Position numbers and translations under genes: made by a program | The notes under the pieces: model-generated | Seen by the model: the letters and a program-made list of their open reading frames with translations, nothing else | Told to the model about the DNA's origin: nothing | The model's database searches: none | Assembly: GCF_040207125.1 (NCBI RefSeq) | Contig: NZ_CP157940.1 | Coordinates: 682,001-746,000 of the forward strand | Source of the DNA: Lacrimispora sp. BS-2 | Lineage (GTDB): Bacteria; Bacillota; Clostridia; Lachnospirales; Lachnospiraceae | DNA: 64,000 bases | Direction of reading: 5' to 3' | Part shown: positions 1-64,000 of the stretch, piece by piece | Position numbering within the stretch: the stretch's first letter is position 1 | How the letters are laid out: each line of letters starts with the position of its first letter

Positions 1-147
1 CATAAAATTAACATTTTCCGTGGTAGCAAACTCAGCGGCACAAATAAAATCCCCTTCATTTTCACGGTCTTTATCGTCTGTCACAAGAACAATTCTTCCT
101 TGCTGCAGCTCATTCAGTGCTTCTTCAATGGTGTTGTATTGAAACAT
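1..147 (-). CDS. ribBA: RibBA / 3,4-dihydroxy-2-butanone-4-phosphate synthase, N-terminal part
   Basis: Reverse-strand translation from an ATG at 147 gives 49 codons matching the start of the RibB domain. It includes the acidic [11 protein letters not shown] stretch that binds Mg2+ and ribulose 5-phosphate, and then runs off the window. The enzyme makes the four-carbon precursor of riboflavin. A fused C-terminal GTP cyclohydrolase II (RibA) is usual in Firmicutes but lies outside the window, so the bifunctional call is an inference from operon order. Its AGGAGG ribosome binding site (154-159) touches the ribE stop codon, so translation is probably coupled. Confidence 0.93.
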
Positions 148-158
148 ATCGATTCCTC

Positions 159-797
159 CTAAAAGCCGTATTTCTTAAGAAAGCCGGCTGTGATATTATT
201 TTCAGGCTGCTGAATGGCCATCAGCCGTTCCACGTATTTACCGATACAGTCGTTTTCAAGATTGACCGTATCTCCAATGCGTCTGCCTGGCAAAATGGTC
301 ATTGATGCTGTGTGGGGGATGACAGAAACGCTGAAGCTATCCCTTTTAACTTTTGCTACAGTAAGGCTGATTCCGTCAATAGCGACAGATCCTTTTTCAA
401 TGATATATCTCAGAATATCAGGGGTGGTTTTAATCGTGTACCAAACGGCATTATCGTCCTTTTGAACGGCAGATACCGTTCCGGTGCCATCGATATGGCC
501 TGAAACAATATGTCCCCCGAATCTTCCGTTTGCCGGCATTGCCCGTTCTAAATTGACAGGACTCCCCGTTGATAAATTTCCAAGAGAGGAACGGTTAAAG
601 GTCTCGTTCATAACATCGGCAGTAAATCCGCCTTGAGAAAAGGCTGTAACCGTGAGACAGACACCGTTCACAGCGATACTGTCTCCCAGGCGGACATCCT
701 CCATGATTTTCTTTGCCTGAACAGAGATAAAAGAAGATTCTGGGCCTTTGCGGATGGTTTGAATTTTGCCGATTTCTTCTATGATTCCTGTGAACAC
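159..797 (-). CDS. ribE: Riboflavin synthase alpha chain
   Basis: Condenses two molecules of 6,7-dimethyl-8-ribityllumazine to riboflavin. The 212-residue protein opens with the family motif [10 protein letters not shown] and has the two tandem lumazine-binding barrels, with [11 protein letters not shown] around residues 93-103 opening the second. Length is normal for the family. The start is GTG (795-797) behind an AGGTGA site. The gene overlaps the end of ribD by 19 nt and is followed directly by ribBA, so the three form one operon under the FMN riboswitch. Confidence 0.95.
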
Positions 798-1879
798 CGG
801 ATCACCTCGCTTTCCAATAGAATATCCTCCTCAACCCATGAAATAGTCGGTTTGCCCAGATGAAACGCCTGATCAGGGCTATCTACGCCAATGCCCATTA
901 CCGGAGTTTTTCCGCTGCCGCCAAATAGCTTAGGGGCAATGTAGGTCTGTACTTTGTGGACGATTCCGCTTTGCAGGGCAGACCAGTTTAAGGTGCCGCC
1001 GCCCTCCAGCAAAACACTGTCGATTTTTCTTTCACCAAGAGCTGTCATAAGGCAGTTCAGATCCATATGACCTTCTTTCGGGGGAAGTACCAAAATGCCG
1101 CAGCCTGCTTCCAGATAAGGGCGGTGTTTGTCTTTGTCCGTAATTACCGTTGCAAGGAGGGTGGAGGCAGTACCGGTGGTAGTAACAATCCTTGCGCTTA
1201 AAGGCGTTTTAAGATGGGTATCGCAGACAATACGGAGCGGATTTTTGCTGTTTTCCAGCCGGCAGGTCAGCAGCGGGTCGTCCGCAAGGACAGTGCCAAC
1301 CCCCACCATAATGGCAGAATAGCGGTGCCGGTCCTCATGAACACGGTGACGCGCCGCTTCACCGGTTATCCATTGGGATTTTCCAGTGTGTGTCGCAATT
1401 TTTCCGTCCAAAGTCATGGCGTACTTCATGATCACATAGGGTGTTTTGTTTTGGATGTAGTGAAAGAAACTCTGGTTCAGTGCGTCACATTCCTCTTTTA
1501 AAACTCCTTTTGTCACCTCGATTCCACAGGAACGTAACAGCTCAATGCCTTTTCCTGCTACCAACGGGTTCGGGTCACAAGAACCGATTACCACATGGCG
1601 GATCCCGCGTTCCAGGATCGCGTCAGTGCAGGGGGGTGTCTTGCCGGAATGGCAGCAAGGTTCCAGTGTCACATACATGGTTGCTCCCTCTGGCGATGTG
1701 TGACAGCTTGCCAGGGCGTTGCGTTCCGCATGGAGCTCCCCGTATTTCCGGTGATATCCATGTCCGATAATCTTACCGTCTTTTACGATAACCGCTCCAA
1801 CCATGGGATTTGGATTTGTCCAGCCACAGCCTTTCTTTGCAAGCTGTAAAGCAAATCTCATATATTCTGTGTCAGTCAT
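779..1879 (-). CDS. ribD: Bifunctional deaminase/reductase RibD
   Basis: Deaminates and then reduces the pyrimidine intermediate of riboflavin synthesis. The N-terminal deaminase domain carries HAE (H50, E52) and PCC...PPC, giving zinc ligands H50, C75 and C84. The C-terminal reductase domain starts near residue 147 with YAMTLDGKIA and SQWITG. Total length is 366 aa, normal for RibD. The ATG at 1879 is chosen because GGAGGTG lies directly upstream; a longer open frame to 1966 would run through the leader and lacks a good site. First gene of the operon, overlapping ribE. Confidence 0.95.
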   Translation of the reverse strand: MTDTEYMRFALQLAKKGCGWTNPNPMVGAVIVKDGKIIGHGYHRKYGELHAERNALASCHTSPEGATMYVTLEPCCHSGKTPPCTDAILERGIRHVVIGSCDPNPLVAGKGIELLRSCGIEVTKGVLKEECDALNQSFFHYIQNKTPYVIMKYAMTLDGKIATHTGKSQWITGEAARHRVHEDRHRYSAIMVGVGTVLADDPLLTCRLENSKNPLRIVCDTHLKTPLSARIVTTTGTASTLLATVITDKDKHRPYLEAGCGILVLPPKEGHMDLNCLMTALGERKIDSVLLEGGGTLNWSALQSGIVHKVQTYIAPKLFGGSGKTPVMGIGVDSPDQAFHLGKPTISWVEEDILLESEVIRCSQES

Positions 1880-1891
1880 GCAGCACCTCCT

Positions 1892-1926
1892 AAAAAACAA
1901 AATACCTTGAACAAAGTCGTTCAAGG
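1892..1926 (-). terminator. Hairpin with T-rich tail just before ribD
   Basis: Inverted repeat CCTTGAAC/GTTCAAGG with a 6-nt loop, followed in the minus direction by a T-rich run (complement of 1892-1903). It lies between the riboswitch terminator and the ribD ribosome binding site. It could be a second attenuator or a structure that occludes the ribosome binding site. Confidence 0.45.
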
Positions 1927-1966
1927 CATTTAAGGTATCACACGTATTGACAGGTATGTACTGCAA

Positions 1967-2002
1967 TAAAAAAAACTCCGGAACAAAAAATAGTTCCAGA
2001 GC
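1967..2002 (-). terminator. Intrinsic terminator of the FMN riboswitch
   Basis: On the minus strand a CTCTGGAAC/GTTCCGGAG stem is followed by eight or more T. It sits 35-40 nt downstream of the FMN aptamer, where the expression platform is expected. It should form when FMN is bound and stop transcription before ribD. Confidence 0.75.
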
Positions 2003-2035
2003 AAATTTACATATACAAAGAAATACTGTGACTTA

Positions 2036-2148
2036 TCATCTTCTTTTATCCAGACTATACTGTCGGCTTCGGAATTGCACCGAATCATGCCTTGCGGCTC
2101 GTGGGCTTTACCACCGGTAGGGAATTTAACCCTGCCCTGAAGATATTA
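2036..2148 (-). ncRNA. FMN riboswitch (RFN element)
   Basis: The minus strand holds the conserved RFN blocks in order: ATCTTCAGGGCAGGGTTAAA, TTCCCTACCGGTGGT, AAAGCCCACGAGC, GGTGCAATTCCGAAGCCGAC and AGTATAGTCTGGAT, closed by AGATGAT/ATCTTC ends. It binds FMN and controls the downstream ribD-ribE-ribBA operon, probably by the terminator at 1967-2002. Confidence 0.95.
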
Positions 2149-2161
2149 TTCAATTAAAATC

Positions 2162-2189
2162 ATTATACTCCTTGTTTTGTATTTGTCAA
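2162..2189 (-). promoter_or_regulatory. SigA-type promoter of the rib operon
   Basis: On the minus strand TTGACA (2184-2189) and TATAAT (2162-2167) are separated by 16 bp. Both hexamers are perfect consensus. Transcription would start a few bases before the FMN aptamer. Confidence 0.85.
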
Positions 2190-2367
2190 CTAAAAATATT
2201 GTGTTTACAATAAAAAGGATATAATGGCTGTTTTTTGGTTCATATGATAAGCGCAGCTAAACTGTTTTTACAGGCAGTAATGGACATCAGGGGTAAAATA
2301 GCCTTCTTAATATTTGGTGGTTTCATGCATAAGCCGGATACATGAATGCTTTTATTGCAATAGAATG

Positions 2368-2396
2368 TTGACACCAACCGTTATGTCTGCTTTAAT
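2368..2396 (+). promoter_or_regulatory. Candidate promoter for the 2491 acetyltransferase
   Basis: TTGACA, a 17-bp spacer and TTTAAT, about 95 bp ahead of the gene. Nothing else is recognised in the rest of the 2190-2490 spacer. Confidence 0.5.
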
Positions 2397-2490
2397 TTTA
2401 TTATAAACAAGTTGTTATTCAGGTAAAGTATGTACATTGTGCATAAAATTAGAGGAGCGGGTTATTTATTCAGTGAAGTGAAGGGGTGGA

Positions 2491-2964
2491 GTGGTGGATA
2501 TTCAATTTAAAGAAGGGACTGTAGAATATTTAGACTGTTGTATGAAGGCAATGGAAAATTCGGCAATGTGTACGTCTTATTTTCAATCGGAGAAAAGCAG
2601 AAAAAATGCAGTGATGGAAGGAATAAATAAAGGAACTCTGTATGTTGCTTTGTGTGATGGTGAATGCGCTGGTTTTGCATATTTTATTTCAGAAGGCGCC
2701 TTTCACGCATATCATTATCTGCATTTAATTGCTGTTAAAGAGGAATACAGGGGGAATGGGGTAGGAAAGAAATTACTGGAATTTATAGAAGATATGCTTT
2801 TTAAAACCAGAGATAAAATATTTTTAGTGGTTGGAGATTACAATCCGGGTGCAAAGATTTTTTATGAGAAATCAGGATATAAGTACATAGGAACGATTCC
2901 AGGCCTTTATCGCAAAGGAATTGATGAATATTTAATGATGAAGGTATATGATGGGGGAGATTAG
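2491..2964 (+). CDS. GNAT-family N-acetyltransferase
   Basis: 157 residues with the acetyl-CoA binding motif A (V82 to L96, core R87-G88-N89-G90-V91-G92), a preceding beta strand HLIAV and a C-terminal FYEKSGY motif typical of GNAT enzymes. It transfers an acetyl group from acetyl-CoA to an unidentified amine. The start is GTG at 2491, or the adjacent GTG at 2494, behind AAGGGGTGG. It stands alone between its own promoter and a diguanylate cyclase gene. Confidence 0.85.
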   Translation: MVDIQFKEGTVEYLDCCMKAMENSAMCTSYFQSEKSRKNAVMEGINKGTLYVALCDGECAGFAYFISEGAFHAYHYLHLIAVKEEYRGNGVGKKLLEFIEDMLFKTRDKIFLVVGDYNPGAKIFYEKSGYKYIGTIPGLYRKGIDEYLMMKVYDGGD

Positions 2965-3079
2965 TTTAGGCAGAACCGCTCACCATAGAAACCCACTTTA
3001 ACTTTTAGTAAATGCATTTATAGATTGATAGCTTATAATTTCACCATGGAACATCACCATGAAGTTGGGGAGTAATAAA

Positions 3080-4249
3080 ATGAGTTTAGATTTCAACATA
3101 AAGACCCTTATATTCACAGTTGTTATAGGGCATCTTTTTTCTGGAATATTAGGTATCGCCTACATGGTCCAACATAAAAAGGATTCTTCTTTATATATTT
3201 TTTTATTTGCAAGGCTGTTTGATACCTTAGCATGGGTTTTTCTTGGGTTACGGGGCATCATCAATTCATTTATTTCAATATCGGTGGGTAATTCCTTTTT
3301 AATTATTGCCCATACCACGCAGATTATTGCCTTTTTAATTATTAAAGAATGCTATAACAAATTGATAAGACGGGCGTATTTTATTGCTGCCGCCATTTCT
3401 ATTGTTATGATCCATCTGGCCTTATTTTTGCATAATGTGGAGGGTGTGCGGGTTTCAATTATGTCCATCAGCATGATTATACTGTGGTGCTTCCCAATTT
3501 ATGTATTATTAATGGATAAAAATTCCTCGGTTTTACAGAAGACGGTTGCTTTTATTTATTTAACAGAATTCGTTTTGCTTATTTTAAGAGCTTTTGTGGG
3601 AATAAGTTTAAGGGAATCCATGTCTTTGACATCAAATAATATATATAATGTTTTGTTTTTCGTTTGCTTATATCTGATTATGTTGATCGGGAATATTGGT
3701 TTTATCCTTATGGCAAAGGAAAAGTCGGATTTGGAATTAACTAAGGTTGCTGCATATGACGAACTGACTGATATATTTAACCGCAGAGCGTTCTTATTGC
3801 GGGCAAAAGAAAACATTTCATTATTTACGAGAAGAAAGGAGCCTGTTTCATTCTTTCTTATTGATCTGGATAACTTTAAAAAGATAAATGATGTTCATGG
3901 CCATTATGCAGGAGATATGGTACTTAAAGATTTTGCAGTGAATATAAAAAGTCAATTACGGGATTATGACCTGTTCGGCAGAATTGGCGGCGAAGAGTTT
4001 ACGGTGCTGCTTCCAGGAACCAATGAAAAGGAGGCTTTAGAAGTTGCAGAAAGATTAAGAAGGATTGCAGAGAATGCTTCTGTTAACGTTGGCAGAGATC
4101 ATGCTGTAAAATATACTATTAGCATAGGAATCATTACAGTTATTCCAGATGAAAACACTTCCATATACACACTGTATAAAATAAGTGATGATGCTTTGTA
4201 TGCGGCGAAAAGGAATGGGCGAAACCGGATAGAAGTAATTAAATTATGA
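3080..4249 (+). CDS. Membrane-anchored diguanylate cyclase (GGDEF)
   Basis: 389 residues. The first ~215 form several hydrophobic helices (about seven membrane segments, no obvious ligand domain). A GGDEF domain follows from ELTDIFNRR to the C-terminal DDALYAAKRNGRNRI. The active site reads GGEEF (303-307) and an RxxD inhibitory site (RDYD, 294-297) sits the standard five residues before it. An active, product-inhibited c-di-GMP synthase is expected. The ATG at 3080 is chosen for its GGGGAG site; an in-frame ATG at 3059 is less well placed. A strong terminator follows. Confidence 0.92.
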   Translation: MSLDFNIKTLIFTVVIGHLFSGILGIAYMVQHKKDSSLYIFLFARLFDTLAWVFLGLRGIINSFISISVGNSFLIIAHTTQIIAFLIIKECYNKLIRRAYFIAAAISIVMIHLALFLHNVEGVRVSIMSISMIILWCFPIYVLLMDKNSSVLQKTVAFIYLTEFVLLILRAFVGISLRESMSLTSNNIYNVLFFVCLYLIMLIGNIGFILMAKEKSDLELTKVAAYDELTDIFNRRAFLLRAKENISLFTRRKEPVSFFLIDLDNFKKINDVHGHYAGDMVLKDFAVNIKSQLRDYDLFGRIGGEEFTVLLPGTNEKEALEVAERLRRIAENASVNVGRDHAVKYTISIGIITVIPDENTSIYTLYKISDDALYAAKRNGRNRIEVIKL

Positions 4250-4350
4250 CAGTACATTGGATATTATAAATGTAATATTCAATGTAGAAGAAAAGCTAAA
4301 CTGCTTCCTTAAAATAGATAAGGAATTAATAGAATATCATTATTTATAAT

Positions 4351-4391
4351 AGCTTCACTGACAGTAGTTGTCAGTGAAGTTGTTTTATTAT
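4351..4391 (+). terminator. Intrinsic terminator after the diguanylate cyclase
   Basis: Nearly perfect 12-bp stem (GCTTCACTGACA / TGTCAGTGAAGT) with a 5-nt loop, followed by TTGTTTTATT. Confidence 0.85.
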
Positions 4392-4466
4392 AAAGATAAG
4401 ATCACTTTTTCTCGCGGCTGGTTATTTAATCAACGCTTGAAAAATTAACAAATGGAGGATATGTGT

Positions 4467-5093
4467 ATGAATAAAAACGTTGTATATCTTTATGTGTTTG
4501 ATACAATGGCTGATTGGGAAATAGGTTATTTAACTGGGGAACTGAACTCGGGAAGATATTATAAAAAAGGCTTAGCCCCATCTAAAATCGTTACGGTGGG
4601 AATTAAAAAGACTCCTGTTATTACAATGGGAGGCCTGAAAATATTACCGGATATAGAACTTGATGAGTGCACCATGGAAAACGCAGACGCTTTGATTTTG
4701 CCTGGCGGAGATACATGGACAGAAACGGTCCATGATCCCATTTTGTCTATGGCAGAACAGTGCTTAAAGGAAGGTATTGCTGTAGCGGCGATTTGTGGAG
4801 CTACAATAGGTCTTGCCCGGAAAGGATTGCTGGATTCAAACTGGCATACAAGCAATGACCTGGAATACCTTAAAATGATCTGCCCAGGCTATAGGGGAGA
4901 ACAGTATTATAAGCAGGAATCTGCCGTAACTGACGGGAACTTGATAACTGCTTCCGGAATAGCCCCGTTGGAATTTTCCCTGCATGTCCTTAAAGCTCTG
5001 AATGTGTTTTCTGTAAAGACATTAGATGCCTGGTATAATCTTTATAGGACACGTAAATCTGAATATTTTTATGAGTTAATGTGCGAAAGATGA
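4467..5093 (+). CDS. DJ-1/PfpI family protein (class I glutamine amidotransferase-like)
   Basis: 208 residues of the DJ-1/PfpI fold, with DALILPGGD near residue 80 and the nucleophile elbow AAICGATIGLA carrying C110. It resembles the Bacillus YoaZ-type subgroup (recognised from the DTMADWEIGYL start). Members are peptidases, glyoxalase-like enzymes or chaperones; the substrate cannot be told here. The ATG at 4467 lies 8 nt after GGAGG; ATGs at 4452 and 4461 are too close to that site or precede it. Confidence 0.85.
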   Translation: MNKNVVYLYVFDTMADWEIGYLTGELNSGRYYKKGLAPSKIVTVGIKKTPVITMGGLKILPDIELDECTMENADALILPGGDTWTETVHDPILSMAEQCLKEGIAVAAICGATIGLARKGLLDSNWHTSNDLEYLKMICPGYRGEQYYKQESAVTDGNLITASGIAPLEFSLHVLKALNVFSVKTLDAWYNLYRTRKSEYFYELMCER

Positions 5094-5116
5094 ATACCGG
5101 TATAAAATGATTCAGA

Positions 5117-5157
5117 GTATCAGGAACCGACAGAAAAATATTCCGGTTCCTGATATT
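5117..5157. terminator. Hairpin between convergent genes
   Basis: Inverted repeat TATCAGGAACCG / CGGTTCCTGATA with an AT-rich loop, between the ends of two convergent genes. It lacks a clean T tract on either side, so bidirectional termination is an inference. Confidence 0.5.
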
Positions 5158-5182
5158 CCTATGTCTGTTCAGCTAAGAATTG

Positions 5183-6112
5183 CTATAGCTCATTTTTAAG
5201 GTCAACCCCATATTCAGCCACAACCGTTTTCAATTCCTCAAGGTACATTGCTGCCTGCCTTGTCAACTGAATATCCTTATGGGAGATCCAGCCAACCTCA
5301 ATCGAATCGTTAACGCGGAGGGGGATTGCCGTGATATTATTACCGTTTAAGTCTGCGCTCACAATTCCAGTGGAAATTGTATAACCGTTAAGCCCGATCA
5401 TAAGGTTAAATATCGTGGCCCTGTCACCGACATGAATATCTTTTTTGGCGTATTCCGTGCTGAGTATTTCCTCTGAAAAATAGAAAGAGTTGTAATCCCC
5501 CTGTTCAAAGGACAAGCGTGGGTAATCGGCCAGATCTTTAAGTGTCACATATTTTTTCCTGGCAAGAGGATTGGAGGTACTTATAAAAACATGAGGAACG
5601 GCGGAGAAGAGCGGATGAAATGTCAGATTGTTTTCCCTCAGCAGCTTTTCTAACACCTGGCGGTTAAAAGTGTTCATGTAGAGTATGCCGAGTTCGCTGC
5701 GCAGGTTTTTAACATCCTCCACAATCTCAAAAGTCCTTGCTTCCCGTAATGTGTACTCGTATTCATCGGCATCGGTTTTTTTCACCATATTAACAAACGC
5801 ATTCACAGCAAACGCGTAGTGCTGGGTAGATATGGAGCACAGCCGACGGGAAGGTTTCTTGTTCAGCCATCGTTGCTCTAAGAGGCTGGCTTGTTCAACC
5901 ACCTGACGGGCGTAGCCCAGAAACTCCGTACCGTCAGTGGTCAGAGATATGCCTTTCGGAGTCCGGGTGACAAGTTCGTGTCCAATTTCCGTTTCCAAGT
6001 CCCGAAGAGCGTTTGAAAGGCTTGGCTGGGCAATAAACAATCGTTCGGCGGCTTTGTTAATGGAACCGCAATTTGCTGCTTCGATGAAATATTTTAACTG
6101 TTGTAATGTCAT
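5183..6112 (-). CDS. LysR-family transcriptional regulator
   Basis: 309 residues. The N-terminal winged helix-turn-helix (1-62, with SINKAAERLFIAQPSLSNAL) and a LysR substrate-binding domain (about 90-300) give the normal family architecture. The ATG at 6112 follows GAGGAAAATGAA; an upstream in-frame ATG at 6190 adds a non-homologous tail. The usual divergent target is not obvious: the only plus-strand feature before the glucan synthase is a 25-codon open frame. Confidence 0.9.
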   Translation of the reverse strand: MTLQQLKYFIEAANCGSINKAAERLFIAQPSLSNALRDLETEIGHELVTRTPKGISLTTDGTEFLGYARQVVEQASLLEQRWLNKKPSRRLCSISTQHYAFAVNAFVNMVKKTDADEYEYTLREARTFEIVEDVKNLRSELGILYMNTFNRQVLEKLLRENNLTFHPLFSAVPHVFISTSNPLARKKYVTLKDLADYPRLSFEQGDYNSFYFSEEILSTEYAKKDIHVGDRATIFNLMIGLNGYTISTGIVSADLNGNNITAIPLRVNDSIEVGWISHKDIQLTRQAAMYLEELKTVVAEYGVDLKNEL

Positions 6113-6328
6113 TTCATTTTCCTCTCTTACACAACCGGCTGTATCAACGCCCAAGAAATATTCTGGGCTGGAACAGTTCTCCGTTCTCACAGGTCAAAAG
6201 GATCATCATCATCCGGCTCATGTTGGCCTCATCATAATTTCCCGAACTGTAATTTGCCAATAGCTGTAGTGAATTTATTGTACTGAAAAATGTTGAAAGA
6301 ATCAAGGGACAATCAAGGAGGGCAGATC

Positions 6329-6406
6329 ATGTTAAAGAATATAAGTGACTTATTTGCCGGAATTGTAATGACCATTTTTTCGCTGGTTTTATGGATAGAT
6401 AGTTAG
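6329..6406 (+). CDS. Possible 25-residue membrane peptide
   Basis: ATG at 6329 lies 7 nt after a strong AAGGAGGG site and opens a 25-codon frame ending at TAG (6404-6406). The peptide has one hydrophobic helix (FAGIVMTIFSLVLWI). It lies in the 480-bp spacer between the LysR gene and the glucan synthase. It may be a real small membrane protein or the remnant 5' end of a lost membrane protein gene. I do not recognise it. Apart from AT-rich DNA, nothing else is seen in this spacer. Confidence 0.4.
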   Translation: MLKNISDLFAGIVMTIFSLVLWIDS

Positions 6407-6597
6407 GATAAGGAAAAAATTACCAATTAAGAACAGGAAATTCCTATAAATTTTATAAATCTGACAGGAAATTAATAAAAAGGCATAAAAAGTGCTACAA
6501 TATAATATTGCGCTATTTTTTATAGAAAAACAGACAAACTATCTGTAAAGAGATTTCGTTATGTCGGAAGGATTTCTTAAATAAGGAGGAGCTTCAA

Positions 6598-9500
6598 TTG
6601 CAGAGCTTGTTGGAAAAAACTAATTTTTATATAAATTCACCTTTTCTTCTGAATATTTTATTGATCCTGGCTGTATTGATCTGTTTTGTACTATCCTTGT
6701 TGTATTACCGGCGTTATCATTTTAGTAAGAAAGTGCATTTCCCAGCCTGTTTTCAGGGAGAAGAAAATAAACTTGATCCAAGTGAGTGGGAGAAGCAGAT
6801 GCTTGATCTGGCAGAAAGCCATAGCCAGGTCAAGTTGGTGGGACATAGCTTTGTTCTTAATGATTATAATCAGGCCGCCTACAAAAAGCTGAATAAAATA
6901 AGAGACAGCATCTCTTCCGTATCCACCGATATCATTTCCCTGATTCCGGCAGCGCGATGGCTCTTTGACAATTTCCAGATGCTGTACCGGGAAATTAAAA
7001 AGGTCCGTACCTCGGGAACCAGCTATGCCGTATTGCCGGTCCTGGAGTCAAAAGAATACCGGAACTTTCCACGAATTTATGTTGTGGCAAAAAAAATGGT
7101 GGCTCTTTCCGGCGGCCACTTAAGTGAAGAAAACATTTCTGTGATGTTGAATGCTTATCAGCAGAAAATTCCGCTTACGGATAAGGAGATCTGGGTTTTG
7201 CCGGAAGTGCTGGGCTTTTGTATTCTTGAAGAAATTATTGTTATTGCGGATGAAATACTTCATATGATTGATGTGAAGTCAAAGGCAGAAAGGTTTCTCC
7301 GGGATAAGCTGGCAGATAAGAAGGGACCGGCCGATATATCAGCGCTCCTTTGTAAAACAGAGGATAACTTAAGGCAGAACTACTCCTTCCATGCTCATGT
7401 AATATACCTGTTAAGAAACATGTCTTTTGATGAGGCTTCCATTCAAAAATACCTGGAGCATCATTTTTCTTCCCTGGAAAGGCAGGTGAAGACCTCCGGC
7501 ATATTCATGGAGGAAGGTAAAATTGAATCATTTCTTGAGACAAATATCAGGACTTTGATTGTCAGCCTGAGGGATATCAATGAAGTGGATGAGGAAAAAT
7601 TCTTTGAGGAATATTCTTGTCTGGAGCAGATTTTATCACAGGATCCGGATGGGATATATCCAAAGATGGATTTGGAATCCAGGGGAATGTACCGTGGGGT
7701 CATTGTTAAATTATCCCACCGTTATCATCTGCCGGAGGAAAAGATAGCTAAAGACTGTCTGGAGTTGGCAGTTCAGGGAAGGGATGACCTTCATTGCTCT
7801 CATCATGTGGGAGCCTGGCTTTTGGGTAAGGGTTATCCGGTTTTAAAAGCAAAGACGTTAGGAAAACCGGTCTCTCAAAAAATAAAGAAAAGGCTGAATG
7901 TAAATGGCTTCCTTTATTTCCTTACCCTGTTCCTTATTATTCCGGCACTTTGTGCCTGCCTGCTCTATGCTTTCCGGACCCTTGGCGGACTTGAGAATAC
8001 CAGCCGGCAAGTAATGATCCTTTTGGCAGCAATGCCGCTTTTAATGGGTATTTCCATAGAGATTACAAATTTTATATTTACCAGAAGAATTAAGGTCAGG
8101 AAGATTCCTTCCCTCAACTATTTAGAGGAAATACGGCCGGAAGCAAGAACCTTTGTGGTCATGCCGGTTATTGTCTCCTCAAAGGAACAGGGCCTGGGGT
8201 ACATGGACCGCCTTCAAAAGCATTATCTGGCAAACCGGCAGTCCAACCTTTTTTTTGCACTGCTTCTTGATTTTGAGGATTCTAAAGAACAGTTCATGGC
8301 AAAGGACCAGGTAATTGAAAGCGCCCTTGTTGCCCGTATGAAGGAACTCAATGAGCTCTATCCGTCGGAACACCAACGTTTTTCTCTGTTCTTCCGCTGC
8401 CGCAAATGGAATAAAGCGGAGAATTGTTATATGGGCTGGGAGCGTAAAAGAGGAAAGCTGGAAGAGTTTAATAACCTTTTAAATGGAGCGGGAAAGGAGA
8501 ATACCACCTTTTCCTCTATTTACTGCGACGAAAAGCTTCTTACCACCTTCCAGTACGTGATTACACTGGATGCGGATACAAACCTGCTTCGTGACAATGC
8601 CGCAAAACTGGTGGGACTGATCGATCATCCCTTAAACAAACCGATTCTGGATTCCGCAGGTCAAAAGGTAGAAGAGGGCTATGTCATTATTCAGCCCTCG
8701 GTAAGAAATCATATTGTGGATAAGAACGGCAGCAGGTTTACGAAAATCTTCGGAGGGGAATCAGGCCTTGCTCATTATGGGACTGTAATATCAGATATTT
8801 ACCAGGATATTTTTAATAAAGGAATCTATACCGGGAAGGGCATTTATGATAGGAAAGCCTTCCATAAGGTGCTGCAAAACAAGGTGCCGGAAAACAGGAT
8901 TCTCAGCCATGACCTTTTTGAAAGCTGCTATGCACGAACGGCTTTTTCCAGTACAGTTAAGATTATGGACAATTTTCCAACCAGTGTTTTATCCTTTACC
9001 AAAAGGGAGCACCGATGGCTGCGGGGGGACTGGCAGCTTTTACCCTGGCTGTTTTTAAAAAAGACCAGGGGCGGAAAGAACTTATGCGCGCTGTCAAAAT
9101 GGAAGATCTTTGACAACTTAAGAAGAAGCATGGTTCCTTTAAGTAAGACACTGTTTGTACTGTTAAATCTGGCATGGATGCCAAAGGCATATTATCTTTG
9201 GTTACCCATTGTTTTCTTTAATGATATATTTACCCTGGTGATCCTGTTACTTGCAGTGATTACCCAGAAGCTGATCCGTCCAAAGCTTGCCCTTGTTTAT
9301 AAAAGCTTTTTTAGGGAGCTTGCTGCCATGCTTTATAGGGCATTTCTGGAGTTTACAATCACTCCTTACCGTGCCTATGTGGCATGTGATGCAATGATCA
9401 GGACTCTGTACCGGATCTTTATCAGCAAGAAAAACCTGCTAAGGTGGAATACGGCGGAAGCAGTGGACGCCTCCATTGTCAACACCAGAAGAGGATATTT

Positions 9501-12500
9501 TCTTACGATGTGGAGTTCTCTTCTTCCGGCCATTGCCCTTTTAATCATTTTATTTATGGGATATTTAAACCCGGCAGGAATGGTTTTGACGGCAGTCGTA
9601 ATTGCTGACTGGTGCTTTGCCTCCCAAATCGCTTACCAAATCAGCCAGCCGGAAAAGAAGCATCAGCTAAGCAATAAAGCCCAGGATAAAGAACTGCTTC
9701 TGGATACTGCACGCAGAACTTGGCAGTTTTTTAAGGAGCTTTCCACTAAGGAAAACAACTGGCTCTGTCCGGATAATTACCAGATCGGGGTGGTCGAAAA
9801 AATCAGCGATAAAACATCGCCCACCAATATGGGACTTCAGTTTCTGGCAACCCTGTCAGCCCGGGATTTTGGATTTGAGACTTTAAGCTCTACGGTTGAA
9901 GCCGTAGAAAACCTGATGGAAACGGTTCAGAAAATGCAGAAGTTTAATGGGCATCTCTATAACTGGTATCACATTCAGACCCTGGAGGTATTAAATCCTG
10001 CCTATATATCAACCGTTGACAGCGGCAATTTCCTGGGACATCTGGTTGCTTTGAAAAACGGCCTTTTAGAGCAGATCGACAAGCCGGTTTATCCGGAGAA
10101 CTTTCTGTCTGAACTTAAGATCGCGGTTGAAAACAGCAATGAAGAAATTCAAATGAGGACAGGAAGTCCTGCCGGAAATGAACTTAAGACTAGCTACCAA
10201 AGGATAGGGGAACTGATCGATGATATTGGGGTAATCCGGGAAGACTTAAACGAGAGGAACCTTACACCGCTTAAAGATTACCCCTGGACCAGACAGCTAA
10301 AGAATCTCATTGACAGCACGGTAAAGGAAGCCGAGGCATTAAATTTGAAGGAAGAGGCATTGTCTTCTTATCCTTCCCTTCGCAGTATTGGGCTGGGGGA
10401 CAATAAATTTGCGGATAGCATGATGGAACGGATCGGAGCCATCAGTAATAAGATAGACAGTATTTTAACAAATGTTGATTTCCGTTTTTTATTTAATGAA
10501 AAGAGAATGCTGTTTCATATCGGATATCATGTTTCATCCCATACACTGGATGAAGGCTGTTATGACCTGATGGCGTCAGAATCAGCACTTACAAGCCTTC
10601 TTGCCATAGCCATGGGAGAAGTGCCGTTAAAGCACTGGCATAAACTGGGAAGACCGCTGACCATTGTGGGGGGAATTCCCTGCTTTGTGTCTTGGAGCGG
10701 TACGATGTTTGAATATCTGATGCCAAATCTGGTATTCAAGGAATACGAAGACTCCGTCTACGCCCAGACCTCCAGGGCAGCGGTACTCCAGCATATGAAG
10801 TATGCAAAGGAGTCGGAGATACCCTGGGGAATATCGGAATCCCAGTATTACCGGTTTGACTTAAACTCGAATTACCAGTACAAAGCCTTTGGTGTTCCAA
10901 AGATAAGACTCCAGCCGGTCCGTAAAAATTCCCTGGTGGTTGCGCCCTATGCAACCATGCTGGCACTGGATATTGCAGAAGAGGAGTGCCTTAATAATTT
11001 AAAACGGCTGAAGGAATTAGGGGCTTACGGCATTTACGGTTTCTATGAGTCCGTTGATTTTAACGTACCGAATTCTGTGGATCTGACCCCTTATTGTATT
11101 GTGAAATCCTATATGGCCCATCATCAGGGGATGAATCTGGCTGCAATTAATAATTACCTGAATGAGGGGATTCTTCGGGAGAGGTTCCACGGGGAGATGA
11201 TGATAAAAGCCACAGAAGTACTGCTGGAGGAAAAACGCCAGTCCTATTTGATTTCCATTGCCAAGCAGGGATATACAATAAAGATCGGAAAGCCGCTTTT
11301 TAAAGAAGACAGTTACAGTAACCGGTATATTAACCATACCGGCGTCAATTCACCAGTTGTGAATTATTTATCAAATGGCAAGTATTCCCTGATGATAACC
11401 ACCGATGGGGATGGCTTCAGCAAATATGAGGACCGGATGCTTTACCGTTTCCGGTCGGATATTTATGCGAATACAGGTAATTATATCTATATCAAAGACA
11501 TGAAAAAGGGGAAGGTCTGGAGTGCCGCCTACCATCCGACCAAAAAGCCGCCGGAGGATTACCAGGTGGTGTTCAGTCCCCACCAGGCGGAATTTAAACG
11601 AAGAGATGGGGATATTTCATCACACATGATTGTCAGTTTGAATGCGGACCATAACTATGAGATACGCAAGATCACTTTTACCAATCATGGAAATGAGGAA
11701 AAGCAGCTGGAAGTGACCAGCTATTTGGAGGTGGTGGATGATACCCATCTGGCGGAGTTAAGCCATCCGGCATTTAATAAGCTCTTTCTGGAAAGCGAGT
11801 ACCTGGAAGAGCAGGATATCTTCCTTGCAAAAAGGCGGCGTAAGAAGGAGGATGATAATCCTTATGTAATGCACATGGTAAGAACAGGTACAAAGCTATG
11901 CAAAAAATTAGAATATGAAAACGACAGAAAACGTTTTATCGGAAGAAACAACACCCTGGAGAATCCGGATTCTGTGGTTAACAGCATTGCATTTTTAAAT
12001 AATTCAGGCTTTTGTAATGATCCGATTATGAGCCTCCGGGCGCAGCTCAGCATAGGCGCTGGTGAAACCGCCTGCATTTCTTTCATAACCGGAGTGTGCA
12101 GCAGTAAGGAGGAAGCAATAAAAATTGCAGGGGAATTGAATGTAAGCTACCGGATCGATGATATCCTGGAGAAATTCCGGCTTCAAACCAATCTGGAGCT
12201 AAAGTATCTGGAGATTACAAGAACCCAGTTAAACGCCTTTCAGGATTTAATCAGCCCGGTCTTCTATTCTTCGTATATTTACAGGGGGCCGGATGAAAAT
12301 ATAAGGCGGAATTTTATGAATCAGAGCTTTTTATGGAAATTCGGAATATCCGGCGATAATCCTATTCTGCTTTTAATGGTCCGGTCCATGAAAGAGGAGA
12401 GAATTGTAAAGGATGCACTAAAGGCTTACGAATATATGAGAATCAACCGTGTTATGGTAGATTTAATCATCCTGATTGATTCCAGGCCTGGTTATCTGCA

Positions 12501-12717
12501 GGAGGTGGATGAACTCATCAACGATATGACAAGCTCTCTTCGAATTTATGATTCCAGAAGTGAGAAGCCAAGCTTTTTTACGCTGCATACCTATGAGCTG
12601 AAACCGGCAGAGCTTGATTTGCTGTACACGGTAGCACGGGTTGTATTTTCAGAGAAGACGGGGATTTATTTTACCAATGTTAAAGAAAACCAGTATGAAT
12701 TACTTGAGGAATATTAG
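6598..12717 (+). CDS. Cyclic beta-1,2-glucan synthase, large part (GT84 plus cyclisation domain)
   Basis: 2039 residues resembling the first two-thirds of NdvB/Cgs. A membrane helix (~17-40) and a soluble region are followed by a helix pair (~435-495). A GT84 glycosyltransferase core comes next, with DAD (D658, D660) and the RWLRGDW motif from R806, then four to five more helices (to ~1010). A GH189-like cyclisation region (~1036-1560) contains SAHHQGMN-like and GYxVSSHTLDEGCYD motifs. A GH94-associated beta-sandwich (~1590-1950) completes it. The enzyme would polymerise glucose from UDP-glucose at the membrane and cyclise the beta-1,2-glucan. Start is TTG behind AAGGAGGA. The phosphorylase module normally fused at the C-terminus is encoded by the next gene. 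Confidence 0.85.
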   Translation: MQSLLEKTNFYINSPFLLNILLILAVLICFVLSLLYYRRYHFSKKVHFPACFQGEENKLDPSEWEKQMLDLAESHSQVKLVGHSFVLNDYNQAAYKKLNKIRDSISSVSTDIISLIPAARWLFDNFQMLYREIKKVRTSGTSYAVLPVLESKEYRNFPRIYVVAKKMVALSGGHLSEENISVMLNAYQQKIPLTDKEIWVLPEVLGFCILEEIIVIADEILHMIDVKSKAERFLRDKLADKKGPADISALLCKTEDNLRQNYSFHAHVIYLLRNMSFDEASIQKYLEHHFSSLERQVKTSGIFMEEGKIESFLETNIRTLIVSLRDINEVDEEKFFEEYSCLEQILSQDPDGIYPKMDLESRGMYRGVIVKLSHRYHLPEEKIAKDCLELAVQGRDDLHCSHHVGAWLLGKGYPVLKAKTLGKPVSQKIKKRLNVNGFLYFLTLFLIIPALCACLLYAFRTLGGLENTSRQVMILLAAMPLLMGISIEITNFIFTRRIKVRKIPSLNYLEEIRPEARTFVVMPVIVSSKEQGLGYMDRLQKHYLANRQSNLFFALLLDFEDSKEQFMAKDQVIESALVARMKELNELYPSEHQRFSLFFRCRKWNKAENCYMGWERKRGKLEEFNNLLNGAGKENTTFSSIYCDEKLLTTFQYVITLDADTNLLRDNAAKLVGLIDHPLNKPILDSAGQKVEEGYVIIQPSVRNHIVDKNGSRFTKIFGGESGLAHYGTVISDIYQDIFNKGIYTGKGIYDRKAFHKVLQNKVPENRILSHDLFESCYARTAFSSTVKIMDNFPTSVLSFTKREHRWLRGDWQLLPWLFLKKTRGGKNLCALSKWKIFDNLRRSMVPLSKTLFVLLNLAWMPKAYYLWLPIVFFNDIFTLVILLLAVITQKLIRPKLALVYKSFFRELAAMLYRAFLEFTITPYRAYVACDAMIRTLYRIFISKKNLLRWNTAEAVDASIVNTRRGYFLTMWSSLLPAIALLIILFMGYLNPAGMVLTAVVIADWCFASQIAYQISQPEKKHQLSNKAQDKELLLDTARRTWQFFKELSTKENNWLCPDNYQIGVVEKISDKTSPTNMGLQFLATLSARDFGFETLSSTVEAVENLMETVQKMQKFNGHLYNWYHIQTLEVLNPAYISTVDSGNFLGHLVALKNGLLEQIDKPVYPENFLSELKIAVENSNEEIQMRTGSPAGNELKTSYQRIGELIDDIGVIREDLNERNLTPLKDYPWTRQLKNLIDSTVKEAEALNLKEEALSSYPSLRSIGLGDNKFADSMMERIGAISNKIDSILTNVDFRFLFNEKRMLFHIGYHVSSHTLDEGCYDLMASESALTSLLAIAMGEVPLKHWHKLGRPLTIVGGIPCFVSWSGTMFEYLMPNLVFKEYEDSVYAQTSRAAVLQHMKYAKESEIPWGISESQYYRFDLNSNYQYKAFGVPKIRLQPVRKNSLVVAPYATMLALDIAEEECLNNLKRLKELGAYGIYGFYESVDFNVPNSVDLTPYCIVKSYMAHHQGMNLAAINNYLNEGILRERFHGEMMIKATEVLLEEKRQSYLISIAKQGYTIKIGKPLFKEDSYSNRYINHTGVNSPVVNYLSNGKYSLMITTDGDGFSKYEDRMLYRFRSDIYANTGNYIYIKDMKKGKVWSAAYHPTKKPPEDYQVVFSPHQAEFKRRDGDISSHMIVSLNADHNYEIRKITFTNHGNEEKQLEVTSYLEVVDDTHLAELSHPAFNKLFLESEYLEEQDIFLAKRRRKKEDDNPYVMHMVRTGTKLCKKLEYENDRKRFIGRNNTLENPDSVVNSIAFLNNSGFCNDPIMSLRAQLSIGAGETACISFITGVCSSKEEAIKIAGELNVSYRIDDILEKFRLQTNLELKYLEITRTQLNAFQDLISPVFYSSYIYRGPDENIRRNFMNQSFLWKFGISGDNPILLLMVRSMKEERIVKDALKAYEYMRINRVMVDLIILIDSRPGYLQEVDELINDMTSSLRIYDSRSEKPSFFTLHTYELKPAELDLLYTVARVVFSEKTGIYFTNVKENQYELLEEY

Positions 12718-12736
12718 GCTTTAAGGAGGAAGGGCT

Positions 12737-15169
12737 TTGGACACAGCATATGCACCAACAACACAGGAGAAGGAAACAGAGAATTATGAATTTTTTAACG
12801 GCTTCGGGGCATTTGCCTGTGAAGGCAGGGAATATGAAATTCTGCTGGAAGGTAATAACAGGCCGCCGGTACCCTGGATTAATGTTGTCTCAAACAAGAA
12901 CTTTGGATTCCAGATATCGGAGTCAGGTGCCGGCTTTACCTGGAGTATCAACAGCAGGGAGAATAAGCTGACTCCCTGGTCCAATGACCCTGTAAGTGAC
13001 AGAGCTTCTGAGGTTATCTATGTTCTGGATGAAATGACCGGTGAGGTAATGACTCCCATGTCTTTAGGAAGGTCTGACCGGGGCACTTACCGGGTAAGGC
13101 ATGGTTTTGGTTACAGCAGGTTCCTTCATGAGGAGTCGCTGGTTGACCAGGAGCTGACTGTTTTTACTCCTTTGGATGAGTCATTGAAGCTATGGAGCCT
13201 TACTCTAACAAACCGTTCGGATAAAGTGAAATATTTAAGCCTGACCTATTATGTGGAATGGGTTCTGGGCACCCAGGGGGAGCAGACCAATCCTTATATT
13301 CTGACCACCTACGACAATGAGCATGAATGTTTATATGCAAAGAACATCTATACCATGAACTTTCAAAACACCTATTCCTATTTGTTTTCCAGTGAAACCA
13401 TAATCGGTTATACCGGCGACAGGAAGGAGTTTCTGGGGCAGAAGGGCAGTGTCCGGGAGCCCCGGGGAGCGGAGGTCAAGCTATCCTGCAATACGGGGGT
13501 ATGCTATGATCCCTGCGGAGCGATCCAGGTATCCGTTGCATTACAGCCCCAAGAGAGCAAGACGGTGCTGTTCGGGATGGGGCAGAGCACCAGCCTTGAA
13601 GAGATATATAAGATCAGAAATAAATACAGGGAGGCCGCCGCTTCTAATAAGGAGCTTGACAGGGTGAGAGGCTATTGGGACGGATTATTGGGAACGGTAC
13701 AGGTAAAGACAAAGGACAGGGCGGTGGATATCCTTGTCAATGGCTGGCTGCTCTATCAGACCGTGTCCTGCCGCATTCAGGCAAGAGCAGGCTTTTATCA
13801 GTGCGGCGGAGCTTATGGATACCGGGACCAGCTTCAGGATGCGCTTTCCCTTCTCTTTGCAGATTCAAGCATTCTGCGAAGGCAGATTATGATTGCCTGC
13901 AGCAGGCAGTTTGAAGAAGGAGATGTCCAGCATTGGTGGCATCCTCCCATGGGGATCGGAGTAAGGACCAGAATATCCGATGATTTACTGTGGCTGCCTT
14001 ATTGCACTGCTGCCTACCTAAAAAGCACCGGAGATACCACGATTTTAAAAGAGCAGGTCCCTTATATCAAGGGTCCGGTGCTAAAGCCGGATGAGCATGA
14101 TGTGATGTTTACCCCGGAAATATCCCAGATCTGCGAGACGGTTTATGAGCATTGCAAAAAAGCCATTGACAGGACCGGCTTCGGAGAACACGGACTTCCC
14201 CTTATGGGCGGAGGCGACTGGAATGACGGTATGAATGAGGTAGGAATGATGGGAAAGGGGGAGAGTGTTTGGCTGGCCTGGTTTTTGTATACTGTAATGG
14301 GTGACTTCATTCCCTTGTGCCGTCAGGCAGGCGATGAAGCTTATGGCCGGGAGCTGGAGCAGAAACGGGAAAACCTGCTTCAAAGCATCGAAGAGCACGC
14401 CTGGGATGGGGAGTGGTATCTTCGAGCCTTTTACGATGACGGTTCCAAACTGGGATCAAAGGAAAATGATGAATGCAGGATCGATTCCATCAGCCAGTCC
14501 TGGAGCGTGATATCAAAGGGGGCGAAAGAGGAGCGGGCAAAAACAGCCATGCAGTCAGCATGGCGTTATCTGGTAAGAGAAGAGGATGCTCTTTCCCTTC
14601 TTTTAACGCCTCCCTTTAATAAGACAAGCAAAAACCCAGGTTATATTAAAAATTATATCCCCGGCATGAGGGAAAACGGAGGCCAGTATACCCATGCAGC
14701 GGTCTGGCTGGCAATCGCCACATCAATGCTCGGTGACTATCACATGACCCAGACCCTGTTCACCATACTTAACCCGATTCACGTGACGCAAAACAGGAAG
14801 GATGTGCTTAAGTACGAGAAGGAGCCCTATGTAATGACAGCGGATATATCCTTAAGCCCGCCCTATACGGGAAGAGGCGGCTGGAGCTGGTATACCGGTT
14901 CTGCAGGCTGGATGTACCAGGGGCTGTTAAGCTGGTTTCTGGGTATCCGGAAGGAGGGGAATGAGCTGGTCATTGATCCGGCCACACCGGCAAGCTTCGG
15001 CGATTTTTCCATTGAATATAAGTATGGGAGGTCCCTCTATGAAATCAGGGTTGAAAGCAGAAGCAAGGGACCCCTGACAACCGATGGGATCACAGTGGAT
15101 GACAGGTCCATTGAGGGGAACAGGGTTTTGCTTTCGGATGATGGGGAAAAGCATCTGATTATCGTATAG
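12737..15169 (+). CDS. GH94 phosphorylase-type module of the cyclic glucan synthase
   Basis: 810 residues. An N-terminal beta-sandwich (~15-280) is followed by an (alpha/alpha)6 GH94 catalytic domain, with GYRDQLQD near residue 360, HWWHPP, the GGDWNDG motif (D494, W495, N496, D497) that carries the catalytic Asp in the family, and TGSAGWMYQG. In full-length Cgs this module trims the glucan chain with phosphate and so sets ring size. Here it is a separate protein starting at TTG 19 nt after the large-part stop, in a different frame, with its own AAGGAGGAAGGG site. 2039 + 810 aa is close to the ~2850 aa of the one-chain enzymes. It could also act alone as a 1,2-beta-oligoglucan phosphorylase. 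Confidence 0.85.
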   Translation: MDTAYAPTTQEKETENYEFFNGFGAFACEGREYEILLEGNNRPPVPWINVVSNKNFGFQISESGAGFTWSINSRENKLTPWSNDPVSDRASEVIYVLDEMTGEVMTPMSLGRSDRGTYRVRHGFGYSRFLHEESLVDQELTVFTPLDESLKLWSLTLTNRSDKVKYLSLTYYVEWVLGTQGEQTNPYILTTYDNEHECLYAKNIYTMNFQNTYSYLFSSETIIGYTGDRKEFLGQKGSVREPRGAEVKLSCNTGVCYDPCGAIQVSVALQPQESKTVLFGMGQSTSLEEIYKIRNKYREAAASNKELDRVRGYWDGLLGTVQVKTKDRAVDILVNGWLLYQTVSCRIQARAGFYQCGGAYGYRDQLQDALSLLFADSSILRRQIMIACSRQFEEGDVQHWWHPPMGIGVRTRISDDLLWLPYCTAAYLKSTGDTTILKEQVPYIKGPVLKPDEHDVMFTPEISQICETVYEHCKKAIDRTGFGEHGLPLMGGGDWNDGMNEVGMMGKGESVWLAWFLYTVMGDFIPLCRQAGDEAYGRELEQKRENLLQSIEEHAWDGEWYLRAFYDDGSKLGSKENDECRIDSISQSWSVISKGAKEERAKTAMQSAWRYLVREEDALSLLLTPPFNKTSKNPGYIKNYIPGMRENGGQYTHAAVWLAIATSMLGDYHMTQTLFTILNPIHVTQNRKDVLKYEKEPYVMTADISLSPPYTGRGGWSWYTGSAGWMYQGLLSWFLGIRKEGNELVIDPATPASFGDFSIEYKYGRSLYEIRVESRSKGPLTTDGITVDDRSIEGNRVLLSDDGEKHLIIV

Positions 15170-15287
15170 TACCTTGTTTGCTGCTCAAGAGAAACAGGGT
15201 ACTATGGCAAAAGAATGGAAAAATCGGACAGCAGTTAACGGTAAAATTACAGTAATAGATTATAAGTTTGATAGGAATGGAGGTAAA

Positions 15288-16211
15288 ATGAAGATTGACA
15301 GACGATTGAATCATGCTTATAAAAATGCTGATACTGTATATTTTGATGATAATTCAAAATATATATTTTTTAGTGATATCCATAGGGGTGATGACAGCAT
15401 TTCAGATGAATTCACCAGAAATCAGAATCTTTTTTTGCATGCATTAAATTACTATTATAAAGAAGGATATGAATATATAGAAGTCGGGGATGGAGACGAG
15501 CTTTGGGAATACAAGAATTTTAGTGTTATTCGTTTAGCCCATAGTGACGTTTTTACAGTAATAAAAAAGTTCTATGATGAAGGCCGCTTTATTATGTTAT
15601 ATGGGAATCATAATATTTATTTAAAATCAAAGCGATTTATCAAAGAGAATTATTATCAGTATTATGATGAATACAATCAAATACGAGTGGACCTATATAG
15701 GGGATTAAAGCCAAAGGAGGCTATTATTCTTAAGCATAAGGAAACGAAGCAGAAGATTTTTGTGCTCCATGGCCATCAGGGTGACATTATTAATGATCAG
15801 TTATGGTTTTTTTCTATGCTATTGCTTCGATATTTTTGGAGGTATCTGCATATTGTTGGATTCGGTAATCCAACCAGCCCGGCTCGCAATTTATATAAAA
15901 GGCATAAAGTGGAAAAGGTTTATGACAGGTGGATAGAAAAAAATAAAATGATGCTCATCTGCGGACATACTCACAGACCAAAGTTTCCGAAAGCAAATGA
16001 CCTTCCATACTTTAATACTGGATGCTGTATACGTACTCGTGGGCTTAATGGAATTGAAATTGTTAATGGTAAAATACAAATGGTTGACTGGAGAATTGCC
16101 GCCAATGAAGATGGAGATTTGCGTGTTCACAGGACAGTAGTCAGGGGACCGGTACCGCTTGAAAATTATGATTTTAAGAAAAATCCATATTCGACTCATT
16201 ATAATAACTAA
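15288..16211 (+). CDS. Calcineurin-like metallophosphoesterase
   Basis: 307 residues with the ordered metallophosphoesterase motifs FFSDIHRGDD, GDGDELW (in place of the usual GDxxD), YGNHN, HGHQGD and CGHTHRP, which bind two metal ions. The substrate is unknown. The ATG at 15288 follows GGAGGTAA; a longer frame from 15174 overlaps intergenic sequence. It lies 118 nt after the glucan synthase pair and could be read from the same transcript, but a role in glucan metabolism is only inferred from position. Confidence 0.85.
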   Translation: MKIDRRLNHAYKNADTVYFDDNSKYIFFSDIHRGDDSISDEFTRNQNLFLHALNYYYKEGYEYIEVGDGDELWEYKNFSVIRLAHSDVFTVIKKFYDEGRFIMLYGNHNIYLKSKRFIKENYYQYYDEYNQIRVDLYRGLKPKEAIILKHKETKQKIFVLHGHQGDIINDQLWFFSMLLLRYFWRYLHIVGFGNPTSPARNLYKRHKVEKVYDRWIEKNKMMLICGHTHRPKFPKANDLPYFNTGCCIRTRGLNGIEIVNGKIQMVDWRIAANEDGDLRVHRTVVRGPVPLENYDFKKNPYSTHYNN

Positions 16212-16303
16212 GAAGGGATAAAATCCCTGAACTGTCGTAAAGGCCGGAACCTTGCCTTGATTACATTTCAGGGGTTTTTCATTTATAGCTTTAATGTTAT
16301 ATT

Positions 16304-16340
16304 GAAAACCGCAATCCTCTTATGAAGGACTGCGGTTTTC
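16304..16340. terminator. Bidirectional intrinsic terminator
   Basis: GAAAACCGCA and TGCGGTTTTC arms (with inner pairing) between the plus-strand phosphoesterase gene and the minus-strand 79-residue gene. A run follows each side (TTTTC on plus, TTTTC on minus). A second, longer imperfect hairpin lies at about 16223-16280 (CCCTGAA / TTCAGGGG followed by TTTTT). Confidence 0.75.
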
Positions 16341-16354
16341 ATTTGCGGTTAAAG

Positions 16355-16594
16355 TTACTTCCAATCAGAAAGCCAGGACTTGTCATTTGCAATAGCATTT
16401 ACTATTTCTTCCCCTGACTTAAAATTGTCAAAGGTTCCTCTGCCGATTTCACTGATGGCTTTGCTTAACAGATTTTCATAGTATGCTTCCGGTGTTAATT
16501 CGGTTGTGGTCTGATGGAAATGCTGTTGGGATTCAGCAGAGGCGATTCGTGCATATTCATTTTTTACCTGGGAGATGAGCTCGTCACGGTTCAT
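16355..16594 (-). CDS. Small protein of unknown function (79 aa)
   Basis: 79 residues, hydrophilic, helical in appearance, with no signal peptide and no cysteine. The ATG at 16594 has an AAAGGAG site. I do not recognise a family. The minus-strand gene just upstream encodes another small hydrophilic protein, so the two may be co-transcribed. Confidence 0.65.
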   Translation of the reverse strand: MNRDELISQVKNEYARIASAESQQHFHQTTTELTPEAYYENLLSKAISEIGRGTFDNFKSGEEIVNAIANDKSWLSDWK

Positions 16595-16624
16595 ATCATT
16601 TGCTCCTTTGCATAAAAAAGTAGA

Positions 16625-16774
16625 TTATTTATCATTGCCGGGTTTGTGACGGCTGCCGGACTGCTTTTTCGTATTTCGGCTTTCTCCATCTAATGCGCTC
16701 TCAGCCATGGTAGGGCCTCCATTGGCTTTTTTCTTACGGACCGATTTTGGGTCAAGTTGTGAATCTTTTGCCAT
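16625..16774 (-). CDS. Small lysine-rich protein of unknown function (49 aa)
   Basis: A 49-codon frame starts at ATG 16774, 8 nt behind AAGGAG. The product begins MAKDSQLDPKSVRKKK, is rich in Lys, Ser and Gly and lacks hydrophobic segments, so it is probably disordered. Stop at 16625-16627 lies 30 nt before the 79-residue gene, suggesting a two-gene unit. I do not recognise the family. Upstream, 16775-17130 is AT-rich and shows no gene. Confidence 0.6.
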   Translation of the reverse strand: MAKDSQLDPKSVRKKKANGGPTMAESALDGESRNTKKQSGSRHKPGNDK

Positions 16775-17130
16775 AATTATTCTCCTTAATGTTAATAGCA
16801 TTATTATTTGCAGGTAAATGGATATTATTCGCTTTTGGATTTTGCATCCGGCAAAATTCCGGTTGAATCAGCGAAAGCCTTAAGAAACGTCCAGATGAGG
16901 CATGAATGAAAACTTATTTCGGTAGAGTGCAGCAAAGAAATGTACCGGGCCATATCGATTATTTTAAATATACGAAATCACCCAAAAAACGTTTATTATT
17001 TAACAGAAAATACAATATGAACTTTATGATTTCTTTATGTTTATAATATTTTCATTACAATTTGTTTATGTTATCCTCGGTTTGTAGCAAAAACAACCAA
17101 AGGAAGTATTGAAAGGGAAGGGGATTCATA

Positions 17131-17277
17131 ATGAATTATTTTGAAGAAAGCTTAAAATTACATGAACGTCATGCAGGAAAAATTGAAATCAGGTCTAAGA
17201 TTTCTGTAGTTACCAGAGAGGATCTAAGCCTTGCTTATACTCCGGGAGTAGCTAAAGCATTTATGCCAAAAAGATAG
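17131..17277 (+). pseudogene. 5' fragment of a malic enzyme gene
   Basis: After a good AAGGGGATTCATA site, 48 codons match the start of NAD-malic enzyme: LKLHERHAGKIEI, then SLAYTPGVA, the conserved malic N-terminal motif. The reading then turns into unrelated KAFMPKR and a TAG. Full enzymes have about 390 residues and nothing similar follows, so the gene is truncated. The expression signals look intact. Confidence 0.8.
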
Positions 17278-17350
17278 GGAATAGTTATCAGCGGCCGCAA
17301 GTTTAGAATCTAAGGCGCTTATATACGATGCCAATCTGTCTTTCAGACTG

Positions 17351-17385
17351 CAAGAGCCTGTCCCGTATAAAAAGGGCAGGCTCTT
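17351..17385. repeat. Strong inverted repeat
   Basis: CAAGAGCCTG-CCC and GGG-CAGGCTCTTG arms around a 9-nt AT-rich loop. There is no clear T tract on either strand, so it may be a weak terminator for the minus-strand MerR gene or a leftover of the rearrangement that truncated the malic enzyme gene. Confidence 0.55.
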
Positions 17386-17403
17386 GCTATAAAAATGTCA
17401 TGG

Positions 17404-17790
17404 TCATTGCTGAGATTCGTCATGGTTATATTTATTATACTGCTTTGTATAATAGTCAATTTTATGGGATACCTTTTCAAGATGTTTATTCATTTCCTGA
17501 ATCTGGGCTTCCACATTCTTTTTATGTTCGATCAAAATATGGCACCGCTGTTTGAGTGTGTCTCTGCCTTCTGCACTTAGCTCCACAAATTCCTTGATTT
17601 GTTTTAAGGACATGCCCGTGTTCTTAAGACAGCAAATAAGTCCCAGCCATTCCAGATCATCTTCGGTATAACTGCGGATACCGCTTTTGCTTCTGTTGAT
17701 GTTGAATAAAAGACCTTCTTTTTCATAATAACGCAGTACGTGTGCGCTTAGATTTGTGCGTTCCGATACCTGCTTGATTGTATAACCCAT
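17404..17790 (-). CDS. MerR-family regulator, AdhR-like
   Basis: 128 residues: an N-terminal MerR winged helix (YTIKQVSERTNLSAHVLRYYE) and a C-terminal coiled coil (~80-120). There is no long effector domain, as in the aldehyde-responsive AdhR/YraB subgroup, which controls alcohol dehydrogenase and aldo/keto reductase genes. The start follows AAGGAGAGG. It is divergent from an aldo/keto reductase fragment and an iron alcohol dehydrogenase, matching that regulon. Confidence 0.88.
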   Translation of the reverse strand: MGYTIKQVSERTNLSAHVLRYYEKEGLLFNINRSKSGIRSYTEDDLEWLGLICCLKNTGMSLKQIKEFVELSAEGRDTLKQRCHILIEHKKNVEAQIQEMNKHLEKVSHKIDYYTKQYNKYNHDESQQ

Positions 17791-17860
17791 GTGGATTTCC
17801 TCTCCTTATTTTGGAATTGCCTGTTATTGTTTAAAATAGTGAAATTATTGCATTTTCATA

Positions 17861-17891
17861 TTGACTTAGAGTTAAGGTTAAGGTTTATGAT
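17861..17891 (+). promoter_or_regulatory. MerR-type promoter with 19-bp spacer
   Basis: TTGACT and TATGAT are separated by 19 bp (17867-17885), the overlong spacing that MerR activators correct by twisting DNA. The spacer contains a repeated GTTAAG element. It should drive the aldo/keto reductase fragment and the iron alcohol dehydrogenase under the divergent MerR protein. Confidence 0.65.
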
Positions 17892-17946
17892 ACCAATATA
17901 CTATCAAAGCAGCAGTTTGTCAAATTGCAGATTGGGGGAGAATATA

Positions 17947-18108
17947 GTGAAAACATTAACAGATTATTATGAACTTTCAGACGGTGTTAAAATTCCATGC
18001 ATTGGCTTTGGAACTTGGCAGATACATAACGGAGATATGGCTGCTGCATCGGTGAAGGAAGCTCTGAAATGCGGATATTCGGCTGATCCTGATACGACCA
18101 CATGGTAA
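17947..18108 (+). pseudogene. 5' fragment of an aldo/keto reductase gene
   Basis: From GTG 17947 (site GGGGGAG) the 53 codons match the aldo/keto reductase start: LSDGVKIPCIGFGTWQ, then VKEALKCGY. After GY the expected RHIDTA core with the catalytic Asp and Tyr is replaced by SADPDTTTW and a TAA. The family has ~275 residues, so nearly all of the enzyme is missing. It lies between the MerR-type promoter and the intact iron alcohol dehydrogenase. Confidence 0.8.
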
Positions 18109-18155
18109 AGCAAAAAACGAAGTTAAAAGAAACCCAATAGAAAGGAAGAAAACAA

Positions 18156-19334
18156 ATGCTTAATTTTGACTTTTATTCACCGGCACGTATACTCTTTGGA
18201 AAAGGTATGGAAAATCGGATTGGCAGGCTTTTAAAACCCCATGCAGGCAAGGTCCTGCTGCATTACGGCGGAGGAAGCATCAAAAAGAGCGGGCTATATG
18301 ATACCGTGATCACTTCACTGAAGGAGAGAGGACTCTCTTATGTAGAGCTTGGGGGCGTGATGCCAAATCCCCGTCTTTCCCTGGTTCAGGAAGGAATTGC
18401 CCTGTGCAGAGAAGAAAAGGTGGATTTAGTCCTGGCTGTGGGCGGAGGAAGCGTTATTGATTCTGCCAAGGCCATTGCAATGGGAGTATATTATGATGGT
18501 GATGTCTGGGAGATTTATGAACAGGGCAAAACAATTAAAAAGGCGCTGCCGGTAGCCACGATTCTTACCATTCCTGCAGCCGGAAGCGAAGCAAGCGGCG
18601 ATACCGTGATCACCAATGAGGAAAAACAATTGAAATACGGCTATGGCAGCCCCCACCTTCGGCCTTTGCTCAGTGTTGTGAATCCGGAATTGTTCTATAC
18701 TCTGCCAAAGAATCAGATCGCCAATGGTGTGGCTGACATGATGAGCCATGTCTTTGAACGCTATTTTACCAATACGACGCATACCGATTTAACAGATGGC
18801 TTATGCGAAACAGTATTAAGAACCATCATAAAGAACGCCCCTCTTGTCCTTGAAAATCCGCAAAACTATAATGCCTGGTGCGAGGTGGGTTTCGGAGGTA
18901 CCGTTGCCCATAACGGTTTAGTGGGTATGGGCCGTGAACAGGACTGGGCCTGCCATGGCATGGAGCATGAGCTCAGTGCCATCTACGACGTGGCCCACGG
19001 AGCCGGTCTGGCCGTGCTGACACCTGCGTGGATGCAGTATGTTTATAAGGACAATACTAACATGTTCGTGCAGTTTGCAGTCAATGTCATGGGTGTGAAG
19101 GGCAGCTACCGGGATCCGGATGCAATGATTCAGGAAGCCATTTTGCGTCTGAGGGAGTTTTTCAACAAGATGGGGCTTCCGGCAACCCTTGGAGAGCTTG
19201 GCATCGACGCCGGCCAGCTTGAATTAATGGCCAAAAAGGCCACAGGGGCTGCATTTGGAAATGAGCAGCCAATTGGCGGATTGAAAAAGCTGTACTGGCA
19301 GGATGTGCTGGAGATTTACAGACTGGCGCAATAG
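18156..19334 (+). CDS. Iron-containing alcohol dehydrogenase (butanol dehydrogenase type)
   Basis: 392 residues of the group III Fe-ADH family (YqhD/BdhA/YugJ-like), reducing aldehydes with NAD(P)H. The nucleotide-binding GGGSVIDSAKAIA lies near residue 95. Metal ligands are D194, H198, H267 and H281 in DMMSH, ACHGMEHEL and DVAHGAG. Length is normal. It is preceded by AGAAAGGAAG and sits downstream of the MerR-type promoter and the broken aldo/keto reductase, so control by the AdhR-like regulator is likely. Confidence 0.92.
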   Translation: MLNFDFYSPARILFGKGMENRIGRLLKPHAGKVLLHYGGGSIKKSGLYDTVITSLKERGLSYVELGGVMPNPRLSLVQEGIALCREEKVDLVLAVGGGSVIDSAKAIAMGVYYDGDVWEIYEQGKTIKKALPVATILTIPAAGSEASGDTVITNEEKQLKYGYGSPHLRPLLSVVNPELFYTLPKNQIANGVADMMSHVFERYFTNTTHTDLTDGLCETVLRTIIKNAPLVLENPQNYNAWCEVGFGGTVAHNGLVGMGREQDWACHGMEHELSAIYDVAHGAGLAVLTPAWMQYVYKDNTNMFVQFAVNVMGVKGSYRDPDAMIQEAILRLREFFNKMGLPATLGELGIDAGQLELMAKKATGAAFGNEQPIGGLKKLYWQDVLEIYRLAQ

Positions 19335-19481
19335 AAAAAAGTCTGAAATGATATGTGAGGACCCGGGAAGAGAGTGTTTGATCGGTCCTGACGAAGCGGT
19401 TATCGGTTATTTTCAGACAAAGTAATAGTTATAGTGGGATTTGTTTTATAGAATTTAAATCTGTTAAGGAGGTTCAATGTC

Positions 19482-20396
19482 ATGAGAACAGTTAAGTTAG
19501 GGAATTTGCAGGTACCGTCGATTGCGGTCGGCTGCATGCGCATCAATAAACTGGATAAGTCCGGAGCGGAGCGTTTCGTAAAGGCAGCACTGGATATGGG
19601 TACTAATTTTTTTGATCATGCGGATATATATGGCGGCGGCGTTTGTGAGGAGATATTTGCAGATGCAGTACAAATGAACGCTGCCGTGCGTGAAAAAATG
19701 TTCCTGCAATCCAAATGCGGTATCCGTCCAGGGATTGCTTTCGATTTCTCTAAAAAGCATATTTTAGAAGCAGTGGATGGCAGCTTAAAAAGGCTTAAAA
19801 CGGATTATCTGGATGCATTATTGCTCCATCGCCCGGATGCGCTGATGGAGCCGGAAGAGGTTGCCCAGGCCTTTGACATCCTGCAAAGCACAGGTAAGGT
19901 GCGTAATTTTGGCGTTTCCAACCAAAACCCCATGCAGATACAGCTGCTGAAGAAATTTGTTAAACAGCCGATTGTCGCGAATCAGCTTCAGTTAAGCATT
20001 ACTAACGCCAACATGATCTCCCAGGGGCTTCATGTCAATATGCTTGATGAACCGGCAGTGAACCGGGATGGCAGCATAATTGATTTCTGCCGTATCAATG
20101 ATATCACCATTCAGCCCTGGTCTCCGTTCCAGTACGGATTTTTTGAGGGTGTATTCCTGGGCAATGAAAAGTTCCCAAAACTCAATGCCAAGATTGATGA
20201 AATAGCCGCTAACTATGAGGTTAGCAATACGACCATCGCAATGGCGTGGCTGCTGCGCCATCCAGCCCATATGCAGCCTGTGACCGGGACCATGAATATA
20301 GAGCGTTTAAAAGATTGTGCCAAGGCTGTTGATATTCAGTTGACCCGGGAGGAATGGTACGGGATTTATCTTAGTGCCGGGAATATTTTACCTTAA
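19482..20396 (+). CDS. Aldo/keto reductase, YdhF-like
   Basis: 304 residues, TIM-barrel NADPH-dependent reductase. The N-terminal GNLQVPSIAVGCMRI and NFFDHADIYGGG carry the catalytic Asp and Tyr. Lys follows in LQSKCGIRPG and His in LLHRPD. The C-terminal GTMNIERLKD fits the cofactor pocket. Closest to the E. coli YdhF subgroup from memory. ATG at 19482 follows AAGGAGG. It may share regulation with the alcohol dehydrogenase 150 nt upstream. Confidence 0.9.
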   Translation: MRTVKLGNLQVPSIAVGCMRINKLDKSGAERFVKAALDMGTNFFDHADIYGGGVCEEIFADAVQMNAAVREKMFLQSKCGIRPGIAFDFSKKHILEAVDGSLKRLKTDYLDALLLHRPDALMEPEEVAQAFDILQSTGKVRNFGVSNQNPMQIQLLKKFVKQPIVANQLQLSITNANMISQGLHVNMLDEPAVNRDGSIIDFCRINDITIQPWSPFQYGFFEGVFLGNEKFPKLNAKIDEIAANYEVSNTTIAMAWLLRHPAHMQPVTGTMNIERLKDCAKAVDIQLTREEWYGIYLSAGNILP

Positions 20397-20446
20397 GCAA
20401 ACAGATGCATATATATGCGGTTATCTTCAGGCCGCCATTCATAAAT

Positions 20447-20484
20447 CACCCTGCCGATTCACAGTTTTTTTGCTCGGCAGGGTG
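20447..20484. terminator. Hairpin between convergent genes
   Basis: Perfect 11-bp stem CACCCTGCCGA / TCGGCAGGGTG with a T-rich loop, located between the reductase and the convergent methyltransferase gene. The T run is in the loop and not the tail, so termination is likely but not certain. Confidence 0.5.
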
Positions 20485-20511
20485 CCGCTTAAGAAATGAT
20501 GGGATAGGATA

Positions 20512-21342
20512 TTATTTTTCCAGCAGTATAGAAATAGTTGTGTTATCTGTATGATAAGTGCTGCCTGCAACATCTCCAAACACTTCACATACTTTAAAAC
20601 CTGCATTTATTGCTTCTTTAATCAGTGCTTCCCTGGTAAAGTAGGTATTCCATAAATAGTAAGAGATAGCCCCTGCATCATAAACAATAGAAGTTTGTTC
20701 TAATGTTACATTATCCGGATACTTATAGCAGCCGTTAAATGCAATATATTTTTCTTTACGCCAAAATCCGCCGTTTTGACAAATCTCCCATGTTTGTTTT
20801 TCGTCAAAATTGTTATACTTAACCATTGAAAAGACATCCAATAAGAACCTTCCCCCGGATTTTAGATGATGATATACCGTAGTCATTACAATTTGCCTAT
20901 CTACTGTTGACAGCGCACCGTAGTCACAATAAATCATTATCGAAAAATCATATTTACTATTTAAATTCATGTTTAAATAATTTTGATACAAGTATCGAAT
21001 ATCTAAATCTCTTTTTTTCGCAGACTCAATGGCGTAATTTATAGATCGTTTGGAAAAATCAATTCCCGTCACCTGATAGCCCATTTGTGTAAATTTTTCA
21101 GCATATATTCCAGGACCACAGCCCAGGTCAAGAAGCTGCCTGTATCTTGACGGAGGTGCAATCCCTTTTATCCAAGCAGCAGATTTATCTATGAACGCTA
21201 ACTTCCTGCTTGCACCTTCAAAGATAGGATCTAGATGGGCTTTGAGCATTTGTTTCGATATATGTTCATCATCCCAAAAAGGAACCTCTGTTTTAGTGTA
21301 TAGTGGCGGCCTTTCTAAAATTGGAATTAAGCTTTTGAACAT
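20512..21342 (-). CDS. Class I SAM-dependent methyltransferase
   Basis: 276 residues with the SAM-binding LDLGCGPG motif followed by VTGIDFS, and a MIYCDYGAL strand (motif II region). The N-terminal ~60 residues form a helical cap. The substrate is unknown. ATG 21342 follows AAAGGAGATAAC. A minus-strand promoter 260 bp upstream implies an unusually long leader. Confidence 0.87.
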   Translation of the reverse strand: MFKSLIPILERPPLYTKTEVPFWDDEHISKQMLKAHLDPIFEGASRKLAFIDKSAAWIKGIAPPSRYRQLLDLGCGPGIYAEKFTQMGYQVTGIDFSKRSINYAIESAKKRDLDIRYLYQNYLNMNLNSKYDFSIMIYCDYGALSTVDRQIVMTTVYHHLKSGGRFLLDVFSMVKYNNFDEKQTWEICQNGGFWRKEKYIAFNGCYKYPDNVTLEQTSIVYDAGAISYYLWNTYFTREALIKEAINAGFKVCEVFGDVAGSTYHTDNTTISILLEK

Positions 21343-21601
21343 AATGTTATCTCCTTTCGAAATTGAGCAAAAGAAATAGCCCTAGATTTTACTCTACGAC
21401 TAATCTTCCTAAGATAGAAGAGAAGCAGAGAGTAAAATAAAATCAAAAATCAGGCACAAAAACAAAACTGTGAAGACAGCCTGTTCTTAAACCTGTTGAA
21501 TTGATTTTATCTACTCTTTTCCAGTTATATCCATGCCACCGATTATGTGGCATCAGATATGCCGGACTTCCATCACCTTTTCTGTTAAATTTTATGTTAT
21601 C

Positions 21602-21630
21602 ATTTTATAGTGCAGAGTCTATTTTGTCAA
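21602..21630 (-). promoter_or_regulatory. Candidate promoter of the methyltransferase gene
   Basis: Minus strand TTGACA (21625-21630), 17-bp spacer, TAAAAT (21602-21607). It predicts a leader of about 250 nt before the methyltransferase start. No known riboswitch was recognised in this leader, and no convincing gene is seen in 21343-21732. Confidence 0.6.
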
Positions 21631-21732
21631 CAGTGTCTGTCAGACGCATAGGCTCTCAAAGAGGTACTAAACCAGGTAAAGAAAGTTTGAACATCAGCCT
21701 GAATCTTTTATAGGAATTTTTTTATAAAACGG

Positions 21733-21763
21733 TTGACATTAACGCGGCGTAATAGTTTATAGT
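21733..21763 (+). promoter_or_regulatory. MerR-type promoter with 19-bp spacer and dyad
   Basis: TTGACA and TATAGT with a 19-bp spacer that contains the near-palindrome TTAACGCGGCGTAA. This is the classical MerR/TipA operator arrangement, placed 24 bp before the TipA-like gene, so autoregulation is expected. Confidence 0.7.
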
Positions 21764-21786
21764 TGTTTTTGCAAGGGGGTGAAAAG

Positions 21787-22542
21787 ATGGAATACACCAT
21801 CAACAAGCTGGCGAAATTGGCGGGTGTCAGTACAAGAACTCTGCGGTATTATGATGAGTTGGGATTGCTTTCCCCCGCCCGTGTCAGCTCCAATGGATAC
21901 CGGATTTACGGACAAAAGGAGATCGATCGGCTGCAGCAAATCCTTTTTTACCGTGAATTGGGCGTATCGCTGGAAGAAATCCGAAATATTCTTGCTTCAA
22001 AGGATTTTGACGGGCTTTTGGCGCTGGAGAGCCATTTATCTGCCCTGCTTGCCAGGCGGGAGCAATTAAATTTGCTGGTCGCCAATGTCGAGAAGACCAT
22101 CAAGACCATGAAAGGAGAAATGATAATGAGTGATCAGGAGAAGTTTGAAGGCTTTCTTCAAAAACTGGTAGACAATAACGAGCGTCAATATGGAGAGGAG
22201 GCCCGGGCAAAATACGGGGATGAAACCATTGACCGCTCCAACACCAGGGTTTTAAACATGAGCAAGGAACAGTATATTGAATTGGAAGAGCTGACAGAAG
22301 ATTTGAATCAAACATTAAAGGCAGCTATTGAGCAAGGCGACCCTGCCGACGAATTGGCGCAGAAAGCCTGCGGGCTGCATAAAAAATGGCTCTGCTTTTA
22401 TTGGGAGGCTTACAGCGAAGAAGCCCATAAAGGCGTAACCCAGATGTATGTAGATGATCCGCGCTTTACTGCTTATTACGATAAGATCGCACCTGGCTGT
22501 GCAGTATTTCTGCGGGATGCGGTAGAAATATACTGCAAATAA
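21787..22542 (+). CDS. MerR-family regulator with TipAS antibiotic-recognition domain
   Basis: 251 residues: MerR winged helix (1-70), coiled coil (~75-110), then a TipAS domain (~125-250) with FEGFLQKLVDNNERQYGEEA and the CGLHKKWLCFYW region. TipAL-type proteins bind thiopeptide or other multidrug ligands and activate their own promoter. An internal ATG at about 22126 (MSDQEKFEG) lies behind GGAGAAATGATA, so a free TipAS form could be made as in Streptomyces. ATG 21787 follows AAGGGGGTG. Confidence 0.88.
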   Translation: MEYTINKLAKLAGVSTRTLRYYDELGLLSPARVSSNGYRIYGQKEIDRLQQILFYRELGVSLEEIRNILASKDFDGLLALESHLSALLARREQLNLLVANVEKTIKTMKGEMIMSDQEKFEGFLQKLVDNNERQYGEEARAKYGDETIDRSNTRVLNMSKEQYIELEELTEDLNQTLKAAIEQGDPADELAQKACGLHKKWLCFYWEAYSEEAHKGVTQMYVDDPRFTAYYDKIAPGCAVFLRDAVEIYCK

Positions 22543-22564
22543 TTCTATGTGATGTCTGAAGGAT

Positions 22565-22602
22565 AAAAAGCTCACTTGCTTTTCTGCAAGTGGGCTTTTT
22601 CA
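22565..22602 (+). terminator. Intrinsic terminator after the TipA-like gene
   Basis: AAAAAGCTCACTTGC / GCAAGTGGGCTTTTT stem with a 6-nt loop and a T tail. Its A/T symmetry allows it to work on both strands. Confidence 0.88.
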
Positions 22603-22655
22603 GTTGACTGGAGGCTGATTAGAGAACAGCAATAAATTTTTACAATCAAAAAGTC

Positions 22656-22696
22656 TTGACACAACATATCATAATGATATATTATTATAATATGTT
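22656..22696 (+). promoter_or_regulatory. Promoter and inverted-repeat operator of the PadR gene
   Basis: TTGACA (22656-22661) is followed by an AT-rich region with several possible -10 boxes. The perfect arms AACATAT (22663-22669) and ATATGTT (22690-22696) flank it. PadR proteins bind ATGT...ACAT-type dyads, so autorepression is likely. Confidence 0.6.
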
Positions 22697-22717
22697 AAGC
22701 AGACAGAAGGTGTACAG

Positions 22718-23281
22718 ATGAAAGAAAATACAGGAAAATCAAAATATGTAATGCTGGGTATGCTTGCACGCATGCCTCAGACCGGTTATACCATTAAGAA
22801 ATGGATAGAGAACGAATACAGCCATTTCTGGCAGGAGAGCTACGGTCAGATCTATCCGACTCTCAAGAAACTGGTGGCTGAGGGGCTCGCCGTCACCTCT
22901 AAGAATACGCAGACTGGTAATGGGCGTGGACAGATCCTATACAGCATCACTGACGCAGGCAGGAAAGAGCTTTCTGATTGGCTCCGGGAAGAGCCGGAGA
23001 TCGAGAAGATAAGGTACGAATTATTGCTCAAGGTTTCCTTTGGTGAGAACACAGAACCAGAGGTGCTGCTTGGTCATCTGGACAATTTTATCAGAAGGAA
23101 TGATAAGCTGGTCAAAGAAATGAACGGCTATATTGAACTTTGCGGGCAGCTAAAGGAGCAGGATATTGACTGTTCCTACAGCCGGCTGACCGCACTTTGC
23201 GGCGTTTACATTTATTCTGCAATGAGGGATTGGGCTGTTGAGGCAAAGAAAATTATAAATGAGAAAGAAGATGATAAATAA
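22718..23281 (+). CDS. PadR-family transcriptional regulator
   Basis: 187 residues. N-terminal PadR winged helix (LGMLARMPQTGYTIKKW, then YGQIYPTLKKL), and a C-terminal helical dimerisation domain (~95-185) of the AphA/PadR C2 type. Many members sense phenolics or drugs and repress a neighbouring efflux or detoxification gene. The next gene on the strand is a flavodoxin 165 nt away, which may be the target. Confidence 0.88.
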   Translation: MKENTGKSKYVMLGMLARMPQTGYTIKKWIENEYSHFWQESYGQIYPTLKKLVAEGLAVTSKNTQTGNGRGQILYSITDAGRKELSDWLREEPEIEKIRYELLLKVSFGENTEPEVLLGHLDNFIRRNDKLVKEMNGYIELCGQLKEQDIDCSYSRLTALCGVYIYSAMRDWAVEAKKIINEKEDDK

Positions 23282-23445
23282 CAGGACAATTTTAAATTTT
23301 ATTTGATAGGTAACTATTAACCGCATAGATGAGATAAGGGAGAAAGTTGTACCTCATGAAGCTGCCCATTCATCTATATCACAAGAAGAATAAGCCTATA
23401 ACCAATATTTCCTGGTTATAAACTTATTATATAAGGAGAATAGCT

Positions 23446-23925
23446 ATGAGCACTCTGGTTGTATATTTTTCGTTTACCGGGAGCACGAAATTCATTGCAG
23501 AAAAGATTGCAGAAACAACAGGCGCCGACATTACGGAGTTAAGAATAAGCAAGAACTATCCGGCAGAAGGATTTGGAAAGTACTTCTGGGGAGGAAAGAG
23601 CGTTATTTTTGGTGAGAAGCCAAAACTGATAAATAAACCCATTGATTTAAACAAGTATGATACGATTATAATCGGCACCCCTATCTGGGCCGGGTCGTTT
23701 ACGCCGCCGATAAAAAGCCTGATCAGCCAATATAAAATCCAGGGCAAACGGATCGCGCTGTTTGCCAGCCATGGAGGAGGCGGAGCTCAAAAGTGCTTTA
23801 CAAAACTAAAGAAAGAGCTTTCCGGGAATGAGTTCCTCAGTGAAATAGATTTTGTAGAACCTAAGAAAAGCTTAGAGGAGAACTTGTCTAAAGCAGTGAA
23901 ATGGTCTCAAAACCTGGCCATCTGA
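23446..23925 (+). CDS. Flavodoxin-family protein
   Basis: 159 residues. The FMN phosphate loop (YFSFTGSTKFIAEKI) opens the protein, GTPIWAGSFTPPI forms the second flavin contact and ASHGGGG the third. This is the menaquinone/NADPH flavodoxin type rather than an electron-transfer ferredoxin partner with a known role. ATG 23446 follows AAGGAG. It lies downstream of the PadR gene. Confidence 0.88.
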   Translation: MSTLVVYFSFTGSTKFIAEKIAETTGADITELRISKNYPAEGFGKYFWGGKSVIFGEKPKLINKPIDLNKYDTIIIGTPIWAGSFTPPIKSLISQYKIQGKRIALFASHGGGGAQKCFTKLKKELSGNEFLSEIDFVEPKKSLEENLSKAVKWSQNLAI

Positions 23926-24389
23926 TAAACCATGCGCTGCTGCCCGCCATAGATCTGACGGATCCTGTGACAAAAAATATCTTGCAAAGTTTAGAAAAAT
24001 TCGTTATGCTGATCTTAATTATGGAAAGGGAGGTGGCTTGATGTCGTCTATTCGCTAAGATAATGAACAATAAAATTTAGCTCTCATATCACGAGGGTTT
24101 TTTTGCTGTACTTATTTTGCGGATATATGAAGCTCAGGCTGCCTTTAATTTGATTGAAAAAAATTATAGGTTTTATTTACGCAGGCGATGAGTCAGATGA
24201 ACATAAATCCATGTTCACCTGGTGACTGCCGCAATAACCAGGGAAACCAGCAAAGCTTGTTTCTTTGTGTTAGTGTAAAATAAGTAAGCAGATATCTCTA
24301 AGTGACAGAGTTACCTGCTTTTTTATTGTTCAGAATATTACACTGTTAAAATAAATTATTTTGATCAAAAGGAGAAAGCATATTTTATT
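23926..24389. other. Intergenic spacer of 460 bp
   Basis: No convincing gene. A T run after CTCTCATATCACGAGGG (~24080-24107) and a hairpin AGCAGATATCTCT / AGAGTTACCTGCT followed by TTTTTTATT (about 24295-24330) look like terminators, the second just ahead of the acetyltransferase. A GGGAGGTGG site at ~24030 precedes only a five-codon frame. Confidence 0.5.
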
Positions 24390-24851
24390 ATGATCAGAGA
24401 TTTTAAAGAAACCGATATCGGACAAATTATGAAAATATGGCTTAATACCAATATCAATGCCCATCATTTCATTGACAGCAGCTATTGGATAAACAGCTAT
24501 GCTGCAGTAGGGAAAATTCTGCCTCAGGCAACCGTTTATGTGTATGATTCCAATGATCAGATCCAGGGGTTCCTTGGAATGAATGGAGATTACATTGAGG
24601 GGATTTTTGTAGATGCCAAATATCAATCCAAAGGAATTGGCAGTGAACTGCTTGGTTATGCCAAAGAGAGACATAACAGACTTTTTTTAAATGTTTATAA
24701 AAGAAATGAGCGGGCAGTCAGATTTTATTTGAGAGAGGGATTCGCGGTCCTGACAGAGCAGATTGAAGAGGAAACAAAAGAAAGTGAGCTTACGATGGCA
24801 TGGGAGCCCCTTACTATGACCCCATTTCCATTCAGCAAAGGCCGGGCATAA
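24390..24851 (+). CDS. GNAT-family N-acetyltransferase
   Basis: 153 residues with the motif A core YQSKGIGSELL near residue 75 and NVYKRNERAVRFYLREGF near residue 110, close to YjaB-type acetyltransferases. The last ~14 residues (after MAWEP) are not GNAT-like: they come from a frame that overlaps a PNPOx-family remnant, so the original stop was probably lost. The AAAGGAG site is 16 nt from the ATG, a long spacing. Confidence 0.82.
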   Translation: MIRDFKETDIGQIMKIWLNTNINAHHFIDSSYWINSYAAVGKILPQATVYVYDSNDQIQGFLGMNGDYIEGIFVDAKYQSKGIGSELLGYAKERHNRLFLNVYKRNERAVRFYLREGFAVLTEQIEEETKESELTMAWEPLTMTPFPFSKGRA

Positions 24852-25065
24852 AGTTGATGCGATCACAAAATATCCAAAGGTATCTTTTTCGGTATTTGAT
24901 GAAGATACGATTGTAAGTAAGTATTCAGGCGATCAGCCGGAAGATGCCGGGAACAAGGAAATAGCCGGATGCACACATGCTTATATTATTGCTATTGACA
25001 TTGAACATATAACCGGTAAGGAAGCAATGGCGTATGCCAAAGCAAAATCCGAACTACCTGTTTGA
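24823..25065 (+). pseudogene. Remnant of a pyridoxamine 5'-phosphate oxidase-family (NimA-like) gene
   Basis: A start-less open frame of 80 codons reads HFHSAKAGHKVDAI, then YPKVSFSVFDEDTIV, then SGDQPEDAG and IDIEHITGKEA. These are the flavin-binding and C-terminal blocks of the family. The ~45 N-terminal residues are missing and the middle beta strands (~30 residues after DTIV) are deleted in frame. It overlaps the acetyltransferase 3' end in another frame. The remainder of 25066-25130 holds nothing recognisable. Confidence 0.75.
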
Positions 25066-25127
25066 ACAGAAACCGCATGCACAGATGATTGCAGATGATA
25101 TTTGTTACAGACCAATTAATCGGTAGA

Positions 25128-25169
25128 GAAACAAAGAACGCCGGCCACAGTCAAGTGTCTGGCGTTCTC
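25128..25169 (-). terminator. Terminator of the ECF transporter operon
   Basis: Minus strand GAGAACGCCAGACAC / GTGGCCGGCGTTCT stem followed by TTGTTTCTCT, directly after the ATPase stop codon. Confidence 0.75.
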
Positions 25170-25174
25170 CTTGT

Positions 25175-26674
25175 TTAGACGGGCGGGAGCGGCGGGTTAG
25201 CTTCATGGGAAAAGAAGGTTTGCAAAAGTGTAACCGCTTCATGATCCATGGTCCGGTGCCACAGCACCTTGCCATTCTCAATAAACAACAAATAGGTACA
25301 ACATTTATAAATCAGTTCCGGATCATGGGTAATCAAAAACAGACTTTTCCCCATTGCTTTCAAGCGATTCAGATTTTCGGAAACCTCAATCATGTGCCGA
25401 TAATCAAGGCCGCTGGTAGGCTCGTCAAACACCATAACTTCTTTGCTGGAGGCGATGGCACTGCCAATAGCTACCCGCTGTTTTTCACCGCCAGACAAAG
25501 ACATAGGATGCAGCTTTACTTTATCCAGCAAATCGAGACTGGATAAAATCTTATTGGCTTGTGCAGTGTCCCTTTCCTCATCTTTACCATCCATGCTCAA
25601 CAACAGTTCGTCCAGCACATCCTCTGTGAACAGTTGGTGGTTCACATCCTGCATAACCATATAGGAAGCATGGAGGCGCTTTTTCCTGTCATACACAGTG
25701 CCGTTTAGTTCCAGAGTTCCTTTCGCCTTTTTATCCAGGCCGCATAAGCACCGGGCAAAGGTTGATTTGCCCGCACCGTTGTTCCCAATGATGCCGATAA
25801 TCTCGCCTTGGGGCAGGATTAAAGCGGGAATATCTACATTAGCAGGGCTATGCTTTTCATAAGTAAAAAAGAAATTCCTGATGAGCAGAGTTGGCGCATC
25901 TGGTTTTGCAGCAGCTTCAGGTTGAAGGTGAAATGGATCAAGCGCCCGCAGCCCCATCGCCTGCAATTCCTCTGGTCTTAATGTCTGGAGTTCCTGCCGG
26001 GTGAACTCCCGGCAGATGGTCCCATGTTTCATGTAAATAATGCGGTCAGCATATGGGACAAGGTAATATAGGCGGTGTTCTGCCACGATGATCGTCTTTT
26101 TCTTAGCTTGCCAATGCTGAATAACACCAATTAAATCTTCTATGGCACCAATATCCAAATTGGAAGATGGTTCATCCAAAACAAAAATTTCAGGGTGAAT
26201 TGTGTCTGCTGATGCACAAGCGATTTTTTGCTTTTCGCCACCGGAAAGGGCAAACAGGCTCCGATCTAATAGTTTCTCCAGCTTGAGGTTTCTCGTGGTT
26301 TCTTTCAGCCTCTTTAGCATATCCGAAACTGGCAAAGCCATGTTCTCGCAGCCGAACACGATTTCATTGGTAGTCTCCACATTGTAAAACTGGGTCCGGG
26401 GATTTTGAAATACCGACCCCACCCGCTTGGCAATTTCATACAGAGGATATTCTTTTAATTCCTGTCCATCCAGCAGCACTTCCCCGATTAGGTTTCCCTG
26501 GTAGTAATGTGGAATTAACCCGTTTACCAGCCGGGTCAGGGTCGTTTTACCGCAGCCGGATTCCCCGCAGAGCAGGATTGTTTCCCCGTCCTTGACCGTC
26601 AAGTCGATATTTTGGAGGCTGTTTCCAGATTCTCCATTTTCGTATGTAAAAGAAACATTCTTTAGTTCTATCAT
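25175..26674 (-). CDS. ECF transporter ATPase with two fused ABC domains
   Basis: 499 residues with two complete nucleotide-binding domains. First: Walker A GESGCGKTT, Q-loop region FQNPRTQF, signature LSGGEKQK, Walker B FVLDEPSSNLD. Second: GNNGAGKST, signature LSGGEKQR and VFDEPTSGLD. It is an EcfA-EcfA' fusion that powers vitamin or metal-cofactor uptake with the EcfT and S proteins encoded upstream. ATG 26674 follows AAGGAGG. Confidence 0.92.
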   Translation of the reverse strand: MIELKNVSFTYENGESGNSLQNIDLTVKDGETILLCGESGCGKTTLTRLVNGLIPHYYQGNLIGEVLLDGQELKEYPLYEIAKRVGSVFQNPRTQFYNVETTNEIVFGCENMALPVSDMLKRLKETTRNLKLEKLLDRSLFALSGGEKQKIACASADTIHPEIFVLDEPSSNLDIGAIEDLIGVIQHWQAKKKTIIVAEHRLYYLVPYADRIIYMKHGTICREFTRQELQTLRPEELQAMGLRALDPFHLQPEAAAKPDAPTLLIRNFFFTYEKHSPANVDIPALILPQGEIIGIIGNNGAGKSTFARCLCGLDKKAKGTLELNGTVYDRKKRLHASYMVMQDVNHQLFTEDVLDELLLSMDGKDEERDTAQANKILSSLDLLDKVKLHPMSLSGGEKQRVAIGSAIASSKEVMVFDEPTSGLDYRHMIEVSENLNRLKAMGKSLFLITHDPELIYKCCTYLLFIENGKVLWHRTMDHEAVTLLQTFFSHEANPPLPPV

Positions 26675-26686
26675 CTTCTGGCCTCC

Positions 26687-27418
26687 TTACCACTTGATTA
26701 CAAAAAATGTGAGAAACAACATAACAGCAACCATCAATAGGGTAAGTACATCCCAGAGTGTAAAGCCGATTTTTGTGATGTTTGTCCGTTTTACCGGATT
26801 GTCCAGCCCACGCGTCAATGCTGCCGCTGAAAGATCTTCTCCTATTTTAACTACAGAAATCATCAGCGGGATAAAGCGGTACTCGATTAGGGCAGTTGGG
26901 TTATTCCAGAATTTTTGAGTGCCAAACTGTACCTCCCGCATTCGCATGGCATCCTTGATGGCTGCGGATTCTTCCTGCATGGTGGGGATAAAACGGAACA
27001 GAACAGACAGTGGAATGGTAATCTGCCGTCCGATGTGCATCCGGCCCAGCGATGCAACGCATTCGCTGGCTGTGGTGGATTTTATGAAATACGCCCCCAT
27101 CATAAAGGCAGGAAATAGCCGTAGAACCAGTCCAACCAGAAGCACAATGATCATATTGATGACCATAGGAAATTGGATGTTATTTTGAACCGCCTGCACC
27201 ACCAGTCCCGTAGTGAACAGGACAAAAAAGGTAATAGCGGTCTTATACTGCCGGTTTGTAAGTAAAAGCACAAAAGGAATTAATGCCACCGCAATCATAA
27301 AGGCGGTATGATTATACAAAAATTCAGCGGTAGCAACGACGGCCATCAGCAGCAGCTTCGTCCGGGGATCAAGGTAAAGGCCTTTTTTTGTGCTTGCAAC
27401 TGCTTGAAGCTGTTCCAT
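26687..27418 (-). CDS. ECF transporter transmembrane protein EcfT
   Basis: 243 residues, four to five membrane helices in the N-terminal half. The cytoplasmic coupling region carries the family Ala-Arg-type signatures, read here as AIKDAMRMREVQFG and AAALTRGLDNP. It couples the ATPase to the S component. The start codon overlaps the S-component stop (TGATG), indicating translational coupling, and it lies 12 nt before the ATPase gene. Confidence 0.9.
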   Translation of the reverse strand: MEQLQAVASTKKGLYLDPRTKLLLMAVVATAEFLYNHTAFMIAVALIPFVLLLTNRQYKTAITFFVLFTTGLVVQAVQNNIQFPMVINMIIVLLVGLVLRLFPAFMMGAYFIKSTTASECVASLGRMHIGRQITIPLSVLFRFIPTMQEESAAIKDAMRMREVQFGTQKFWNNPTALIEYRFIPLMISVVKIGEDLSAAALTRGLDNPVKRTNITKIGFTLWDVLTLLMVAVMLFLTFFVIKW

Positions 27419-28005
27419 CAGACAATCCCAGCTCTCTCAAAATGCTTTTTCAGCATTTTGCGTCCAAGTAATGCGCCCAGGATACCGCCCACAAACAACA
27501 GCGCAAAACCTACATACAACATCCAGGAGGGCATCAGCGACTGTAAGGTACTTGCATACTGATCCCCCATAGAGCTGTGAATGTTCTCCCAATATGACTC
27601 ACCGGCAAGCCAGAGGTTAGCAGGGCAGCCCATGATTCCAAGACAAAAGCACGCATAGCTCAGTGCGGTAACCTTAAAGCTCTGATAGTGACCGGCTTTC
27701 AGAACAAGATCGCTTAGAATGCCGCCCAAAATCCAGCCAACCAAGCCAATCCAACCGTAGCCAATAAGGTAAAAGAAAATTCCACTTATAATTCCGGTGA
27801 TGGTCAACATACCAATTTTTTTGATTTTAGTATAGTACAGCATCATTGGAATACCACAAACAACCGGCCAAATGATAAACAGGAACGGGTAGACTACCGG
27901 TAGAGCTGTCAGTAGTCCAATAACAAAGAATATTACAAGGGTCATTGCGGTATAAATACCGACATTGATTAAATCCTTACCTGTAAGTTTGTTGCTTTTT
28001 TCCAT
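27418..28005 (-). CDS. ECF transporter S component, MptD-like
   Basis: 195 residues with five to six membrane helices. The N-terminal LINVGIYTAMTLVIFFVIG and the GWIGLVGWILGGILSDLVL region match the MptD/Trep_Strep family of putative substrate-binding subunits. The transported compound is not known for this family. GAGAGG lies ahead of ATG 28005. An inverted repeat at 28088-28105 could regulate it. Confidence 0.85.
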   Translation of the reverse strand: MEKSNKLTGKDLINVGIYTAMTLVIFFVIGLLTALPVVYPFLFIIWPVVCGIPMMLYYTKIKKIGMLTITGIISGIFFYLIGYGWIGLVGWILGGILSDLVLKAGHYQSFKVTALSYACFCLGIMGCPANLWLAGESYWENIHSSMGDQYASTLQSLMPSWMLYVGFALLFVGGILGALLGRKMLKKHFERAGIV

Positions 28006-28087
28006 TTTAATTTTGTCCTCTCTTTTGAAAAATTTATATCCCTGGCAAGGGGAGAATAGAGCCGATATTACTTCTGTTACATCACAC

Positions 28088-28105
28088 AGTTAGGATAAAC
28101 TAACT
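28088..28105. promoter_or_regulatory. Inverted repeat upstream of the S-component gene
   Basis: Perfect 6-bp arms AGTTAG / CTAACT around GATAAA, ~83 bp before the S-component start. The GTTAG...CTAAC core resembles the inner part of DtxR/IdeR iron boxes, but the spacing differs, so regulation by iron is only a suggestion. Confidence 0.35.
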
Positions 28106-28110
28106 TGTGG

Positions 28111-28140
28111 CCAAAAATTTTGGGGATCAGATCCCCAAAA
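28111..28140 (-). terminator. Hairpin at the end of the TetR gene
   Basis: TTTTGGGGAT / ATCCCCAAAA arms overlapping the last codons and stop of the TetR gene, with TTTTT on its minus-strand side. It probably separates the regulator transcript from the transporter transcript. Confidence 0.55.
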
Positions 28141-28744
28141 CGGTTTGCCAGCCGGAACTGAAAAATGCAGCTAAGGTATGAGCGTATTTAAGGGCTGCCG
28201 GCATTGGGTAGTTGTGCATAACGACTTCAGCGATGGAAGAATAGTAAGAGTGAATCAGCATATGCCACTCATCTTCCTCCAAGTCATGGATTGGAACACC
28301 TCTTGCTTTTAGCTCATCAACCAATTTCCTTGTTTCCCGCACTTCAGCACGCACCATATTGTCCAAAAAATCCGCATATTTTGTGCCATCTGAACACATC
28401 AGCAACAACTGAAAGACATCAAAATGAGTATAGATATACTCAATAATTTCCAGAATCGTTTCTTCTGATAATTTCCACAGTTGTTTCAACTCATCAGTTC
28501 TTGCCATTTCAAAATGCTTTTCCACAGAATCAGAATAGATTTTGGAAACGGCCAGGACGACCGGGTCTACCAGAGCGCCGAACAACGCCTCCTTATCTGC
28601 GAAGTGATTGTAGAAAGCCCCGTTGGTCACATGGGCATCTTTGCAGATCTCCCGGATGCTGGCTCGCTCAAAGCCAAACTCTAAGAAGTGTTTCTTTGCA
28701 CAAACCAATAGATTTTCGTGAGTTTGCTGAAAGTCCCTTGACAT
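28127..28744 (-). CDS. TetR-family transcriptional regulator
   Basis: 205 residues. N-terminal helix-turn-helix (FGFERASIREICKDAHVTNGAFYNHFADKEALF, residues ~22-55, cited as a region) and a C-terminal ligand domain with a YSSIAEVVMHNYP stretch. It lies just upstream of the ECF transporter genes on the same strand and is the likely regulator of them and of itself. ATG 28744 follows GAGGTGATAG. A tandem operator lies upstream. Confidence 0.88.
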   Translation of the reverse strand: MSRDFQQTHENLLVCAKKHFLEFGFERASIREICKDAHVTNGAFYNHFADKEALFGALVDPVVLAVSKIYSDSVEKHFEMARTDELKQLWKLSEETILEIIEYIYTHFDVFQLLLMCSDGTKYADFLDNMVRAEVRETRKLVDELKARGVPIHDLEEDEWHMLIHSYYSSIAEVVMHNYPMPAALKYAHTLAAFFSSGWQTVLGI

Positions 28745-28769
28745 GTTCTATCACCTCACTTATGTTAAA

Positions 28770-28793
28770 TTACAGTGTAATATTACAGCGTAA
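28770..28793. promoter_or_regulatory. Tandem palindromic operator of the TetR gene
   Basis: Two 11-bp near-palindromes, TTACAGTGTAA and TTACAGCGTAA, separated by TA, 26 bp ahead of the TetR start. The whole block is also dyad-like (AAATTAC...GTAATTT). It fits cooperative binding of two TetR dimers and autoregulation. Confidence 0.7.
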
Positions 28794-28911
28794 TTTAAAT
28801 TTTATCACGACACGAATCAAAATGCAATACCGCGTCTGCATTTTTTGAAGCATGGTAAGGAGACTCATTATGAAAACAAAAGAACCTAGTGATTGGGGCA
28901 GGGTATAAGGC

Positions 28912-28945
28912 AAAAGAAAAGCCGCAGGACGTAAAATCCTGCGGC
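28912..28945 (-). terminator. Intrinsic terminator after the CofE-like gene
   Basis: Minus strand GCCGCAGGAT / GTCCTGCGGC stem with a short loop followed by TTTTCTTTTG. Confidence 0.88.
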
Positions 28946-29005
28946 AAATCTCAAAAACTAAAAATATCCATATTAGACCGGGGCATTGAGCCACTGCCTT
29001 TTGAT

Positions 29006-30202
29006 TTATTTGGTGTAATTATCGAAGTAGCCCTGCACTAATACGATAGGTGTTCCTTTGTCACCGCTTCCGGAAGTAAGGTCACAGAGGGAGCCGATTA
29101 AGTCAGTTAAGCGGCGGGGGGTAGTTCCCTGAGATACCATGCTGCCGACTAAATTGTTGTCCTTGCTCTGAATATAATTTGAAATGGCAGCCTTTAATTC
29201 CGCTCCGCTTAAATCAGCAAAATCGTTATCAGCAAGATATTTTAATTTCACTTCATTGGGCTGGCCTTCCAGACCTTCTGTATATGCCGGAGAAACCACC
29301 GGATCAGCCAATTCCCAAATTTTACCCATAGGATCTTTGAAAGCGCCGTCACCATAAATCATAACTTCAATATGCCTTCCAGTCCTTTCAAGAAGGCCAT
29401 CCTGAATCCTTTTAACAATTGGGTCGCAATTGCGGGGGAACAGCTTAACAGTGTCTTCGGTCGCTTTATTGCTGCCAAGCAAGCCATAATTTTCATTGTA
29501 TCCACTGCCATCAACAGATGCGGTTAAGATATCATCAAGACCAAACACGGTCTCTGCATTGGCAGCTTTTAATAAACGTTTTGTTCTAAAACGGGTATGA
29601 ATATCGCAGCTAAGAACATGCTTTGTATAATTTAAGATTGTCCGGCAGTCATTTGCAAGAATAACTTCTACCTCGCAGCCTTCCTTTTGGATAAGCTCCT
29701 TATAGTATTCAATATAATCAACTCCGGTAAAGGTGTGCTTACGGTAGCCAAAAAGTTCACGGTATTGTGCCTCTGTTAAAATATCAGTCCAGGGATTAAT
29801 GCCCTTTTCATCCAAAGCATCAAGATCGATCAGGTGATTGCCTACCTCATCGGAAGGATAGCTTAACATGATCACGATCTTTTTAGCCCCTCTTGCAATG
29901 CCCTTAAGACAAATGGAAAAACGGTTACGGCTTAAAATAGGGAATACAATACCAATGGTTTCATTACCGAATTTATTTTTAATATCAGCAGCTATTTGAT
30001 CAACAGTAGCATAGTTTCCCTGAGCGCGGGCAACAATGGCCTCGGTAGCAGCGACAACATCTCGGTCACGCAATTCAAAATTTTCACTTTTTGCTGCATT
30101 AATTACACTTGAAATAACTATTTCAGCAATGTCGTCTCCCTGCCGGATAATGGGAGCACGTACACCTCTTGAAACAGTTCCTATTAATCTTTCCATATGC
30201 AT
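29006..30202 (-). CDS. CofE-like protein (coenzyme F420-0:L-glutamate ligase fold)
   Basis: 398 residues related to the F420-0 gamma-glutamyl ligase family. Signs are VVAATEAIVARAQGN near residue 48, a TASVDGSGYNENYGL region, and GDGAFKDPMGKIWELADP typical of the fold's nucleotide/metal site. CofE adds glutamate to F420-0 by a GTP-dependent ligation. No other F420 genes are seen, so this clostridial version may glutamylate another compound. Two ATGs (30202 and 30196) follow AAAGGAG. It is divergent from an AraC regulator. Confidence 0.75.
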   Translation of the reverse strand: MHMERLIGTVSRGVRAPIIRQGDDIAEIVISSVINAAKSENFELRDRDVVAATEAIVARAQGNYATVDQIAADIKNKFGNETIGIVFPILSRNRFSICLKGIARGAKKIVIMLSYPSDEVGNHLIDLDALDEKGINPWTDILTEAQYRELFGYRKHTFTGVDYIEYYKELIQKEGCEVEVILANDCRTILNYTKHVLSCDIHTRFRTKRLLKAANAETVFGLDDILTASVDGSGYNENYGLLGSNKATEDTVKLFPRNCDPIVKRIQDGLLERTGRHIEVMIYGDGAFKDPMGKIWELADPVVSPAYTEGLEGQPNEVKLKYLADNDFADLSGAELKAAISNYIQSKDNNLVGSMVSQGTTPRRLTDLIGSLCDLTSGSGDKGTPIVLVQGYFDNYTK

Positions 30203-30439
30203 GATTCTCCTTTAAACCCATGACAAATACTGATGGGATGTATTTAATTCACTTTATTATAACATGATAATTGGTATTGGTAAACTTAATGCTTTTTATA
30301 TATAACATAACTTCTACTTATATTAGTTGTGATTATTAATCGAATCTATATTGATATTCAGCAATGCAGGAACATCTTTCTTTAAAAATTAATGCTATAA
30401 TAAAATCATGATCAAATAAATGTCAGGTAGGGTTAAGCA

Positions 30440-31309
30440 TTGAATTACAGAGAACATATAGAAAAAAGTATTCAGTTCATGGAAGACCATATGAAAGAAA
30501 ATATTACTATAGAAGAAATTGCGAATCAATCCGGATACTCTCTTTACCATTTTTGCAGGGTTTTCAATCTGTGCATGGGTGTATCTGTCATGGAATATAT
30601 ACGAGAGCGCAGGTTGTCCTTAGCAGCCACGGAACTATTTAAGGGAAGGAAAGTCGTTGATGTTGCTGTGGATTATGGGTTTGAGACCTCCAGCGGCTTT
30701 ACAAAAGCTTTCCGTAAAGCGTTTGGCTATACTCCCACACAGTATGTGGAACGGAGGTCAGGATATTCTGATGCAAAAGGCGGGGGTCCTGTTATTGTAA
30801 AAAAACCTGGATTTAAGGTTGCAGGCTATGGAATTAAAACGGATATTACCGGAGCAGCTTATACAAAGGATATTGCTTCTTTCTGGAGCAACTATAACGG
30901 TGAAAATTTAGAAAGTAAAATGTACAAAATTTTAAATCCTGCAAAGCACGGGGAAGTGGGGGTGTATGTTCCTTTATCAGAAGATGGCAAAGCAATCTAT
31001 CTGTTGGGTGTGATTGTAGATGATTTTTCAAATGCCGGGGAAGATATGCTGACAGTAGAAATTCCAAGTGCCGAGTACGCTGTTTTTACAACCAATCCTG
31101 TGGATACTACCGGTGATTGGGAGCAGAAGGAATTTGCAAAGGTTATCGCAGGAACGTGGAAATATATTTTTGAAGATTGGTTTAGAGACAGCGGTTATGT
31201 TTACGATGAAAGGAAACTTGATTTTGAATTCTACGATGAACGCTGTCATCATAGGCAGGATACGGTCATGGATATTTATATCCCTGTTAAAAATATAATA
31301 ACAGAATAA
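30440..31309 (+). CDS. AraC-family regulator with GyrI-like effector domain
   Basis: 289 residues. The two AraC helix-turn-helix motifs lie at ~8-105 (ITIEEIANQSGYSLYHFCRVF, cited in part; then VAVDYGFETSSGFTKAFRKAFG). A GyrI/AraC_E_bind ligand domain follows (~120-289). Such proteins (Rob/SoxS/MarA-like DNA binding, BmrR-like sensing) respond to small hydrophobic drugs. The start is TTG behind AGGTAGGG. It is immediately followed by a methyltransferase (24 nt), probably co-transcribed. Confidence 0.88.
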   Translation: MNYREHIEKSIQFMEDHMKENITIEEIANQSGYSLYHFCRVFNLCMGVSVMEYIRERRLSLAATELFKGRKVVDVAVDYGFETSSGFTKAFRKAFGYTPTQYVERRSGYSDAKGGGPVIVKKPGFKVAGYGIKTDITGAAYTKDIASFWSNYNGENLESKMYKILNPAKHGEVGVYVPLSEDGKAIYLLGVIVDDFSNAGEDMLTVEIPSAEYAVFTTNPVDTTGDWEQKEFAKVIAGTWKYIFEDWFRDSGYVYDERKLDFEFYDERCHHRQDTVMDIYIPVKNIITE

Positions 31310-31332
31310 TCAGGAAGGAAAGGTGATAAAGA

Positions 31333-32091
31333 ATGTTAAGCTATTATGGAAGATTGTCTTCAGAAGTGTATGATATGGATAAGCCTGTGGGCCGATCTTT
31401 TGGAGATATAGAATTTTATGCGGATAGGTTAAAGTCGTGTAGGGGGCCGGTTCTTGAACCTGCAACCGGAACCGGACGCATATTGATTCCTCTTTTGGAA
31501 AAAGGCTTCCATGTTGAAGGCTTTGACAGTTCAAAGGATATGCTGCGTATCTGTCATGAGAACTGTAAAAAAAGGGGCCTGAATCCTAAACTTTTTGAGG
31601 CAAAGATGGAATCTTTTTCACTGGATACAAAATATGGGGCTATTATTGTGCCGACGGGAACATTTCTGTTATTATATAAAAGGGAAGACTCCATAAAAGC
31701 GTTACAAAACTTTTATGAGCATCTATCCGACGGCGGCCGTTTAATCGTTGATATCTTTTTGCAAAAGGATATCTCAACAGAGATTGTTTCCACAAGAACC
31801 TGGGAGTGCCCCAGTGGAGACATCATTACATTAGAAAATAAAATTGTAGAGGTTGATTATATCAATCAATATACAATTTCCCATGGACGATATGAAAAGT
31901 GGCGTGAGGGTACCCTTGTACAGACGGAATTAGAGTGTTTTCCGTTACGGTGGTATGGAGTAGAAGAGTTTCGATTAGTACTTGAAAGCATTGGATTTAA
32001 AGATATTGTGATTTCTTCTGATTATAAATTGGGAACATATCCATCAGCTTCCGAAGAAATCATCACTTTTGAGGCTGCAGTTGCTAAATAA
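31333..32091 (+). CDS. Class I SAM-dependent methyltransferase
   Basis: 252 residues with EPATGTGRILIPLLEKG as SAM motif I and VEGFDSSKDML as motif II. The downstream IVPTGTFLLLY and LSDGGRLIVDIF are typical of this family. It is downstream of and close to the AraC/GyrI regulator, so it may be a resistance or detoxification methyltransferase under its control (inference). The substrate is unknown. Confidence 0.87.
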   Translation: MLSYYGRLSSEVYDMDKPVGRSFGDIEFYADRLKSCRGPVLEPATGTGRILIPLLEKGFHVEGFDSSKDMLRICHENCKKRGLNPKLFEAKMESFSLDTKYGAIIVPTGTFLLLYKREDSIKALQNFYEHLSDGGRLIVDIFLQKDISTEIVSTRTWECPSGDIITLENKIVEVDYINQYTISHGRYEKWREGTLVQTELECFPLRWYGVEEFRLVLESIGFKDIVISSDYKLGTYPSASEEIITFEAAVAK

Positions 32092-32209
32092 AAATAAACG
32101 GATTATAAATAAAAGTTGTGTTGGAAACAAAGAGACTGATTGTTAAAGAATAAACAATGAAGAATATGCCTTATAAAAGGGTGTTTGCCAGAACTATATC
32201 CAAAGAATA

Positions 32210-32238
32210 TTGACGAATAACCTAAGAAAATATATAAT
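32210..32238 (+). promoter_or_regulatory. Promoter of the 32245-32360 RNA
   Basis: TTGACG, a 17-bp spacer and TATAAT. It is an intergenic promoter that reads into a short region with no intact gene. Confidence 0.65.
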
Positions 32239-32244
32239 AATAAC

Positions 32245-32360
32245 CAGTTTAAAATGTTAACCGGTCTATGACCAGGTGAGAACTCACATTTTTATAATTG
32301 GGTGCGGAAGGATGAAAGCCTGGGAGATATCAAGATGATATCTTTCAGGCTTGTTTTGAA
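32245..32360 (+). ncRNA. Candidate structured leader RNA with attenuator, ykkC-like 3' block
   Basis: After the promoter, ~115 nt contain a GGTC-TAT-GACC hairpin, AGGTGAGAACTCAC, then GCGGAAGGATGAAAGCC TGGGAGA. The last block resembles the conserved 3' block of ykkC-class RNAs (guanidine-I / ppGpp / PRPP riboswitches, GGGAUAAAAGCCCGGGAGA). It overlaps a strong terminator: AAGCCTGGGAGATATC pairs with GATATCTTTCAGGCTT, then GTTTTG. That overlap is the usual ykkC expression platform. The 5' CUAGGGUUCCG block of ykkC is not seen, so it may be a divergent or truncated variant, or an independent small RNA. Confidence 0.4.
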
Positions 32361-32597
32361 ACAGAGAAACAAATCAGCTATGTTTTTACAGTTGGAAATT
32401 TTAAAGAGGCATGCGATAAAATTACTTTCTTAGAAAGTGAAGGTGTTGGAGCAGTTGAATTATGCGGAGCCTTTGGTGAAGAAGGCGCGCAAAAATTAAT
32501 AGAACTGACAAACAATAAAATCGCAATAGGCTATGTTACCCATAAGCCTGAACAGGATCAGTTGTTTTCTGATTTCTTTTCAAGCTTTGGTTCATGA
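32358..32597 (+). pseudogene. C-terminal remnant of a small conserved clostridial gene (DUF6506-like)
   Basis: An open frame without a start codon reads ISYVFTVGNFKEACDK, then GVGAVELCGAFGEEGAQKL, then IAIGYVTHKPEQDQLF and ends at TGA 32595-32597. I recall the VEGVGAIELCGAFGEEGA pattern from a ~100-residue clostridial family (DUF6506); the family name is from memory. The N-terminal third is missing. It lies directly after the attenuator, which may once have controlled it. Confidence 0.6.
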
Positions 32598-32667
32598 AAC
32601 GGAGGCTGTGGTAAGGGTATCTGTAGGAACGCAATGTGCAATAACAAAACAGGAGGTGTAAAGCTTT

Positions 32668-33168
32668 ATGAATGTTATCATCAGACCGATTGAAGCAAAG
32701 GACGCAGAATCCCTTTGGCAAATGATGTCCGCACTTGATGCTGAGACGAAATTTATGATGTACGAGCCAAATGAACGAAAGAAAAATATAGATAGAATAA
32801 AATCCACCATCAATGATGCCATAACAGAGGATAATCTGTTTTTAGCTGCCGAAGCAGATCATGAAATTGTTGGATATATATCTGCACAAAAAGGCATTTT
32901 AAGAAGGGTAAAACATTCTGCTTATATCGTTGTTGGGATTCGTGCATCCTATCAACGGCAGGGGATCGGTACCTCATTTTTCAAGCAGCTTGATAAGTGG
33001 GCCAATGAGAAAGGGGTCACCAGACTTCAATTAACGGTAATGTGTAACAATGATGCTGCGAAACACCTTTACGAAAAAAATGGATTTACAGTTGAAGGAA
33101 TAAAGAAAAATTCCATGATTGTGGATGGAACATATGTAGACGAATATTATATGGCTAAACTATTATAA
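32668..33168 (+). CDS. GNAT-family N-acetyltransferase
   Basis: 166 residues with motif A YQRQGIGTSFFKQL near residue 98 and NNDAAKHLYEKNGF near residue 132; the ending YVDEYYMAKLL is typical of RimJ/phosphinothricin-type GNATs. ATG 32668 follows AGGAGGTG. It may be co-transcribed with the sensor module 50 nt downstream, although a role there is not evident. Confidence 0.87.
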   Translation: MNVIIRPIEAKDAESLWQMMSALDAETKFMMYEPNERKKNIDRIKSTINDAITEDNLFLAAEADHEIVGYISAQKGILRRVKHSAYIVVGIRASYQRQGIGTSFFKQLDKWANEKGVTRLQLTVMCNNDAAKHLYEKNGFTVEGIKKNSMIVDGTYVDEYYMAKLL

Positions 33169-33221
33169 GCAACGGGTATAATACCAATAAGATAAATAGG
33201 AGTTTGGGAGGTAAATTCAAT

Positions 33222-33884
33222 TTGAAGCTGTTTATCATAGAAGATGATATCGTTCTGAGAACAGAATTGATTTCGCTGCTTGAAAGCTATAATTATTCTT
33301 GTGAAACAAGCGATAACTTTAAAGATATTATTTCGGAAGCAACGGGATCCAATGCTGATTTGATTCTGCTTGATATCAATCTTCCTTATTATGATGGGTA
33401 TCACGTGTGCCGGGAGATCCGCAAGATATCAGACGTGCCGATCATGGTTGTGACAAGCCGTAACAATGATATGGATGAACTGATGAGCATGAACCTGGGG
33501 GCAGATGATTTTATTACAAAGCCCTATAACATTCAGATCCTGCTTGCCAGGATCGGGGCAATACTCAAACGCACCAACCGGATAAATAATTCATCAGAAA
33601 TAGAATATAAGGGTTTCACATTGTCAATGGCAAAAAGTACAGTTTATTACGAAACCAAAGAGGCCGAGCTTACGAAAAATGAATTGCGTATTCTCTCTGT
33701 TTTAATGCAAAACGCAAACAGCATCATTTCACGGGATGAATTGATGGATGAGCTCTGGCAGTCGGATGAATTTGTGGATGACAATACACTGACGGTTAAT
33801 GTCAACCGTCTGCGCAAAAAACTGGAAGAAATAGGCGCTGCAGATTTAATAAAGACCAAACGTGGTCAAGGGTATATGATATGA
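33222..33884 (+). CDS. OmpR-family response regulator, BceR-like
   Basis: 220 residues: receiver domain with acidic pocket E7-D8-D9, phospho-acceptor D51 (LLDINLPYYDG) and Lys in FITKPYN, then a C-terminal winged helix (ELTKNELRILSVLMQ to RGQGYMI). The TTG at 33222 is chosen because GGGAGG is 9 nt upstream; TTG 33204 would precede that site. It overlaps the kinase gene by ATGA. The context defines the BceRS type, which responds to antimicrobial peptides. Confidence 0.9.
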   Translation: MKLFIIEDDIVLRTELISLLESYNYSCETSDNFKDIISEATGSNADLILLDINLPYYDGYHVCREIRKISDVPIMVVTSRNNDMDELMSMNLGADDFITKPYNIQILLARIGAILKRTNRINNSSEIEYKGFTLSMAKSTVYYETKEAELTKNELRILSVLMQNANSIISRDELMDELWQSDEFVDDNTLTVNVNRLRKKLEEIGAADLIKTKRGQGYMI

Positions 33885-34891
33885 AGTTTTCAGGCTTTTT
33901 AAAAGATAAGATTTTGTTTTTACTGGCGCAAGGCTTTATCATTGTTTTTTTAGTGCTGCTGTTAGATATCTACCATATCAGCCATTATGCCATTATACTT
34001 ATCAGCATGACCGTTGTTATAATTTCCATCGGTGCGCTGGCATACGAATACCTGGTCCGCAGCAGATATTACAATAGATTAAATAAAACACTGGAGTCAA
34101 TGGATCAGAAGCAGTATATTGCCTCCCTGTTAGAAGTACCTAATTTTGCTGAAGCAGAAGTACTATGTGCGGTTCTTAAACAGGTTACAAAAGCCATGAA
34201 CGATGAGCTTGCCTCCTATAAGATATCCCAGGATGAATACCGGGAATATATTGAAACATGGATCCACGAGATAAAGATTCCAATTTCCTGCATTGATCTT
34301 ATCTGTAAAAATAACCGCAATGACATAACAAAGAGAATATCCGAGGAAACGGTACGGGTGGACTCTTATATAGAACAGGCACTTTATTATGCCCGAAGCA
34401 AAAATGTAGCGTCCGACTACAGCATTAAAAGGCTTTCCCTTGATAGCTTGGTGAAGGCTGCTGTAAAGAAACATTCCAAACAACTGATAGGGTGCGGCGC
34501 ACAGGTGAAACTGGACAATCTTGATCATACGGTTTATGCCGATGAAAAGTGGCTTGATTTCATTATTGGACAGATTATTGCAAACAGTATCAAATATAAA
34601 AAGGATGCTTTGACTCTATGTTTTTTTGCTTCAGAAAACCAGGAAAATATTATTCTTTTTATCCGGGATAACGGAATTGGTATTTCTGAAAGCGACCTTT
34701 TAAGGGTATTTGAAAAGGGATTTACGGGAGAAAACGGAAGAGCATTCGCAAAGTCTACGGGGATCGGGCTATATCTGTGCAGGGAACTCTGTAAAAAGAT
34801 GTATCTGGGATTAGAAGCCCAGTCATCCGTTGGCTGCGGTACAACAATTAAAATAACATTTCCAAAAGACAGACAGTCTTTCCTGCAGTAA
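33881..34891 (+). CDS. Intramembrane-sensing histidine kinase, BceS-like
   Basis: 336 residues with only two membrane helices (~11-30 and ~36-57) and almost no extracellular loop, the intramembrane-sensing type. The H-box ETWIHEIKIPI carries H129; the N-box is IIANSIKY, then IRDNGIGI and STGIGLYLCRELC. Such kinases do not sense drugs themselves but read the state of a BceAB-type transporter, encoded here 1.8 kb downstream. Confidence 0.9.
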   Translation: MKFSGFLKDKILFLLAQGFIIVFLVLLLDIYHISHYAIILISMTVVIISIGALAYEYLVRSRYYNRLNKTLESMDQKQYIASLLEVPNFAEAEVLCAVLKQVTKAMNDELASYKISQDEYREYIETWIHEIKIPISCIDLICKNNRNDITKRISEETVRVDSYIEQALYYARSKNVASDYSIKRLSLDSLVKAAVKKHSKQLIGCGAQVKLDNLDHTVYADEKWLDFIIGQIIANSIKYKKDALTLCFFASENQENIILFIRDNGIGISESDLLRVFEKGFTGENGRAFAKSTGIGLYLCRELCKKMYLGLEAQSSVGCGTTIKITFPKDRQSFLQ

Positions 34892-34892
34892 A

Positions 34893-34927
34893 GGGTTCCG
34901 CTTTTTTTGAAGCGGAGCCCTTTTATC
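34893..34927 (+). terminator. Intrinsic terminator after the kinase
   Basis: GGGTTCCGCTT / AAGCGGAGCCC stem followed by TTTTATCTT, starting two bases after the kinase stop. It separates the regulator pair from the transglycosylase unit. Confidence 0.88.
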
Positions 34928-34937
34928 TTACAAATTT

Positions 34938-34991
34938 GTTCGTTTACCGTAAGTAAAATCTATGGTTCCATAATTCTTTCCCTGCTATACT
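34938..34991 (+). promoter_or_regulatory. 28-bp regulator box A and promoter of the transglycosylase gene
   Basis: Box GTTCGTTTACCGTAAGTAAA continuing ATCTATGG (34938-34965), then 20 bp, then TATACT (34986-34991). 23 of 28 positions are identical to box B at 35749. The placement upstream of -10 with no good -35 fits activation by the BceR-like regulator. Confidence 0.7.
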
Positions 34992-35022
34992 GAGGAAGCA
35001 AACCAAGAAAGGAGTAATTTTG

Positions 35023-35652
35023 ATGAAAAATAAAATAATCATGATCAGTATATTGTCACTTGCTGTCATCAGCTTCCTTATGGGTATTGTAAAAATATCT
35101 CCTATGGTTTCTGCCGGATATGAAATGTACAAGGCTGCAACTGAAACCATAAGTGTGCCAGATAGAATTGAGGAACTTAAACAGCAGGATGGTTATATCA
35201 CATTTGATGAGATACCGGAAGAATACAAAGCGCAGGTGTTACAATCCGAAGACAAACGTTTTTATTATCATTTTGGCTTTGATCCCATTGCCACGGCAAG
35301 GGCCATGGCAAATAATATAATTGCGGGAAGCTTTGTGCAAGGGGGGAGCACCATTACCCAGCAGCTTGCAAAAAATATGTACTTTTCTTTTGAAAAGAAA
35401 TATGAACGGAAGGTGGCAGAGCTATTTGTTTCTGTTCATCTTGAAAGAGAACTTACAAAAGATGAAATTCTGGAACTCTATTGTAATATCGCTTACTATG
35501 GGGAGGGTTGTTATGGACTGAAACAGGCGGCCAATCATTATTACGGTGTTGAGCCTTTCGAGCTGACAAACACCCAGATCAAAGCACTTGTATGGACGAT
35601 TAAAAGTCCAAATAACTACAACCCTAATGCTTATAAAGGAATCCCGGTATAA
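35023..35652 (+). CDS. Monofunctional peptidoglycan glycosyltransferase (GT51)
   Basis: 209 residues: an N-terminal membrane anchor (~4-24) and a GT51 domain with motif 1 QSEDKRFYYHFGFDP (E76, catalytic) and motif 2 GGSTITQQLAKN, then RKVAELFVSVHLER. It polymerises lipid II into glycan strands outside the membrane. It has no penicillin-binding transpeptidase domain. ATG 35023 follows AAAGGAG. Its control by box A suggests that cell-wall synthesis is boosted under peptide antibiotic stress. Confidence 0.9.
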   Translation: MKNKIIMISILSLAVISFLMGIVKISPMVSAGYEMYKAATETISVPDRIEELKQQDGYITFDEIPEEYKAQVLQSEDKRFYYHFGFDPIATARAMANNIIAGSFVQGGSTITQQLAKNMYFSFEKKYERKVAELFVSVHLERELTKDEILELYCNIAYYGEGCYGLKQAANHYYGVEPFELTNTQIKALVWTIKSPNNYNPNAYKGIPV

Positions 35653-35748
35653 TGGAAGTAAGGGTCTGTTATCGTGGGGCATTGGCCAAATGCCGCTTTA
35701 CGGCGCCTTGCTCATTGCTTTTATGGAATAATGAAAAGTGACAAAAAT

Positions 35749-35803
35749 GTTCGTTTCCTGTAAGCAAAATCAATGGCGCTGCAGCGGCGGATGAAATTAT
35801 AAT
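35749..35803 (+). promoter_or_regulatory. 28-bp regulator box B and promoter of traX-ABC operon
   Basis: Box GTTCGTTTCCTGTAAGCAAA continuing ATCAATGG (35749-35776), then 21 bp, then TATAAT (35798-35803). The same arrangement as box A 800 bp upstream. Confidence 0.7.
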
Positions 35804-35837
35804 AAATATAAGTTAAACAAAGAAAAGGAGATCATAA

Positions 35838-36644
35838 ATGATACAAAAAGGATTCAATAGTTTTCAGATTAAAATAATAGCTTTGGTGCTGATGGTATTC
35901 GACCATATTCACTATACTTTTGTAGGTGTTTTACCCATTCCCATGTGGTTTACAATACTGGGCAGACTATCAGCCCCTCTGTTTATTTTTGCCACGGCCA
36001 ATGGTATGAGGTATACAAGAAATCCGGTAAAATATTTAATGCGTTTGTGGGCCGGATCTGTATTTATGATTTTTGGCAATACGCTGATTGAGAGTTACTT
36101 CCCATTGCCAAATGGCGGGGCTATCATGAATAATATTTTTTCTACGTTATTTATAATATGCCTGATCATATTCAGTATTCAGCGGATTTCCATATGCAGG
36201 AAAGAGAACCGTCCGTTTTTGCAATATATATTTTTAATGCTTGTTCCTGTTTTCAGCAGTATCATAATTTTTATGACCATATCTAATCCAGACTTATTCT
36301 TTATAGGAAAATGGATAATGACCTTTGTTCCCTCCATCGTATTCTGTGAAGGCGGTTTTGTGCTGGTAGGTTTAGGCGTTGGATTATATTTATGCAACCA
36401 GGATAAAAAGAAAATAGGTATCTTTTATTTTCTGCTCAGCCTTTTGCTCTTTGTAATGGGATATAATCCCGAGGTCGGTGTGGAAAGTATGTTTTTGCAT
36501 AATATTCAGTGGTATATGGTATTTGCTTTGCCGTTTATGCTGCTTTACAATAAGCAGAAGGGCCGTGGAATGAAATATTTCTTTTATGGCTTTTATCCGG
36601 CCCATATTTATATTTTAGCGATTTTAGCCAATATTATTTTTTAA
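35838..36644 (+). CDS. TraX-family membrane protein
   Basis: 268 residues with about eight membrane helices. FQIKIIALVLMVFDHIHY at the N-terminus and ILGRLSAPLFIFATANGMRYT are the TraX signature. TraX acetylates F-pilin in E. coli; chromosomal homologues belong to the wider acyltransferase 3-like group. Here it begins the operon with the ABC transporter behind box B, so a role in modifying a surface polymer during antibiotic stress is suggested. Confidence 0.88.
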   Translation: MIQKGFNSFQIKIIALVLMVFDHIHYTFVGVLPIPMWFTILGRLSAPLFIFATANGMRYTRNPVKYLMRLWAGSVFMIFGNTLIESYFPLPNGGAIMNNIFSTLFIICLIIFSIQRISICRKENRPFLQYIFLMLVPVFSSIIIFMTISNPDLFFIGKWIMTFVPSIVFCEGGFVLVGLGVGLYLCNQDKKKIGIFYFLLSLLLFVMGYNPEVGVESMFLHNIQWYMVFALPFMLLYNKQKGRGMKYFFYGFYPAHIYILAILANIIF

Positions 36645-36668
36645 ATACCAGAGGAGAGGATGGACACT

Positions 36669-37433
36669 ATGAATACAATCTTAAAGGTTCAAAACCTTCA
36701 GAAATATTACGGTAACAAAGGGAATGTTACAAAGGCTGTTGACAATATCAGCTTTACTGTTACGGAAGGGGAGTATATCGGGATCATGGGGGCGTCGGGA
36801 AGCGGAAAAACCACCATTCTTAATTGCGTTTCCACCATTGATGATGCGACTTCCGGTCATATTTATATTGACGGAACGGATGTGACTGAGATGAAAGCGG
36901 AAGCCTTGTCAAAGTTCAGACGTGAAAAGCTTGGCTTTATTTTTCAGGACTTTAATCTTCTGGACACCTTAACTGCCCATGAAAACATTGCCCTGGCCCT
37001 GGCAATAATGAAAGCTCCGGCAGGAGATATGGATGAGCGGATCCACCAGGCTGCCTCCCTTTTAAACATCACAGAGGTATTGCATAAATATCCGTATCAG
37101 ATGTCAGGAGGCCAAAAGCAGCGTGTAGCCGCAGCAAGAGCCATCATTACCAATCCAAGCCTGATTCTTGCTGATGAACCTACCGGGGCCTTGGACTCCA
37201 GGTCAGCTAAGATGCTTTTGGAAAGCTTTAAAAATCTTAATGAACAGATCAATGCCGCTATTTTGATGGTGACCCATGATGCTTTTACCGCCAGCTATTG
37301 CAAACGCATTTTGTTCATCAAAGACGGCAGGCTGTTTAATGAGCTGATCCGGGGAAAGGAATCGCGCAAGGAATTTTTTGACCGGATTATGGAGGTTATG
37401 GCCCTTCTTGGAGGTGATTTAAGTGCTGAGTAA
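36669..37433 (+). CDS. ABC transporter ATPase, BceA-like
   Basis: 254 residues: Walker A GASGSGKTT, Q-loop FIFQDFNLLDTLTAHEN, signature MSGGQKQRV, Walker B LILADEPTGALD and H-loop VTHD. It powers the FtsX-like permease to detach or remove peptide antibiotics from their lipid target. ATG 36669 is preferred for spacing; ATG 36660 lies within the ribosome binding region. The 3' end overlaps the permease gene by 11 nt. Confidence 0.92.
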   Translation: MNTILKVQNLQKYYGNKGNVTKAVDNISFTVTEGEYIGIMGASGSGKTTILNCVSTIDDATSGHIYIDGTDVTEMKAEALSKFRREKLGFIFQDFNLLDTLTAHENIALALAIMKAPAGDMDERIHQAASLLNITEVLHKYPYQMSGGQKQRVAAARAIITNPSLILADEPTGALDSRSAKMLLESFKNLNEQINAAILMVTHDAFTASYCKRILFIKDGRLFNELIRGKESRKEFFDRIMEVMALLGGDLSAE

Positions 37434-39399
37434 GCTTGTTTTTAAAAATGTCGGAAAAAGCATGCAGGATTACACGGTATATTTTTTTACTCTTGTATTT
37501 GGCGTTTCTATTTTTTATATGTTTAACTCCATCTATGCACAGCAGGAGATTATGGTAGTGACGGAAATAGTGACCGATTCCATGGTTGCACTTAGAAAGA
37601 TATTATCCGTCATTTCCGTATTCGTTGCAGTAATCCTGGGTTTTTTGATCGTGTATGCAAATAGTTTTTTCATCAGGCGCCGTAAAAAGGAAATGGGTAT
37701 TTACATGACCCTGGGCATGAGCAAAAGTAAAATATCTTCCATTTTTGTATTTGAAACATTTCTCATGGGACTCCTTGCTTTAATTGCCGGCCTGGTAATT
37801 GGTGTTTTCGGCTCCCAGTTTATGTCTGTGTTTACTGCTAAAATATTTGAGGCGGATATGACCGCCTATAAATTCATATTTTCACCAGATGCAGCGGTAA
37901 AAAGCACCCTTTACTTCGCAGTTATTTTTTTAACGGTAATTATTTTCAATACAATTGCAGTAAGCAAGTATAAACTGATTGACTTAATTTATGGCGGACG
38001 AAAAAATGAAAGCTTTAAAATCAGAAGTACCAGAGTATCTGTGCTGGTTTTCCTGGTATCCATTGTTTTCTTAGGAACCGCATATGTACTGGTTTTGAAA
38101 AATGGAATTATCAATATTAACCGTATTTTCCTTTGCTCTATCATTTTAGGAACGGTTGGTTCGTTACTGTTTTTCTTTTCTCTTTCGGGAATCCTTACAA
38201 AGCTGGTACAATCAAATAAGAAGCTGTATTATAAAGACCTGACCATGTTTGTGACCCGTCAGCTTACCAGTAAGATCAACACAAATTTCATATCCATATC
38301 CGTGGTCAGCATTGTATTGCTTTTGGTAATCGGTATTTTTTCAACCGGTTACAGCATGAAAAATATTCTGTCGGCAGATTTAAAAAATACTGCGCCTTAT
38401 GATGTCAGCTTTTATGGCAGCAATGAGGAAGGGAATCATGGGACCATATATGAAAGCCTGCCTTGGGAAATAAAAGATATTGATGCAATTAGCCATGAAT
38501 ATAGTATTTACCGCGGTGACCTTCGTTTCAGGGATCTTCCGGTAGATTTTTCTTCCCTGTCCTTTGATATGGGCAAGCGTGCTCTTAATTTTGTTACGTT
38601 TTCTGATTATCAGAAGTTTTTAGAAATGCAGGGAAAGGAAAAAAACGATCTTCCTGGAAATGAGTATTTCATCATTGCTTCCGGTGACATTTACCAGCAT
38701 ATTGCACAGGAATTTCTTGATAAAAATGTAACAATTACTCTTGGAGATAAAACTCTCCAGCCAAAGGGGGAAGTACAAAACATAAAGCTTTCCAACAGTG
38801 ATTCCGGTATCACATTTGTTGTAAACGATGCGTTCTCTGAAATCCTTGAAAAGTCTGAGGAGCAAGTGCTTAACATGACATGCAAAACAGGGGAAGGATC
38901 AAAGGAACTTCAGGAAAAGCTAAATCAATATAGTAACAGCGAGGATTATCAGGAAAAAGGCTTTTGGTACTATTCAAGCAGGGAAGAAATCTACGCCTCA
39001 TCCATTGCCATGAAAGCCATTATATCCTTTTTAGCCATTTATCTTGGCATTGTGTTTATGGTTGCCTGCGCGGCAATTCTTGCAATCCAGCAGCTTGCCC
39101 AGGCAGCGGATAATAAGGAACGTTATGCATTGTTAAGGAAGCTGGGGGCTGAAAAGAAAATGCTGGACAGAGCATTGTTTGTACAAATACTAAGTTACTT
39201 TTTACTGCCTCTTATGCTTGGCATAGCTCATTCCATTGTTGGGCTTACGGCTGTAAATGATTTAATGAAGGGCTTCGAACATGTGAATGTGATGGACAGC
39301 GTCCTTATTCCGGCAATATTTGTCCTTGTCATCTATGGCGTTTATTTTGGATTGACTTATATCGGGTGTAAACATATTTTAAGAAGGGATCATTATTAA
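37423..39399 (+). CDS. FtsX-like ABC permease, BceB-like
   Basis: 658 residues with ten predicted membrane helices and a large extracytoplasmic domain (~320-530) between helices 7 and 8, the arrangement found in BceB-type peptide resistance permeases. FIRRRKKEMGIYMTLGMSKSK and ERYALLRKLGAEKKMLDRAL are the two FtsX-type coupling regions. The start is GTG behind GGAGGTGATTTAA. The external domain would bind the drug-lipid complex and signal to the kinase. Confidence 0.92.
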   Translation: MLSKLVFKNVGKSMQDYTVYFFTLVFGVSIFYMFNSIYAQQEIMVVTEIVTDSMVALRKILSVISVFVAVILGFLIVYANSFFIRRRKKEMGIYMTLGMSKSKISSIFVFETFLMGLLALIAGLVIGVFGSQFMSVFTAKIFEADMTAYKFIFSPDAAVKSTLYFAVIFLTVIIFNTIAVSKYKLIDLIYGGRKNESFKIRSTRVSVLVFLVSIVFLGTAYVLVLKNGIININRIFLCSIILGTVGSLLFFFSLSGILTKLVQSNKKLYYKDLTMFVTRQLTSKINTNFISISVVSIVLLLVIGIFSTGYSMKNILSADLKNTAPYDVSFYGSNEEGNHGTIYESLPWEIKDIDAISHEYSIYRGDLRFRDLPVDFSSLSFDMGKRALNFVTFSDYQKFLEMQGKEKNDLPGNEYFIIASGDIYQHIAQEFLDKNVTITLGDKTLQPKGEVQNIKLSNSDSGITFVVNDAFSEILEKSEEQVLNMTCKTGEGSKELQEKLNQYSNSEDYQEKGFWYYSSREEIYASSIAMKAIISFLAIYLGIVFMVACAAILAIQQLAQAADNKERYALLRKLGAEKKMLDRALFVQILSYFLLPLMLGIAHSIVGLTAVNDLMKGFEHVNVMDSVLIPAIFVLVIYGVYFGLTYIGCKHILRRDHY

Positions 39400-39528
39400 A
39401 TGTGTTTTTCCTTTGATAAACATGGACTTTTTATATTGCCTGGAATATCAACTGCATGTCCCATGTAGTCTGCAATGCTGCTATTTCCGCAGTCTGTGCA
39501 GTGATTTATCTGTAAAACATTGTTTTTC

Positions 39529-39557
39529 TTTACGAAACATAATACTGGTACTATAAT
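39529..39557 (+). promoter_or_regulatory. Promoter of the 39591 gene
   Basis: TTTACG, 17-bp spacer, TATAAT, followed by AAGGAG and ATG 39591. Confidence 0.6.
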
Positions 39558-39590
39558 TCTTCTATAGTATAAATTAAGTAAGGAGAAAAG

Positions 39591-40205
39591 ATGAAGAAAG
39601 AATTGCCCTATTTTAGAGTCGGAGATTCCTTTGGCGGAAATCAGGATTGGTTCCGGGACCCAATGATGCATCTGGGAGGCTGTGGGGCTGCGGCAGCATG
39701 CGATGCCTGCATCAATATGGCACTCCATGACAATAAAGCCCATCTGTATCCCTATGATATACAAAGACTTGATAAAGAAGATTATATAAATTTTTCCAAG
39801 CAAATGAAGCCCTATCTAAAGCCCCGCTTTAAGGGAATCAATACGCTGGAATTGTTTATGGACGGGTTTAATAAATATTTAAAAGATGTGGCTGATCAGG
39901 ATATACAGCTGACAGGCTGCCCGGGAAAGGTTCCTGCAAAGGAAGCAGCCATGGAGATCATAAACCGGATTGACAAGGGAGTCCCAATCCCTTTCTTGCT
40001 GCTGCGGCATAAAAATGTTAATTTTAAGGATCTGGTCTGGCATTGGTTCATGCTTGTGGGGTATGAGTAATTCGAAGATGAATTTTATGTAAAAATTGCA
40101 ACCTATGGAGGATTTCGCTGGCTCTCTTTTTATGAGCTTTGGGAGACTGGTTTTGAGCACAAAGGTGGAATGGTACTGATAAAGGCTTCATGCCGGCAGT
40201 TTTGA
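39591..40205 (+). pseudogene. Cysteine-peptidase-like gene interrupted by an in-frame stop
   Basis: From ATG 39591 (site AAGGAG) 159 codons run to TAA 40068-40070. The same frame then continues for 44 more codons with protein-like sequence (FYVKIATYGGFRWLSFYELW, then HKGGMVLIKA) to TGA 40203-40205. HLGGCGAAAACDAC (C31) and WHWFMLVGY (H151) look like the Cys and His of C39/papain-like enzymes; the family is not certain. A nonsense mutation or a sequencing error seems likely; stop readthrough is less likely. Confidence 0.65.
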
Positions 40206-40346
40206 CCGGCATGATACTGCCTGATCAATGCACATGGAATGCTGTGCCCTGCCTTCGGATGCTTCCAATAAAATGCACATTTTTTATATCCCTGAAACAT
40301 AACAAAGACCTGTTTTTTGTTGAAATATAGGAAAGGATGGTTACTT

Positions 40347-40871
40347 TTGATAGGAAATAAAATAATAGGACAACATGAATACAATATCCGTTTATTGACG
40401 GGAAAGGATGAGTCTGAAGTACAAGATTTTTGCGAAAGATGTTCGGATTTCTTTGAATTAACGGAAGGCAGGCCTCCTGAAAAAGATGCAGGAAACAGCA
40501 TTTTGTTTGATTTGCCGCCGGGTAAAACACCAAAGGATAAGTATGATTTTGGAGTTTATAATAAGAATGGTGTTTTAATTGCGGTAATTGATATAGTTAA
40601 AGATTATAAAGCAGCCGGGGAATGGATCATAGGTTTACTTATGCTGGACCCAAATGTAAGAGAAAGCGGTTTGGGAAGAAGATTGCATGATTTTATAAAA
40701 GACTGGGTTTTAGAAGAACATGGCAGAGCGTTACGGATTGGGGTGGTAGAAGAGAACCACAGAGGATATAAGTTTTGGTGTAAGATGGGATATATTGAAG
40801 TAAACAGGGTAAAAATGACCTATGGAAATAAAGAACAAACGGTAAAAGTTATGATTCTGTTTCTTAAGTGA
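40347..40871 (+). CDS. GNAT-family N-acetyltransferase
   Basis: 174 residues. Motif A region LMLDPNVRESGLGRRLHDF and VVEENHRGYKFWCKMGY place it in the GNAT superfamily. The best start is TTG 40347, 8 nt after AAAGGATGG; the frame is open to 40317 without a good site. A CATGCCGG / CCGGCATG hairpin (40188-40213) precedes it. The acetylated substrate is unknown. Confidence 0.82.
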   Translation: MIGNKIIGQHEYNIRLLTGKDESEVQDFCERCSDFFELTEGRPPEKDAGNSILFDLPPGKTPKDKYDFGVYNKNGVLIAVIDIVKDYKAAGEWIIGLLMLDPNVRESGLGRRLHDFIKDWVLEEHGRALRIGVVEENHRGYKFWCKMGYIEVNRVKMTYGNKEQTVKVMILFLK

Positions 40872-40961
40872 CAACTTAATCGTTCGATGGAGCAGGGAAA
40901 GGTTGTGCTGCAAAACAAACTCACCCTGGTTTTGCAGCATGACCTCTGCCAATTCATAATT

Positions 40962-42644
40962 TTATGAAAACTGGCTATGAAACGAATTTGCCAGCTGATT
41001 AGCGGCTTCCTTACCGGTATACAATGCCCCCTGCATCCAGCCATGCTTTGTGGACAGGTGTTCACCGGCAAAGTAGATCCTTTGATTGAATTCAGGTTTC
41101 AGCATTTCATAGGCAAATAATTTTTTCTGACCTGGAAGCGTAGCGGCAAAAGCGCCCCGGTTATAGGGCTGATTATCCCACACCACTGTCTTATGGTCTT
41201 CTACAATGGAATCTAAGAATCCCCTTGGCACTCCGTGAACTTCTTCCACATTTTCCTTTATAAGTTCATACCGGAGTGATTCTTCCATGTTCCCCACTCT
41301 TGTTGCATTTAAATGATAATTATAGGAAGCTGCCAGCACCCCGGGTTCATATGGCGAGCAGGAGGAAGCATCGGGGCAGAGAATATGATCTCCCGGATAG
41401 AAGATGGCCTGAATCGGCAGGTCTGTCTGGGAAAAGCCTCCCACCATTCGTCCGTAATCCGTATCCTGTTCCCAAAAACGTTTGTTACACATGAAAAGTG
41501 TTTTTTGTGAATTAATATAGTTGAACTCTAAAATGGCCTGCATCTTAGGGTTACTGAAAAATGGCTTGATTTCAACTTCCCTCAGGGTGGAGTAGGGAAT
41601 CGTACATACAACGTAATCAAAAGCATCGGCAGTTCTCTTAAGACTCCTCACATTACGGTGTGCCAGGATTATTTGACTGCTGTTCAGTGGCTGATAAATG
41701 CCTGTAACCGTCTGGCCGGGACGATAAGTAACCGTGCCAAGCTGGGAAACCGGAATATCCTGATACTGGGGCGGATTGTCTGCCAGAAAGGATTGGAGAA
41801 AGGCATATGGCAGGTTTACGATTCCGCCTTCAATGGTATAGGTGTTGCGGTAATCAAGGGTGTATTCCTCTTGGGTGATTTCATCATAACTGATATTCAG
41901 CAGAGCACCGGTACCTGGACTGACCCCTGAAATCAGATTGATGGCTCCCTGGCTTAATCCCAGATTTTCTAAAGTCTGCCGGACCGTATAGTTTGTGAGA
42001 GCCAGATATTCCGGAGAATATTCCGGTAAAATCTGTATCAGCTCTGATCTGATATCAGGCGGGAGCTGCATCATCAGATACAAAAAGGCATAATCATCAA
42101 GCTCTGCCCAGGGAGTGCTTCTTTCCTGAGGAGTCAAGTCATATAAGGGATAAAGCATCTGCTGGATGGAGTCTGATGTTCTCAAACGGGTATTATGTAC
42201 GTATAAAAAATTGTTGCGCTGCCTTACAGACAGAGGCAGGGTGTTAAGTCCAAACAAATTCATATAGTGCCAGGTTGTTTCATGAGTTACCGGAATTCTG
42301 TGAGCACCGAATTCATTGTAGTATTTTCCTTCCACATCAAAATAATAGGTATAAACTCTTCCTCCGATTCTATTGTCATTGGCTTCCAGAATTGTAATGT
42401 CGGCTCCCAGCTTACGAAGCTCGAATGCAGCGGATAAGCCGGCAAGACCTCCTCCCATGACGCCGATTCTTACTCCTTTCAGTTCTCCCGGCGCTGCATA
42501 GCTTGTGATATCCGAGGGAGGACTCAGTAAATTAACAATATATTCGTAATCTTCCGGCCGGCCAGCCGTTTTTAATGAATTTCTGATCATTTCGTGCCTT
42601 TGTTCATTCGTAGGGTTTACTACTTGATTTAATGGAACAGCCAT
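40962..42644 (-). CDS. FAD-dependent amine oxidase (monoamine / L-amino acid oxidase type)
   Basis: 560 residues. An FAD-binding Rossmann motif (GVMGGGLAGLSAAFELRKLG, then ILEANDNRIGGR) follows ~55 residues of leading sequence. The C-terminal YFAGEHLSTKHGWMQGA is the second flavin signature of the family. No signal peptide is seen, so it is probably cytoplasmic. It oxidatively deaminates an amine or amino acid. ATG 42644 follows GAGGTATAATCA. It is divergent from a YafY-type regulator. Confidence 0.88.
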   Translation of the reverse strand: MAVPLNQVVNPTNEQRHEMIRNSLKTAGRPEDYEYIVNLLSPPSDITSYAAPGELKGVRIGVMGGGLAGLSAAFELRKLGADITILEANDNRIGGRVYTYYFDVEGKYYNEFGAHRIPVTHETTWHYMNLFGLNTLPLSVRQRNNFLYVHNTRLRTSDSIQQMLYPLYDLTPQERSTPWAELDDYAFLYLMMQLPPDIRSELIQILPEYSPEYLALTNYTVRQTLENLGLSQGAINLISGVSPGTGALLNISYDEITQEEYTLDYRNTYTIEGGIVNLPYAFLQSFLADNPPQYQDIPVSQLGTVTYRPGQTVTGIYQPLNSSQIILAHRNVRSLKRTADAFDYVVCTIPYSTLREVEIKPFFSNPKMQAILEFNYINSQKTLFMCNKRFWEQDTDYGRMVGGFSQTDLPIQAIFYPGDHILCPDASSCSPYEPGVLAASYNYHLNATRVGNMEESLRYELIKENVEEVHGVPRGFLDSIVEDHKTVVWDNQPYNRGAFAATLPGQKKLFAYEMLKPEFNQRIYFAGEHLSTKHGWMQGALYTGKEAANQLANSFHSQFS

Positions 42645-42861
42645 TGATTATACCTCGTGATATCATTACAGTAGTAATATATTGGAAACCTTCCCTTAAT
42701 ATAACAAAATAGGGCGGCCATGAGCTGTAAGCCGGGGCAAAGATCATTGATTTTCTATTTGTAATTTTAATATTTATTGTGTAAATTAATAACAGAGGAT
42801 AAATACCGGGGCTGTGATTCTAATGACGAATTGTAAAAAAGGGAGTAGAAGAGGTTAGGTT

Positions 42862-43839
42862 ATGTCTAAAAACGATAATATGCTGGCAATTCTCTGGATG
42901 CTGAATTCAGGAGCAAAAATTACTGCAAAACAAATAGCGGAAAGGCTGGAGATCAATATACGGACTGTTTACCGTTATATTGACTCGCTTTGTGCCAGCG
43001 GAGTACCGATTGTATCCGATGCAGGTCAGAATGGCGGGTATAGCCTGCTCAATGATTTTATCAATGCGCCTTTATTTTTTGATGTTGAAGAACAAAAGGC
43101 AATTCTCCATGCCGCCGTATTTGCAAAAGAAGCGGGATACCCTTTCAATGAGGCATTAAGCAGGGCAACCGAAAAACTGAAAATGTATTCAAACCGGGAA
43201 CAGGAAAGTATTCTCAAGCGGCATTTAACCGGTTTTGAAGTGATAAACCGTGATATCGATTCTTCTGTTAAGCTGAAATTGGTAGAATTGGAGAGGGCTG
43301 TGGCAAACGAGTATTCCGTGGAAATTGAATATCGTACAAGCCGTGAGGAAAAATCCAGGCAAAGGGTGATTGATCCTTACGGCATGATCTATTGGAACAA
43401 TAAATGGTATACCATCGGATTTTGCCACTTAAGGAATGAAATCCGCAGCTTCCGGGCTGAACGGATTTTGCAGATAAAGGGGACGGAAATGACTTTTAAA
43501 CGGCCGGAAGGCTTTTCCGCCAGGGAATTCTTTTTACGGAATCTTCTGCCTGACCTGGCGGATAAGGACAAGGCAGTTTCAGTCGTGATCAAGGGCAGGT
43601 CAGAGGCCCTGGACGATTTGTGCATTCACTGGTTTTTAGGCCATCATCTGAAAGAGAGGACTTCAAATCAGGCTGTTTTTTTATTTGATGACAGAGTAAT
43701 GAATGGATATGTGCCATATTTTCTTTTATCCTATGGGAAGGCCATTCAGGTCATAGAACCTGAGAGCCTGAAAAAAAGACTGGCAGCCATTGCGTCGGAG
43801 CTAATGGAGTATTATCAAATTATACCTAAAATGGAATAA
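42862..43839 (+). CDS. YafY-family regulator (HTH and WYL domains)
   Basis: 325 residues: HTH_11 domain (AKQIAERLEINIRTVYRYI, ~20-40) with wing SDAGQNGGYSLL, then a WYL domain (~140-215, RVIDPYGMIYWNNKWYTIGFC) and a WCX C-terminal extension. WYL domains bind nucleic-acid or nucleotide ligands. It may control the divergent amine oxidase (inference from position). Confidence 0.9.
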   Translation: MSKNDNMLAILWMLNSGAKITAKQIAERLEINIRTVYRYIDSLCASGVPIVSDAGQNGGYSLLNDFINAPLFFDVEEQKAILHAAVFAKEAGYPFNEALSRATEKLKMYSNREQESILKRHLTGFEVINRDIDSSVKLKLVELERAVANEYSVEIEYRTSREEKSRQRVIDPYGMIYWNNKWYTIGFCHLRNEIRSFRAERILQIKGTEMTFKRPEGFSAREFFLRNLLPDLADKDKAVSVVIKGRSEALDDLCIHWFLGHHLKERTSNQAVFLFDDRVMNGYVPYFLLSYGKAIQVIEPESLKKRLAAIASELMEYYQIIPKME

Positions 43840-43886
43840 ATCGGGGAGTGCAAACTGCAGGCAAAGTTAAATGATATCTTGCAGCA

Positions 43887-44186
43887 ATGTTTATGAAGAG
43901 AATAATCGTTTGGGACCCACGCAATATGCCTGCATATGCAGAAATCGGCCATAACTGCATCAGAACAAAACACAAAGGAAATGGCTATGGAAAGCTGCAA
44001 CTTGAGGAAGCAATAAACAGGATATGTAAAATAGGAGCAAAGAAAATCATTGTCACGACCAATGAAAGTCTGATTCCAGCACAGAAAAATTATGAAAGTT
44101 TGGGTTTTCAACTTATACGAAAAAGGATTAATCCTGATAATCCTGAAGTGGCAGGAGAATATATGGATTATGAATTTATGGCCTAG
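43887..44186 (+). pseudogene. C-terminal part of a GNAT acetyltransferase
   Basis: 99 codons align with the C-terminal two-thirds of a GNAT enzyme: AEIGHNCIRTKHKGNGYGKLQL (motif A, cited in part), KKIIVTTNE and NYESLGFQL, ending EYMDYEFMA. The N-terminal strands that complete the fold are absent, and no ribosome binding site precedes ATG 43887. Upstream bases show no matching frame. Probably a truncated gene; an unusual short enzyme is less likely. Confidence 0.65.
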
Positions 44187-44313
44187 CTATGTATTAAGTT
44201 CTAATTTATCGGTGGGGTTACGCGCATTCGTTTTTTATTAGAAACAAAACAAAGACATAAGAAGGTTATATTATAAAAAAGAAAGCCGATATTGGTTTAG
44301 AGGTATATATATT

Positions 44314-44673
44314 ATGGGATTATTTGATAGATTTAAACAGAAAAGGAATGCAAAACCGGATTTTTCAGAAATTGATTCTAATGAAAAAGCAATAGAATTA
44401 ACAAACCAGGGAGTTTTACGGCCACTGTATTTAATGCCATTGCGTTTTAATGGAGAAGAATCTGCAAGAAACAGACTTTTTGTGCCGCCCGTTGTAGTAG
44501 AAATAAAAGATAGATACGACAATATGGTTGAAGATTTATTGAGACAACATAAGATAAATGGATATGCCTGTACCCCTGAATATAAAGGGAAAAGTTTTAT
44601 TCCATCAAAGCTGACGATTGTAGCGGGAAAAGACGGAAATGATGTTTTCACAGAGAACATAAACATTTGGTAA
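44314..44673 (+). CDS. Hypothetical protein (119 aa)
   Basis: 119 residues, charged, without signal peptide or membrane segment. It starts MGLFDRFKQKRNAKP, a form seen in many small cytoplasmic clostridial proteins, and contains VPPVVVEIKDRYD. I do not recognise a family. The ribosome binding site (AGAGG, 44300) is weak and distant. It stands alone on the strand with 76 nt before the coiled-coil gene. Confidence 0.65.
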   Translation: MGLFDRFKQKRNAKPDFSEIDSNEKAIELTNQGVLRPLYLMPLRFNGEESARNRLFVPPVVVEIKDRYDNMVEDLLRQHKINGYACTPEYKGKSFIPSKLTIVAGKDGNDVFTENINIW

Positions 44674-44749
44674 ACGATGGAGTTTTACAAGCCGGCAGGG
44701 ATTAATTAATGAGCAATACTTACAAAAGAATATATAGGGGGATTTTATC

Positions 44750-45505
44750 ATGACAGTTACAAACATTACATCAGGTTATTCAGCCAATTATGGTCAGGTG
44801 CAGAAGATCAATAGCGGAAATCAGGACAGCAGGCTGAAGTCCATTCAGGATCAAATTGATGAGGTGCAAAAGCAGCTACAAAGCCTGTCCAATAATGAAA
44901 AAATATCTGTGGAACAGAAAATGACCAGACAAAAGGAATTGCAGCAGCAGCTTCAGGATTTGAATAAACAGCTATCCCAAAGAAAAGTGGAAATTCAACA
45001 GGAAAAGCGGGAAAAGGCAACTGCTAAGGTTAATAAGCAGGAAACGGTTTCTCCCAATATGGATAAGCAGGATTTCCAGATGGTGGGAGCCGATTTCATG
45101 CAAAGCATGGTTCGTGCTGATACTTCAATAAAGCAGGCAAACGTAACTCAATCCGTGAAAAACGGTATGGAAGGCAGAGCCGGTGTATTGGAGAGAGAAA
45201 TAATAACGGATCGAGGAAGAGGCTCTACAGAAAAAAAAGAGGCTGAACTTGCAAAGGTGAATGAACACATAAAAGATGCCTCTTATAATATGTTGAAGCG
45301 GGCTTCTGATATTAATACAACATTGGAAAAAACAAAAGAAAAGGAAACAAAGGCCGAAGAAAATGAACAGGGGACGGAAGAAGTAAATCATGGAGTTTTC
45401 ATAGAGGAGGCAAATGGCGAAAAGCCGTTGGATAACACAAACTCAATGTATTTACAATCGTCTGAATATCAGGTGAAAGGCCAGTACATAGATGTAAGGC
45501 GTTGA
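44750..45505 (+). CDS. FlxA-like coiled-coil protein
   Basis: 251 residues, highly charged and Gln-rich, with a heptad-like coiled coil at ~27-95 (RLKSIQDQIDEVQKQLQSL and QKELQQQLQDLNKQL) and a disordered Glu-rich tail. This matches the FlxA-like family (PF14282 type), common in clostridia and of unknown function; some are near flagellar genes. ATG 44750 follows AGGGGGAT. It lies 16 nt before a metallo-beta-lactamase fold gene, likely one operon. Confidence 0.75.
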   Translation: MTVTNITSGYSANYGQVQKINSGNQDSRLKSIQDQIDEVQKQLQSLSNNEKISVEQKMTRQKELQQQLQDLNKQLSQRKVEIQQEKREKATAKVNKQETVSPNMDKQDFQMVGADFMQSMVRADTSIKQANVTQSVKNGMEGRAGVLEREIITDRGRGSTEKKEAELAKVNEHIKDASYNMLKRASDINTTLEKTKEKETKAEENEQGTEEVNHGVFIEEANGEKPLDNTNSMYLQSSEYQVKGQYIDVRR

Positions 45506-45521
45506 TGCTCAGGAGGATTTT

Positions 45522-46250
45522 ATGGAGTTCAGACAACTGACAAATCGTGTTTTTTACAGCATATTTGATAAAGAGGCCGACAGGCCGGTTCTTGGATATA
45601 TAAATGGACAAAAATATTCTTTCATGATAGACGCAGGCAATTCCCAAAAACATGTTGAATTATTTTATGAAGCTCTGTGTAAGGAAGGCTTAAAAAAACC
45701 AGGCATTACAGCAGTTACCCATTGGCATTGGGATCATACATTTGGTATGCATGCAGTGGAAGGGATCACGATTGCTCATAAAAACACAAATGTTAAATTA
45801 GAGGAAATGGCAAAGTGGGGATGGACGGATACTGAAATGAAAAAAAGACTGGAAGAAAAGGTTGAGATAGAATTTGCTGATACCTGTATCCGCAAAGAAT
45901 ATCCACAGCTTTCGGATATACGTGTGGTAACCTCCGATTTTTCATTTGGTGAATCCATGGAAATAGATCTGGGAGATGTAACTGCAGAGCTTCATTATGT
46001 GGAATCTCCCCATAGTGAGGATTGCGTATGTATATTGATTCCTCAGGAAAGAGTATTATTTATTGGAGATGCGGTCGGGGTGGATTATTACAATAACTGC
46101 TGCTTAGATAAAGAGAAACTTCGTTCCTTAATTACGTCGATGGAAGGATTTGATTTTGATATTTGCGTGATGGGACATGCTGAACCAATGAGTAAACAAA
46201 ATATCCTTAATATCATGCATTCTCTTATGGACCGCCAGGAGAACCAATGA
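45522..46250 (+). CDS. Metallo-beta-lactamase fold hydrolase
   Basis: 242 residues with the metal motif THWHWDHTFGMHA, a later SPHSEDCV (His ligand), FIGDAVGVDYY (Asp) and MGHAEPMS (last His). This arrangement is typical of glyoxalase II/AHL lactonase-like hydrolases; the substrate cannot be stated. ATG 45522 follows AGGAGG. Terminated by the hairpin at 46257. Confidence 0.88.
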   Translation: MEFRQLTNRVFYSIFDKEADRPVLGYINGQKYSFMIDAGNSQKHVELFYEALCKEGLKKPGITAVTHWHWDHTFGMHAVEGITIAHKNTNVKLEEMAKWGWTDTEMKKRLEEKVEIEFADTCIRKEYPQLSDIRVVTSDFSFGESMEIDLGDVTAELHYVESPHSEDCVCILIPQERVLFIGDAVGVDYYNNCCLDKEKLRSLITSMEGFDFDICVMGHAEPMSKQNILNIMHSLMDRQENQ

Positions 46251-46256
46251 TCATAG

Positions 46257-46290
46257 AACCCAGCATATGAACCGCATATGCTGGGTTTTT
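46257..46290 (+). terminator. Intrinsic terminator
   Basis: AACCCAGCATATG / CATATGCTGGGTT stem with a 4-nt loop and TTTTT tail. Confidence 0.9.
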
Positions 46291-46421
46291 CATATCAAGG
46301 GAAATCCGGCCGGAAAATTTTTTGCTATGCTGGATTCTGCTTTCATGGTATATTTAAAGCGGGAAAGTAAAAAATAACAAGGATTAAAGTTGCATGATGC
46401 AGATAAAACAGGAGGTTTTTT

Positions 46422-46826
46422 ATGATAGGTCATTATCTGATGTTTAACAGAAACTGTGATGAGGCAGTTAAAACTTATGAAAAAGCTTTTAACGGTAAAA
46501 TTGTTGAGATGAGAAAATATAGTGACATGCCGCCAAATCCCGCCTTTCCTATTCCCGATGAAGATAAAAATCTGGTTCTCCATGCCCGTCTGCAGATTGA
46601 CGGTATGGAAATCATGTGTGCCGACAGCTCTGAGAAAAGCACAAAAGGCGATAATATGTATGTTTCCATTACAACAAAGGATGGGGAGCTTGTGGAAAAA
46701 GCCTGGAATCTTCTAAAGCAAGATGGTGAAGTCTATATGGACCTTAGCCCGTCATTTTTTGCAGCACTCCACGGATCCTTGCGGGATAAATATGGCATTA
46801 ACTGGATGTTTACGGCATTGAAGTAG
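46422..46826 (+). CDS. VOC-family (PhnB-like) protein
   Basis: 134 residues of the glyoxalase/bleomycin-resistance fold, PhnB subgroup: HYLMFNRNCDEAVKTYEKAF at the start, LHARLQIDGMEIMCAD in the middle and SFFAALHGSLRDKYGINWMF at the end. Function of the subgroup is poorly defined. ATG 46422 follows AGGAGG. Confidence 0.88.
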   Translation: MIGHYLMFNRNCDEAVKTYEKAFNGKIVEMRKYSDMPPNPAFPIPDEDKNLVLHARLQIDGMEIMCADSSEKSTKGDNMYVSITTKDGELVEKAWNLLKQDGEVYMDLSPSFFAALHGSLRDKYGINWMFTALK

Positions 46827-46837
46827 AGGGCTTTGTT

Positions 46838-46966
46838 ATGGAAAAACAGTCTTCTGAGGACATGAGATTCCCATCCCGGCTCACCGTGTTATCTGAGCCG
46901 ATGAGGAGGTAAGAGTTTCTGGTGCAGTGCTTTTTAAAAAAATCAGGTTCGTCCTCAAAAGGGATG
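46838..46966 (+). other. Short ORF and possible RNA fold after the VOC gene
   Basis: A 24-codon frame (46838-46912, starting MEKQSSEDMRFPSRL) follows AGAGGG. Overlapping it, TGAGGAC (46855) can pair with GTCCTCA (46951), GGCTCA (46878) with TGAGCC (46894), and CATCCC (46872) with GGGATG (46961) as a pseudoknot. Either the ORF or the fold could be chance. The rest of 46967-47064 holds nothing recognisable. Confidence 0.25.
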
Positions 46967-47064
46967 ATTTTCATTTAAGGGAAATAGAATTTAATCTGCA
47001 ATGGAGTTTATGGGGACTTGATGAGAAATTCATACTAATTTAATGTTAGATAAAGGAGATAATT

Positions 47065-47607
47065 ATGAAGACGAGAATTAAGATATCAGCAATTTTTATA
47101 TTAGCGGCCATGCTTATGGTTTTAGTTACCGGATGCAAGAAGTCAGAGGGAAGCGGCAAGGAGCCGGAGGCCCTGAAAGGAGATTTGACCTCAATCATTG
47201 AAACGATTTACGAAAAAGCAAAGGTTGATCTGAATGTGGAAAATACGGCCATTGATTTAACAAACAAGGACATGGTGAAATACAACATGGGCCTGGAGGA
47301 TGCTTCTAAAGTAAAGGAAGCCGTTGTATCCGAGGCGCTTATCAGTTCACAGGCATATTCCCTGGTGCTCGTCCGTGTAAATGATGCTGCAGATGCGGAA
47401 GCTGTTGCAAAGGGAATGCGGGATGGAATTGATCAGAGAAAGTGGATTTGTGTCATGGCAGATGACCTTCAGATTGTTACCCACAATGATCTGGTAATGC
47501 TTGTTATGGTCGCTTCCACTATGAAGGATACCGTAACCTCCCAGCAGATTGTGGATGCCTTCAGGGAAATGTGCGGTACGGATTTTGGTTTAACATTAAC
47601 AAAATAA
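47065..47607 (+). CDS. DUF4358-type lipoprotein
   Basis: 180 residues with a lipoprotein signal peptide (lipobox LVTGC, Cys ~24) and a ~120-residue domain of the DUF4358 type, recognised from its position next to MBOAT and DHHW genes and from the LVLVRVNDAADAEAVAKGM region. It is anchored on the outer face of the membrane. Function unknown; the genetic association suggests a role in polymer acylation or cell envelope. AAAGGAG precedes ATG 47065. Confidence 0.78.
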   Translation: MKTRIKISAIFILAAMLMVLVTGCKKSEGSGKEPEALKGDLTSIIETIYEKAKVDLNVENTAIDLTNKDMVKYNMGLEDASKVKEAVVSEALISSQAYSLVLVRVNDAADAEAVAKGMRDGIDQRKWICVMADDLQIVTHNDLVMLVMVASTMKDTVTSQQIVDAFREMCGTDFGLTLTK

Positions 47608-47703
47608 TATCAGTTAAAATAAAGCAGTGTGATTAACAGTGTGATCAGCCGCAGAAGAAGTATTGAAAGACAAAAGAAATTAGAAGGGCCGCCGGGTGAG
47701 AGC

Positions 47704-49107
47704 ATGGTATTTTCAAGCATAACATTTTTATATTATTTTTTGCCTTTGGTCATAGGTGTGTACTTTGTATGCCCGAAGAAGATGAAAAACGGTGTGTTGC
47801 TTTTTTCTTCCCTCATATTTTACGGCTGGGGAGAGCCGGAATACATTATATGTATGGTCATATCCATACTGGTGAATTACATTCTTGGTTTGCTCATAGA
47901 GCGGTACTCCGGTTCGGTATGGGGAAGGAGATGGCTGATTGTTTCAGTGGTCTTTTCTCTGGGAATGCTGGGGTATTTTAAATATGCCGATTTTTTTATT
48001 GCAAACGTCAATTCCCTGACCGGATTTTCGGCCCCAATGTTAAAAGTTGTTCTTCCTATTGGCATCAGCTTTTATACTTTTCAAATTCTTAGCTATACCA
48101 TAGATGTTTACCGTAAAGACACAAAAGCCCAGAAGAACCTGTTATCATTGGCTACCTATGTGGCATTTTTTCCTCAACTGATCGCAGGCCCCATTGTAAG
48201 ATATACTGATATAGCACAGGCTCTTGATAAAAGGGAACACAGCCTTTTAAAAGTTCGCATAGGAATCCGCAGGTTTTTATTTGGAATTTCAAAAAAGGTC
48301 CTGATCGCAAATTCCCTTGGAGAATTGTGCAAAATCTTTGCAGATTCCCAGGAACGAAACGTTTTATTTTACTGGCTTTATGCAGGAGCCTTTACCTTAC
48401 AGATTTATTTTGATTTTTCCGGATACAGTGATATGGCAATTGGCTTAGGCAAGGTGTTTGGCTTTGATTTTCAGGAAAATTTCAATTATCCGTTTATTTC
48501 CAAAAGTATTACTGAATTCTGGCGCAGGTGGCATATGTCTCTGGGAACCTGGTTTAGGGATTATCTGTATATTCCCTTAGGGGGAAACCGTGTTGGCAGA
48601 ATGCGCTGGCTCTTTAATATCTTTCTGGTATGGATGCTGACCGGTTTATGGCACGGTGCCGCATGGAATTTTGTCATATGGGGATTGTTCTTTGCCTTTC
48701 TCCTGATGATTGAGAAGCTGTGGTCTGGCAGTTTCCTTAAGAAAATGCCGGATAGTATTTCTCACGTGTATGTCATGCTTCTTGTTATAATAAGCTTTGT
48801 CATATTTGACGCTCCTGATCTGAGTACATCAGCGGAACGGCTTCGTTCCATGTTCGGAATGAGCGGGCTGCCCCTGACAGGAATCCAGTCAGCCTATTAC
48901 TTAAGAAGCTATTTTGTCATATTTGTCATAGCTATAACAGGAAGCACTGATTTGCCAAGAAGGGTCATAGGCCGTATTCGTGAAACGCCATTTGGAGGGA
49001 TTTTCCTTACTGGGGCAGAGCCTTTGGTATGCGTGCTGCTGCTTTTGCTGACAACGGCATACTTGATCGATGCTTCTTTTAATCCATTTCTGTATTTTCG
49101 CTTTTAA
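47704..49107 (+). CDS. MBOAT-family O-acyltransferase (AlgI/DltB-like)
   Basis: 467 residues, ten or more membrane helices. GPIVRYTDI, SLGTWFRDYLYIPLGGNRVG and MLTGLWHGAAWNF (catalytic His) are MBOAT landmarks. It moves acyl groups across the membrane to an extracellular polymer, normally with an SGNH partner, here the DHHW protein 11 nt downstream. ATG 47704 begins VFSSITFLYYFLPL, the usual start; an in-frame ATT/ATG region upstream to 47629 is not homologous. Confidence 0.9.
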   Translation: MVFSSITFLYYFLPLVIGVYFVCPKKMKNGVLLFSSLIFYGWGEPEYIICMVISILVNYILGLLIERYSGSVWGRRWLIVSVVFSLGMLGYFKYADFFIANVNSLTGFSAPMLKVVLPIGISFYTFQILSYTIDVYRKDTKAQKNLLSLATYVAFFPQLIAGPIVRYTDIAQALDKREHSLLKVRIGIRRFLFGISKKVLIANSLGELCKIFADSQERNVLFYWLYAGAFTLQIYFDFSGYSDMAIGLGKVFGFDFQENFNYPFISKSITEFWRRWHMSLGTWFRDYLYIPLGGNRVGRMRWLFNIFLVWMLTGLWHGAAWNFVIWGLFFAFLLMIEKLWSGSFLKKMPDSISHVYVMLLVIISFVIFDAPDLSTSAERLRSMFGMSGLPLTGIQSAYYLRSYFVIFVIAITGSTDLPRRVIGRIRETPFGGIFLTGAEPLVCVLLLLLTTAYLIDASFNPFLYFRF

Positions 49108-49118
49108 GGAGGGCAGGA

Positions 49119-50225
49119 ATGAAAGATAAAAAAACGAATCGGATTATAGTGACTCTGACAGGAACCCTATGGTTTCTTCTGTCGCTTTCATCATGGCTTT
49201 CACCAACCCATGAGATATCCGCCAGTGAAAGAAGAAAGCTGGCAGGTTTTCCGGAATTTACACTTAAAAGCCTGGTTACGGCAGATTTTATGGAGGGTTT
49301 TGAGCAATACGCCAAAGACCAGTTTCCCTGCCGGTTCTTATTTCGTACCATAAAGGCATACGTCAGGTTTTATCCATTGGGGCAGAAGGATAATAACGGC
49401 ATCTATATTCAGGATGGGTACGCCGTAAAAATGGAATACCCGTTGAATGAAGCCTCCATTGAAAGAGCGGAGGATAAGTTTCGGTATCTTTATGAAAAAT
49501 ACATGGAGGGCAGGAATGTAAACGCTTATCTTACCATTGTTCCTGATAAGGGATATTTTCTTTCAAATGCAAATGGTTATCCCTCTATGGATTATTCGAA
49601 GCTGTTTGAAATGATGAAAACAAATACAGACTTTGCGGAGTATATCGATATATCAGATCTTCTGGAAATTGATGATTATTATAAGACGGATATTCACTGG
49701 AAGCAGGAGAGGCTTACCGGGGTGGCGGATAAAATCAGGAGTATTTTAGGAGAAGAGAAAGAAAGAACCGGAGAATATACGGAAATAGAAGTGGAACGGC
49801 CTTTTTACGGAGTATACTATGGGCATTCCGCCCTGCCGATGAAGCCGGATAAACTAAAATACCTTACCAGTGATCTTATAGATGACTGTACCGTATATAA
49901 TTGGGAGACAGGAAAAACCACAGCAGTGTATGATATGGAAAAGCTTTCGGGAAATGATCCCTATAATGTGTATTTATCCGGCGCAGCGGCCCTTTTGGAA
50001 ATCAGCAATCCTGCCGTAAAAGACGGGAAAGAACTGGTGATATTCCGGGATTCCTTTGGCAGCAGCCTGGCACCCCTTTTGCTTGACGGGTATTCAAAAG
50101 TGACTATGATTGATATACGTTACATTTCCAGTGACCTGATCGGTGATTATATAACCTTTGACGATCAGGACGTGCTTTTTGTATACAGTACTTCAGTATT
50201 AAATTCCAGCGCAATGTTCAAATAG
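49119..50225 (+). CDS. DHHW-family protein (AlgJ/AlgX-like)
   Basis: 368 residues: an N-terminal membrane anchor (~8-26) and an extracytoplasmic domain with TDIHW (D191, H193, W194), the version here of the DHHW motif, and a later IFRDSFGSSLAPLL with the nucleophile Ser region. Such proteins act with MBOAT partners to acetylate secreted polysaccharides. AAGGAGG precedes ATG 49119. It forms a pair with the MBOAT gene. Confidence 0.85.
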   Translation: MKDKKTNRIIVTLTGTLWFLLSLSSWLSPTHEISASERRKLAGFPEFTLKSLVTADFMEGFEQYAKDQFPCRFLFRTIKAYVRFYPLGQKDNNGIYIQDGYAVKMEYPLNEASIERAEDKFRYLYEKYMEGRNVNAYLTIVPDKGYFLSNANGYPSMDYSKLFEMMKTNTDFAEYIDISDLLEIDDYYKTDIHWKQERLTGVADKIRSILGEEKERTGEYTEIEVERPFYGVYYGHSALPMKPDKLKYLTSDLIDDCTVYNWETGKTTAVYDMEKLSGNDPYNVYLSGAAALLEISNPAVKDGKELVIFRDSFGSSLAPLLLDGYSKVTMIDIRYISSDLIGDYITFDDQDVLFVYSTSVLNSSAMFK

Positions 50226-50286
50226 GAGGATCATAACCTGCTTTCAAAATTCATCATCACTAACATTCGAAAGGAAGGCCAATGGA

Positions 50287-50883
50287 ATGAAAAAACTAGA
50301 CAGAGAATTCTATAACAGGGATTCGGTCCTGGTTGCCAGGGAAATATTGGGAAAGGTGCTTGTCCACGAATGGGAAGGCCAGAGGATCGCAGCTAAGATT
50401 GTGGAGGCAGAGGCGTATATGGGCATTGAAGATAAGGCTGCCCATTCTTACGGCGGAAGGAGGACAAAAAGGGTGGAAGTAATGTATGGAGATCCCGGTT
50501 TTGTCTATATGTTTCTTATCTATGGGATGTACAGCTGCTTCAATGTGGTGACAAGGGAGAAGGGGATTCCGCAGGCAGTTTTAATAAGGGCTGCCGAACC
50601 AGTAGAGGGAATCCAGCTGATGGCCCAAAAGAGATTTGGAAAGGAGTATGAGCAGCTTTCTAAAAGCCAGAGAAAGGGTCTCATAAACGGGCCGGGAAAG
50701 CTGTGTATCGCATTATCATTGGATAGAAGCTTTAACGGCATAGACTTATGCGGCGATCAGGTATATTTTGAGGAAGGTACAGACGAAAATTTCAATATCA
50801 TAGCAACAAAACGTGTAGGAATTGACTATGCCGGGGAAGCAAAAGACTACCTTTGGCGGTTTTGTATAGAAGGGAACGAATAG
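50287..50883 (+). CDS. DNA-3-methyladenine glycosylase (AAG/MPG family)
   Basis: 198 residues of the alkyladenine DNA glycosylase fold: AREILGKVLVHEWEG, VEAEAYMGIEDKAAHSYGG, MYGDPGFVYMFLIYGMY and the NGPGKLCIALS region. It removes alkylated purines from DNA to start base-excision repair. Length is normal. ATG 50287 overlaps a short AAAGGAAGG site region. Confidence 0.93.
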   Translation: MKKLDREFYNRDSVLVAREILGKVLVHEWEGQRIAAKIVEAEAYMGIEDKAAHSYGGRRTKRVEVMYGDPGFVYMFLIYGMYSCFNVVTREKGIPQAVLIRAAEPVEGIQLMAQKRFGKEYEQLSKSQRKGLINGPGKLCIALSLDRSFNGIDLCGDQVYFEEGTDENFNIIATKRVGIDYAGEAKDYLWRFCIEGNE

Positions 50884-51073
50884 GCTCATAGGTTTGATCT
50901 GCATTCGATTACCGGTCAATGATATGGAGAAATAGGATGATCATATAGCGCATAAGTAGGAATAATGATTGTTATTATATAAAAATTAATGTAAAATTTA
51001 TATAGCATTTATCACATGATTTATGGATTAATCCATGCCCGGACCGATCTACAAGTGGAAGGAGGCCATTATT

Positions 51074-51685
51074 TTGGAGAAAGAACAATTTTCAATCCGG
51101 CGTCCTGGAATTATCGGAGAAGAAAAATTCAGAAAGTATGCGGTGTTGATTCCCCTGATCCGTATTTCAGGGGGCACTTATTTGTTATTTGAAAAAAGGT
51201 CCAATGAGCTAAAACGCCAGCCGGGAGAGGTTTGTTTTCCAGGCGGAAAGCTTGAAGCCGGGGAATCCCTCAAAGAATGTGCGGTACGTGAGACCGTTGA
51301 AGAGCTGAACATATTGCCACGGCAGATTGAGGTGATGGGACCGGGAGATATTTATCTGTCCCCCTTTAACCTGATGATCCATCCTTTCATTGGCGTTATA
51401 AGCGATTATCAGGATACGTTCAGCAGGGATGAAGTAGATGAGATCATAAAAATACCACTGGATTTTTTCCGCAGTCAGGAGCCTGAGAGATTTGTGAGCA
51501 AATTGATCTCAGAGCCGCCGGAGGATTTTCCGTATGAATGGATTCCGGGAGGGGAAAAATACCCTTGGGTAAAAGGAACTTATGACGTCTTATTTTACAA
51601 ATATGAAGATTGGATCATATGGGGTATGACGGCACAGATCATTAAGTCGGCGGTGAATCTGATGGAGCAATATCATATCAGATGA
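51074..51685 (+). CDS. NUDIX hydrolase, CoA pyrophosphatase-like
   Basis: 203 residues with a nudix box: G-x5-E-x7-R-E-x2-E-E (GGKLEAGESLKECAVRETVEE), ending LNI in place of the usual GU. The preceding RSNELKRQPGEVCFPGG matches the NudL/CoA pyrophosphatase group. The start is TTG 51074, 9 nt after AAGGAGG; an ATG at 51035 lies before that site. Confidence 0.85.
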   Translation: MEKEQFSIRRPGIIGEEKFRKYAVLIPLIRISGGTYLLFEKRSNELKRQPGEVCFPGGKLEAGESLKECAVRETVEELNILPRQIEVMGPGDIYLSPFNLMIHPFIGVISDYQDTFSRDEVDEIIKIPLDFFRSQEPERFVSKLISEPPEDFPYEWIPGGEKYPWVKGTYDVLFYKYEDWIIWGMTAQIIKSAVNLMEQYHIR

Positions 51686-51739
51686 TTCCATGACAGAGAA
51701 ACCGGCGGTTTTATATATTTTTCAAGAGAGGTGATTCCT

Positions 51740-52702
51740 ATGAAGAAAGAAATTTATCTGGCAGGCGGCTGCTTTTGGGGAACAGAAAAGTACCTGGAAA
51801 ATATTCTGGGCATCCTGTTTACGGAGGTGGGATATGCCAATGGAAATACTGAGAATCCAACTTATAAGGAAGTGTGCAGCCACGATACCGGACATGCGGA
51901 AACGGTGAAGGTGGAATATAACGACAGCATAATAGGACTGCCCTATCTGCTGCAGCTTTATTATGACGTGATCAATCCGGTAAATGTGAACCGCCAGGGC
52001 GGCGATGTTGGTTCACAGTACCGGACAGGAATCTATTTCACGGATGACAGAGATGAGGCGGTGATCCGGGATTCCATAAATGGGCTTCAGAAAAAATATG
52101 AAGAGAAAATAGCGATTGAAGTTAAGCCCCTTACCTGCTATTACAGGGCTGAGGAGTACCACCAGAAATATCTGGATAAAAACCCGGGCGGATACTGCCA
52201 TATTGGTGTGGATAAATTTGAAAAGGCAAGGATGGCAGAGGATAAAAGCAAAAAATACGAAATACAAACCAGGAGTGAATTGAGAGAAAGTCTGACTGAC
52301 CAGCAGTTTGATGTAACGCAGAACAGTGCTACGGAGCCTCCCTTTAAAAATGAATACTTTGATAAATTCGAAGATGGAATTTATGTGGATATTACAACAG
52401 GAGAACCGCTTTTTATGTCAACCGATAAGTTTGAGTCAGGCTGCGGCTGGCCAAGCTTTTCAAAGCCAATTGATTTAGAGTCCATTAAGGACGTTGAAGA
52501 CCGGAGCTATGGAAGGCTTCGCACAGAGGTGAGAAGCAAGCTGGGAGATGCCCATTTAGGCCATGTATTTGAAGATGGTCCCATAGACCGGGGAGGACTA
52601 CGCTATTGCATTAACAGCGCTTCTTTAAGATTTATTCCCAAAGAAAATATGGAGAAAGAAGGATACGGGGATTATCTGAAGCTGTTTTCATGCCAGGACT
52701 GA
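51740..52702 (+). CDS. msrAB: Peptide-methionine sulfoxide reductase MsrA/MsrB fusion
   Basis: 320 residues: MsrA domain (1-~155) with GGCFWG (Cys11) and a C-terminal MsrB domain (~175-310) with CGWPSF and [11 protein letters not shown] (catalytic Cys). It repairs both S- and R-methionine sulfoxide in proteins. The zinc CxxC pairs of many MsrB proteins are not obvious. ATG 51740 follows AGAGGTGAT; the GTG at 51731 lies in that site. Confidence 0.94.
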
Positions 52703-52729
52703 ATAAATAATACACAAGAAGGATGAAAG

Positions 52730-53272
52730 ATGATTAATGAAATACTGCAATATAATAAAGATTTTGTAGAAAACAAAGGATATGTAAAATATATTACCGA
52801 CAAGTTCCCGGATAAAAAGATCGCAATCGTATCCTGTATGGATACAAGATTAACGGAATTATTGCCCACAGCCCTGGGGATTAGAAACGGGGATGCAAAA
52901 ATCATTAAAAATGCCGGAGGAATTATTTCCCATCCATTTGGAAGTGCCATGAGAAGCCTGCTGATCGGAATTTATGAACTGGATGTAAAGGAAATCCTTG
53001 TAATTGGACATACTGATTGCGGAGCCAGATATACGGACAGCAAGAAAATCGTAGAAAAAATGAAACATCGGGGAATCGTACAAAAGGATATTGACATGGT
53101 AAAATACTATGGCATTGATTTTGATTCATGGCTGGGAGGATTTAAAGATTTGGATTTATCCATCAAAAAGTCCGTAGAGCTGATACGCAACCATCCCTTT
53201 GTCCCGGAGGAGGTCATGGTATACGGATTGGTAATAGATTCTGTAACAGGAGAATTAAGAAGGGTCATTTAA
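52730..53272 (+). CDS. Beta-class carbonic anhydrase
   Basis: 180 residues with the zinc ligands C36, H94 and C97 and the Asp38-Arg40 dyad (SCMDTR, VIGHTDCGA). It is the short clostridial type (~180 residues) that converts CO2 to bicarbonate. AAGGATGAAAG precedes ATG 52730. Confidence 0.92.
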   Translation: MINEILQYNKDFVENKGYVKYITDKFPDKKIAIVSCMDTRLTELLPTALGIRNGDAKIIKNAGGIISHPFGSAMRSLLIGIYELDVKEILVIGHTDCGARYTDSKKIVEKMKHRGIVQKDIDMVKYYGIDFDSWLGGFKDLDLSIKKSVELIRNHPFVPEEVMVYGLVIDSVTGELRRVI

Positions 53273-53367
53273 GCTGCCTCCGGCTGTTCCCATATGTGTC
53301 CGGTGGGCATTGGACGGCAAGGCAAAAGGGGATAAAAACTTTTGATTGTACTTGAGAGGTGATAAGT

Positions 53368-54357
53368 ATGAAATTAGGTATCGTTGGATCAGGAATGATT
53401 GTGAAGGAGTTTCTGCCGATCGTTCATTGTTTCCATAAAGTGGAGCTGGCTGCCATTTGCTGTACGAAAAGAAGTGAGGCTGTGGGAAGGGAGCTTGGAG
53501 AAAAATATGATATAAAGCATATTTTTACGGATTATCAGGACTTCCTAAACAGCGATGTGGATACGGTTTATGTGGCTCTGCCCAATCATTTGCATTTCCA
53601 GTATACGAAAGAGGCACTGGAGGCAGGCAAGCATGTGATTGTTGAAAAGCCCTTTACAACAACCTTTAAGGAGGCCCAGATATTAAGCGGGCTGGCAAGA
53701 GAGAAGAAGCTGTTTTTATTTGAAGCGGTCACAACTCTTTATCTGCCAAATTATAAAAGAATAAAAGAGCTGCTGCCGTCCCTGGGAAATATAAAAATCG
53801 TGCAGTTAAACTATTCCCAGTATTCCAGAAGATATGACAGCTTTAAAGAAGGCCGTATTTTGCCTGCCTTTGATCCCGGGTGTTCCGGCGGTGCGCTCAT
53901 GGACATTAATATTTATAACATCCATTACGTTGCAGGGTTATTCGGCAGGCCGCTTAAGGTGGAATATTTCCCAAATGTGGAGAGAGGGATCGATACTTCC
54001 GGGATACTGATATTGGATTACGGTACTTTTAAATGCACCTGCGTCGGCGCAAAGGACTGCAAAGTTCCTGTTGCAAATTATATCCAGGGGGAGAAAGGGG
54101 TCATCCATCAGGATACGCCTGCCAGCATCTGCAGAAGCTTTGAAATCATCATGAATGATGATACAAAATCCTTTGTAAATGAAGACAGCTTTGATCACCG
54201 GATGATAAATGAATTCATGGAATTTCAGGATATGATCTGCGGCAATGAGCTGGAAAAATGCTATCAGCTTCTGGACCACACCCTGCTTGTAAGTGAGATC
54301 CAGACAACTGCAAGGCACAGGGGAGGAATCCTGTTCCCGGCAGACGAGGAAATTTGA
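53368..54357 (+). CDS. Gfo/Idh/MocA-family oxidoreductase
   Basis: 329 residues: an N-terminal NAD(P) Rossmann domain (LGIVGSGMIVKEFLP) with the ALPNHLHFQ and GKHVIVEKPFTTT motifs (the EKP Lys takes part in catalysis), then the C-terminal alpha/beta domain. The substrate, usually a sugar or inositol, is unknown. ATG 53368 follows AGAGGTGAT. Confidence 0.9.
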   Translation: MKLGIVGSGMIVKEFLPIVHCFHKVELAAICCTKRSEAVGRELGEKYDIKHIFTDYQDFLNSDVDTVYVALPNHLHFQYTKEALEAGKHVIVEKPFTTTFKEAQILSGLAREKKLFLFEAVTTLYLPNYKRIKELLPSLGNIKIVQLNYSQYSRRYDSFKEGRILPAFDPGCSGGALMDINIYNIHYVAGLFGRPLKVEYFPNVERGIDTSGILILDYGTFKCTCVGAKDCKVPVANYIQGEKGVIHQDTPASICRSFEIIMNDDTKSFVNEDSFDHRMINEFMEFQDMICGNELEKCYQLLDHTLLVSEIQTTARHRGGILFPADEEI

Positions 54358-54397
54358 GACAGGGTTGATCTATGGGGATGCTAAAATATTTTAGTAA

Positions 54398-54426
54398 TTG
54401 ACAATTCCTCCTGCCTGTGTTATTAT
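54398..54426 (+). promoter_or_regulatory. Promoter of the T-box-alaA unit
   Basis: TTGACA, a 17-bp spacer and TATTAT. Transcription would begin close to 54433, just ahead of the T-box leader. Confidence 0.8.
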
Positions 54427-54439
54427 TGCGGAAATAGTG

Positions 54440-54718
54440 AAAAGGCAATGAAGAGAAATAGTACATATACAATGAATTTCAGAGAGAAGATGGTTGGTGC
54501 GAATCTTTATTTTAGTATATCGAAGCAGTCTCGGAGCTTTGGACCGAATAACGATGTTCCTGATTCCAGGGACATGGTTTAGTAGGCTTCAACGTATTCC
54601 CACGTTACAGGGACACGATATGATGGTATCGTAGAGAGTGCAGAGATTTCTCTGAATTTAGGTGGTAACACGGATTGTATATTCGCCCTAAACGTTTCGA
54701 CGTTTAGGGCGTTTTTTT
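54440..54718 (+). ncRNA. T-box leader, specifier GCA (Ala), with terminator
   Basis: The conserved parts occur in order: AGAGAG ... GGTTGGTGCGAATC (Stem I distal loop), GAAGCA...CGGAGC (specifier region), AGTAGGC and CGTTACAG, then the T-box AATTTAGGTGGTAACACGG (54655-54673) and the terminator CGCCCTAAACG / CGTTTAGGGCG with a T tail (54684-54718). Counting back from the conserved GAG, the specifier is GCA at 54525-54527. Uncharged tRNA-Ala would stabilise the antiterminator and allow alaA expression. Confidence 0.9.
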
Positions 54719-54761
54719 ATTACCTTCATCTATTAAATTACTTAGAAAGAGGAGAGCAGTG

Positions 54762-55979
54762 ATGAGGAATTTTGAAAAATCCAGTAAGTTAGATCATGTG
54801 TGTTATGATATCAGAGGTCCGGTTATGGATGAAGCGAACCGGATGATTGACCAGGGAATTGATATATTAAAGTTAAATATCGGGAATCCGGCCCCTTTTG
54901 GTTTTCGTGCTCCGGAGGAGCTGCTTAAACAAATGAATGAAAATTTGTCCCATACAGAAGGGTACTCGGATTCCAAGGGGCTTCTTTCTGCCAGAAGGGC
55001 AATCGTCAAATACTGTAAGAAAAAAGGGATTGAGCAGGTCACTGTGGATGATGTATACACGGGAAACGGCGTAAGCGAGCTGATCACGTTAAGCATGCAG
55101 GGGCTGTTAAACTGCGGGGATGAGATTTTAGTCCCTTCTCCCGACTATCCGTTATGGACTGCATCCGTAACTCTTTCAGGCGGAACTGCTGTCCATTATA
55201 CGTGCGACGAAGGGGCAGACTGGTACCCGGATATCAATGATATAAAAAGCAAAATTACAAGCAGGACCAAGGGGATCGTCATCATCAACCCCAACAATCC
55301 TACGGGGACCCTGTATCCAAAGGAAGTTCTGGAGGAGATCGTGGAAATAAGCCGGAAGCATGGGCTGATCATTTTTGCAGATGAAATTTATGACAGGCTT
55401 GTCTTTGACGGCTTAAAGCATGTATCCATTGCCTCCCTTGCACCGGACCTTTTGACCATTACCTTCAATGGCCTTTCTAAATCCCATTTAATCGCAGGAT
55501 ACCGCTGTGGCTGGATGAGTCTTTGCGGCGATAAATCTTTTGCAAAAGGTTATGTGGAAGGGATAAACTTATTATCCTCCATGCGGCTTTGCTCCAATGT
55601 CCCGGCCCAGTCCGTGATCCAGGCTGCACTGGAGATGGAAGAGGAAACTGAAAAATTGATGGTACCGGGCGGGAGAATATACGAACAGAGAGAATACACG
55701 TATCAGGCGTTAAATGAGATTCCGGGAATTTCGGTGGTAAAGCCAAAAGCAGCCTTTTACATGTTCCCGAAGATCGATACCGGTAAATTTAACATTTATG
55801 ATGATGAAAGGTTTGTATTAGACTTTTTAAAGGATAAGAAGATCCTGCTGACTCATGGAGGCGGGTTCCACTGGGAAAAACCGGATCATTTCCGGGTCGT
55901 TTATCTTCCGGAGTTAAACCAGCTGAAACTGGCATGTGACAAGCTGGCGGATTTCATGTCCTGCTACATACAGAAATAG
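54762..55979 (+). CDS. alaA: Glutamate-pyruvate aminotransferase AlaA
   Basis: 405 residues, the same length as E. coli AlaA and similar along the whole chain (KSSKLDHVCYDIRGPV, LKLNIGNPAPFGF, GNGVSELI, INPNNPTGT, FADEIYD and the PLP-lysine region NGLSKSHLIAGYR). It makes alanine from pyruvate and glutamate in the cytoplasm. The ATG at 54762 lies 7 nt after AGAGGAG. The preceding T-box reads Ala, matching the product. Confidence 0.95.
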   Translation: MRNFEKSSKLDHVCYDIRGPVMDEANRMIDQGIDILKLNIGNPAPFGFRAPEELLKQMNENLSHTEGYSDSKGLLSARRAIVKYCKKKGIEQVTVDDVYTGNGVSELITLSMQGLLNCGDEILVPSPDYPLWTASVTLSGGTAVHYTCDEGADWYPDINDIKSKITSRTKGIVIINPNNPTGTLYPKEVLEEIVEISRKHGLIIFADEIYDRLVFDGLKHVSIASLAPDLLTITFNGLSKSHLIAGYRCGWMSLCGDKSFAKGYVEGINLLSSMRLCSNVPAQSVIQAALEMEEETEKLMVPGGRIYEQREYTYQALNEIPGISVVKPKAAFYMFPKIDTGKFNIYDDERFVLDFLKDKKILLTHGGGFHWEKPDHFRVVYLPELNQLKLACDKLADFMSCYIQK

Positions 55980-55984
55980 TGACA

Positions 55985-56031
55985 AAAGAGCATTGGAAAC
56001 AGCCTGTTTTTTGGCCGCCCAATGCTCTTTA
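55985..56031. terminator. Bidirectional hairpin between convergent genes
   Basis: AAAGAGCATTGG and CCAATGCTCTTT arms (perfect 12 bp with a longer loop) between alaA and the convergent SGNH gene. Confidence 0.7.
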
Positions 56032-56035
56032 AGAA

Positions 56036-57001
56036 TTAATTCTGCTCCGTAAGCTTAAGATAGTTTTTCAGTTCTCTGTTCCAGCCTGCAAACCGTTCCT
56101 CCTTCCGGTGATCAGCCAGGTCTGTGTGTTCTGACAAGAATTTACCCATATAGTCCGATACTTTTTTTGCTCCAAAGTAGTTTAGGTGATCCCCGTCATC
56201 ACGGGAGTCTTTTGCCCAGTCAATGCCCAGGGTATCAATATCCAAATTTAAGTCAATGTAAGTCAGCTGGTTTTCGTTTGCAAAGGCTGCGGCTGCATTG
56301 TGCTTGGCGTAGGACCAGCACTTTGGCGACGGTGCGCTGTACAGGATCAGCTGGATATCCTTATCCCTGCACAGGTTTACGATTTTATTTAAGTATAGCA
56401 AAGGCTGTTCGTCGATCACATAAACATCCTCTGTTTCCGTAACATATGGCCCGCTCTTGTAAGGATTCACGATTGCGCTGTATTGATATCCCTTATAAAC
56501 CGTGGCAGAATCTGGTTTTATCTTATGGCTTATGGTTTTCAGCATATAAAAGTGAAAATATTTCCAGTTGTCATGGTATTTGTAAATGGGAAATATTTTT
56601 TTCACTGTTTCTTCAATGGAAGTTTCAAGGGAGTTGATATATTTAAAATCCCGGTAAAATGCATTGGTTTCTAAAAAAACAAGGTTTGGGTGCTGGCTTT
56701 TAAGCAGCCGTTCCAGCAAGTAGTAAGTATCCTGCAATTGCTGGCTTGGGACACCGCAGTTATATCCGGAATAGCCGTAAGCATTCCAGACTTCCATGGG
56801 GGAAATGCTGGCACTGCATTCGCTGTCCCCGATTGCCACATAATCTATGGTGTCTTTTGGCTCCTTTAGAATGCCGTTTGCTTTTTTATAAAGGTTATCC
56901 CCCATGTTATTGTAGGGAAGGAGCAGGTAGGAGGTAATGTACAATAGAATAAAAAGTCCGGTTAAAAATAAAATTGATTTAATTCTGTTTTTGCTTTTCA
57001 T
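56036..57001 (-). CDS. SGNH-type extracellular protein (DltD-like position)
   Basis: 321 residues: N-terminal membrane anchor (~9-28) and an extracytoplasmic alpha/beta domain with AIGDSECS (G58-D59-S60, candidate nucleophile Ser) and a C-terminal DDGDHLNYFGAKK holding an Asp-His pair. The organisation is that of DltD/AlgX-type partners of MBOAT enzymes, which accept or donate the acyl group outside the cell. It is the last gene of the seven-gene operon, 11 nt after the MBOAT gene. Confidence 0.75.
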   Translation of the reverse strand: MKSKNRIKSILFLTGLFILLYITSYLLLPYNNMGDNLYKKANGILKEPKDTIDYVAIGDSECSASISPMEVWNAYGYSGYNCGVPSQQLQDTYYLLERLLKSQHPNLVFLETNAFYRDFKYINSLETSIEETVKKIFPIYKYHDNWKYFHFYMLKTISHKIKPDSATVYKGYQYSAIVNPYKSGPYVTETEDVYVIDEQPLLYLNKIVNLCRDKDIQLILYSAPSPKCWSYAKHNAAAAFANENQLTYIDLNLDIDTLGIDWAKDSRDDGDHLNYFGAKKVSDYMGKFLSEHTDLADHRKEERFAGWNRELKNYLKLTEQN

Positions 57002-57012
57002 CTCATCACCTC

Positions 57013-58599
57013 TTAAAATCCGGCATAAATAAGTTTTGCAGGTAAATATCCGTCGCCGTAAGCTCCTAAAACAATGATAAGAAGGATAGCAGCGTAAAGA
57101 AAGCTCCAGCGGGCAAACATATTCCAGCCGGAAATCCTGTCACGGATGGAGATCCCCTGTTCATGGATCAATCCCACTGTGTATACCGCTATAAAACCTA
57201 AAAATACGGCAATGAAATCAGGAAGGGACAGTCCTAACTTAAGCAATGAGCCGTCTGTGACCGCCGACCAGTGAAAGCCGGTGAAAATGGACTGAAACAT
57301 ATTCATTCCTGCGGTCAGGCTATTCGCCCGGAAGAACAGTTCTCCTGTAAACACAATTACAAGCAGTTTAACCGTCTGAAAGCTCCTGTACAAGGCGGAG
57401 GTCCGGCTGATCCTTAAAGCATTAACCATCCTTTGAATCACCGGTTCCAGCAGATTCCCCAATAGAATGAGAACAAAATAATACATTCCAAAGAAAATAT
57501 AATTCCACCCGGTTCCATGCCACAGCCCGTTTAAGATCCATACGCCAAACAGGGCGGCAGAAGAGGAAATGATCTGCCCTAAATGCTTTCCCAATTTGGC
57601 CCGGGATTTCTTTCCCAGATTCTTGACAAATTTGGTTAAGGATATGGGATAAAAAATATAATCCTTTAACCAGGCGCCAAGAGTGATATGCCAGCGTCTC
57701 CAGAATTCCGATGCAGTTTTGGAGAAAAAAGGCTGACGGAAATTTTCGGGGATGGCGATCCCAAACATTTCTCCGGTTCCGATGGTCATGTCAATGCAGC
57801 CTGAAAAATCCGCATATAGCTGAAAGGTATATAAAACGGCTCCGGCAATAACGATGATCCCGCCGTAATGATTGGCGGTATCGAAGATCGTTTCCACAAG
57901 CAGATTAAGACGGTCTGCAATAACAAGCTTTTTAAATAATCCCCACATGATCCGCTGAAGGCCGTAGGTAAGGTTCTTGTATTCCAATGGCTTCCCCTGG
58001 CAGAGGGCTTTTGCAGTCTGAGAGTAACGGCAGATCGGGCCTTCCAAAAGGGTTGGAAAAAAGGAGAGGTACAAAGCCAGTCTGCCTAAATTGTCGTCAG
58101 CCTCTATTTTTTCATAATAAACATCAATCAGGTATGAAATCGCCTGCAGGGTGTAAAAAGAAATCCCAATGGGCAGGGCGAATTTCATGGAAGGCAGAAG
58201 CCTTGGAAAGGATATTGCTTTTAATGCCAGGTTGAAGTTTTCAAAAAAGAAACCAGAGTATTTTAAAATCAATAAAATGCTAAGCTGCAATCCGATCCCA
58301 AGCCATAAGATCCTGCGGCGTTTGGAATCATAGGCTGCTTTTTTTGCCTTTTTATCCTCCGGGGCGTAAGCTGCCGGCATATAGTCTTTTTTGCAGGAAG
58401 CAAGCCATAGACCCATGTGGTGAATGGAAAGGGTAGAAAAAAGCAGATATGCCAGCAGTTTTCCGCTAAAGGAAAGGAAGAAAACATAACTGGCAATCAG
58501 CAGTACTTTATAACGGAAGCTTTGGGGCGCAAGCTGGTAGGCCAGCAATACCACCGGCAAAAAGATGAAAAGGTACAGGAGTGAATTGTAAGCCATCAT
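57013..58599 (-). CDS. MBOAT-family transferase (DltB-like)
   Basis: 528 residues with ~11 membrane helices. YNSLLYLFIFLPVVLLAYQL at the start, LEGPICRYSQ, FWRRWHITLGAWLKDYIFYP and ILNGLWHGTGWNYIFFG (catalytic His) are MBOAT signatures. Next to a carrier protein and an adenylation enzyme, it should move the carrier-bound aminoacyl group across the membrane, as DltB does for D-alanine. ATG 58599 or 58596. It abuts the carrier protein gene. Confidence 0.9.
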   Translation of the reverse strand: MMAYNSLLYLFIFLPVVLLAYQLAPQSFRYKVLLIASYVFFLSFSGKLLAYLLFSTLSIHHMGLWLASCKKDYMPAAYAPEDKKAKKAAYDSKRRRILWLGIGLQLSILLILKYSGFFFENFNLALKAISFPRLLPSMKFALPIGISFYTLQAISYLIDVYYEKIEADDNLGRLALYLSFFPTLLEGPICRYSQTAKALCQGKPLEYKNLTYGLQRIMWGLFKKLVIADRLNLLVETIFDTANHYGGIIVIAGAVLYTFQLYADFSGCIDMTIGTGEMFGIAIPENFRQPFFSKTASEFWRRWHITLGAWLKDYIFYPISLTKFVKNLGKKSRAKLGKHLGQIISSSAALFGVWILNGLWHGTGWNYIFFGMYYFVLILLGNLLEPVIQRMVNALRISRTSALYRSFQTVKLLVIVFTGELFFRANSLTAGMNMFQSIFTGFHWSAVTDGSLLKLGLSLPDFIAVFLGFIAVYTVGLIHEQGISIRDRISGWNMFARWSFLYAAILLIIVLGAYGDGYLPAKLIYAGF

Positions 58600-58827
58600 T
58601 TATTCCTCTTTTAATCGATGGATCATATCCCACATTGCCTTTGCGGAGTTAAAATTAGCGGGTACCATATCCATGGGAGTGATCTCGATGCCAAATGCAT
58701 CTTCAAGCTCCGGAATGAGGGAGAGAATGGAAAACGAGTCTAAAAGCCCTCCGTCAATGAGCCTTGTTTCTGTTTCATAGTCAATACTTGGGTTGATGTC
58801 ATTTAAGATTTCTAATAATTGTTCCAT
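58600..58827 (-). CDS. Acyl/aminoacyl carrier protein (DltC-like)
   Basis: 75 residues, a four-helix carrier protein with GGLLDSFSIL: S31 is the phosphopantetheine attachment site. It would carry the amino acid activated by the adenylating enzyme. The start overlaps the PLP enzyme's end by 16 nt and the stop abuts the MBOAT start. RBS AAGGAG. Confidence 0.9.
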   Translation of the reverse strand: MEQLLEILNDINPSIDYETETRLIDGGLLDSFSILSLIPELEDAFGIEITPMDMVPANFNSAKAMWDMIHRLKEE

Positions 58828-60011
58828 GGTTTCGTCTCCTTAGGTTTAAAATAATTTAAAACATCCGTTTGAACGTGCGGTCTTGCAACCCGGAAATTTT
58901 CTTTTGCAGAATAGAGAAGGATCTGAGGCAAATCCCGGCTTAAAAATAAGGACATGCCTTCAGTTACCGAATAGGCGCCGGTCTTTTGGAAAATAAGCCG
59001 GTCTCCTGACTGAAGGTTCTGGAAGGGGTATTGTTTTACAAGCACATCATTTACCGTGCAAAGAGAGCCGCAGACCGTCCATTCCCTTCTTTCTCCTTCC
59101 CGCTGATTAAAATGAAAGATGGGCGGTTTTTTCATGGCCAGCATTTGCCCGTAATAATTTAGCTGGTGGATACCGCCGTCAACGATACAGTAAGGCTCTT
59201 CTTTGTTTATCTTCCTATCCACCACGCTGGTCACATAAGAACCGCAGGGAGCAGCGAGGAACCGGCCCATCTCCAGTGCGACCCTGCCGCCGAAGGCCAG
59301 CTTTTTGATAAACCCGGCAAGGCCGGTTAACATCTGCTCCTCTTCATTTTTCTCTTCTTCAAAGTAGCAGATGGGAAGTCCGGGCCCATACTCCAGTTTT
59401 TTGACGATAAAGCCGTAATCCTGGTTTAATTCCAGGCAAAATTGGTCCAGCATATGAAGTTCGTTTTCCAATTTGGTTATGGATTTCTTTTGTGTACCGG
59501 AAAAGTACTGGATCCCTTCAATGGTTATAAATTCATGGGTGCCGTCTGCAATGATTTGCCGGATCAGGCTTTCATCCATTCCGAACTGGTTTCCGGAGGT
59601 CAGGCGGAGGAGGACCCGTATGGGGATATGAAGGTTTTCTGAATAAGCAGTAAGAATCTGCCAGTGGGAGAGAGATTCGGCAGTATAAATGATCTCATCT
59701 CCATAGTGTTTTAAGGCATATTCTATGTCCTCAGGCTTCTTATGTACGCCAGACATAACGACTTTCCCCATGTTAATTCCGGCTCTTTCGCAGATGGCGA
59801 ATTCGCCGGGAGAGCAGACCTCAAAGGAATCCACCATTTCTTCTAAATCCTTGATGACAAATGGATTGGCCTTCATGGCATAGCATAATTCTACGTCCTC
59901 TCCAAGAACATCTCTGATTTTTTCCACCTGCATGGCCAGGATATCCGTATCAAAAATGTAGAAGGGGGTTTTATACTCATGAATGGCGTGTTCAAACATT
60001 TTTTCGTTCAT
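58812..60011 (-). CDS. Fold-type III PLP decarboxylase-like enzyme (BtrK-like context)
   Basis: 399 residues of the alanine racemase/Orn-DAP-Arg decarboxylase fold: PLP lysine K47 in CYAMKANP, VCSPGEFA, a phosphate-binding ALEMGRFLAAPCG and the C-terminal beta barrel with GAYSVTEGMS. In this family diaminopimelate and ornithine decarboxylases dominate, but BtrK of butirosin biosynthesis decarboxylates carrier-bound glutamate. Its position between the adenylating enzyme and carrier protein favours action on an amino acid before or after loading (inference). It may instead be a racemase. It overlaps the adenylation gene by ATGA. Confidence 0.85.
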   Translation of the reverse strand: MNEKMFEHAIHEYKTPFYIFDTDILAMQVEKIRDVLGEDVELCYAMKANPFVIKDLEEMVDSFEVCSPGEFAICERAGINMGKVVMSGVHKKPEDIEYALKHYGDEIIYTAESLSHWQILTAYSENLHIPIRVLLRLTSGNQFGMDESLIRQIIADGTHEFITIEGIQYFSGTQKKSITKLENELHMLDQFCLELNQDYGFIVKKLEYGPGLPICYFEEEKNEEEQMLTGLAGFIKKLAFGGRVALEMGRFLAAPCGSYVTSVVDRKINKEEPYCIVDGGIHQLNYYGQMLAMKKPPIFHFNQREGERREWTVCGSLCTVNDVLVKQYPFQNLQSGDRLIFQKTGAYSVTEGMSLFLSRDLPQILLYSAKENFRVARPHVQTDVLNYFKPKETKPWNNY

Positions 60012-61525
60012 GGCTGTTTTCCTTTACACAGTTCCAATAATTTTTTTCTGTCTATTTTGCCGTTTGCAGTAACCGGTAAATCCGGCAGGGGATAAAAGGC
60101 AGACGGAATCATATAAATTGGCAGGGATTCCCTCATCCGCACTGAAATTTCCCTTCCTTCCATATCACCCACATAAAATGCGGCGATCCGGTTCTTTTCT
60201 TCATCAAAGACGCAGCAGGCCCGCTGAATAAGGGGATAGCTGTTTATGACGGCTTCGATCTCTTCCAGTTCTATGCGGTGTCCCATATGCTTGATCTGGA
60301 AGTCCTTGCGCCCGGCAAAGCAAAGCTCCCCGTTCTCATGATAGAAAGCCAGATCACCGGTCCGGTAAATCGTTTCCAGGCAGTGAGTGTTAAGGGGATT
60401 TTGGACAAATGCCCGTTTGGTCTGCTCCGGATTGTTATAATACCCCAACGCCAGAGCTGTTCCAGATACGCAAAGCTCTCCGATCCGGTCTTTTTCGGTA
60501 ACCAGTTTGTCATCCTCATCCAGAAGGAAGACTTTTTCATTGGGAAATGCCTTTCCGATGGGAAGAGTTTCATGTGCTTCAAATTTCCGGTCCACAGGGT
60601 AGTAGGTACAGTTGCATGTGATTTCCGTAGGTCCGTACAGGTTTACGTAACGTGCATCAGGAAGGTATTTCTGCCAGATCGTTAAATGCTTCACAGGCAT
60701 TGCCTCGCCGCTGAATAAGACCTTATTGATTCTGGAGGGAACCTTATAGGTGAACCCCTTTAATTGGGTGATCAGGCACAGAGCGGAGACCGCCCAGATC
60801 AGGGTTGTTACCTGGCGTTCCCACAGGAAGTCAAGAAGTTCCATGGGAATGGAGAATAATTTCTTTGGGATGATGACCATGGTGGCTCCCACTTTAAGAG
60901 TGGAATAAATATCCTTAACAGACACATCAAAGTCAAAGGGGGCCTGGTTCCCGATAATGTCCTGGCCGGTTATGCCGAACATGGAAGGGAAATATTCCAT
61001 AAAATCAATGACCGACCGGTGGCTGACCAATACGCCCTTTGGAACGCCGGTAGAACCGGAGGTAAAGTTGCAGTACAGAGGATCGATATCCAGGGACAGG
61101 CCGCGGATAAGCTTCAAGGGTTCCTCTTTTATTTCGCTTTTTACAATCTCATGGTAGTCAAACAGATTACCGGAAAAATCCACGCCTTTCAGCAGGTTCC
61201 CGGTATCTCCCATGGTAATGATGGAACCGGTATTCAGTACATGAAGAATCTGCCGGATTCGGGCAGCCGGCTGTGCCGGACTGATCAGGACATAGAAGCA
61301 TCCGGCATATACAATTCCCATGAATGCGGTCAATGCCTCTACACTTTTGTCCATAAAAACCACAACAGGGCTTCCTGGTGACTCAAAACCGGAAAGAAAG
61401 CTGCCGATCCCTTTGGCGTTTAATAACAGTTCCTTATAAGAGCAGCTTTTATCCAGGTCTTGTGCAGCAATTTTTTCCGGATAAATGCTTGCAGAGTGTT
61501 CAAGATACTCCAGTACGTTTTTCAT
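60008..61525 (-). CDS. Amino-acid adenylating enzyme (DltA-like/NRPS A domain)
   Basis: 505 residues, a free-standing adenylation domain with A3 TSGSTGVPKGV, A4 FDFDVSVKD (Asp that binds the alpha-amino group), A5 NLYGPTEIT, A7 YRTGDLA, A8 GRKDFQIKHMGHRIELEE and A10 NGKIDRK. It activates an amino acid with ATP and loads it on the carrier protein. Which amino acid cannot be read here. ATG 61525 follows GAGGAG. It is the third gene of the operon, 15 nt after the kinase. Confidence 0.92.
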   Translation of the reverse strand: MKNVLEYLEHSASIYPEKIAAQDLDKSCSYKELLLNAKGIGSFLSGFESPGSPVVVFMDKSVEALTAFMGIVYAGCFYVLISPAQPAARIRQILHVLNTGSIITMGDTGNLLKGVDFSGNLFDYHEIVKSEIKEEPLKLIRGLSLDIDPLYCNFTSGSTGVPKGVLVSHRSVIDFMEYFPSMFGITGQDIIGNQAPFDFDVSVKDIYSTLKVGATMVIIPKKLFSIPMELLDFLWERQVTTLIWAVSALCLITQLKGFTYKVPSRINKVLFSGEAMPVKHLTIWQKYLPDARYVNLYGPTEITCNCTYYPVDRKFEAHETLPIGKAFPNEKVFLLDEDDKLVTEKDRIGELCVSGTALALGYYNNPEQTKRAFVQNPLNTHCLETIYRTGDLAFYHENGELCFAGRKDFQIKHMGHRIELEEIEAVINSYPLIQRACCVFDEEKNRIAAFYVGDMEGREISVRMRESLPIYMIPSAFYPLPDLPVTANGKIDRKKLLELCKGKQP

Positions 61526-61540
61526 AGGTTTTTACTCCTC

Positions 61541-62860
61541 TCAGACTGGTTCGATTGGAAAGGTTATACGGGCTTTGAAATTTGTCCGGTTTTTCTGTAT
61601 CTCAAAGGTACCGTTCATTTGTTCTGCTATTTTCTGACAGGTTTTTAGTCCGATGTTGGTGCTTTCCAAAAACACGCTGTCCTTGCGGATCTCATTGGAA
61701 ATGGTGATGATCAGGTCATTGCCGTTTATATAGCTTTTAACAATGACCGGCCCATCCCCACCGGCATATTTTTTAACATTGGAAAACAGGTTATCAAACA
61801 ACCGCCTTAGATATTGGATATCAGCAGTTATGCTGCATGGCTGCTCTGCAAATTCTGTTTTTACATCAAATCCCAGATTGCCAAGGTCAAACACGTACTC
61901 CATAAATAGCTGCTGGAGCAGGATCTTTGCGTCGAATGTCTCCATCTGCATGAATATCCGTTCCTTGCCAAACACAAGAAAATACTGGAACAGCCGGTCG
62001 GATAAGTCTTTTAACTGAATGGATTTTTCACGGCAGCTTTTTATGTATTTGTCAAGCTGTTCTTCCGAATGGTAGCTTTTTGAATCCAGTATTTCCAGGT
62101 AGCCGATCAGGGAGGTAAGAGGCGTTCGTATGTCATGGGATATGGAAGTAATCAGCTCACTGTTTGCTTCCCAGGCTTCCTTTTCACTTTTATACCTTGT
62201 AATAATGGAATTTCTCATGTTATCCGCGTTTCTTGCCAGAAGGGAAATCTCATCATTTCCTTTATAATAAATCGGCTGCTCCAGATCCCCTTTTTCAATC
62301 AGGGACACCTCTTTTGACAGAAGCATGATCCTGGCGATGATCTGATGGTTATAGATGATCAGGATCACAAACAGAAATAGGAAAAACACTCCCCATGAAA
62401 CATAGAATACCAGGTTATACCATTTTATTTCCGAAGAATCGATGATGGATACGGAATAGATGCCGTCGCTGAATGTGATATCCCGGGTGGCCTCCCAGAT
62501 GTTTTCCTCAATGGAGCCGGCAGGCTCATAGGATGTATAGGCATCATTCCAGAAGCCGGATTCGTAGATGATCTCATCGCCGTTAAAAATAGTTAAGTAA
62601 ACATATTTATGGTTCTTCACCCATTTGGAAATGGAACTTACGTTTTTCACGGATATCTGGTATTTATTGATGTAATGTTCAAAAGAGTTTTGATAATTGG
62701 TCAGCCGTTTCCATGCGGCATCTTCATTCATATGGTTTCTGGATACCAGATAATCACCAAAGGCCTGGGCAGCAAAGTACATCCCAAAGCTGATGATTGC
62801 TCCCAAGATCAATACAAATATTTGTTTATACCTTAAAGATGAGATCCATTTATGCTTCAT
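61541..62860 (-). CDS. Membrane sensor histidine kinase
   Basis: 439 residues: two membrane helices (~13-33 and ~148-172) flanking an extracytoplasmic domain of ~115 residues, HAMP-like linker, HisKA with H242 (SISHDIRTPL) and a HATPase domain with N-box DNLFSNVKKY. The DxGxG box is degenerate, with STNIGLKTCQKI as the G2 region, as in VanS-like kinases. Encoded 15 nt upstream of the adenylation gene, it probably senses envelope stress and controls this operon. Confidence 0.9.
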   Translation of the reverse strand: MKHKWISSLRYKQIFVLILGAIISFGMYFAAQAFGDYLVSRNHMNEDAAWKRLTNYQNSFEHYINKYQISVKNVSSISKWVKNHKYVYLTIFNGDEIIYESGFWNDAYTSYEPAGSIEENIWEATRDITFSDGIYSVSIIDSSEIKWYNLVFYVSWGVFFLFLFVILIIYNHQIIARIMLLSKEVSLIEKGDLEQPIYYKGNDEISLLARNADNMRNSIITRYKSEKEAWEANSELITSISHDIRTPLTSLIGYLEILDSKSYHSEEQLDKYIKSCREKSIQLKDLSDRLFQYFLVFGKERIFMQMETFDAKILLQQLFMEYVFDLGNLGFDVKTEFAEQPCSITADIQYLRRLFDNLFSNVKKYAGGDGPVIVKSYINGNDLIITISNEIRKDSVFLESTNIGLKTCQKIAEQMNGTFEIQKNRTNFKARITFPIEPV

Positions 62861-63563
62861 CGATCTGATAGCCCTTTCCCCAAACGGTTCGTATGATGGC
62901 AGGATTATTAAAATCCAGTTCCAGTTTTTTCCTCAGCTTTAAAATATGTACCATGACTGTATTGGTGGAGGAAGGGAGGAATTTATCGTTCCATACGCCC
63001 TCATAGATTGCCTGTGCATCTTTGGCTTTTCCCCTGTTCCTGACCAGATACATCAAAACCTGGAACTCTGTGTCCGTAAGATCAATTTTTTGATTTTCCC
63101 GGTAAACAAAATGGCCTGCTGTGTCGATCAGAATATCCTGCAGACGGATTTCCGAAATGCCGGAGAGGGGTGTTCCTTTCCCTTTATAGACAACATATCT
63201 TCTTAAAAGAGACCGGACCTTCATGAGCAGCTCTGCCTGTGAAAATGGTTTTACAAGATAATCATCGCCCCCGTTTTCATAGGCCGCTGTTTTATCACTT
63301 TCCTTTGATTTTGCGGTTAAAAACAACACAGGAGCAGAGGATATCCGACGGATCTGGGTACAGGCATCGATCCCTGATAAACCGGGCATCATGATGTCTA
63401 AAATAATAAGATCAATATCAGGATTGCCTGTGACGGCTGCGACCGCATCATTTCCATTTGCTGCTGACCATACGGAATAGCCATTGTTTTCCAGCTGAAT
63501 GCGAAGGACCTCCCGGATGTCTGCATCGTCATCCACTACCAATATCTGCTGTGATGTATTCAT
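62850..63563 (-). CDS. OmpR-family response regulator
   Basis: 237 residues: receiver domain with D11-D12-D13 and phospho-acceptor D56 (ILDIMMPGLSG), Lys in LVKPFSQAEL, and a C-terminal winged helix (DTEFQVLMYLVRNRGKAKDAQ and WGKGYQID). It overlaps the kinase gene by 11 nt. AAGGAGG precedes ATG 63563. The arrangement mirrors DltRS placed ahead of dltABCD in group B streptococci (established for that species). Confidence 0.93.
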   Translation of the reverse strand: MNTSQQILVVDDDADIREVLRIQLENNGYSVWSAANGNDAVAAVTGNPDIDLIILDIMMPGLSGIDACTQIRRISSAPVLFLTAKSKESDKTAAYENGGDDYLVKPFSQAELLMKVRSLLRRYVVYKGKGTPLSGISEIRLQDILIDTAGHFVYRENQKIDLTDTEFQVLMYLVRNRGKAKDAQAIYEGVWNDKFLPSSTNTVMVHILKLRKKLELDFNNPAIIRTVWGKGYQIDEA

Positions 63564-63602
63564 GGATCTGCAGCCTCCTTTTTTATTATTTTAATAAGAA
63601 AA

Positions 63603-63662
63603 ATTATATCATTTATGGATAGAATAACAATGAAATTCAGGGGAATTAAGAATTATTAAGAA
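63603..63662 (-). promoter_or_regulatory. Promoter and direct-repeat operator of the seven-gene operon
   Basis: Minus strand TTGTTA (63625-63630), 16-bp spacer, TATAAT (63603-63608). Upstream lie two 8-bp direct repeats ATTAAGAA (63645-63652 and 63655-63662) at a 10-bp period, about one helix turn, as OmpR-family regulators bind. Autoregulation by the first gene is likely. Confidence 0.6.
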
Positions 63663-63676
63663 ATGGTCCGAGAGTT

Positions 63677-63708
63677 AAAAAAAGACCGGTCAGGAAGAAC
63701 CGGTCTTT
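63677..63708 (-). terminator. Terminator overlapping the YdeI-type gene stop
   Basis: AAAGACCGGT / ACCGGTCTTT arms; on the minus strand a T tract follows (complement of 63677-63682). The gene's stop codon (63690-63692) lies inside the hairpin. Confidence 0.85.
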
Positions 63709-64000
63709 GTACTTTTTTTAGGGGAATAAGCCATGCCCATATAGGCATCACCGGAACGCAGTTCATCAAGCATCTGGTCGATCCGCTTCCTGCGGGTTTC
63801 CGGACGTCTGGCTCTTGTGATCCAGCTGATATAATCATTTCTCTGATAAGGAGGACGGGCATCATAAGCCTCAGTTAAATTTTCCTTATGAAGCTCCGCC
63901 ATTACATCATCGGGCATGGGATAGCGGGGCCGCAATGTTTTTTCCTTTGTTTTTCCCGCTTTTTTCTCTTTTAAAAGAGCTGCCTGTTCGGCTGTCCGAA
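63690..64000 (-). CDS. YdeI/OmpD-associated family protein, C-terminal part
   Basis: The final ~103 residues of a protein that enters from the right edge. RPRYPMPDDVMAELHKE, then PYQRNDYISWITRARRPETR and RRKRIDQMLDELRSG, are typical of the YdeI/OmdA C-terminal region (bacteriocin-protection family, PF13376). A Lys-rich linker (LLKEKKAGKTKEKT) precedes it. The start is outside the window. Confidence 0.8.
   Translation of the reverse strand, partial: RTAEQAALLKEKKAGKTKEKTLRPRYPMPDDVMAELHKENLTEAYDARPPYQRNDYISWITRARRPETRRKRIDQMLDELRSGDAYMGMAYSPKKSTKTGSS

What the first reader, a model, noticed from the sequence alone, without database searches (positions are those of the whole stretch)
56036..63563. 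dlt-like seven-gene operon with an extra fold-type III PLP enzyme
A two-component system, a free-standing adenylation enzyme, a BtrK/decarboxylase-like PLP enzyme, a DltC-like carrier, a DltB-like MBOAT and a DltD-like SGNH protein are encoded with overlaps or gaps of at most 15 nt. The core has the logic of teichoic acid D-alanylation, but the PLP enzyme between loading and carrier genes suggests that the amino acid is decarboxylated or racemised, perhaps while carrier-bound as in butirosin biosynthesis. That would decorate the cell surface with an amine other than D-alanine. I know of no described system with this composition.
Basis: partly seen in the sequence, partly recalled or inferred. 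Interest (0 to 1): 0.9.

Follow-up and report, generated by a model that had tools for sequence, protein, structure and literature searches.

The report
Dlt-like operon with built-in decarboxylase
Many Clostridia carry a gene set that looks like the machinery for putting D-alanine on the cell wall, but with an extra enzyme that probably turns the amino acid into a different amine first, so their surface may wear an unexpected chemical tag.

Summary
Observation confirmed: seven minus-strand genes (RR, HK, adenylation enzyme A, fold-III PLP enzyme, carrier, MBOAT, SGNH/DltD-like) lie at 56036-63563 with overlaps or gaps of at most 16 nt. In the 80 best named relatives, A (79), carrier (75), MBOAT (75) and a DltD-like gene (72) accompany the PLP gene; 64 have A-PLP-ACP-MBOAT-DltD in order.

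A does not look like DltA: its pocket code DVKSLSLCNK is nearly invariant, against DLMTLCTV[AC]K in nine DltA-type enzymes, and the host has no DltA over cut-off. The PLP enzyme looks like a decarboxylase, split from LysA and on the side of VinO-type enzymes.

An alpha-thioester has no carboxylate to lose. So A most likely loads a side-chain carboxyl of aspartate (or glutamate), the PLP enzyme decarboxylates it on the carrier, and the MBOAT and SGNH proteins esterify an envelope polymer with beta-alanyl (or GABA). Substrate and acceptor are inferred.

Against: eight A enzymes with the same code and one near-identical lack a PLP gene in their stretch (three have a formyltransferase-like gene), and A is not VinN-like. 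Seven paper searches aimed at this composition listed no description of it.

The parts
62850..63563 (-). OmpR/VanR-type response regulator
   Evidence: Response_reg + Trans_reg_C; VanR-type NCBIfam best hit, below cut-off; RR present in 32 of 80 related loci
61541..62860 (-). membrane sensor histidine kinase
   Evidence: HisKA + HATPase_c; VanS best NCBIfam hit, below cut-off
60008..61525 (-). free-standing adenylation enzyme (A); pocket residues D200 V201 K204 S247 L270 S272 L296 C304 N305 K490 (assigned by motif)
   Evidence: TIGR01733 330 bits over cut-off; DltA models 287-306 bits, below cut-off; code conserved
58812..60011 (-). fold-type III PLP decarboxylase, BtrK/VinO-like; K47 (PLP lysine), C318, T319, D322
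   Evidence: best PDB hit BtrK 2j66/7ru7; split from LysA in tree; model pLDDT 88.2 with the fold of this enzyme class
58600..58827 (-). DltC-like carrier protein, phosphopantetheine Ser31
   Evidence: PP-binding over, DltC models below cut-off; Ser31 in 74 of 74 relatives
57013..58599 (-). DltB-like MBOAT O-acyltransferase, His361 in GLWHG, His304
   Evidence: PF03062; TIGR04091 DltB 152.9 bits, below cut-off; His361 in 72 of 75 relatives (3 gaps), His304 in 73 of 75 (2 gaps)
56036..57001 (-). SGNH/DltD-like protein with N-terminal hydrophobic helix; Ser60, Asp268, His272
   Evidence: no Pfam/NCBIfam hit; SGNH fold; Ser60 71 of 72, Asp268 68 of 72, His272 70 of 72
63603..63630 (-). extended -10 promoter-like site TTGTTA-16-TATAAT, 40 nt before the RR start
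   Evidence: 10 of 12 matches, TG before -10; but promoter-like sites in the region are no more than in shuffles (18 found, mean 16.0)
63681..63708 (.). terminator-like hairpin (both strands) at the 3' end of the upstream OmdA-domain ORF
   Evidence: 10-11 pair stem plus T tract; 12 such sites found in the region, shuffle mean 8.8
55881..55895 (-). weak terminator-like hairpin downstream, inside the convergent aminotransferase ORF
   Evidence: 5-pair stem plus T tract

Best explanation
A Dlt-like envelope decoration system with on-carrier decarboxylation. Proposed steps: (1) a phosphopantetheinyl transferase makes the holo carrier (inferred). [quoted passage not shown] (3) The PLP enzyme removes the alpha-carboxylate while the residue is carrier-bound, giving beta-alanyl-S-carrier (or gamma-aminobutyryl-S-carrier) (inferred from homology). 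(4) The MBOAT takes the aminoacyl group across the membrane and, with the SGNH/DltD-like protein, esterifies an extracytoplasmic polymer, perhaps a glycerol-phosphate polymer (inferred). (5) A VanRS-like two-component system controls the operon (inferred from position). Shown here: gene content, conservation, active-site residues, family placement, and that A and the PLP enzyme score below the DltA and LysA cut-offs. The outcome would be a positively charged surface ester like D-alanine, but with a beta- or gamma-amino acid.
For: Conserved five-gene unit. PLP enzyme nearest to BtrK in PDB by sequence (E 1.1e-29; next, DAPDC, 1.2e-20). 26 system PLPs form one clade (100/100), and five LysA rows are split from everything else (100/99), the system lying on the side of eight decarboxylases with a carrier gene or synteny of VinO. 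Cys-Thr instead of LysA's Cys-Glu. K47, C318 and D322 in 80 of 80. The host has a separate LysA-like gene, TIGR01048 277.5 bits, just below the 297.9 cut-off. The A code is near-invariant: DVK[ST][LMI]S[LVI]CNK in 35 of 38 rows and DVKS in 77 of 78 named A enzymes, the other being DVKA. A basic residue at the 239-equivalent fits a substrate with a second carboxylate (rule recalled, not from a call). Precedents: VinN/VinL/VinO, where thioester formation must precede decarboxylation (PMC11284099); BolO/BolC/BolN (PMC7756342); AfcQ/AfcK/AfcP reconstituted, with free beta-Ala not activated (PMC12186527). The host has one TagB/F-like glycerophosphotransferase.
Against: A is not VinN-like: VinN orthologues identified by synteny read DYYSTTQ--K at the same places. 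Eight A enzymes with a DVKS..CNK code (L199, L200, L202, L205, L211, L220, L228, L242) and one with DVKSLSLGNK (L231) sit in dlt-like loci without a PLP gene in the stretch fetched (about 3-5 kb either side; L200 is close to a contig end). Seven of these nine genomes have no PLP match at E<=1e-40 anywhere; G081 and G082 have one elsewhere. So the loaded residue can apparently be used without this decarboxylase. In three a formyltransferase-fold gene lies next to the carrier gene. The Cys-Thr motif is also in a Sodalis enzyme whose neighbours are IucA/IucC siderophore genes, so it does not prove a carrier-bound substrate. By structure the top match of the model is a lysine/ornithine decarboxylase, BtrK second, with many near ties. 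The 80 named loci are the best of at least 546 and so lean to close relatives. No acceptor and no biochemical data.
Confidence: 0.58

Rival explanations
1. The PLP enzyme decarboxylates a free amino acid (Asp, Glu) in the cytoplasm, and A then loads the ready-made beta-alanine or GABA on the carrier. The surface product would be the same; only the order of steps differs, as with IdnL3/IdnL1 in incednine biosynthesis.
For: IdnL3 makes (S)-3-aminobutyrate from beta-glutamate (PMC11284099). Same-code A enzymes without a PLP neighbour could take the amine from elsewhere.
Against: PLP enzyme is closest in sequence to BtrK and lies on the side of carrier-linked decarboxylases; an invariant Lys in the A pocket is odd for a substrate with only one carboxylate (rule recalled).
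Confidence: 0.18
2. The PLP enzyme is a LysA-like or ornithine/lysine decarboxylase working on free diamino acids, and the system makes lysyl or similar esters.
For: Fold and PLP residues are those of the whole family; the top Foldseek hit of the model is a lysine/ornithine decarboxylase (2.9e-27), with BtrK (7.1e-27) and DAPDCs (8.0e-27) nearly tied.
Against: DAPDC Cys-Glu replaced by Cys-Thr; split from LysA; below the LysA cut-off (147.8 vs 297.9); separate LysA-like gene in the genome; a Lys in the A pocket would repel a cationic side chain (inference).
Confidence: 0.08
3. The PLP enzyme is a racemase/epimerase that supplies or makes a D-amino acid for conventional loading.
For: An Ala_racemase_N match over its gathering score (31.1 vs 24.1 bits).
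Against: Decarboxylase Cys318 and Asp322 in 80 of 80; stronger matches to the two decarboxylase domains (54.8 and 53.1 bits); the A pocket lacks the Cys seen at that place in nine DltA-type enzymes.
Confidence: 0.04
4. The locus is a small-molecule or lipid pathway rather than decoration of a wall polymer; MBOAT and SGNH act on a secreted glycan or lipid.
For: A-PLP pairs occur in polyketide clusters and in an exosortase-type polysaccharide cluster; the acceptor is unknown.
Against: MBOAT scores as DltB-like (TIGR04091 152.9 bits, below cut-off); the seven genes include no PKS/NRPS, exporter or glycosyltransferase; dlt-like gene set.
Confidence: 0.12

Closest known systems
dltABCD teichoic acid D-alanylation
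   Same: Free-standing A enzyme, small carrier, MBOAT and SGNH protein in one operon
   Different: Extra PLP decarboxylase; A code DVKSLSLCNK instead of DLMTLCTV[AC]K; A, carrier and MBOAT score below the Dlt equivalog cut-offs; DltD-like protein is short (321 aa) with no profile hit
VinN/VinL/VinO, BolO/BolC/BolN and AfcQ/AfcK/AfcP (beta-aminoacyl units)
   Same: A enzyme + free carrier + PLP decarboxylase acting on a side-chain-loaded Asp-type residue
   Different: A has another pocket (DYYSTTQ--K in three VinN orthologues); product goes to PKS/NRPS chemistry, not to an MBOAT/SGNH pair
BtrI/BtrK (butirosin)
   Same: BtrK is the closest solved structure by sequence; named L-glutamyl-[BtrI acyl-carrier protein] decarboxylase
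   Different: Loading enzyme BtrJ is not an A enzyme (recalled); product is an antibiotic side chain (recalled)
Exosortase A-associated ligase/decarboxylase (TIGR03098/TIGR03099)
   Same: Adjacent ligase and PLP decarboxylase in a polysaccharide cluster, e.g. S. meliloti pSymB
   Different: Window proteins far below the cut-offs (178 vs 478; 188 vs 592 bits); no MBOAT/DltD pair annotated in the stretch seen

Membership tests
Dlt D-alanylation system | DltA over equivalog cut-off | tested here: not met
   TIGR01734 286.7 vs 559.85 bits; PRK04813 305.7 vs 476
Dlt D-alanylation system | DltA-type A pocket | tested here: not met
   DVKSLSLCNK; nine reference loci L080-L088 (six over the cut-off, one of them only with its pieces joined; three at 513-546 bits) read DLMTLCTV[AC]K
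Dlt D-alanylation system | Carrier with phosphopantetheine Ser | tested here: met
   Ser31 in 74 of 74
Dlt D-alanylation system | DltB-like MBOAT with active-site His | tested here: met
   His361/His304 conserved; DltB profile 152.9 bits but below the 375 cut-off
Dlt D-alanylation system | DltD family membership | tested here: inconclusive
   No Pfam/NCBIfam hit; SGNH fold, DltD 6pfx a Foldseek match at E 1.2e-4, rank 39
Dlt D-alanylation system | D-Ala ester on teichoic acid | not testable with these tools
   needs biochemistry
Diaminopimelate decarboxylase LysA | TIGR01048 cut-off and Cys-Glu motif | tested here: not met
   147.8 vs 297.9 bits; Cys-Thr here, Cys-Glu in 5 of 5 LysA rows
Carrier-linked BtrK/VinO-type decarboxylases | Nearest relatives, Cys-Thr motif, PLP Lys, catalytic Cys | tested here: met
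   the motif is shared by one siderophore-cluster enzyme too
Carrier-linked BtrK/VinO-type decarboxylases | Activity on carrier-bound substrate | not testable with these tools
   needs purified holo carrier
VinN-type beta-carboxyl adenylation enzymes | VinN-type pocket | tested here: not met
   DVKSLSLCNK vs DYYSTTQ--K in three syntenic VinN orthologues
Exosortase A-associated PLP decarboxylase TIGR03099 | Score over cut-off 478.45 | tested here: not met
   178.2 bits

The most novel reading that the evidence does not exclude
Clostridia have a modular set of Dlt-like surface aminoacylation systems in which one carrier/MBOAT/SGNH chassis takes different adenylation codes and interchangeable tailoring enzymes: a carrier-bound decarboxylase here, a formyltransferase-fold enzyme in others, none in others. 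The window's version would place beta-alanyl (or GABA) esters on the wall; beta-alanyl has the same mass as D-alanyl and could be misread as it.
Probability: 0.42. Interest if true: 0.85.

Novelty: new variant of a known kind. Interest (0 to 1): 0.72.

Why it matters
D-alanylation is the best known way in which Gram-positive bacteria tune surface charge. In the sampled family only 6 of 200 genomes (one per genus) have a DltA over the cut-off, while 41 of 200 have this PLP type. If the inference holds, about one genus in five of this family decorates its envelope with another amino acid, by a pathway that joins dlt to natural-product chemistry. beta-Alanyl and D-alanyl are isobaric, so mass data alone would not tell them apart. 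The prediction is directly testable with three soluble proteins.

Tried and rejected
Tried: a strict link 'DVKS code always with PLP gene'. Rejected: 10 of 60 further A loci have a DVKS-type code and no PLP hit. One of these (L197) is a lone A at the end of a 3.5-kb contig, and the same genome has a PLP operon cut off at a contig end (L055), so it is probably a split operon. The other nine stand as counter-evidence.

Tried: mutual exclusion of this system and DltA. Not supported: two (G082, G152) of the six genomes with a DltA over cut-off are among the 41 with the PLP protein.

Tried: mapping the VinN residues Asp230/Ser299/Arg331 (named in PMC7756342) on A. My first reading by spacing suggested a shared Ser; the alignment to VinN orthologues does not support a VinN-like pocket, so I dropped it.

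Tried: conserved extra genes near the operon (120 loci, 25 largest clusters printed). The commonest non-core cluster was in 14 loci, an ABC-transporter-like protein by one representative, on either strand; the other clusters I judged by eye only. Nothing looked like part of the pathway.

Tried: finding AfcP/AfcQ on plasmids; two plasmid searches with the PLP protein showed no Burkholderia among the rows listed (60 of 148 records; 60 of 189).

Paper searches (open-licence papers only; ten in all). Seven were aimed at this composition or its product: 24 papers, 20 listed; 4; 15, 10 listed; 6; 0; 4; 1; no listed title or abstract start describes it. One search gave the VinN/BtrK precedents; (pocket codes) found 0 papers; (lysyl esters) listed 1. 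I read passages of PMC11284099 (and one whole section), PMC7756342, PMC12186527, PMC11035591 and PMC9338922, and of the rest listings only.

Recalled, supported by no call: the rule on position 239 in Glu and iso-Asp/iso-Glu adenylation domains, BtrJ not being an A enzyme, the role of the DltA Cys (a look for Cys269 in PMC9338922 found nothing).

Fold searches: for the DltD-like model, DltD is a Foldseek hit (6pfx, rank 39) but is not among the 50 rows shown of the VIA list, which proves nothing either way.

A notebook entry wrongly gives DVKS for 35 of 38; one search shows 34 DVKS and 1 DVKT.
Full report
Observation. Neighbouring ORFs overlap by up to 16 nt or are separated by up to 15 nt. 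A promoter-like site (TTGTTA-16-TATAAT with a TG) lies 40 nt before the RR start, and a strong terminator-like hairpin at 63681-63708 lies at the end of the upstream gene; promoter-like sites in the region are no more frequent than in shuffles.

What the proteins are. A is an amino acid adenylation enzyme (TIGR01733 330 bits, over cut-off) that resembles DltA (286.7 and 305.7 bits) but fails both DltA cut-offs. The PLP protein matches decarboxylase profiles, all below their NCBIfam cut-offs: TIGR03099 178 bits, LysA 148 bits. In PDB its best hit by sequence is BtrK, the L-glutamyl-carrier decarboxylase (E 1.1e-29), ahead of diaminopimelate decarboxylases (from 1.2e-20). By fold the top match is a lysine/ornithine decarboxylase, with BtrK second and many near ties. 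The carrier resembles DltC and the MBOAT resembles DltB, both below equivalog cut-offs. The last protein has no profile hit; its model is an SGNH fold with PatB and DltD among the matches.

Conservation. A search of 200 genomes of the same family, one per genus, finds the PLP protein at E<=1e-40 in 41 including the host. I fetched the surroundings of all 40 others: A is nearby in 38, ACP in 37 and MBOAT in 30; some losses are contig ends. At phylum level it is found in 4 of 398 genomes including the host. Around the PLP gene of these 80: A 79, ACP 75, MBOAT 75, DltD-like 72, RR 32, HK 32. The order A-PLP-ACP-MBOAT-DltD on one strand with gaps under 1.5 kb holds in 64; A and PLP typically overlap by a few bases (median -4, leftmost starts taken). 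The nearest named relatives include Lachnospiraceae, so the host most likely is one too.

Active sites. Carrier Ser31 74 of 74; PLP Lys47, Cys318, Asp322 80 of 80; MBOAT His361 72 of 75 with 3 gaps; DltD-like Ser60 71 of 72, Asp268 68 of 72, His272 70 of 72. The proteins are therefore conserved as active enzymes.

The A pocket. By motif, the ten specificity positions of the window A read D V K S L S L C N K. In 38 rows (window plus 37 loci) 35 are DVK[ST][LMI]S[LVI]CNK; the exceptions are L059 (DAKSAVLGVK) and L065/L073 (IARSCSQASK). In 78 named A enzymes, 77 are DVKS[LMI]S[LVI]CNK and one is DVKAMSLCNK. Nine DltA-type enzymes of the same bacterial family (L080-L088; six over the DltA cut-off, three at 513-546 bits) read DLMTLCTV[AC]K. 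One substrate, different from D-Ala, is the simplest reading. A lysine at the 239-equivalent fits a second carboxylate in the substrate (recalled rule, not tested).

The PLP enzyme. A tree of 40 rows holds 26 from the system, 3 VinO orthologues found by synteny with glutamate mutase genes, 5 others from clusters with a ligase or carrier gene, 5 LysA and 1 siderophore-cluster enzyme. It puts the system in one clade (100/100) and separates LysA from all others (100/99). Long branches are a stated caveat, and the branching among the non-LysA groups is open. The 8 VinO or carrier-linked enzymes and 25 of 26 system enzymes have Cys-Thr (one Cys-Ser) where the 5 LysA have Cys-Glu. The siderophore-cluster enzyme also has Cys-Thr, so the motif points to a substrate whose far end is conjugated rather than strictly to a carrier. 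The host has a separate LysA-like gene at G000:C1:4295137.

Mechanism. An amino acid bound through its alpha-carboxyl as a thioester cannot be decarboxylated at that carbon. Known A-carrier-decarboxylase trios load the side-chain carboxyl: VinN/VinL/VinO with 3-methylaspartate (PMC11284099, passages and one section), BolO/BolC/BolN with aspartate (proposed; deletion of bolN not rescued by beta-alanine; PMC7756342, passages), AfcQ/AfcK/AfcP with L-aspartate, reconstituted in vitro, where AfcQ does not activate free beta-alanine (PMC12186527, passages). I therefore propose Asp (or Glu) loading by the side chain, on-carrier decarboxylation, and MBOAT/SGNH transfer to an envelope polymer. How DltB and DltD share the work in the model system is itself debated (PMC11035591 and PMC9338922, passages). 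The host has one glycerophosphotransferase of the TagB/F family, so a glycerol-phosphate polymer is possible; the acceptor is not shown.

Results against it. (1) A does not carry a VinN-type pocket: the three syntenic VinN orthologues read DYYSTTQ--K, so side-chain loading cannot be argued from VinN homology. (2) Among 60 further free-standing A loci, picked because they were not in the PLP set, 10 have a DVKS-type code but no PLP gene in the stretch. One is a contig fragment (L197). L200, L202 and L211 carry a Formyl_trans_N gene beside the carrier gene (L200 lies near a contig end). L205 has a beta-eliminating-lyase-family gene upstream. L199, L220, L228, L231 and L242 show no extra ORF between A and the carrier. 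Of the nine genomes other than L197's, seven have no PLP match at E<=1e-40 and two (G081, G082) have one elsewhere. In a tree of 176 A enzymes the DVKS-type rows form one clade (123 rows, 0.999); eight PLP-less ones lie in a ten-row sub-clade (0.812) with PLP-bearing L068 and L069, and L220 lies among PLP-bearing rows. So the PLP step was apparently gained, lost or replaced more than once while the code stayed. This is compatible with a loaded residue that can be used undecarboxylated or N-formylated, but it also leaves room for the rival in which the enzyme only supplies a free amine.

Wider picture. The same 60 loci show 20 A enzymes with DAK-type codes, 8 with SM..LALDIK (no Asp235-equivalent), 4 with DNLSLCLD, 6 of the DltA type, 10 DVKS-type and 12 others, many with ACP, MBOAT and DltD-like neighbours. 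The family thus holds several dlt-like classes. Two genomes (G082, G152) have both a DltA over cut-off and the PLP protein; G082 also has the formyltransferase version (L202), which argues that the versions do different things.

Novelty. The parts and the A-PLP-carrier trio are known; I found no description of their union with an MBOAT and an SGNH protein in seven searches aimed at it, which cover open-licence papers only and of which I saw listings. I rate it a new variant of a known kind.

Noticed in passing
L183-L242: Genomes of the same family hold several further dlt-like operons (A-ACP-MBOAT-DltD) with non-DltA pocket codes: DAK-type (20 of 60 loci), SM..LALDIK lacking the Asp that binds the amino group (8 of 60), DNLSLCLD (4 of 60).
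   Followed up: partly
L200:5-850, L202:3425-4303, L211:3559-4440: A Formyl_trans_N (PF00551) gene lies beside the carrier gene in dlt-like operons whose A has the window's type of pocket code.
   Followed up: partly
L059:5716-9057: PLP decarboxylase fused in frame to a low-complexity linker, a hydrophobic stretch, Ig-like domains and a transglutaminase domain (1114 aa), beside A, ACP, MBOAT and DltD-like genes.
   Followed up: partly
L162:11040-15026: Four tandem DltD-like genes behind one A-PLP-ACP-MBOAT set.
   Followed up: no
L065, L073: PLP-bearing operons whose A enzyme has code IARSCSQASK, without the Asp that binds the amino group; a different substrate is likely.
   Followed up: no
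window 47629-50225 +: A second MBOAT with a DHHW-family partner, about 6 kb from the operon; probably an ordinary polysaccharide O-acetylation pair (function inferred).
   Followed up: partly
window 36660-39399 +: ABC ATPase plus FtsX-type permease, possibly a peptide-sensing or resistance transporter (for the permease; function inferred).
   Followed up: no
L181, L246: Streptomyces plasmids carry a PLP decarboxylase, A enzyme, carrier and holo-ACP synthase next to ectoine genes; an unfamiliar cluster.
   Followed up: no
MT836540.1, MT837917.1, MT837947.1, MT837966.1, MT839496.1: Unannotated 'Bacteriophage sp.' faecal contigs encode A enzymes 41-57% identical to the window's; probably bacterial DNA in a phage collection.
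   Followed up: no
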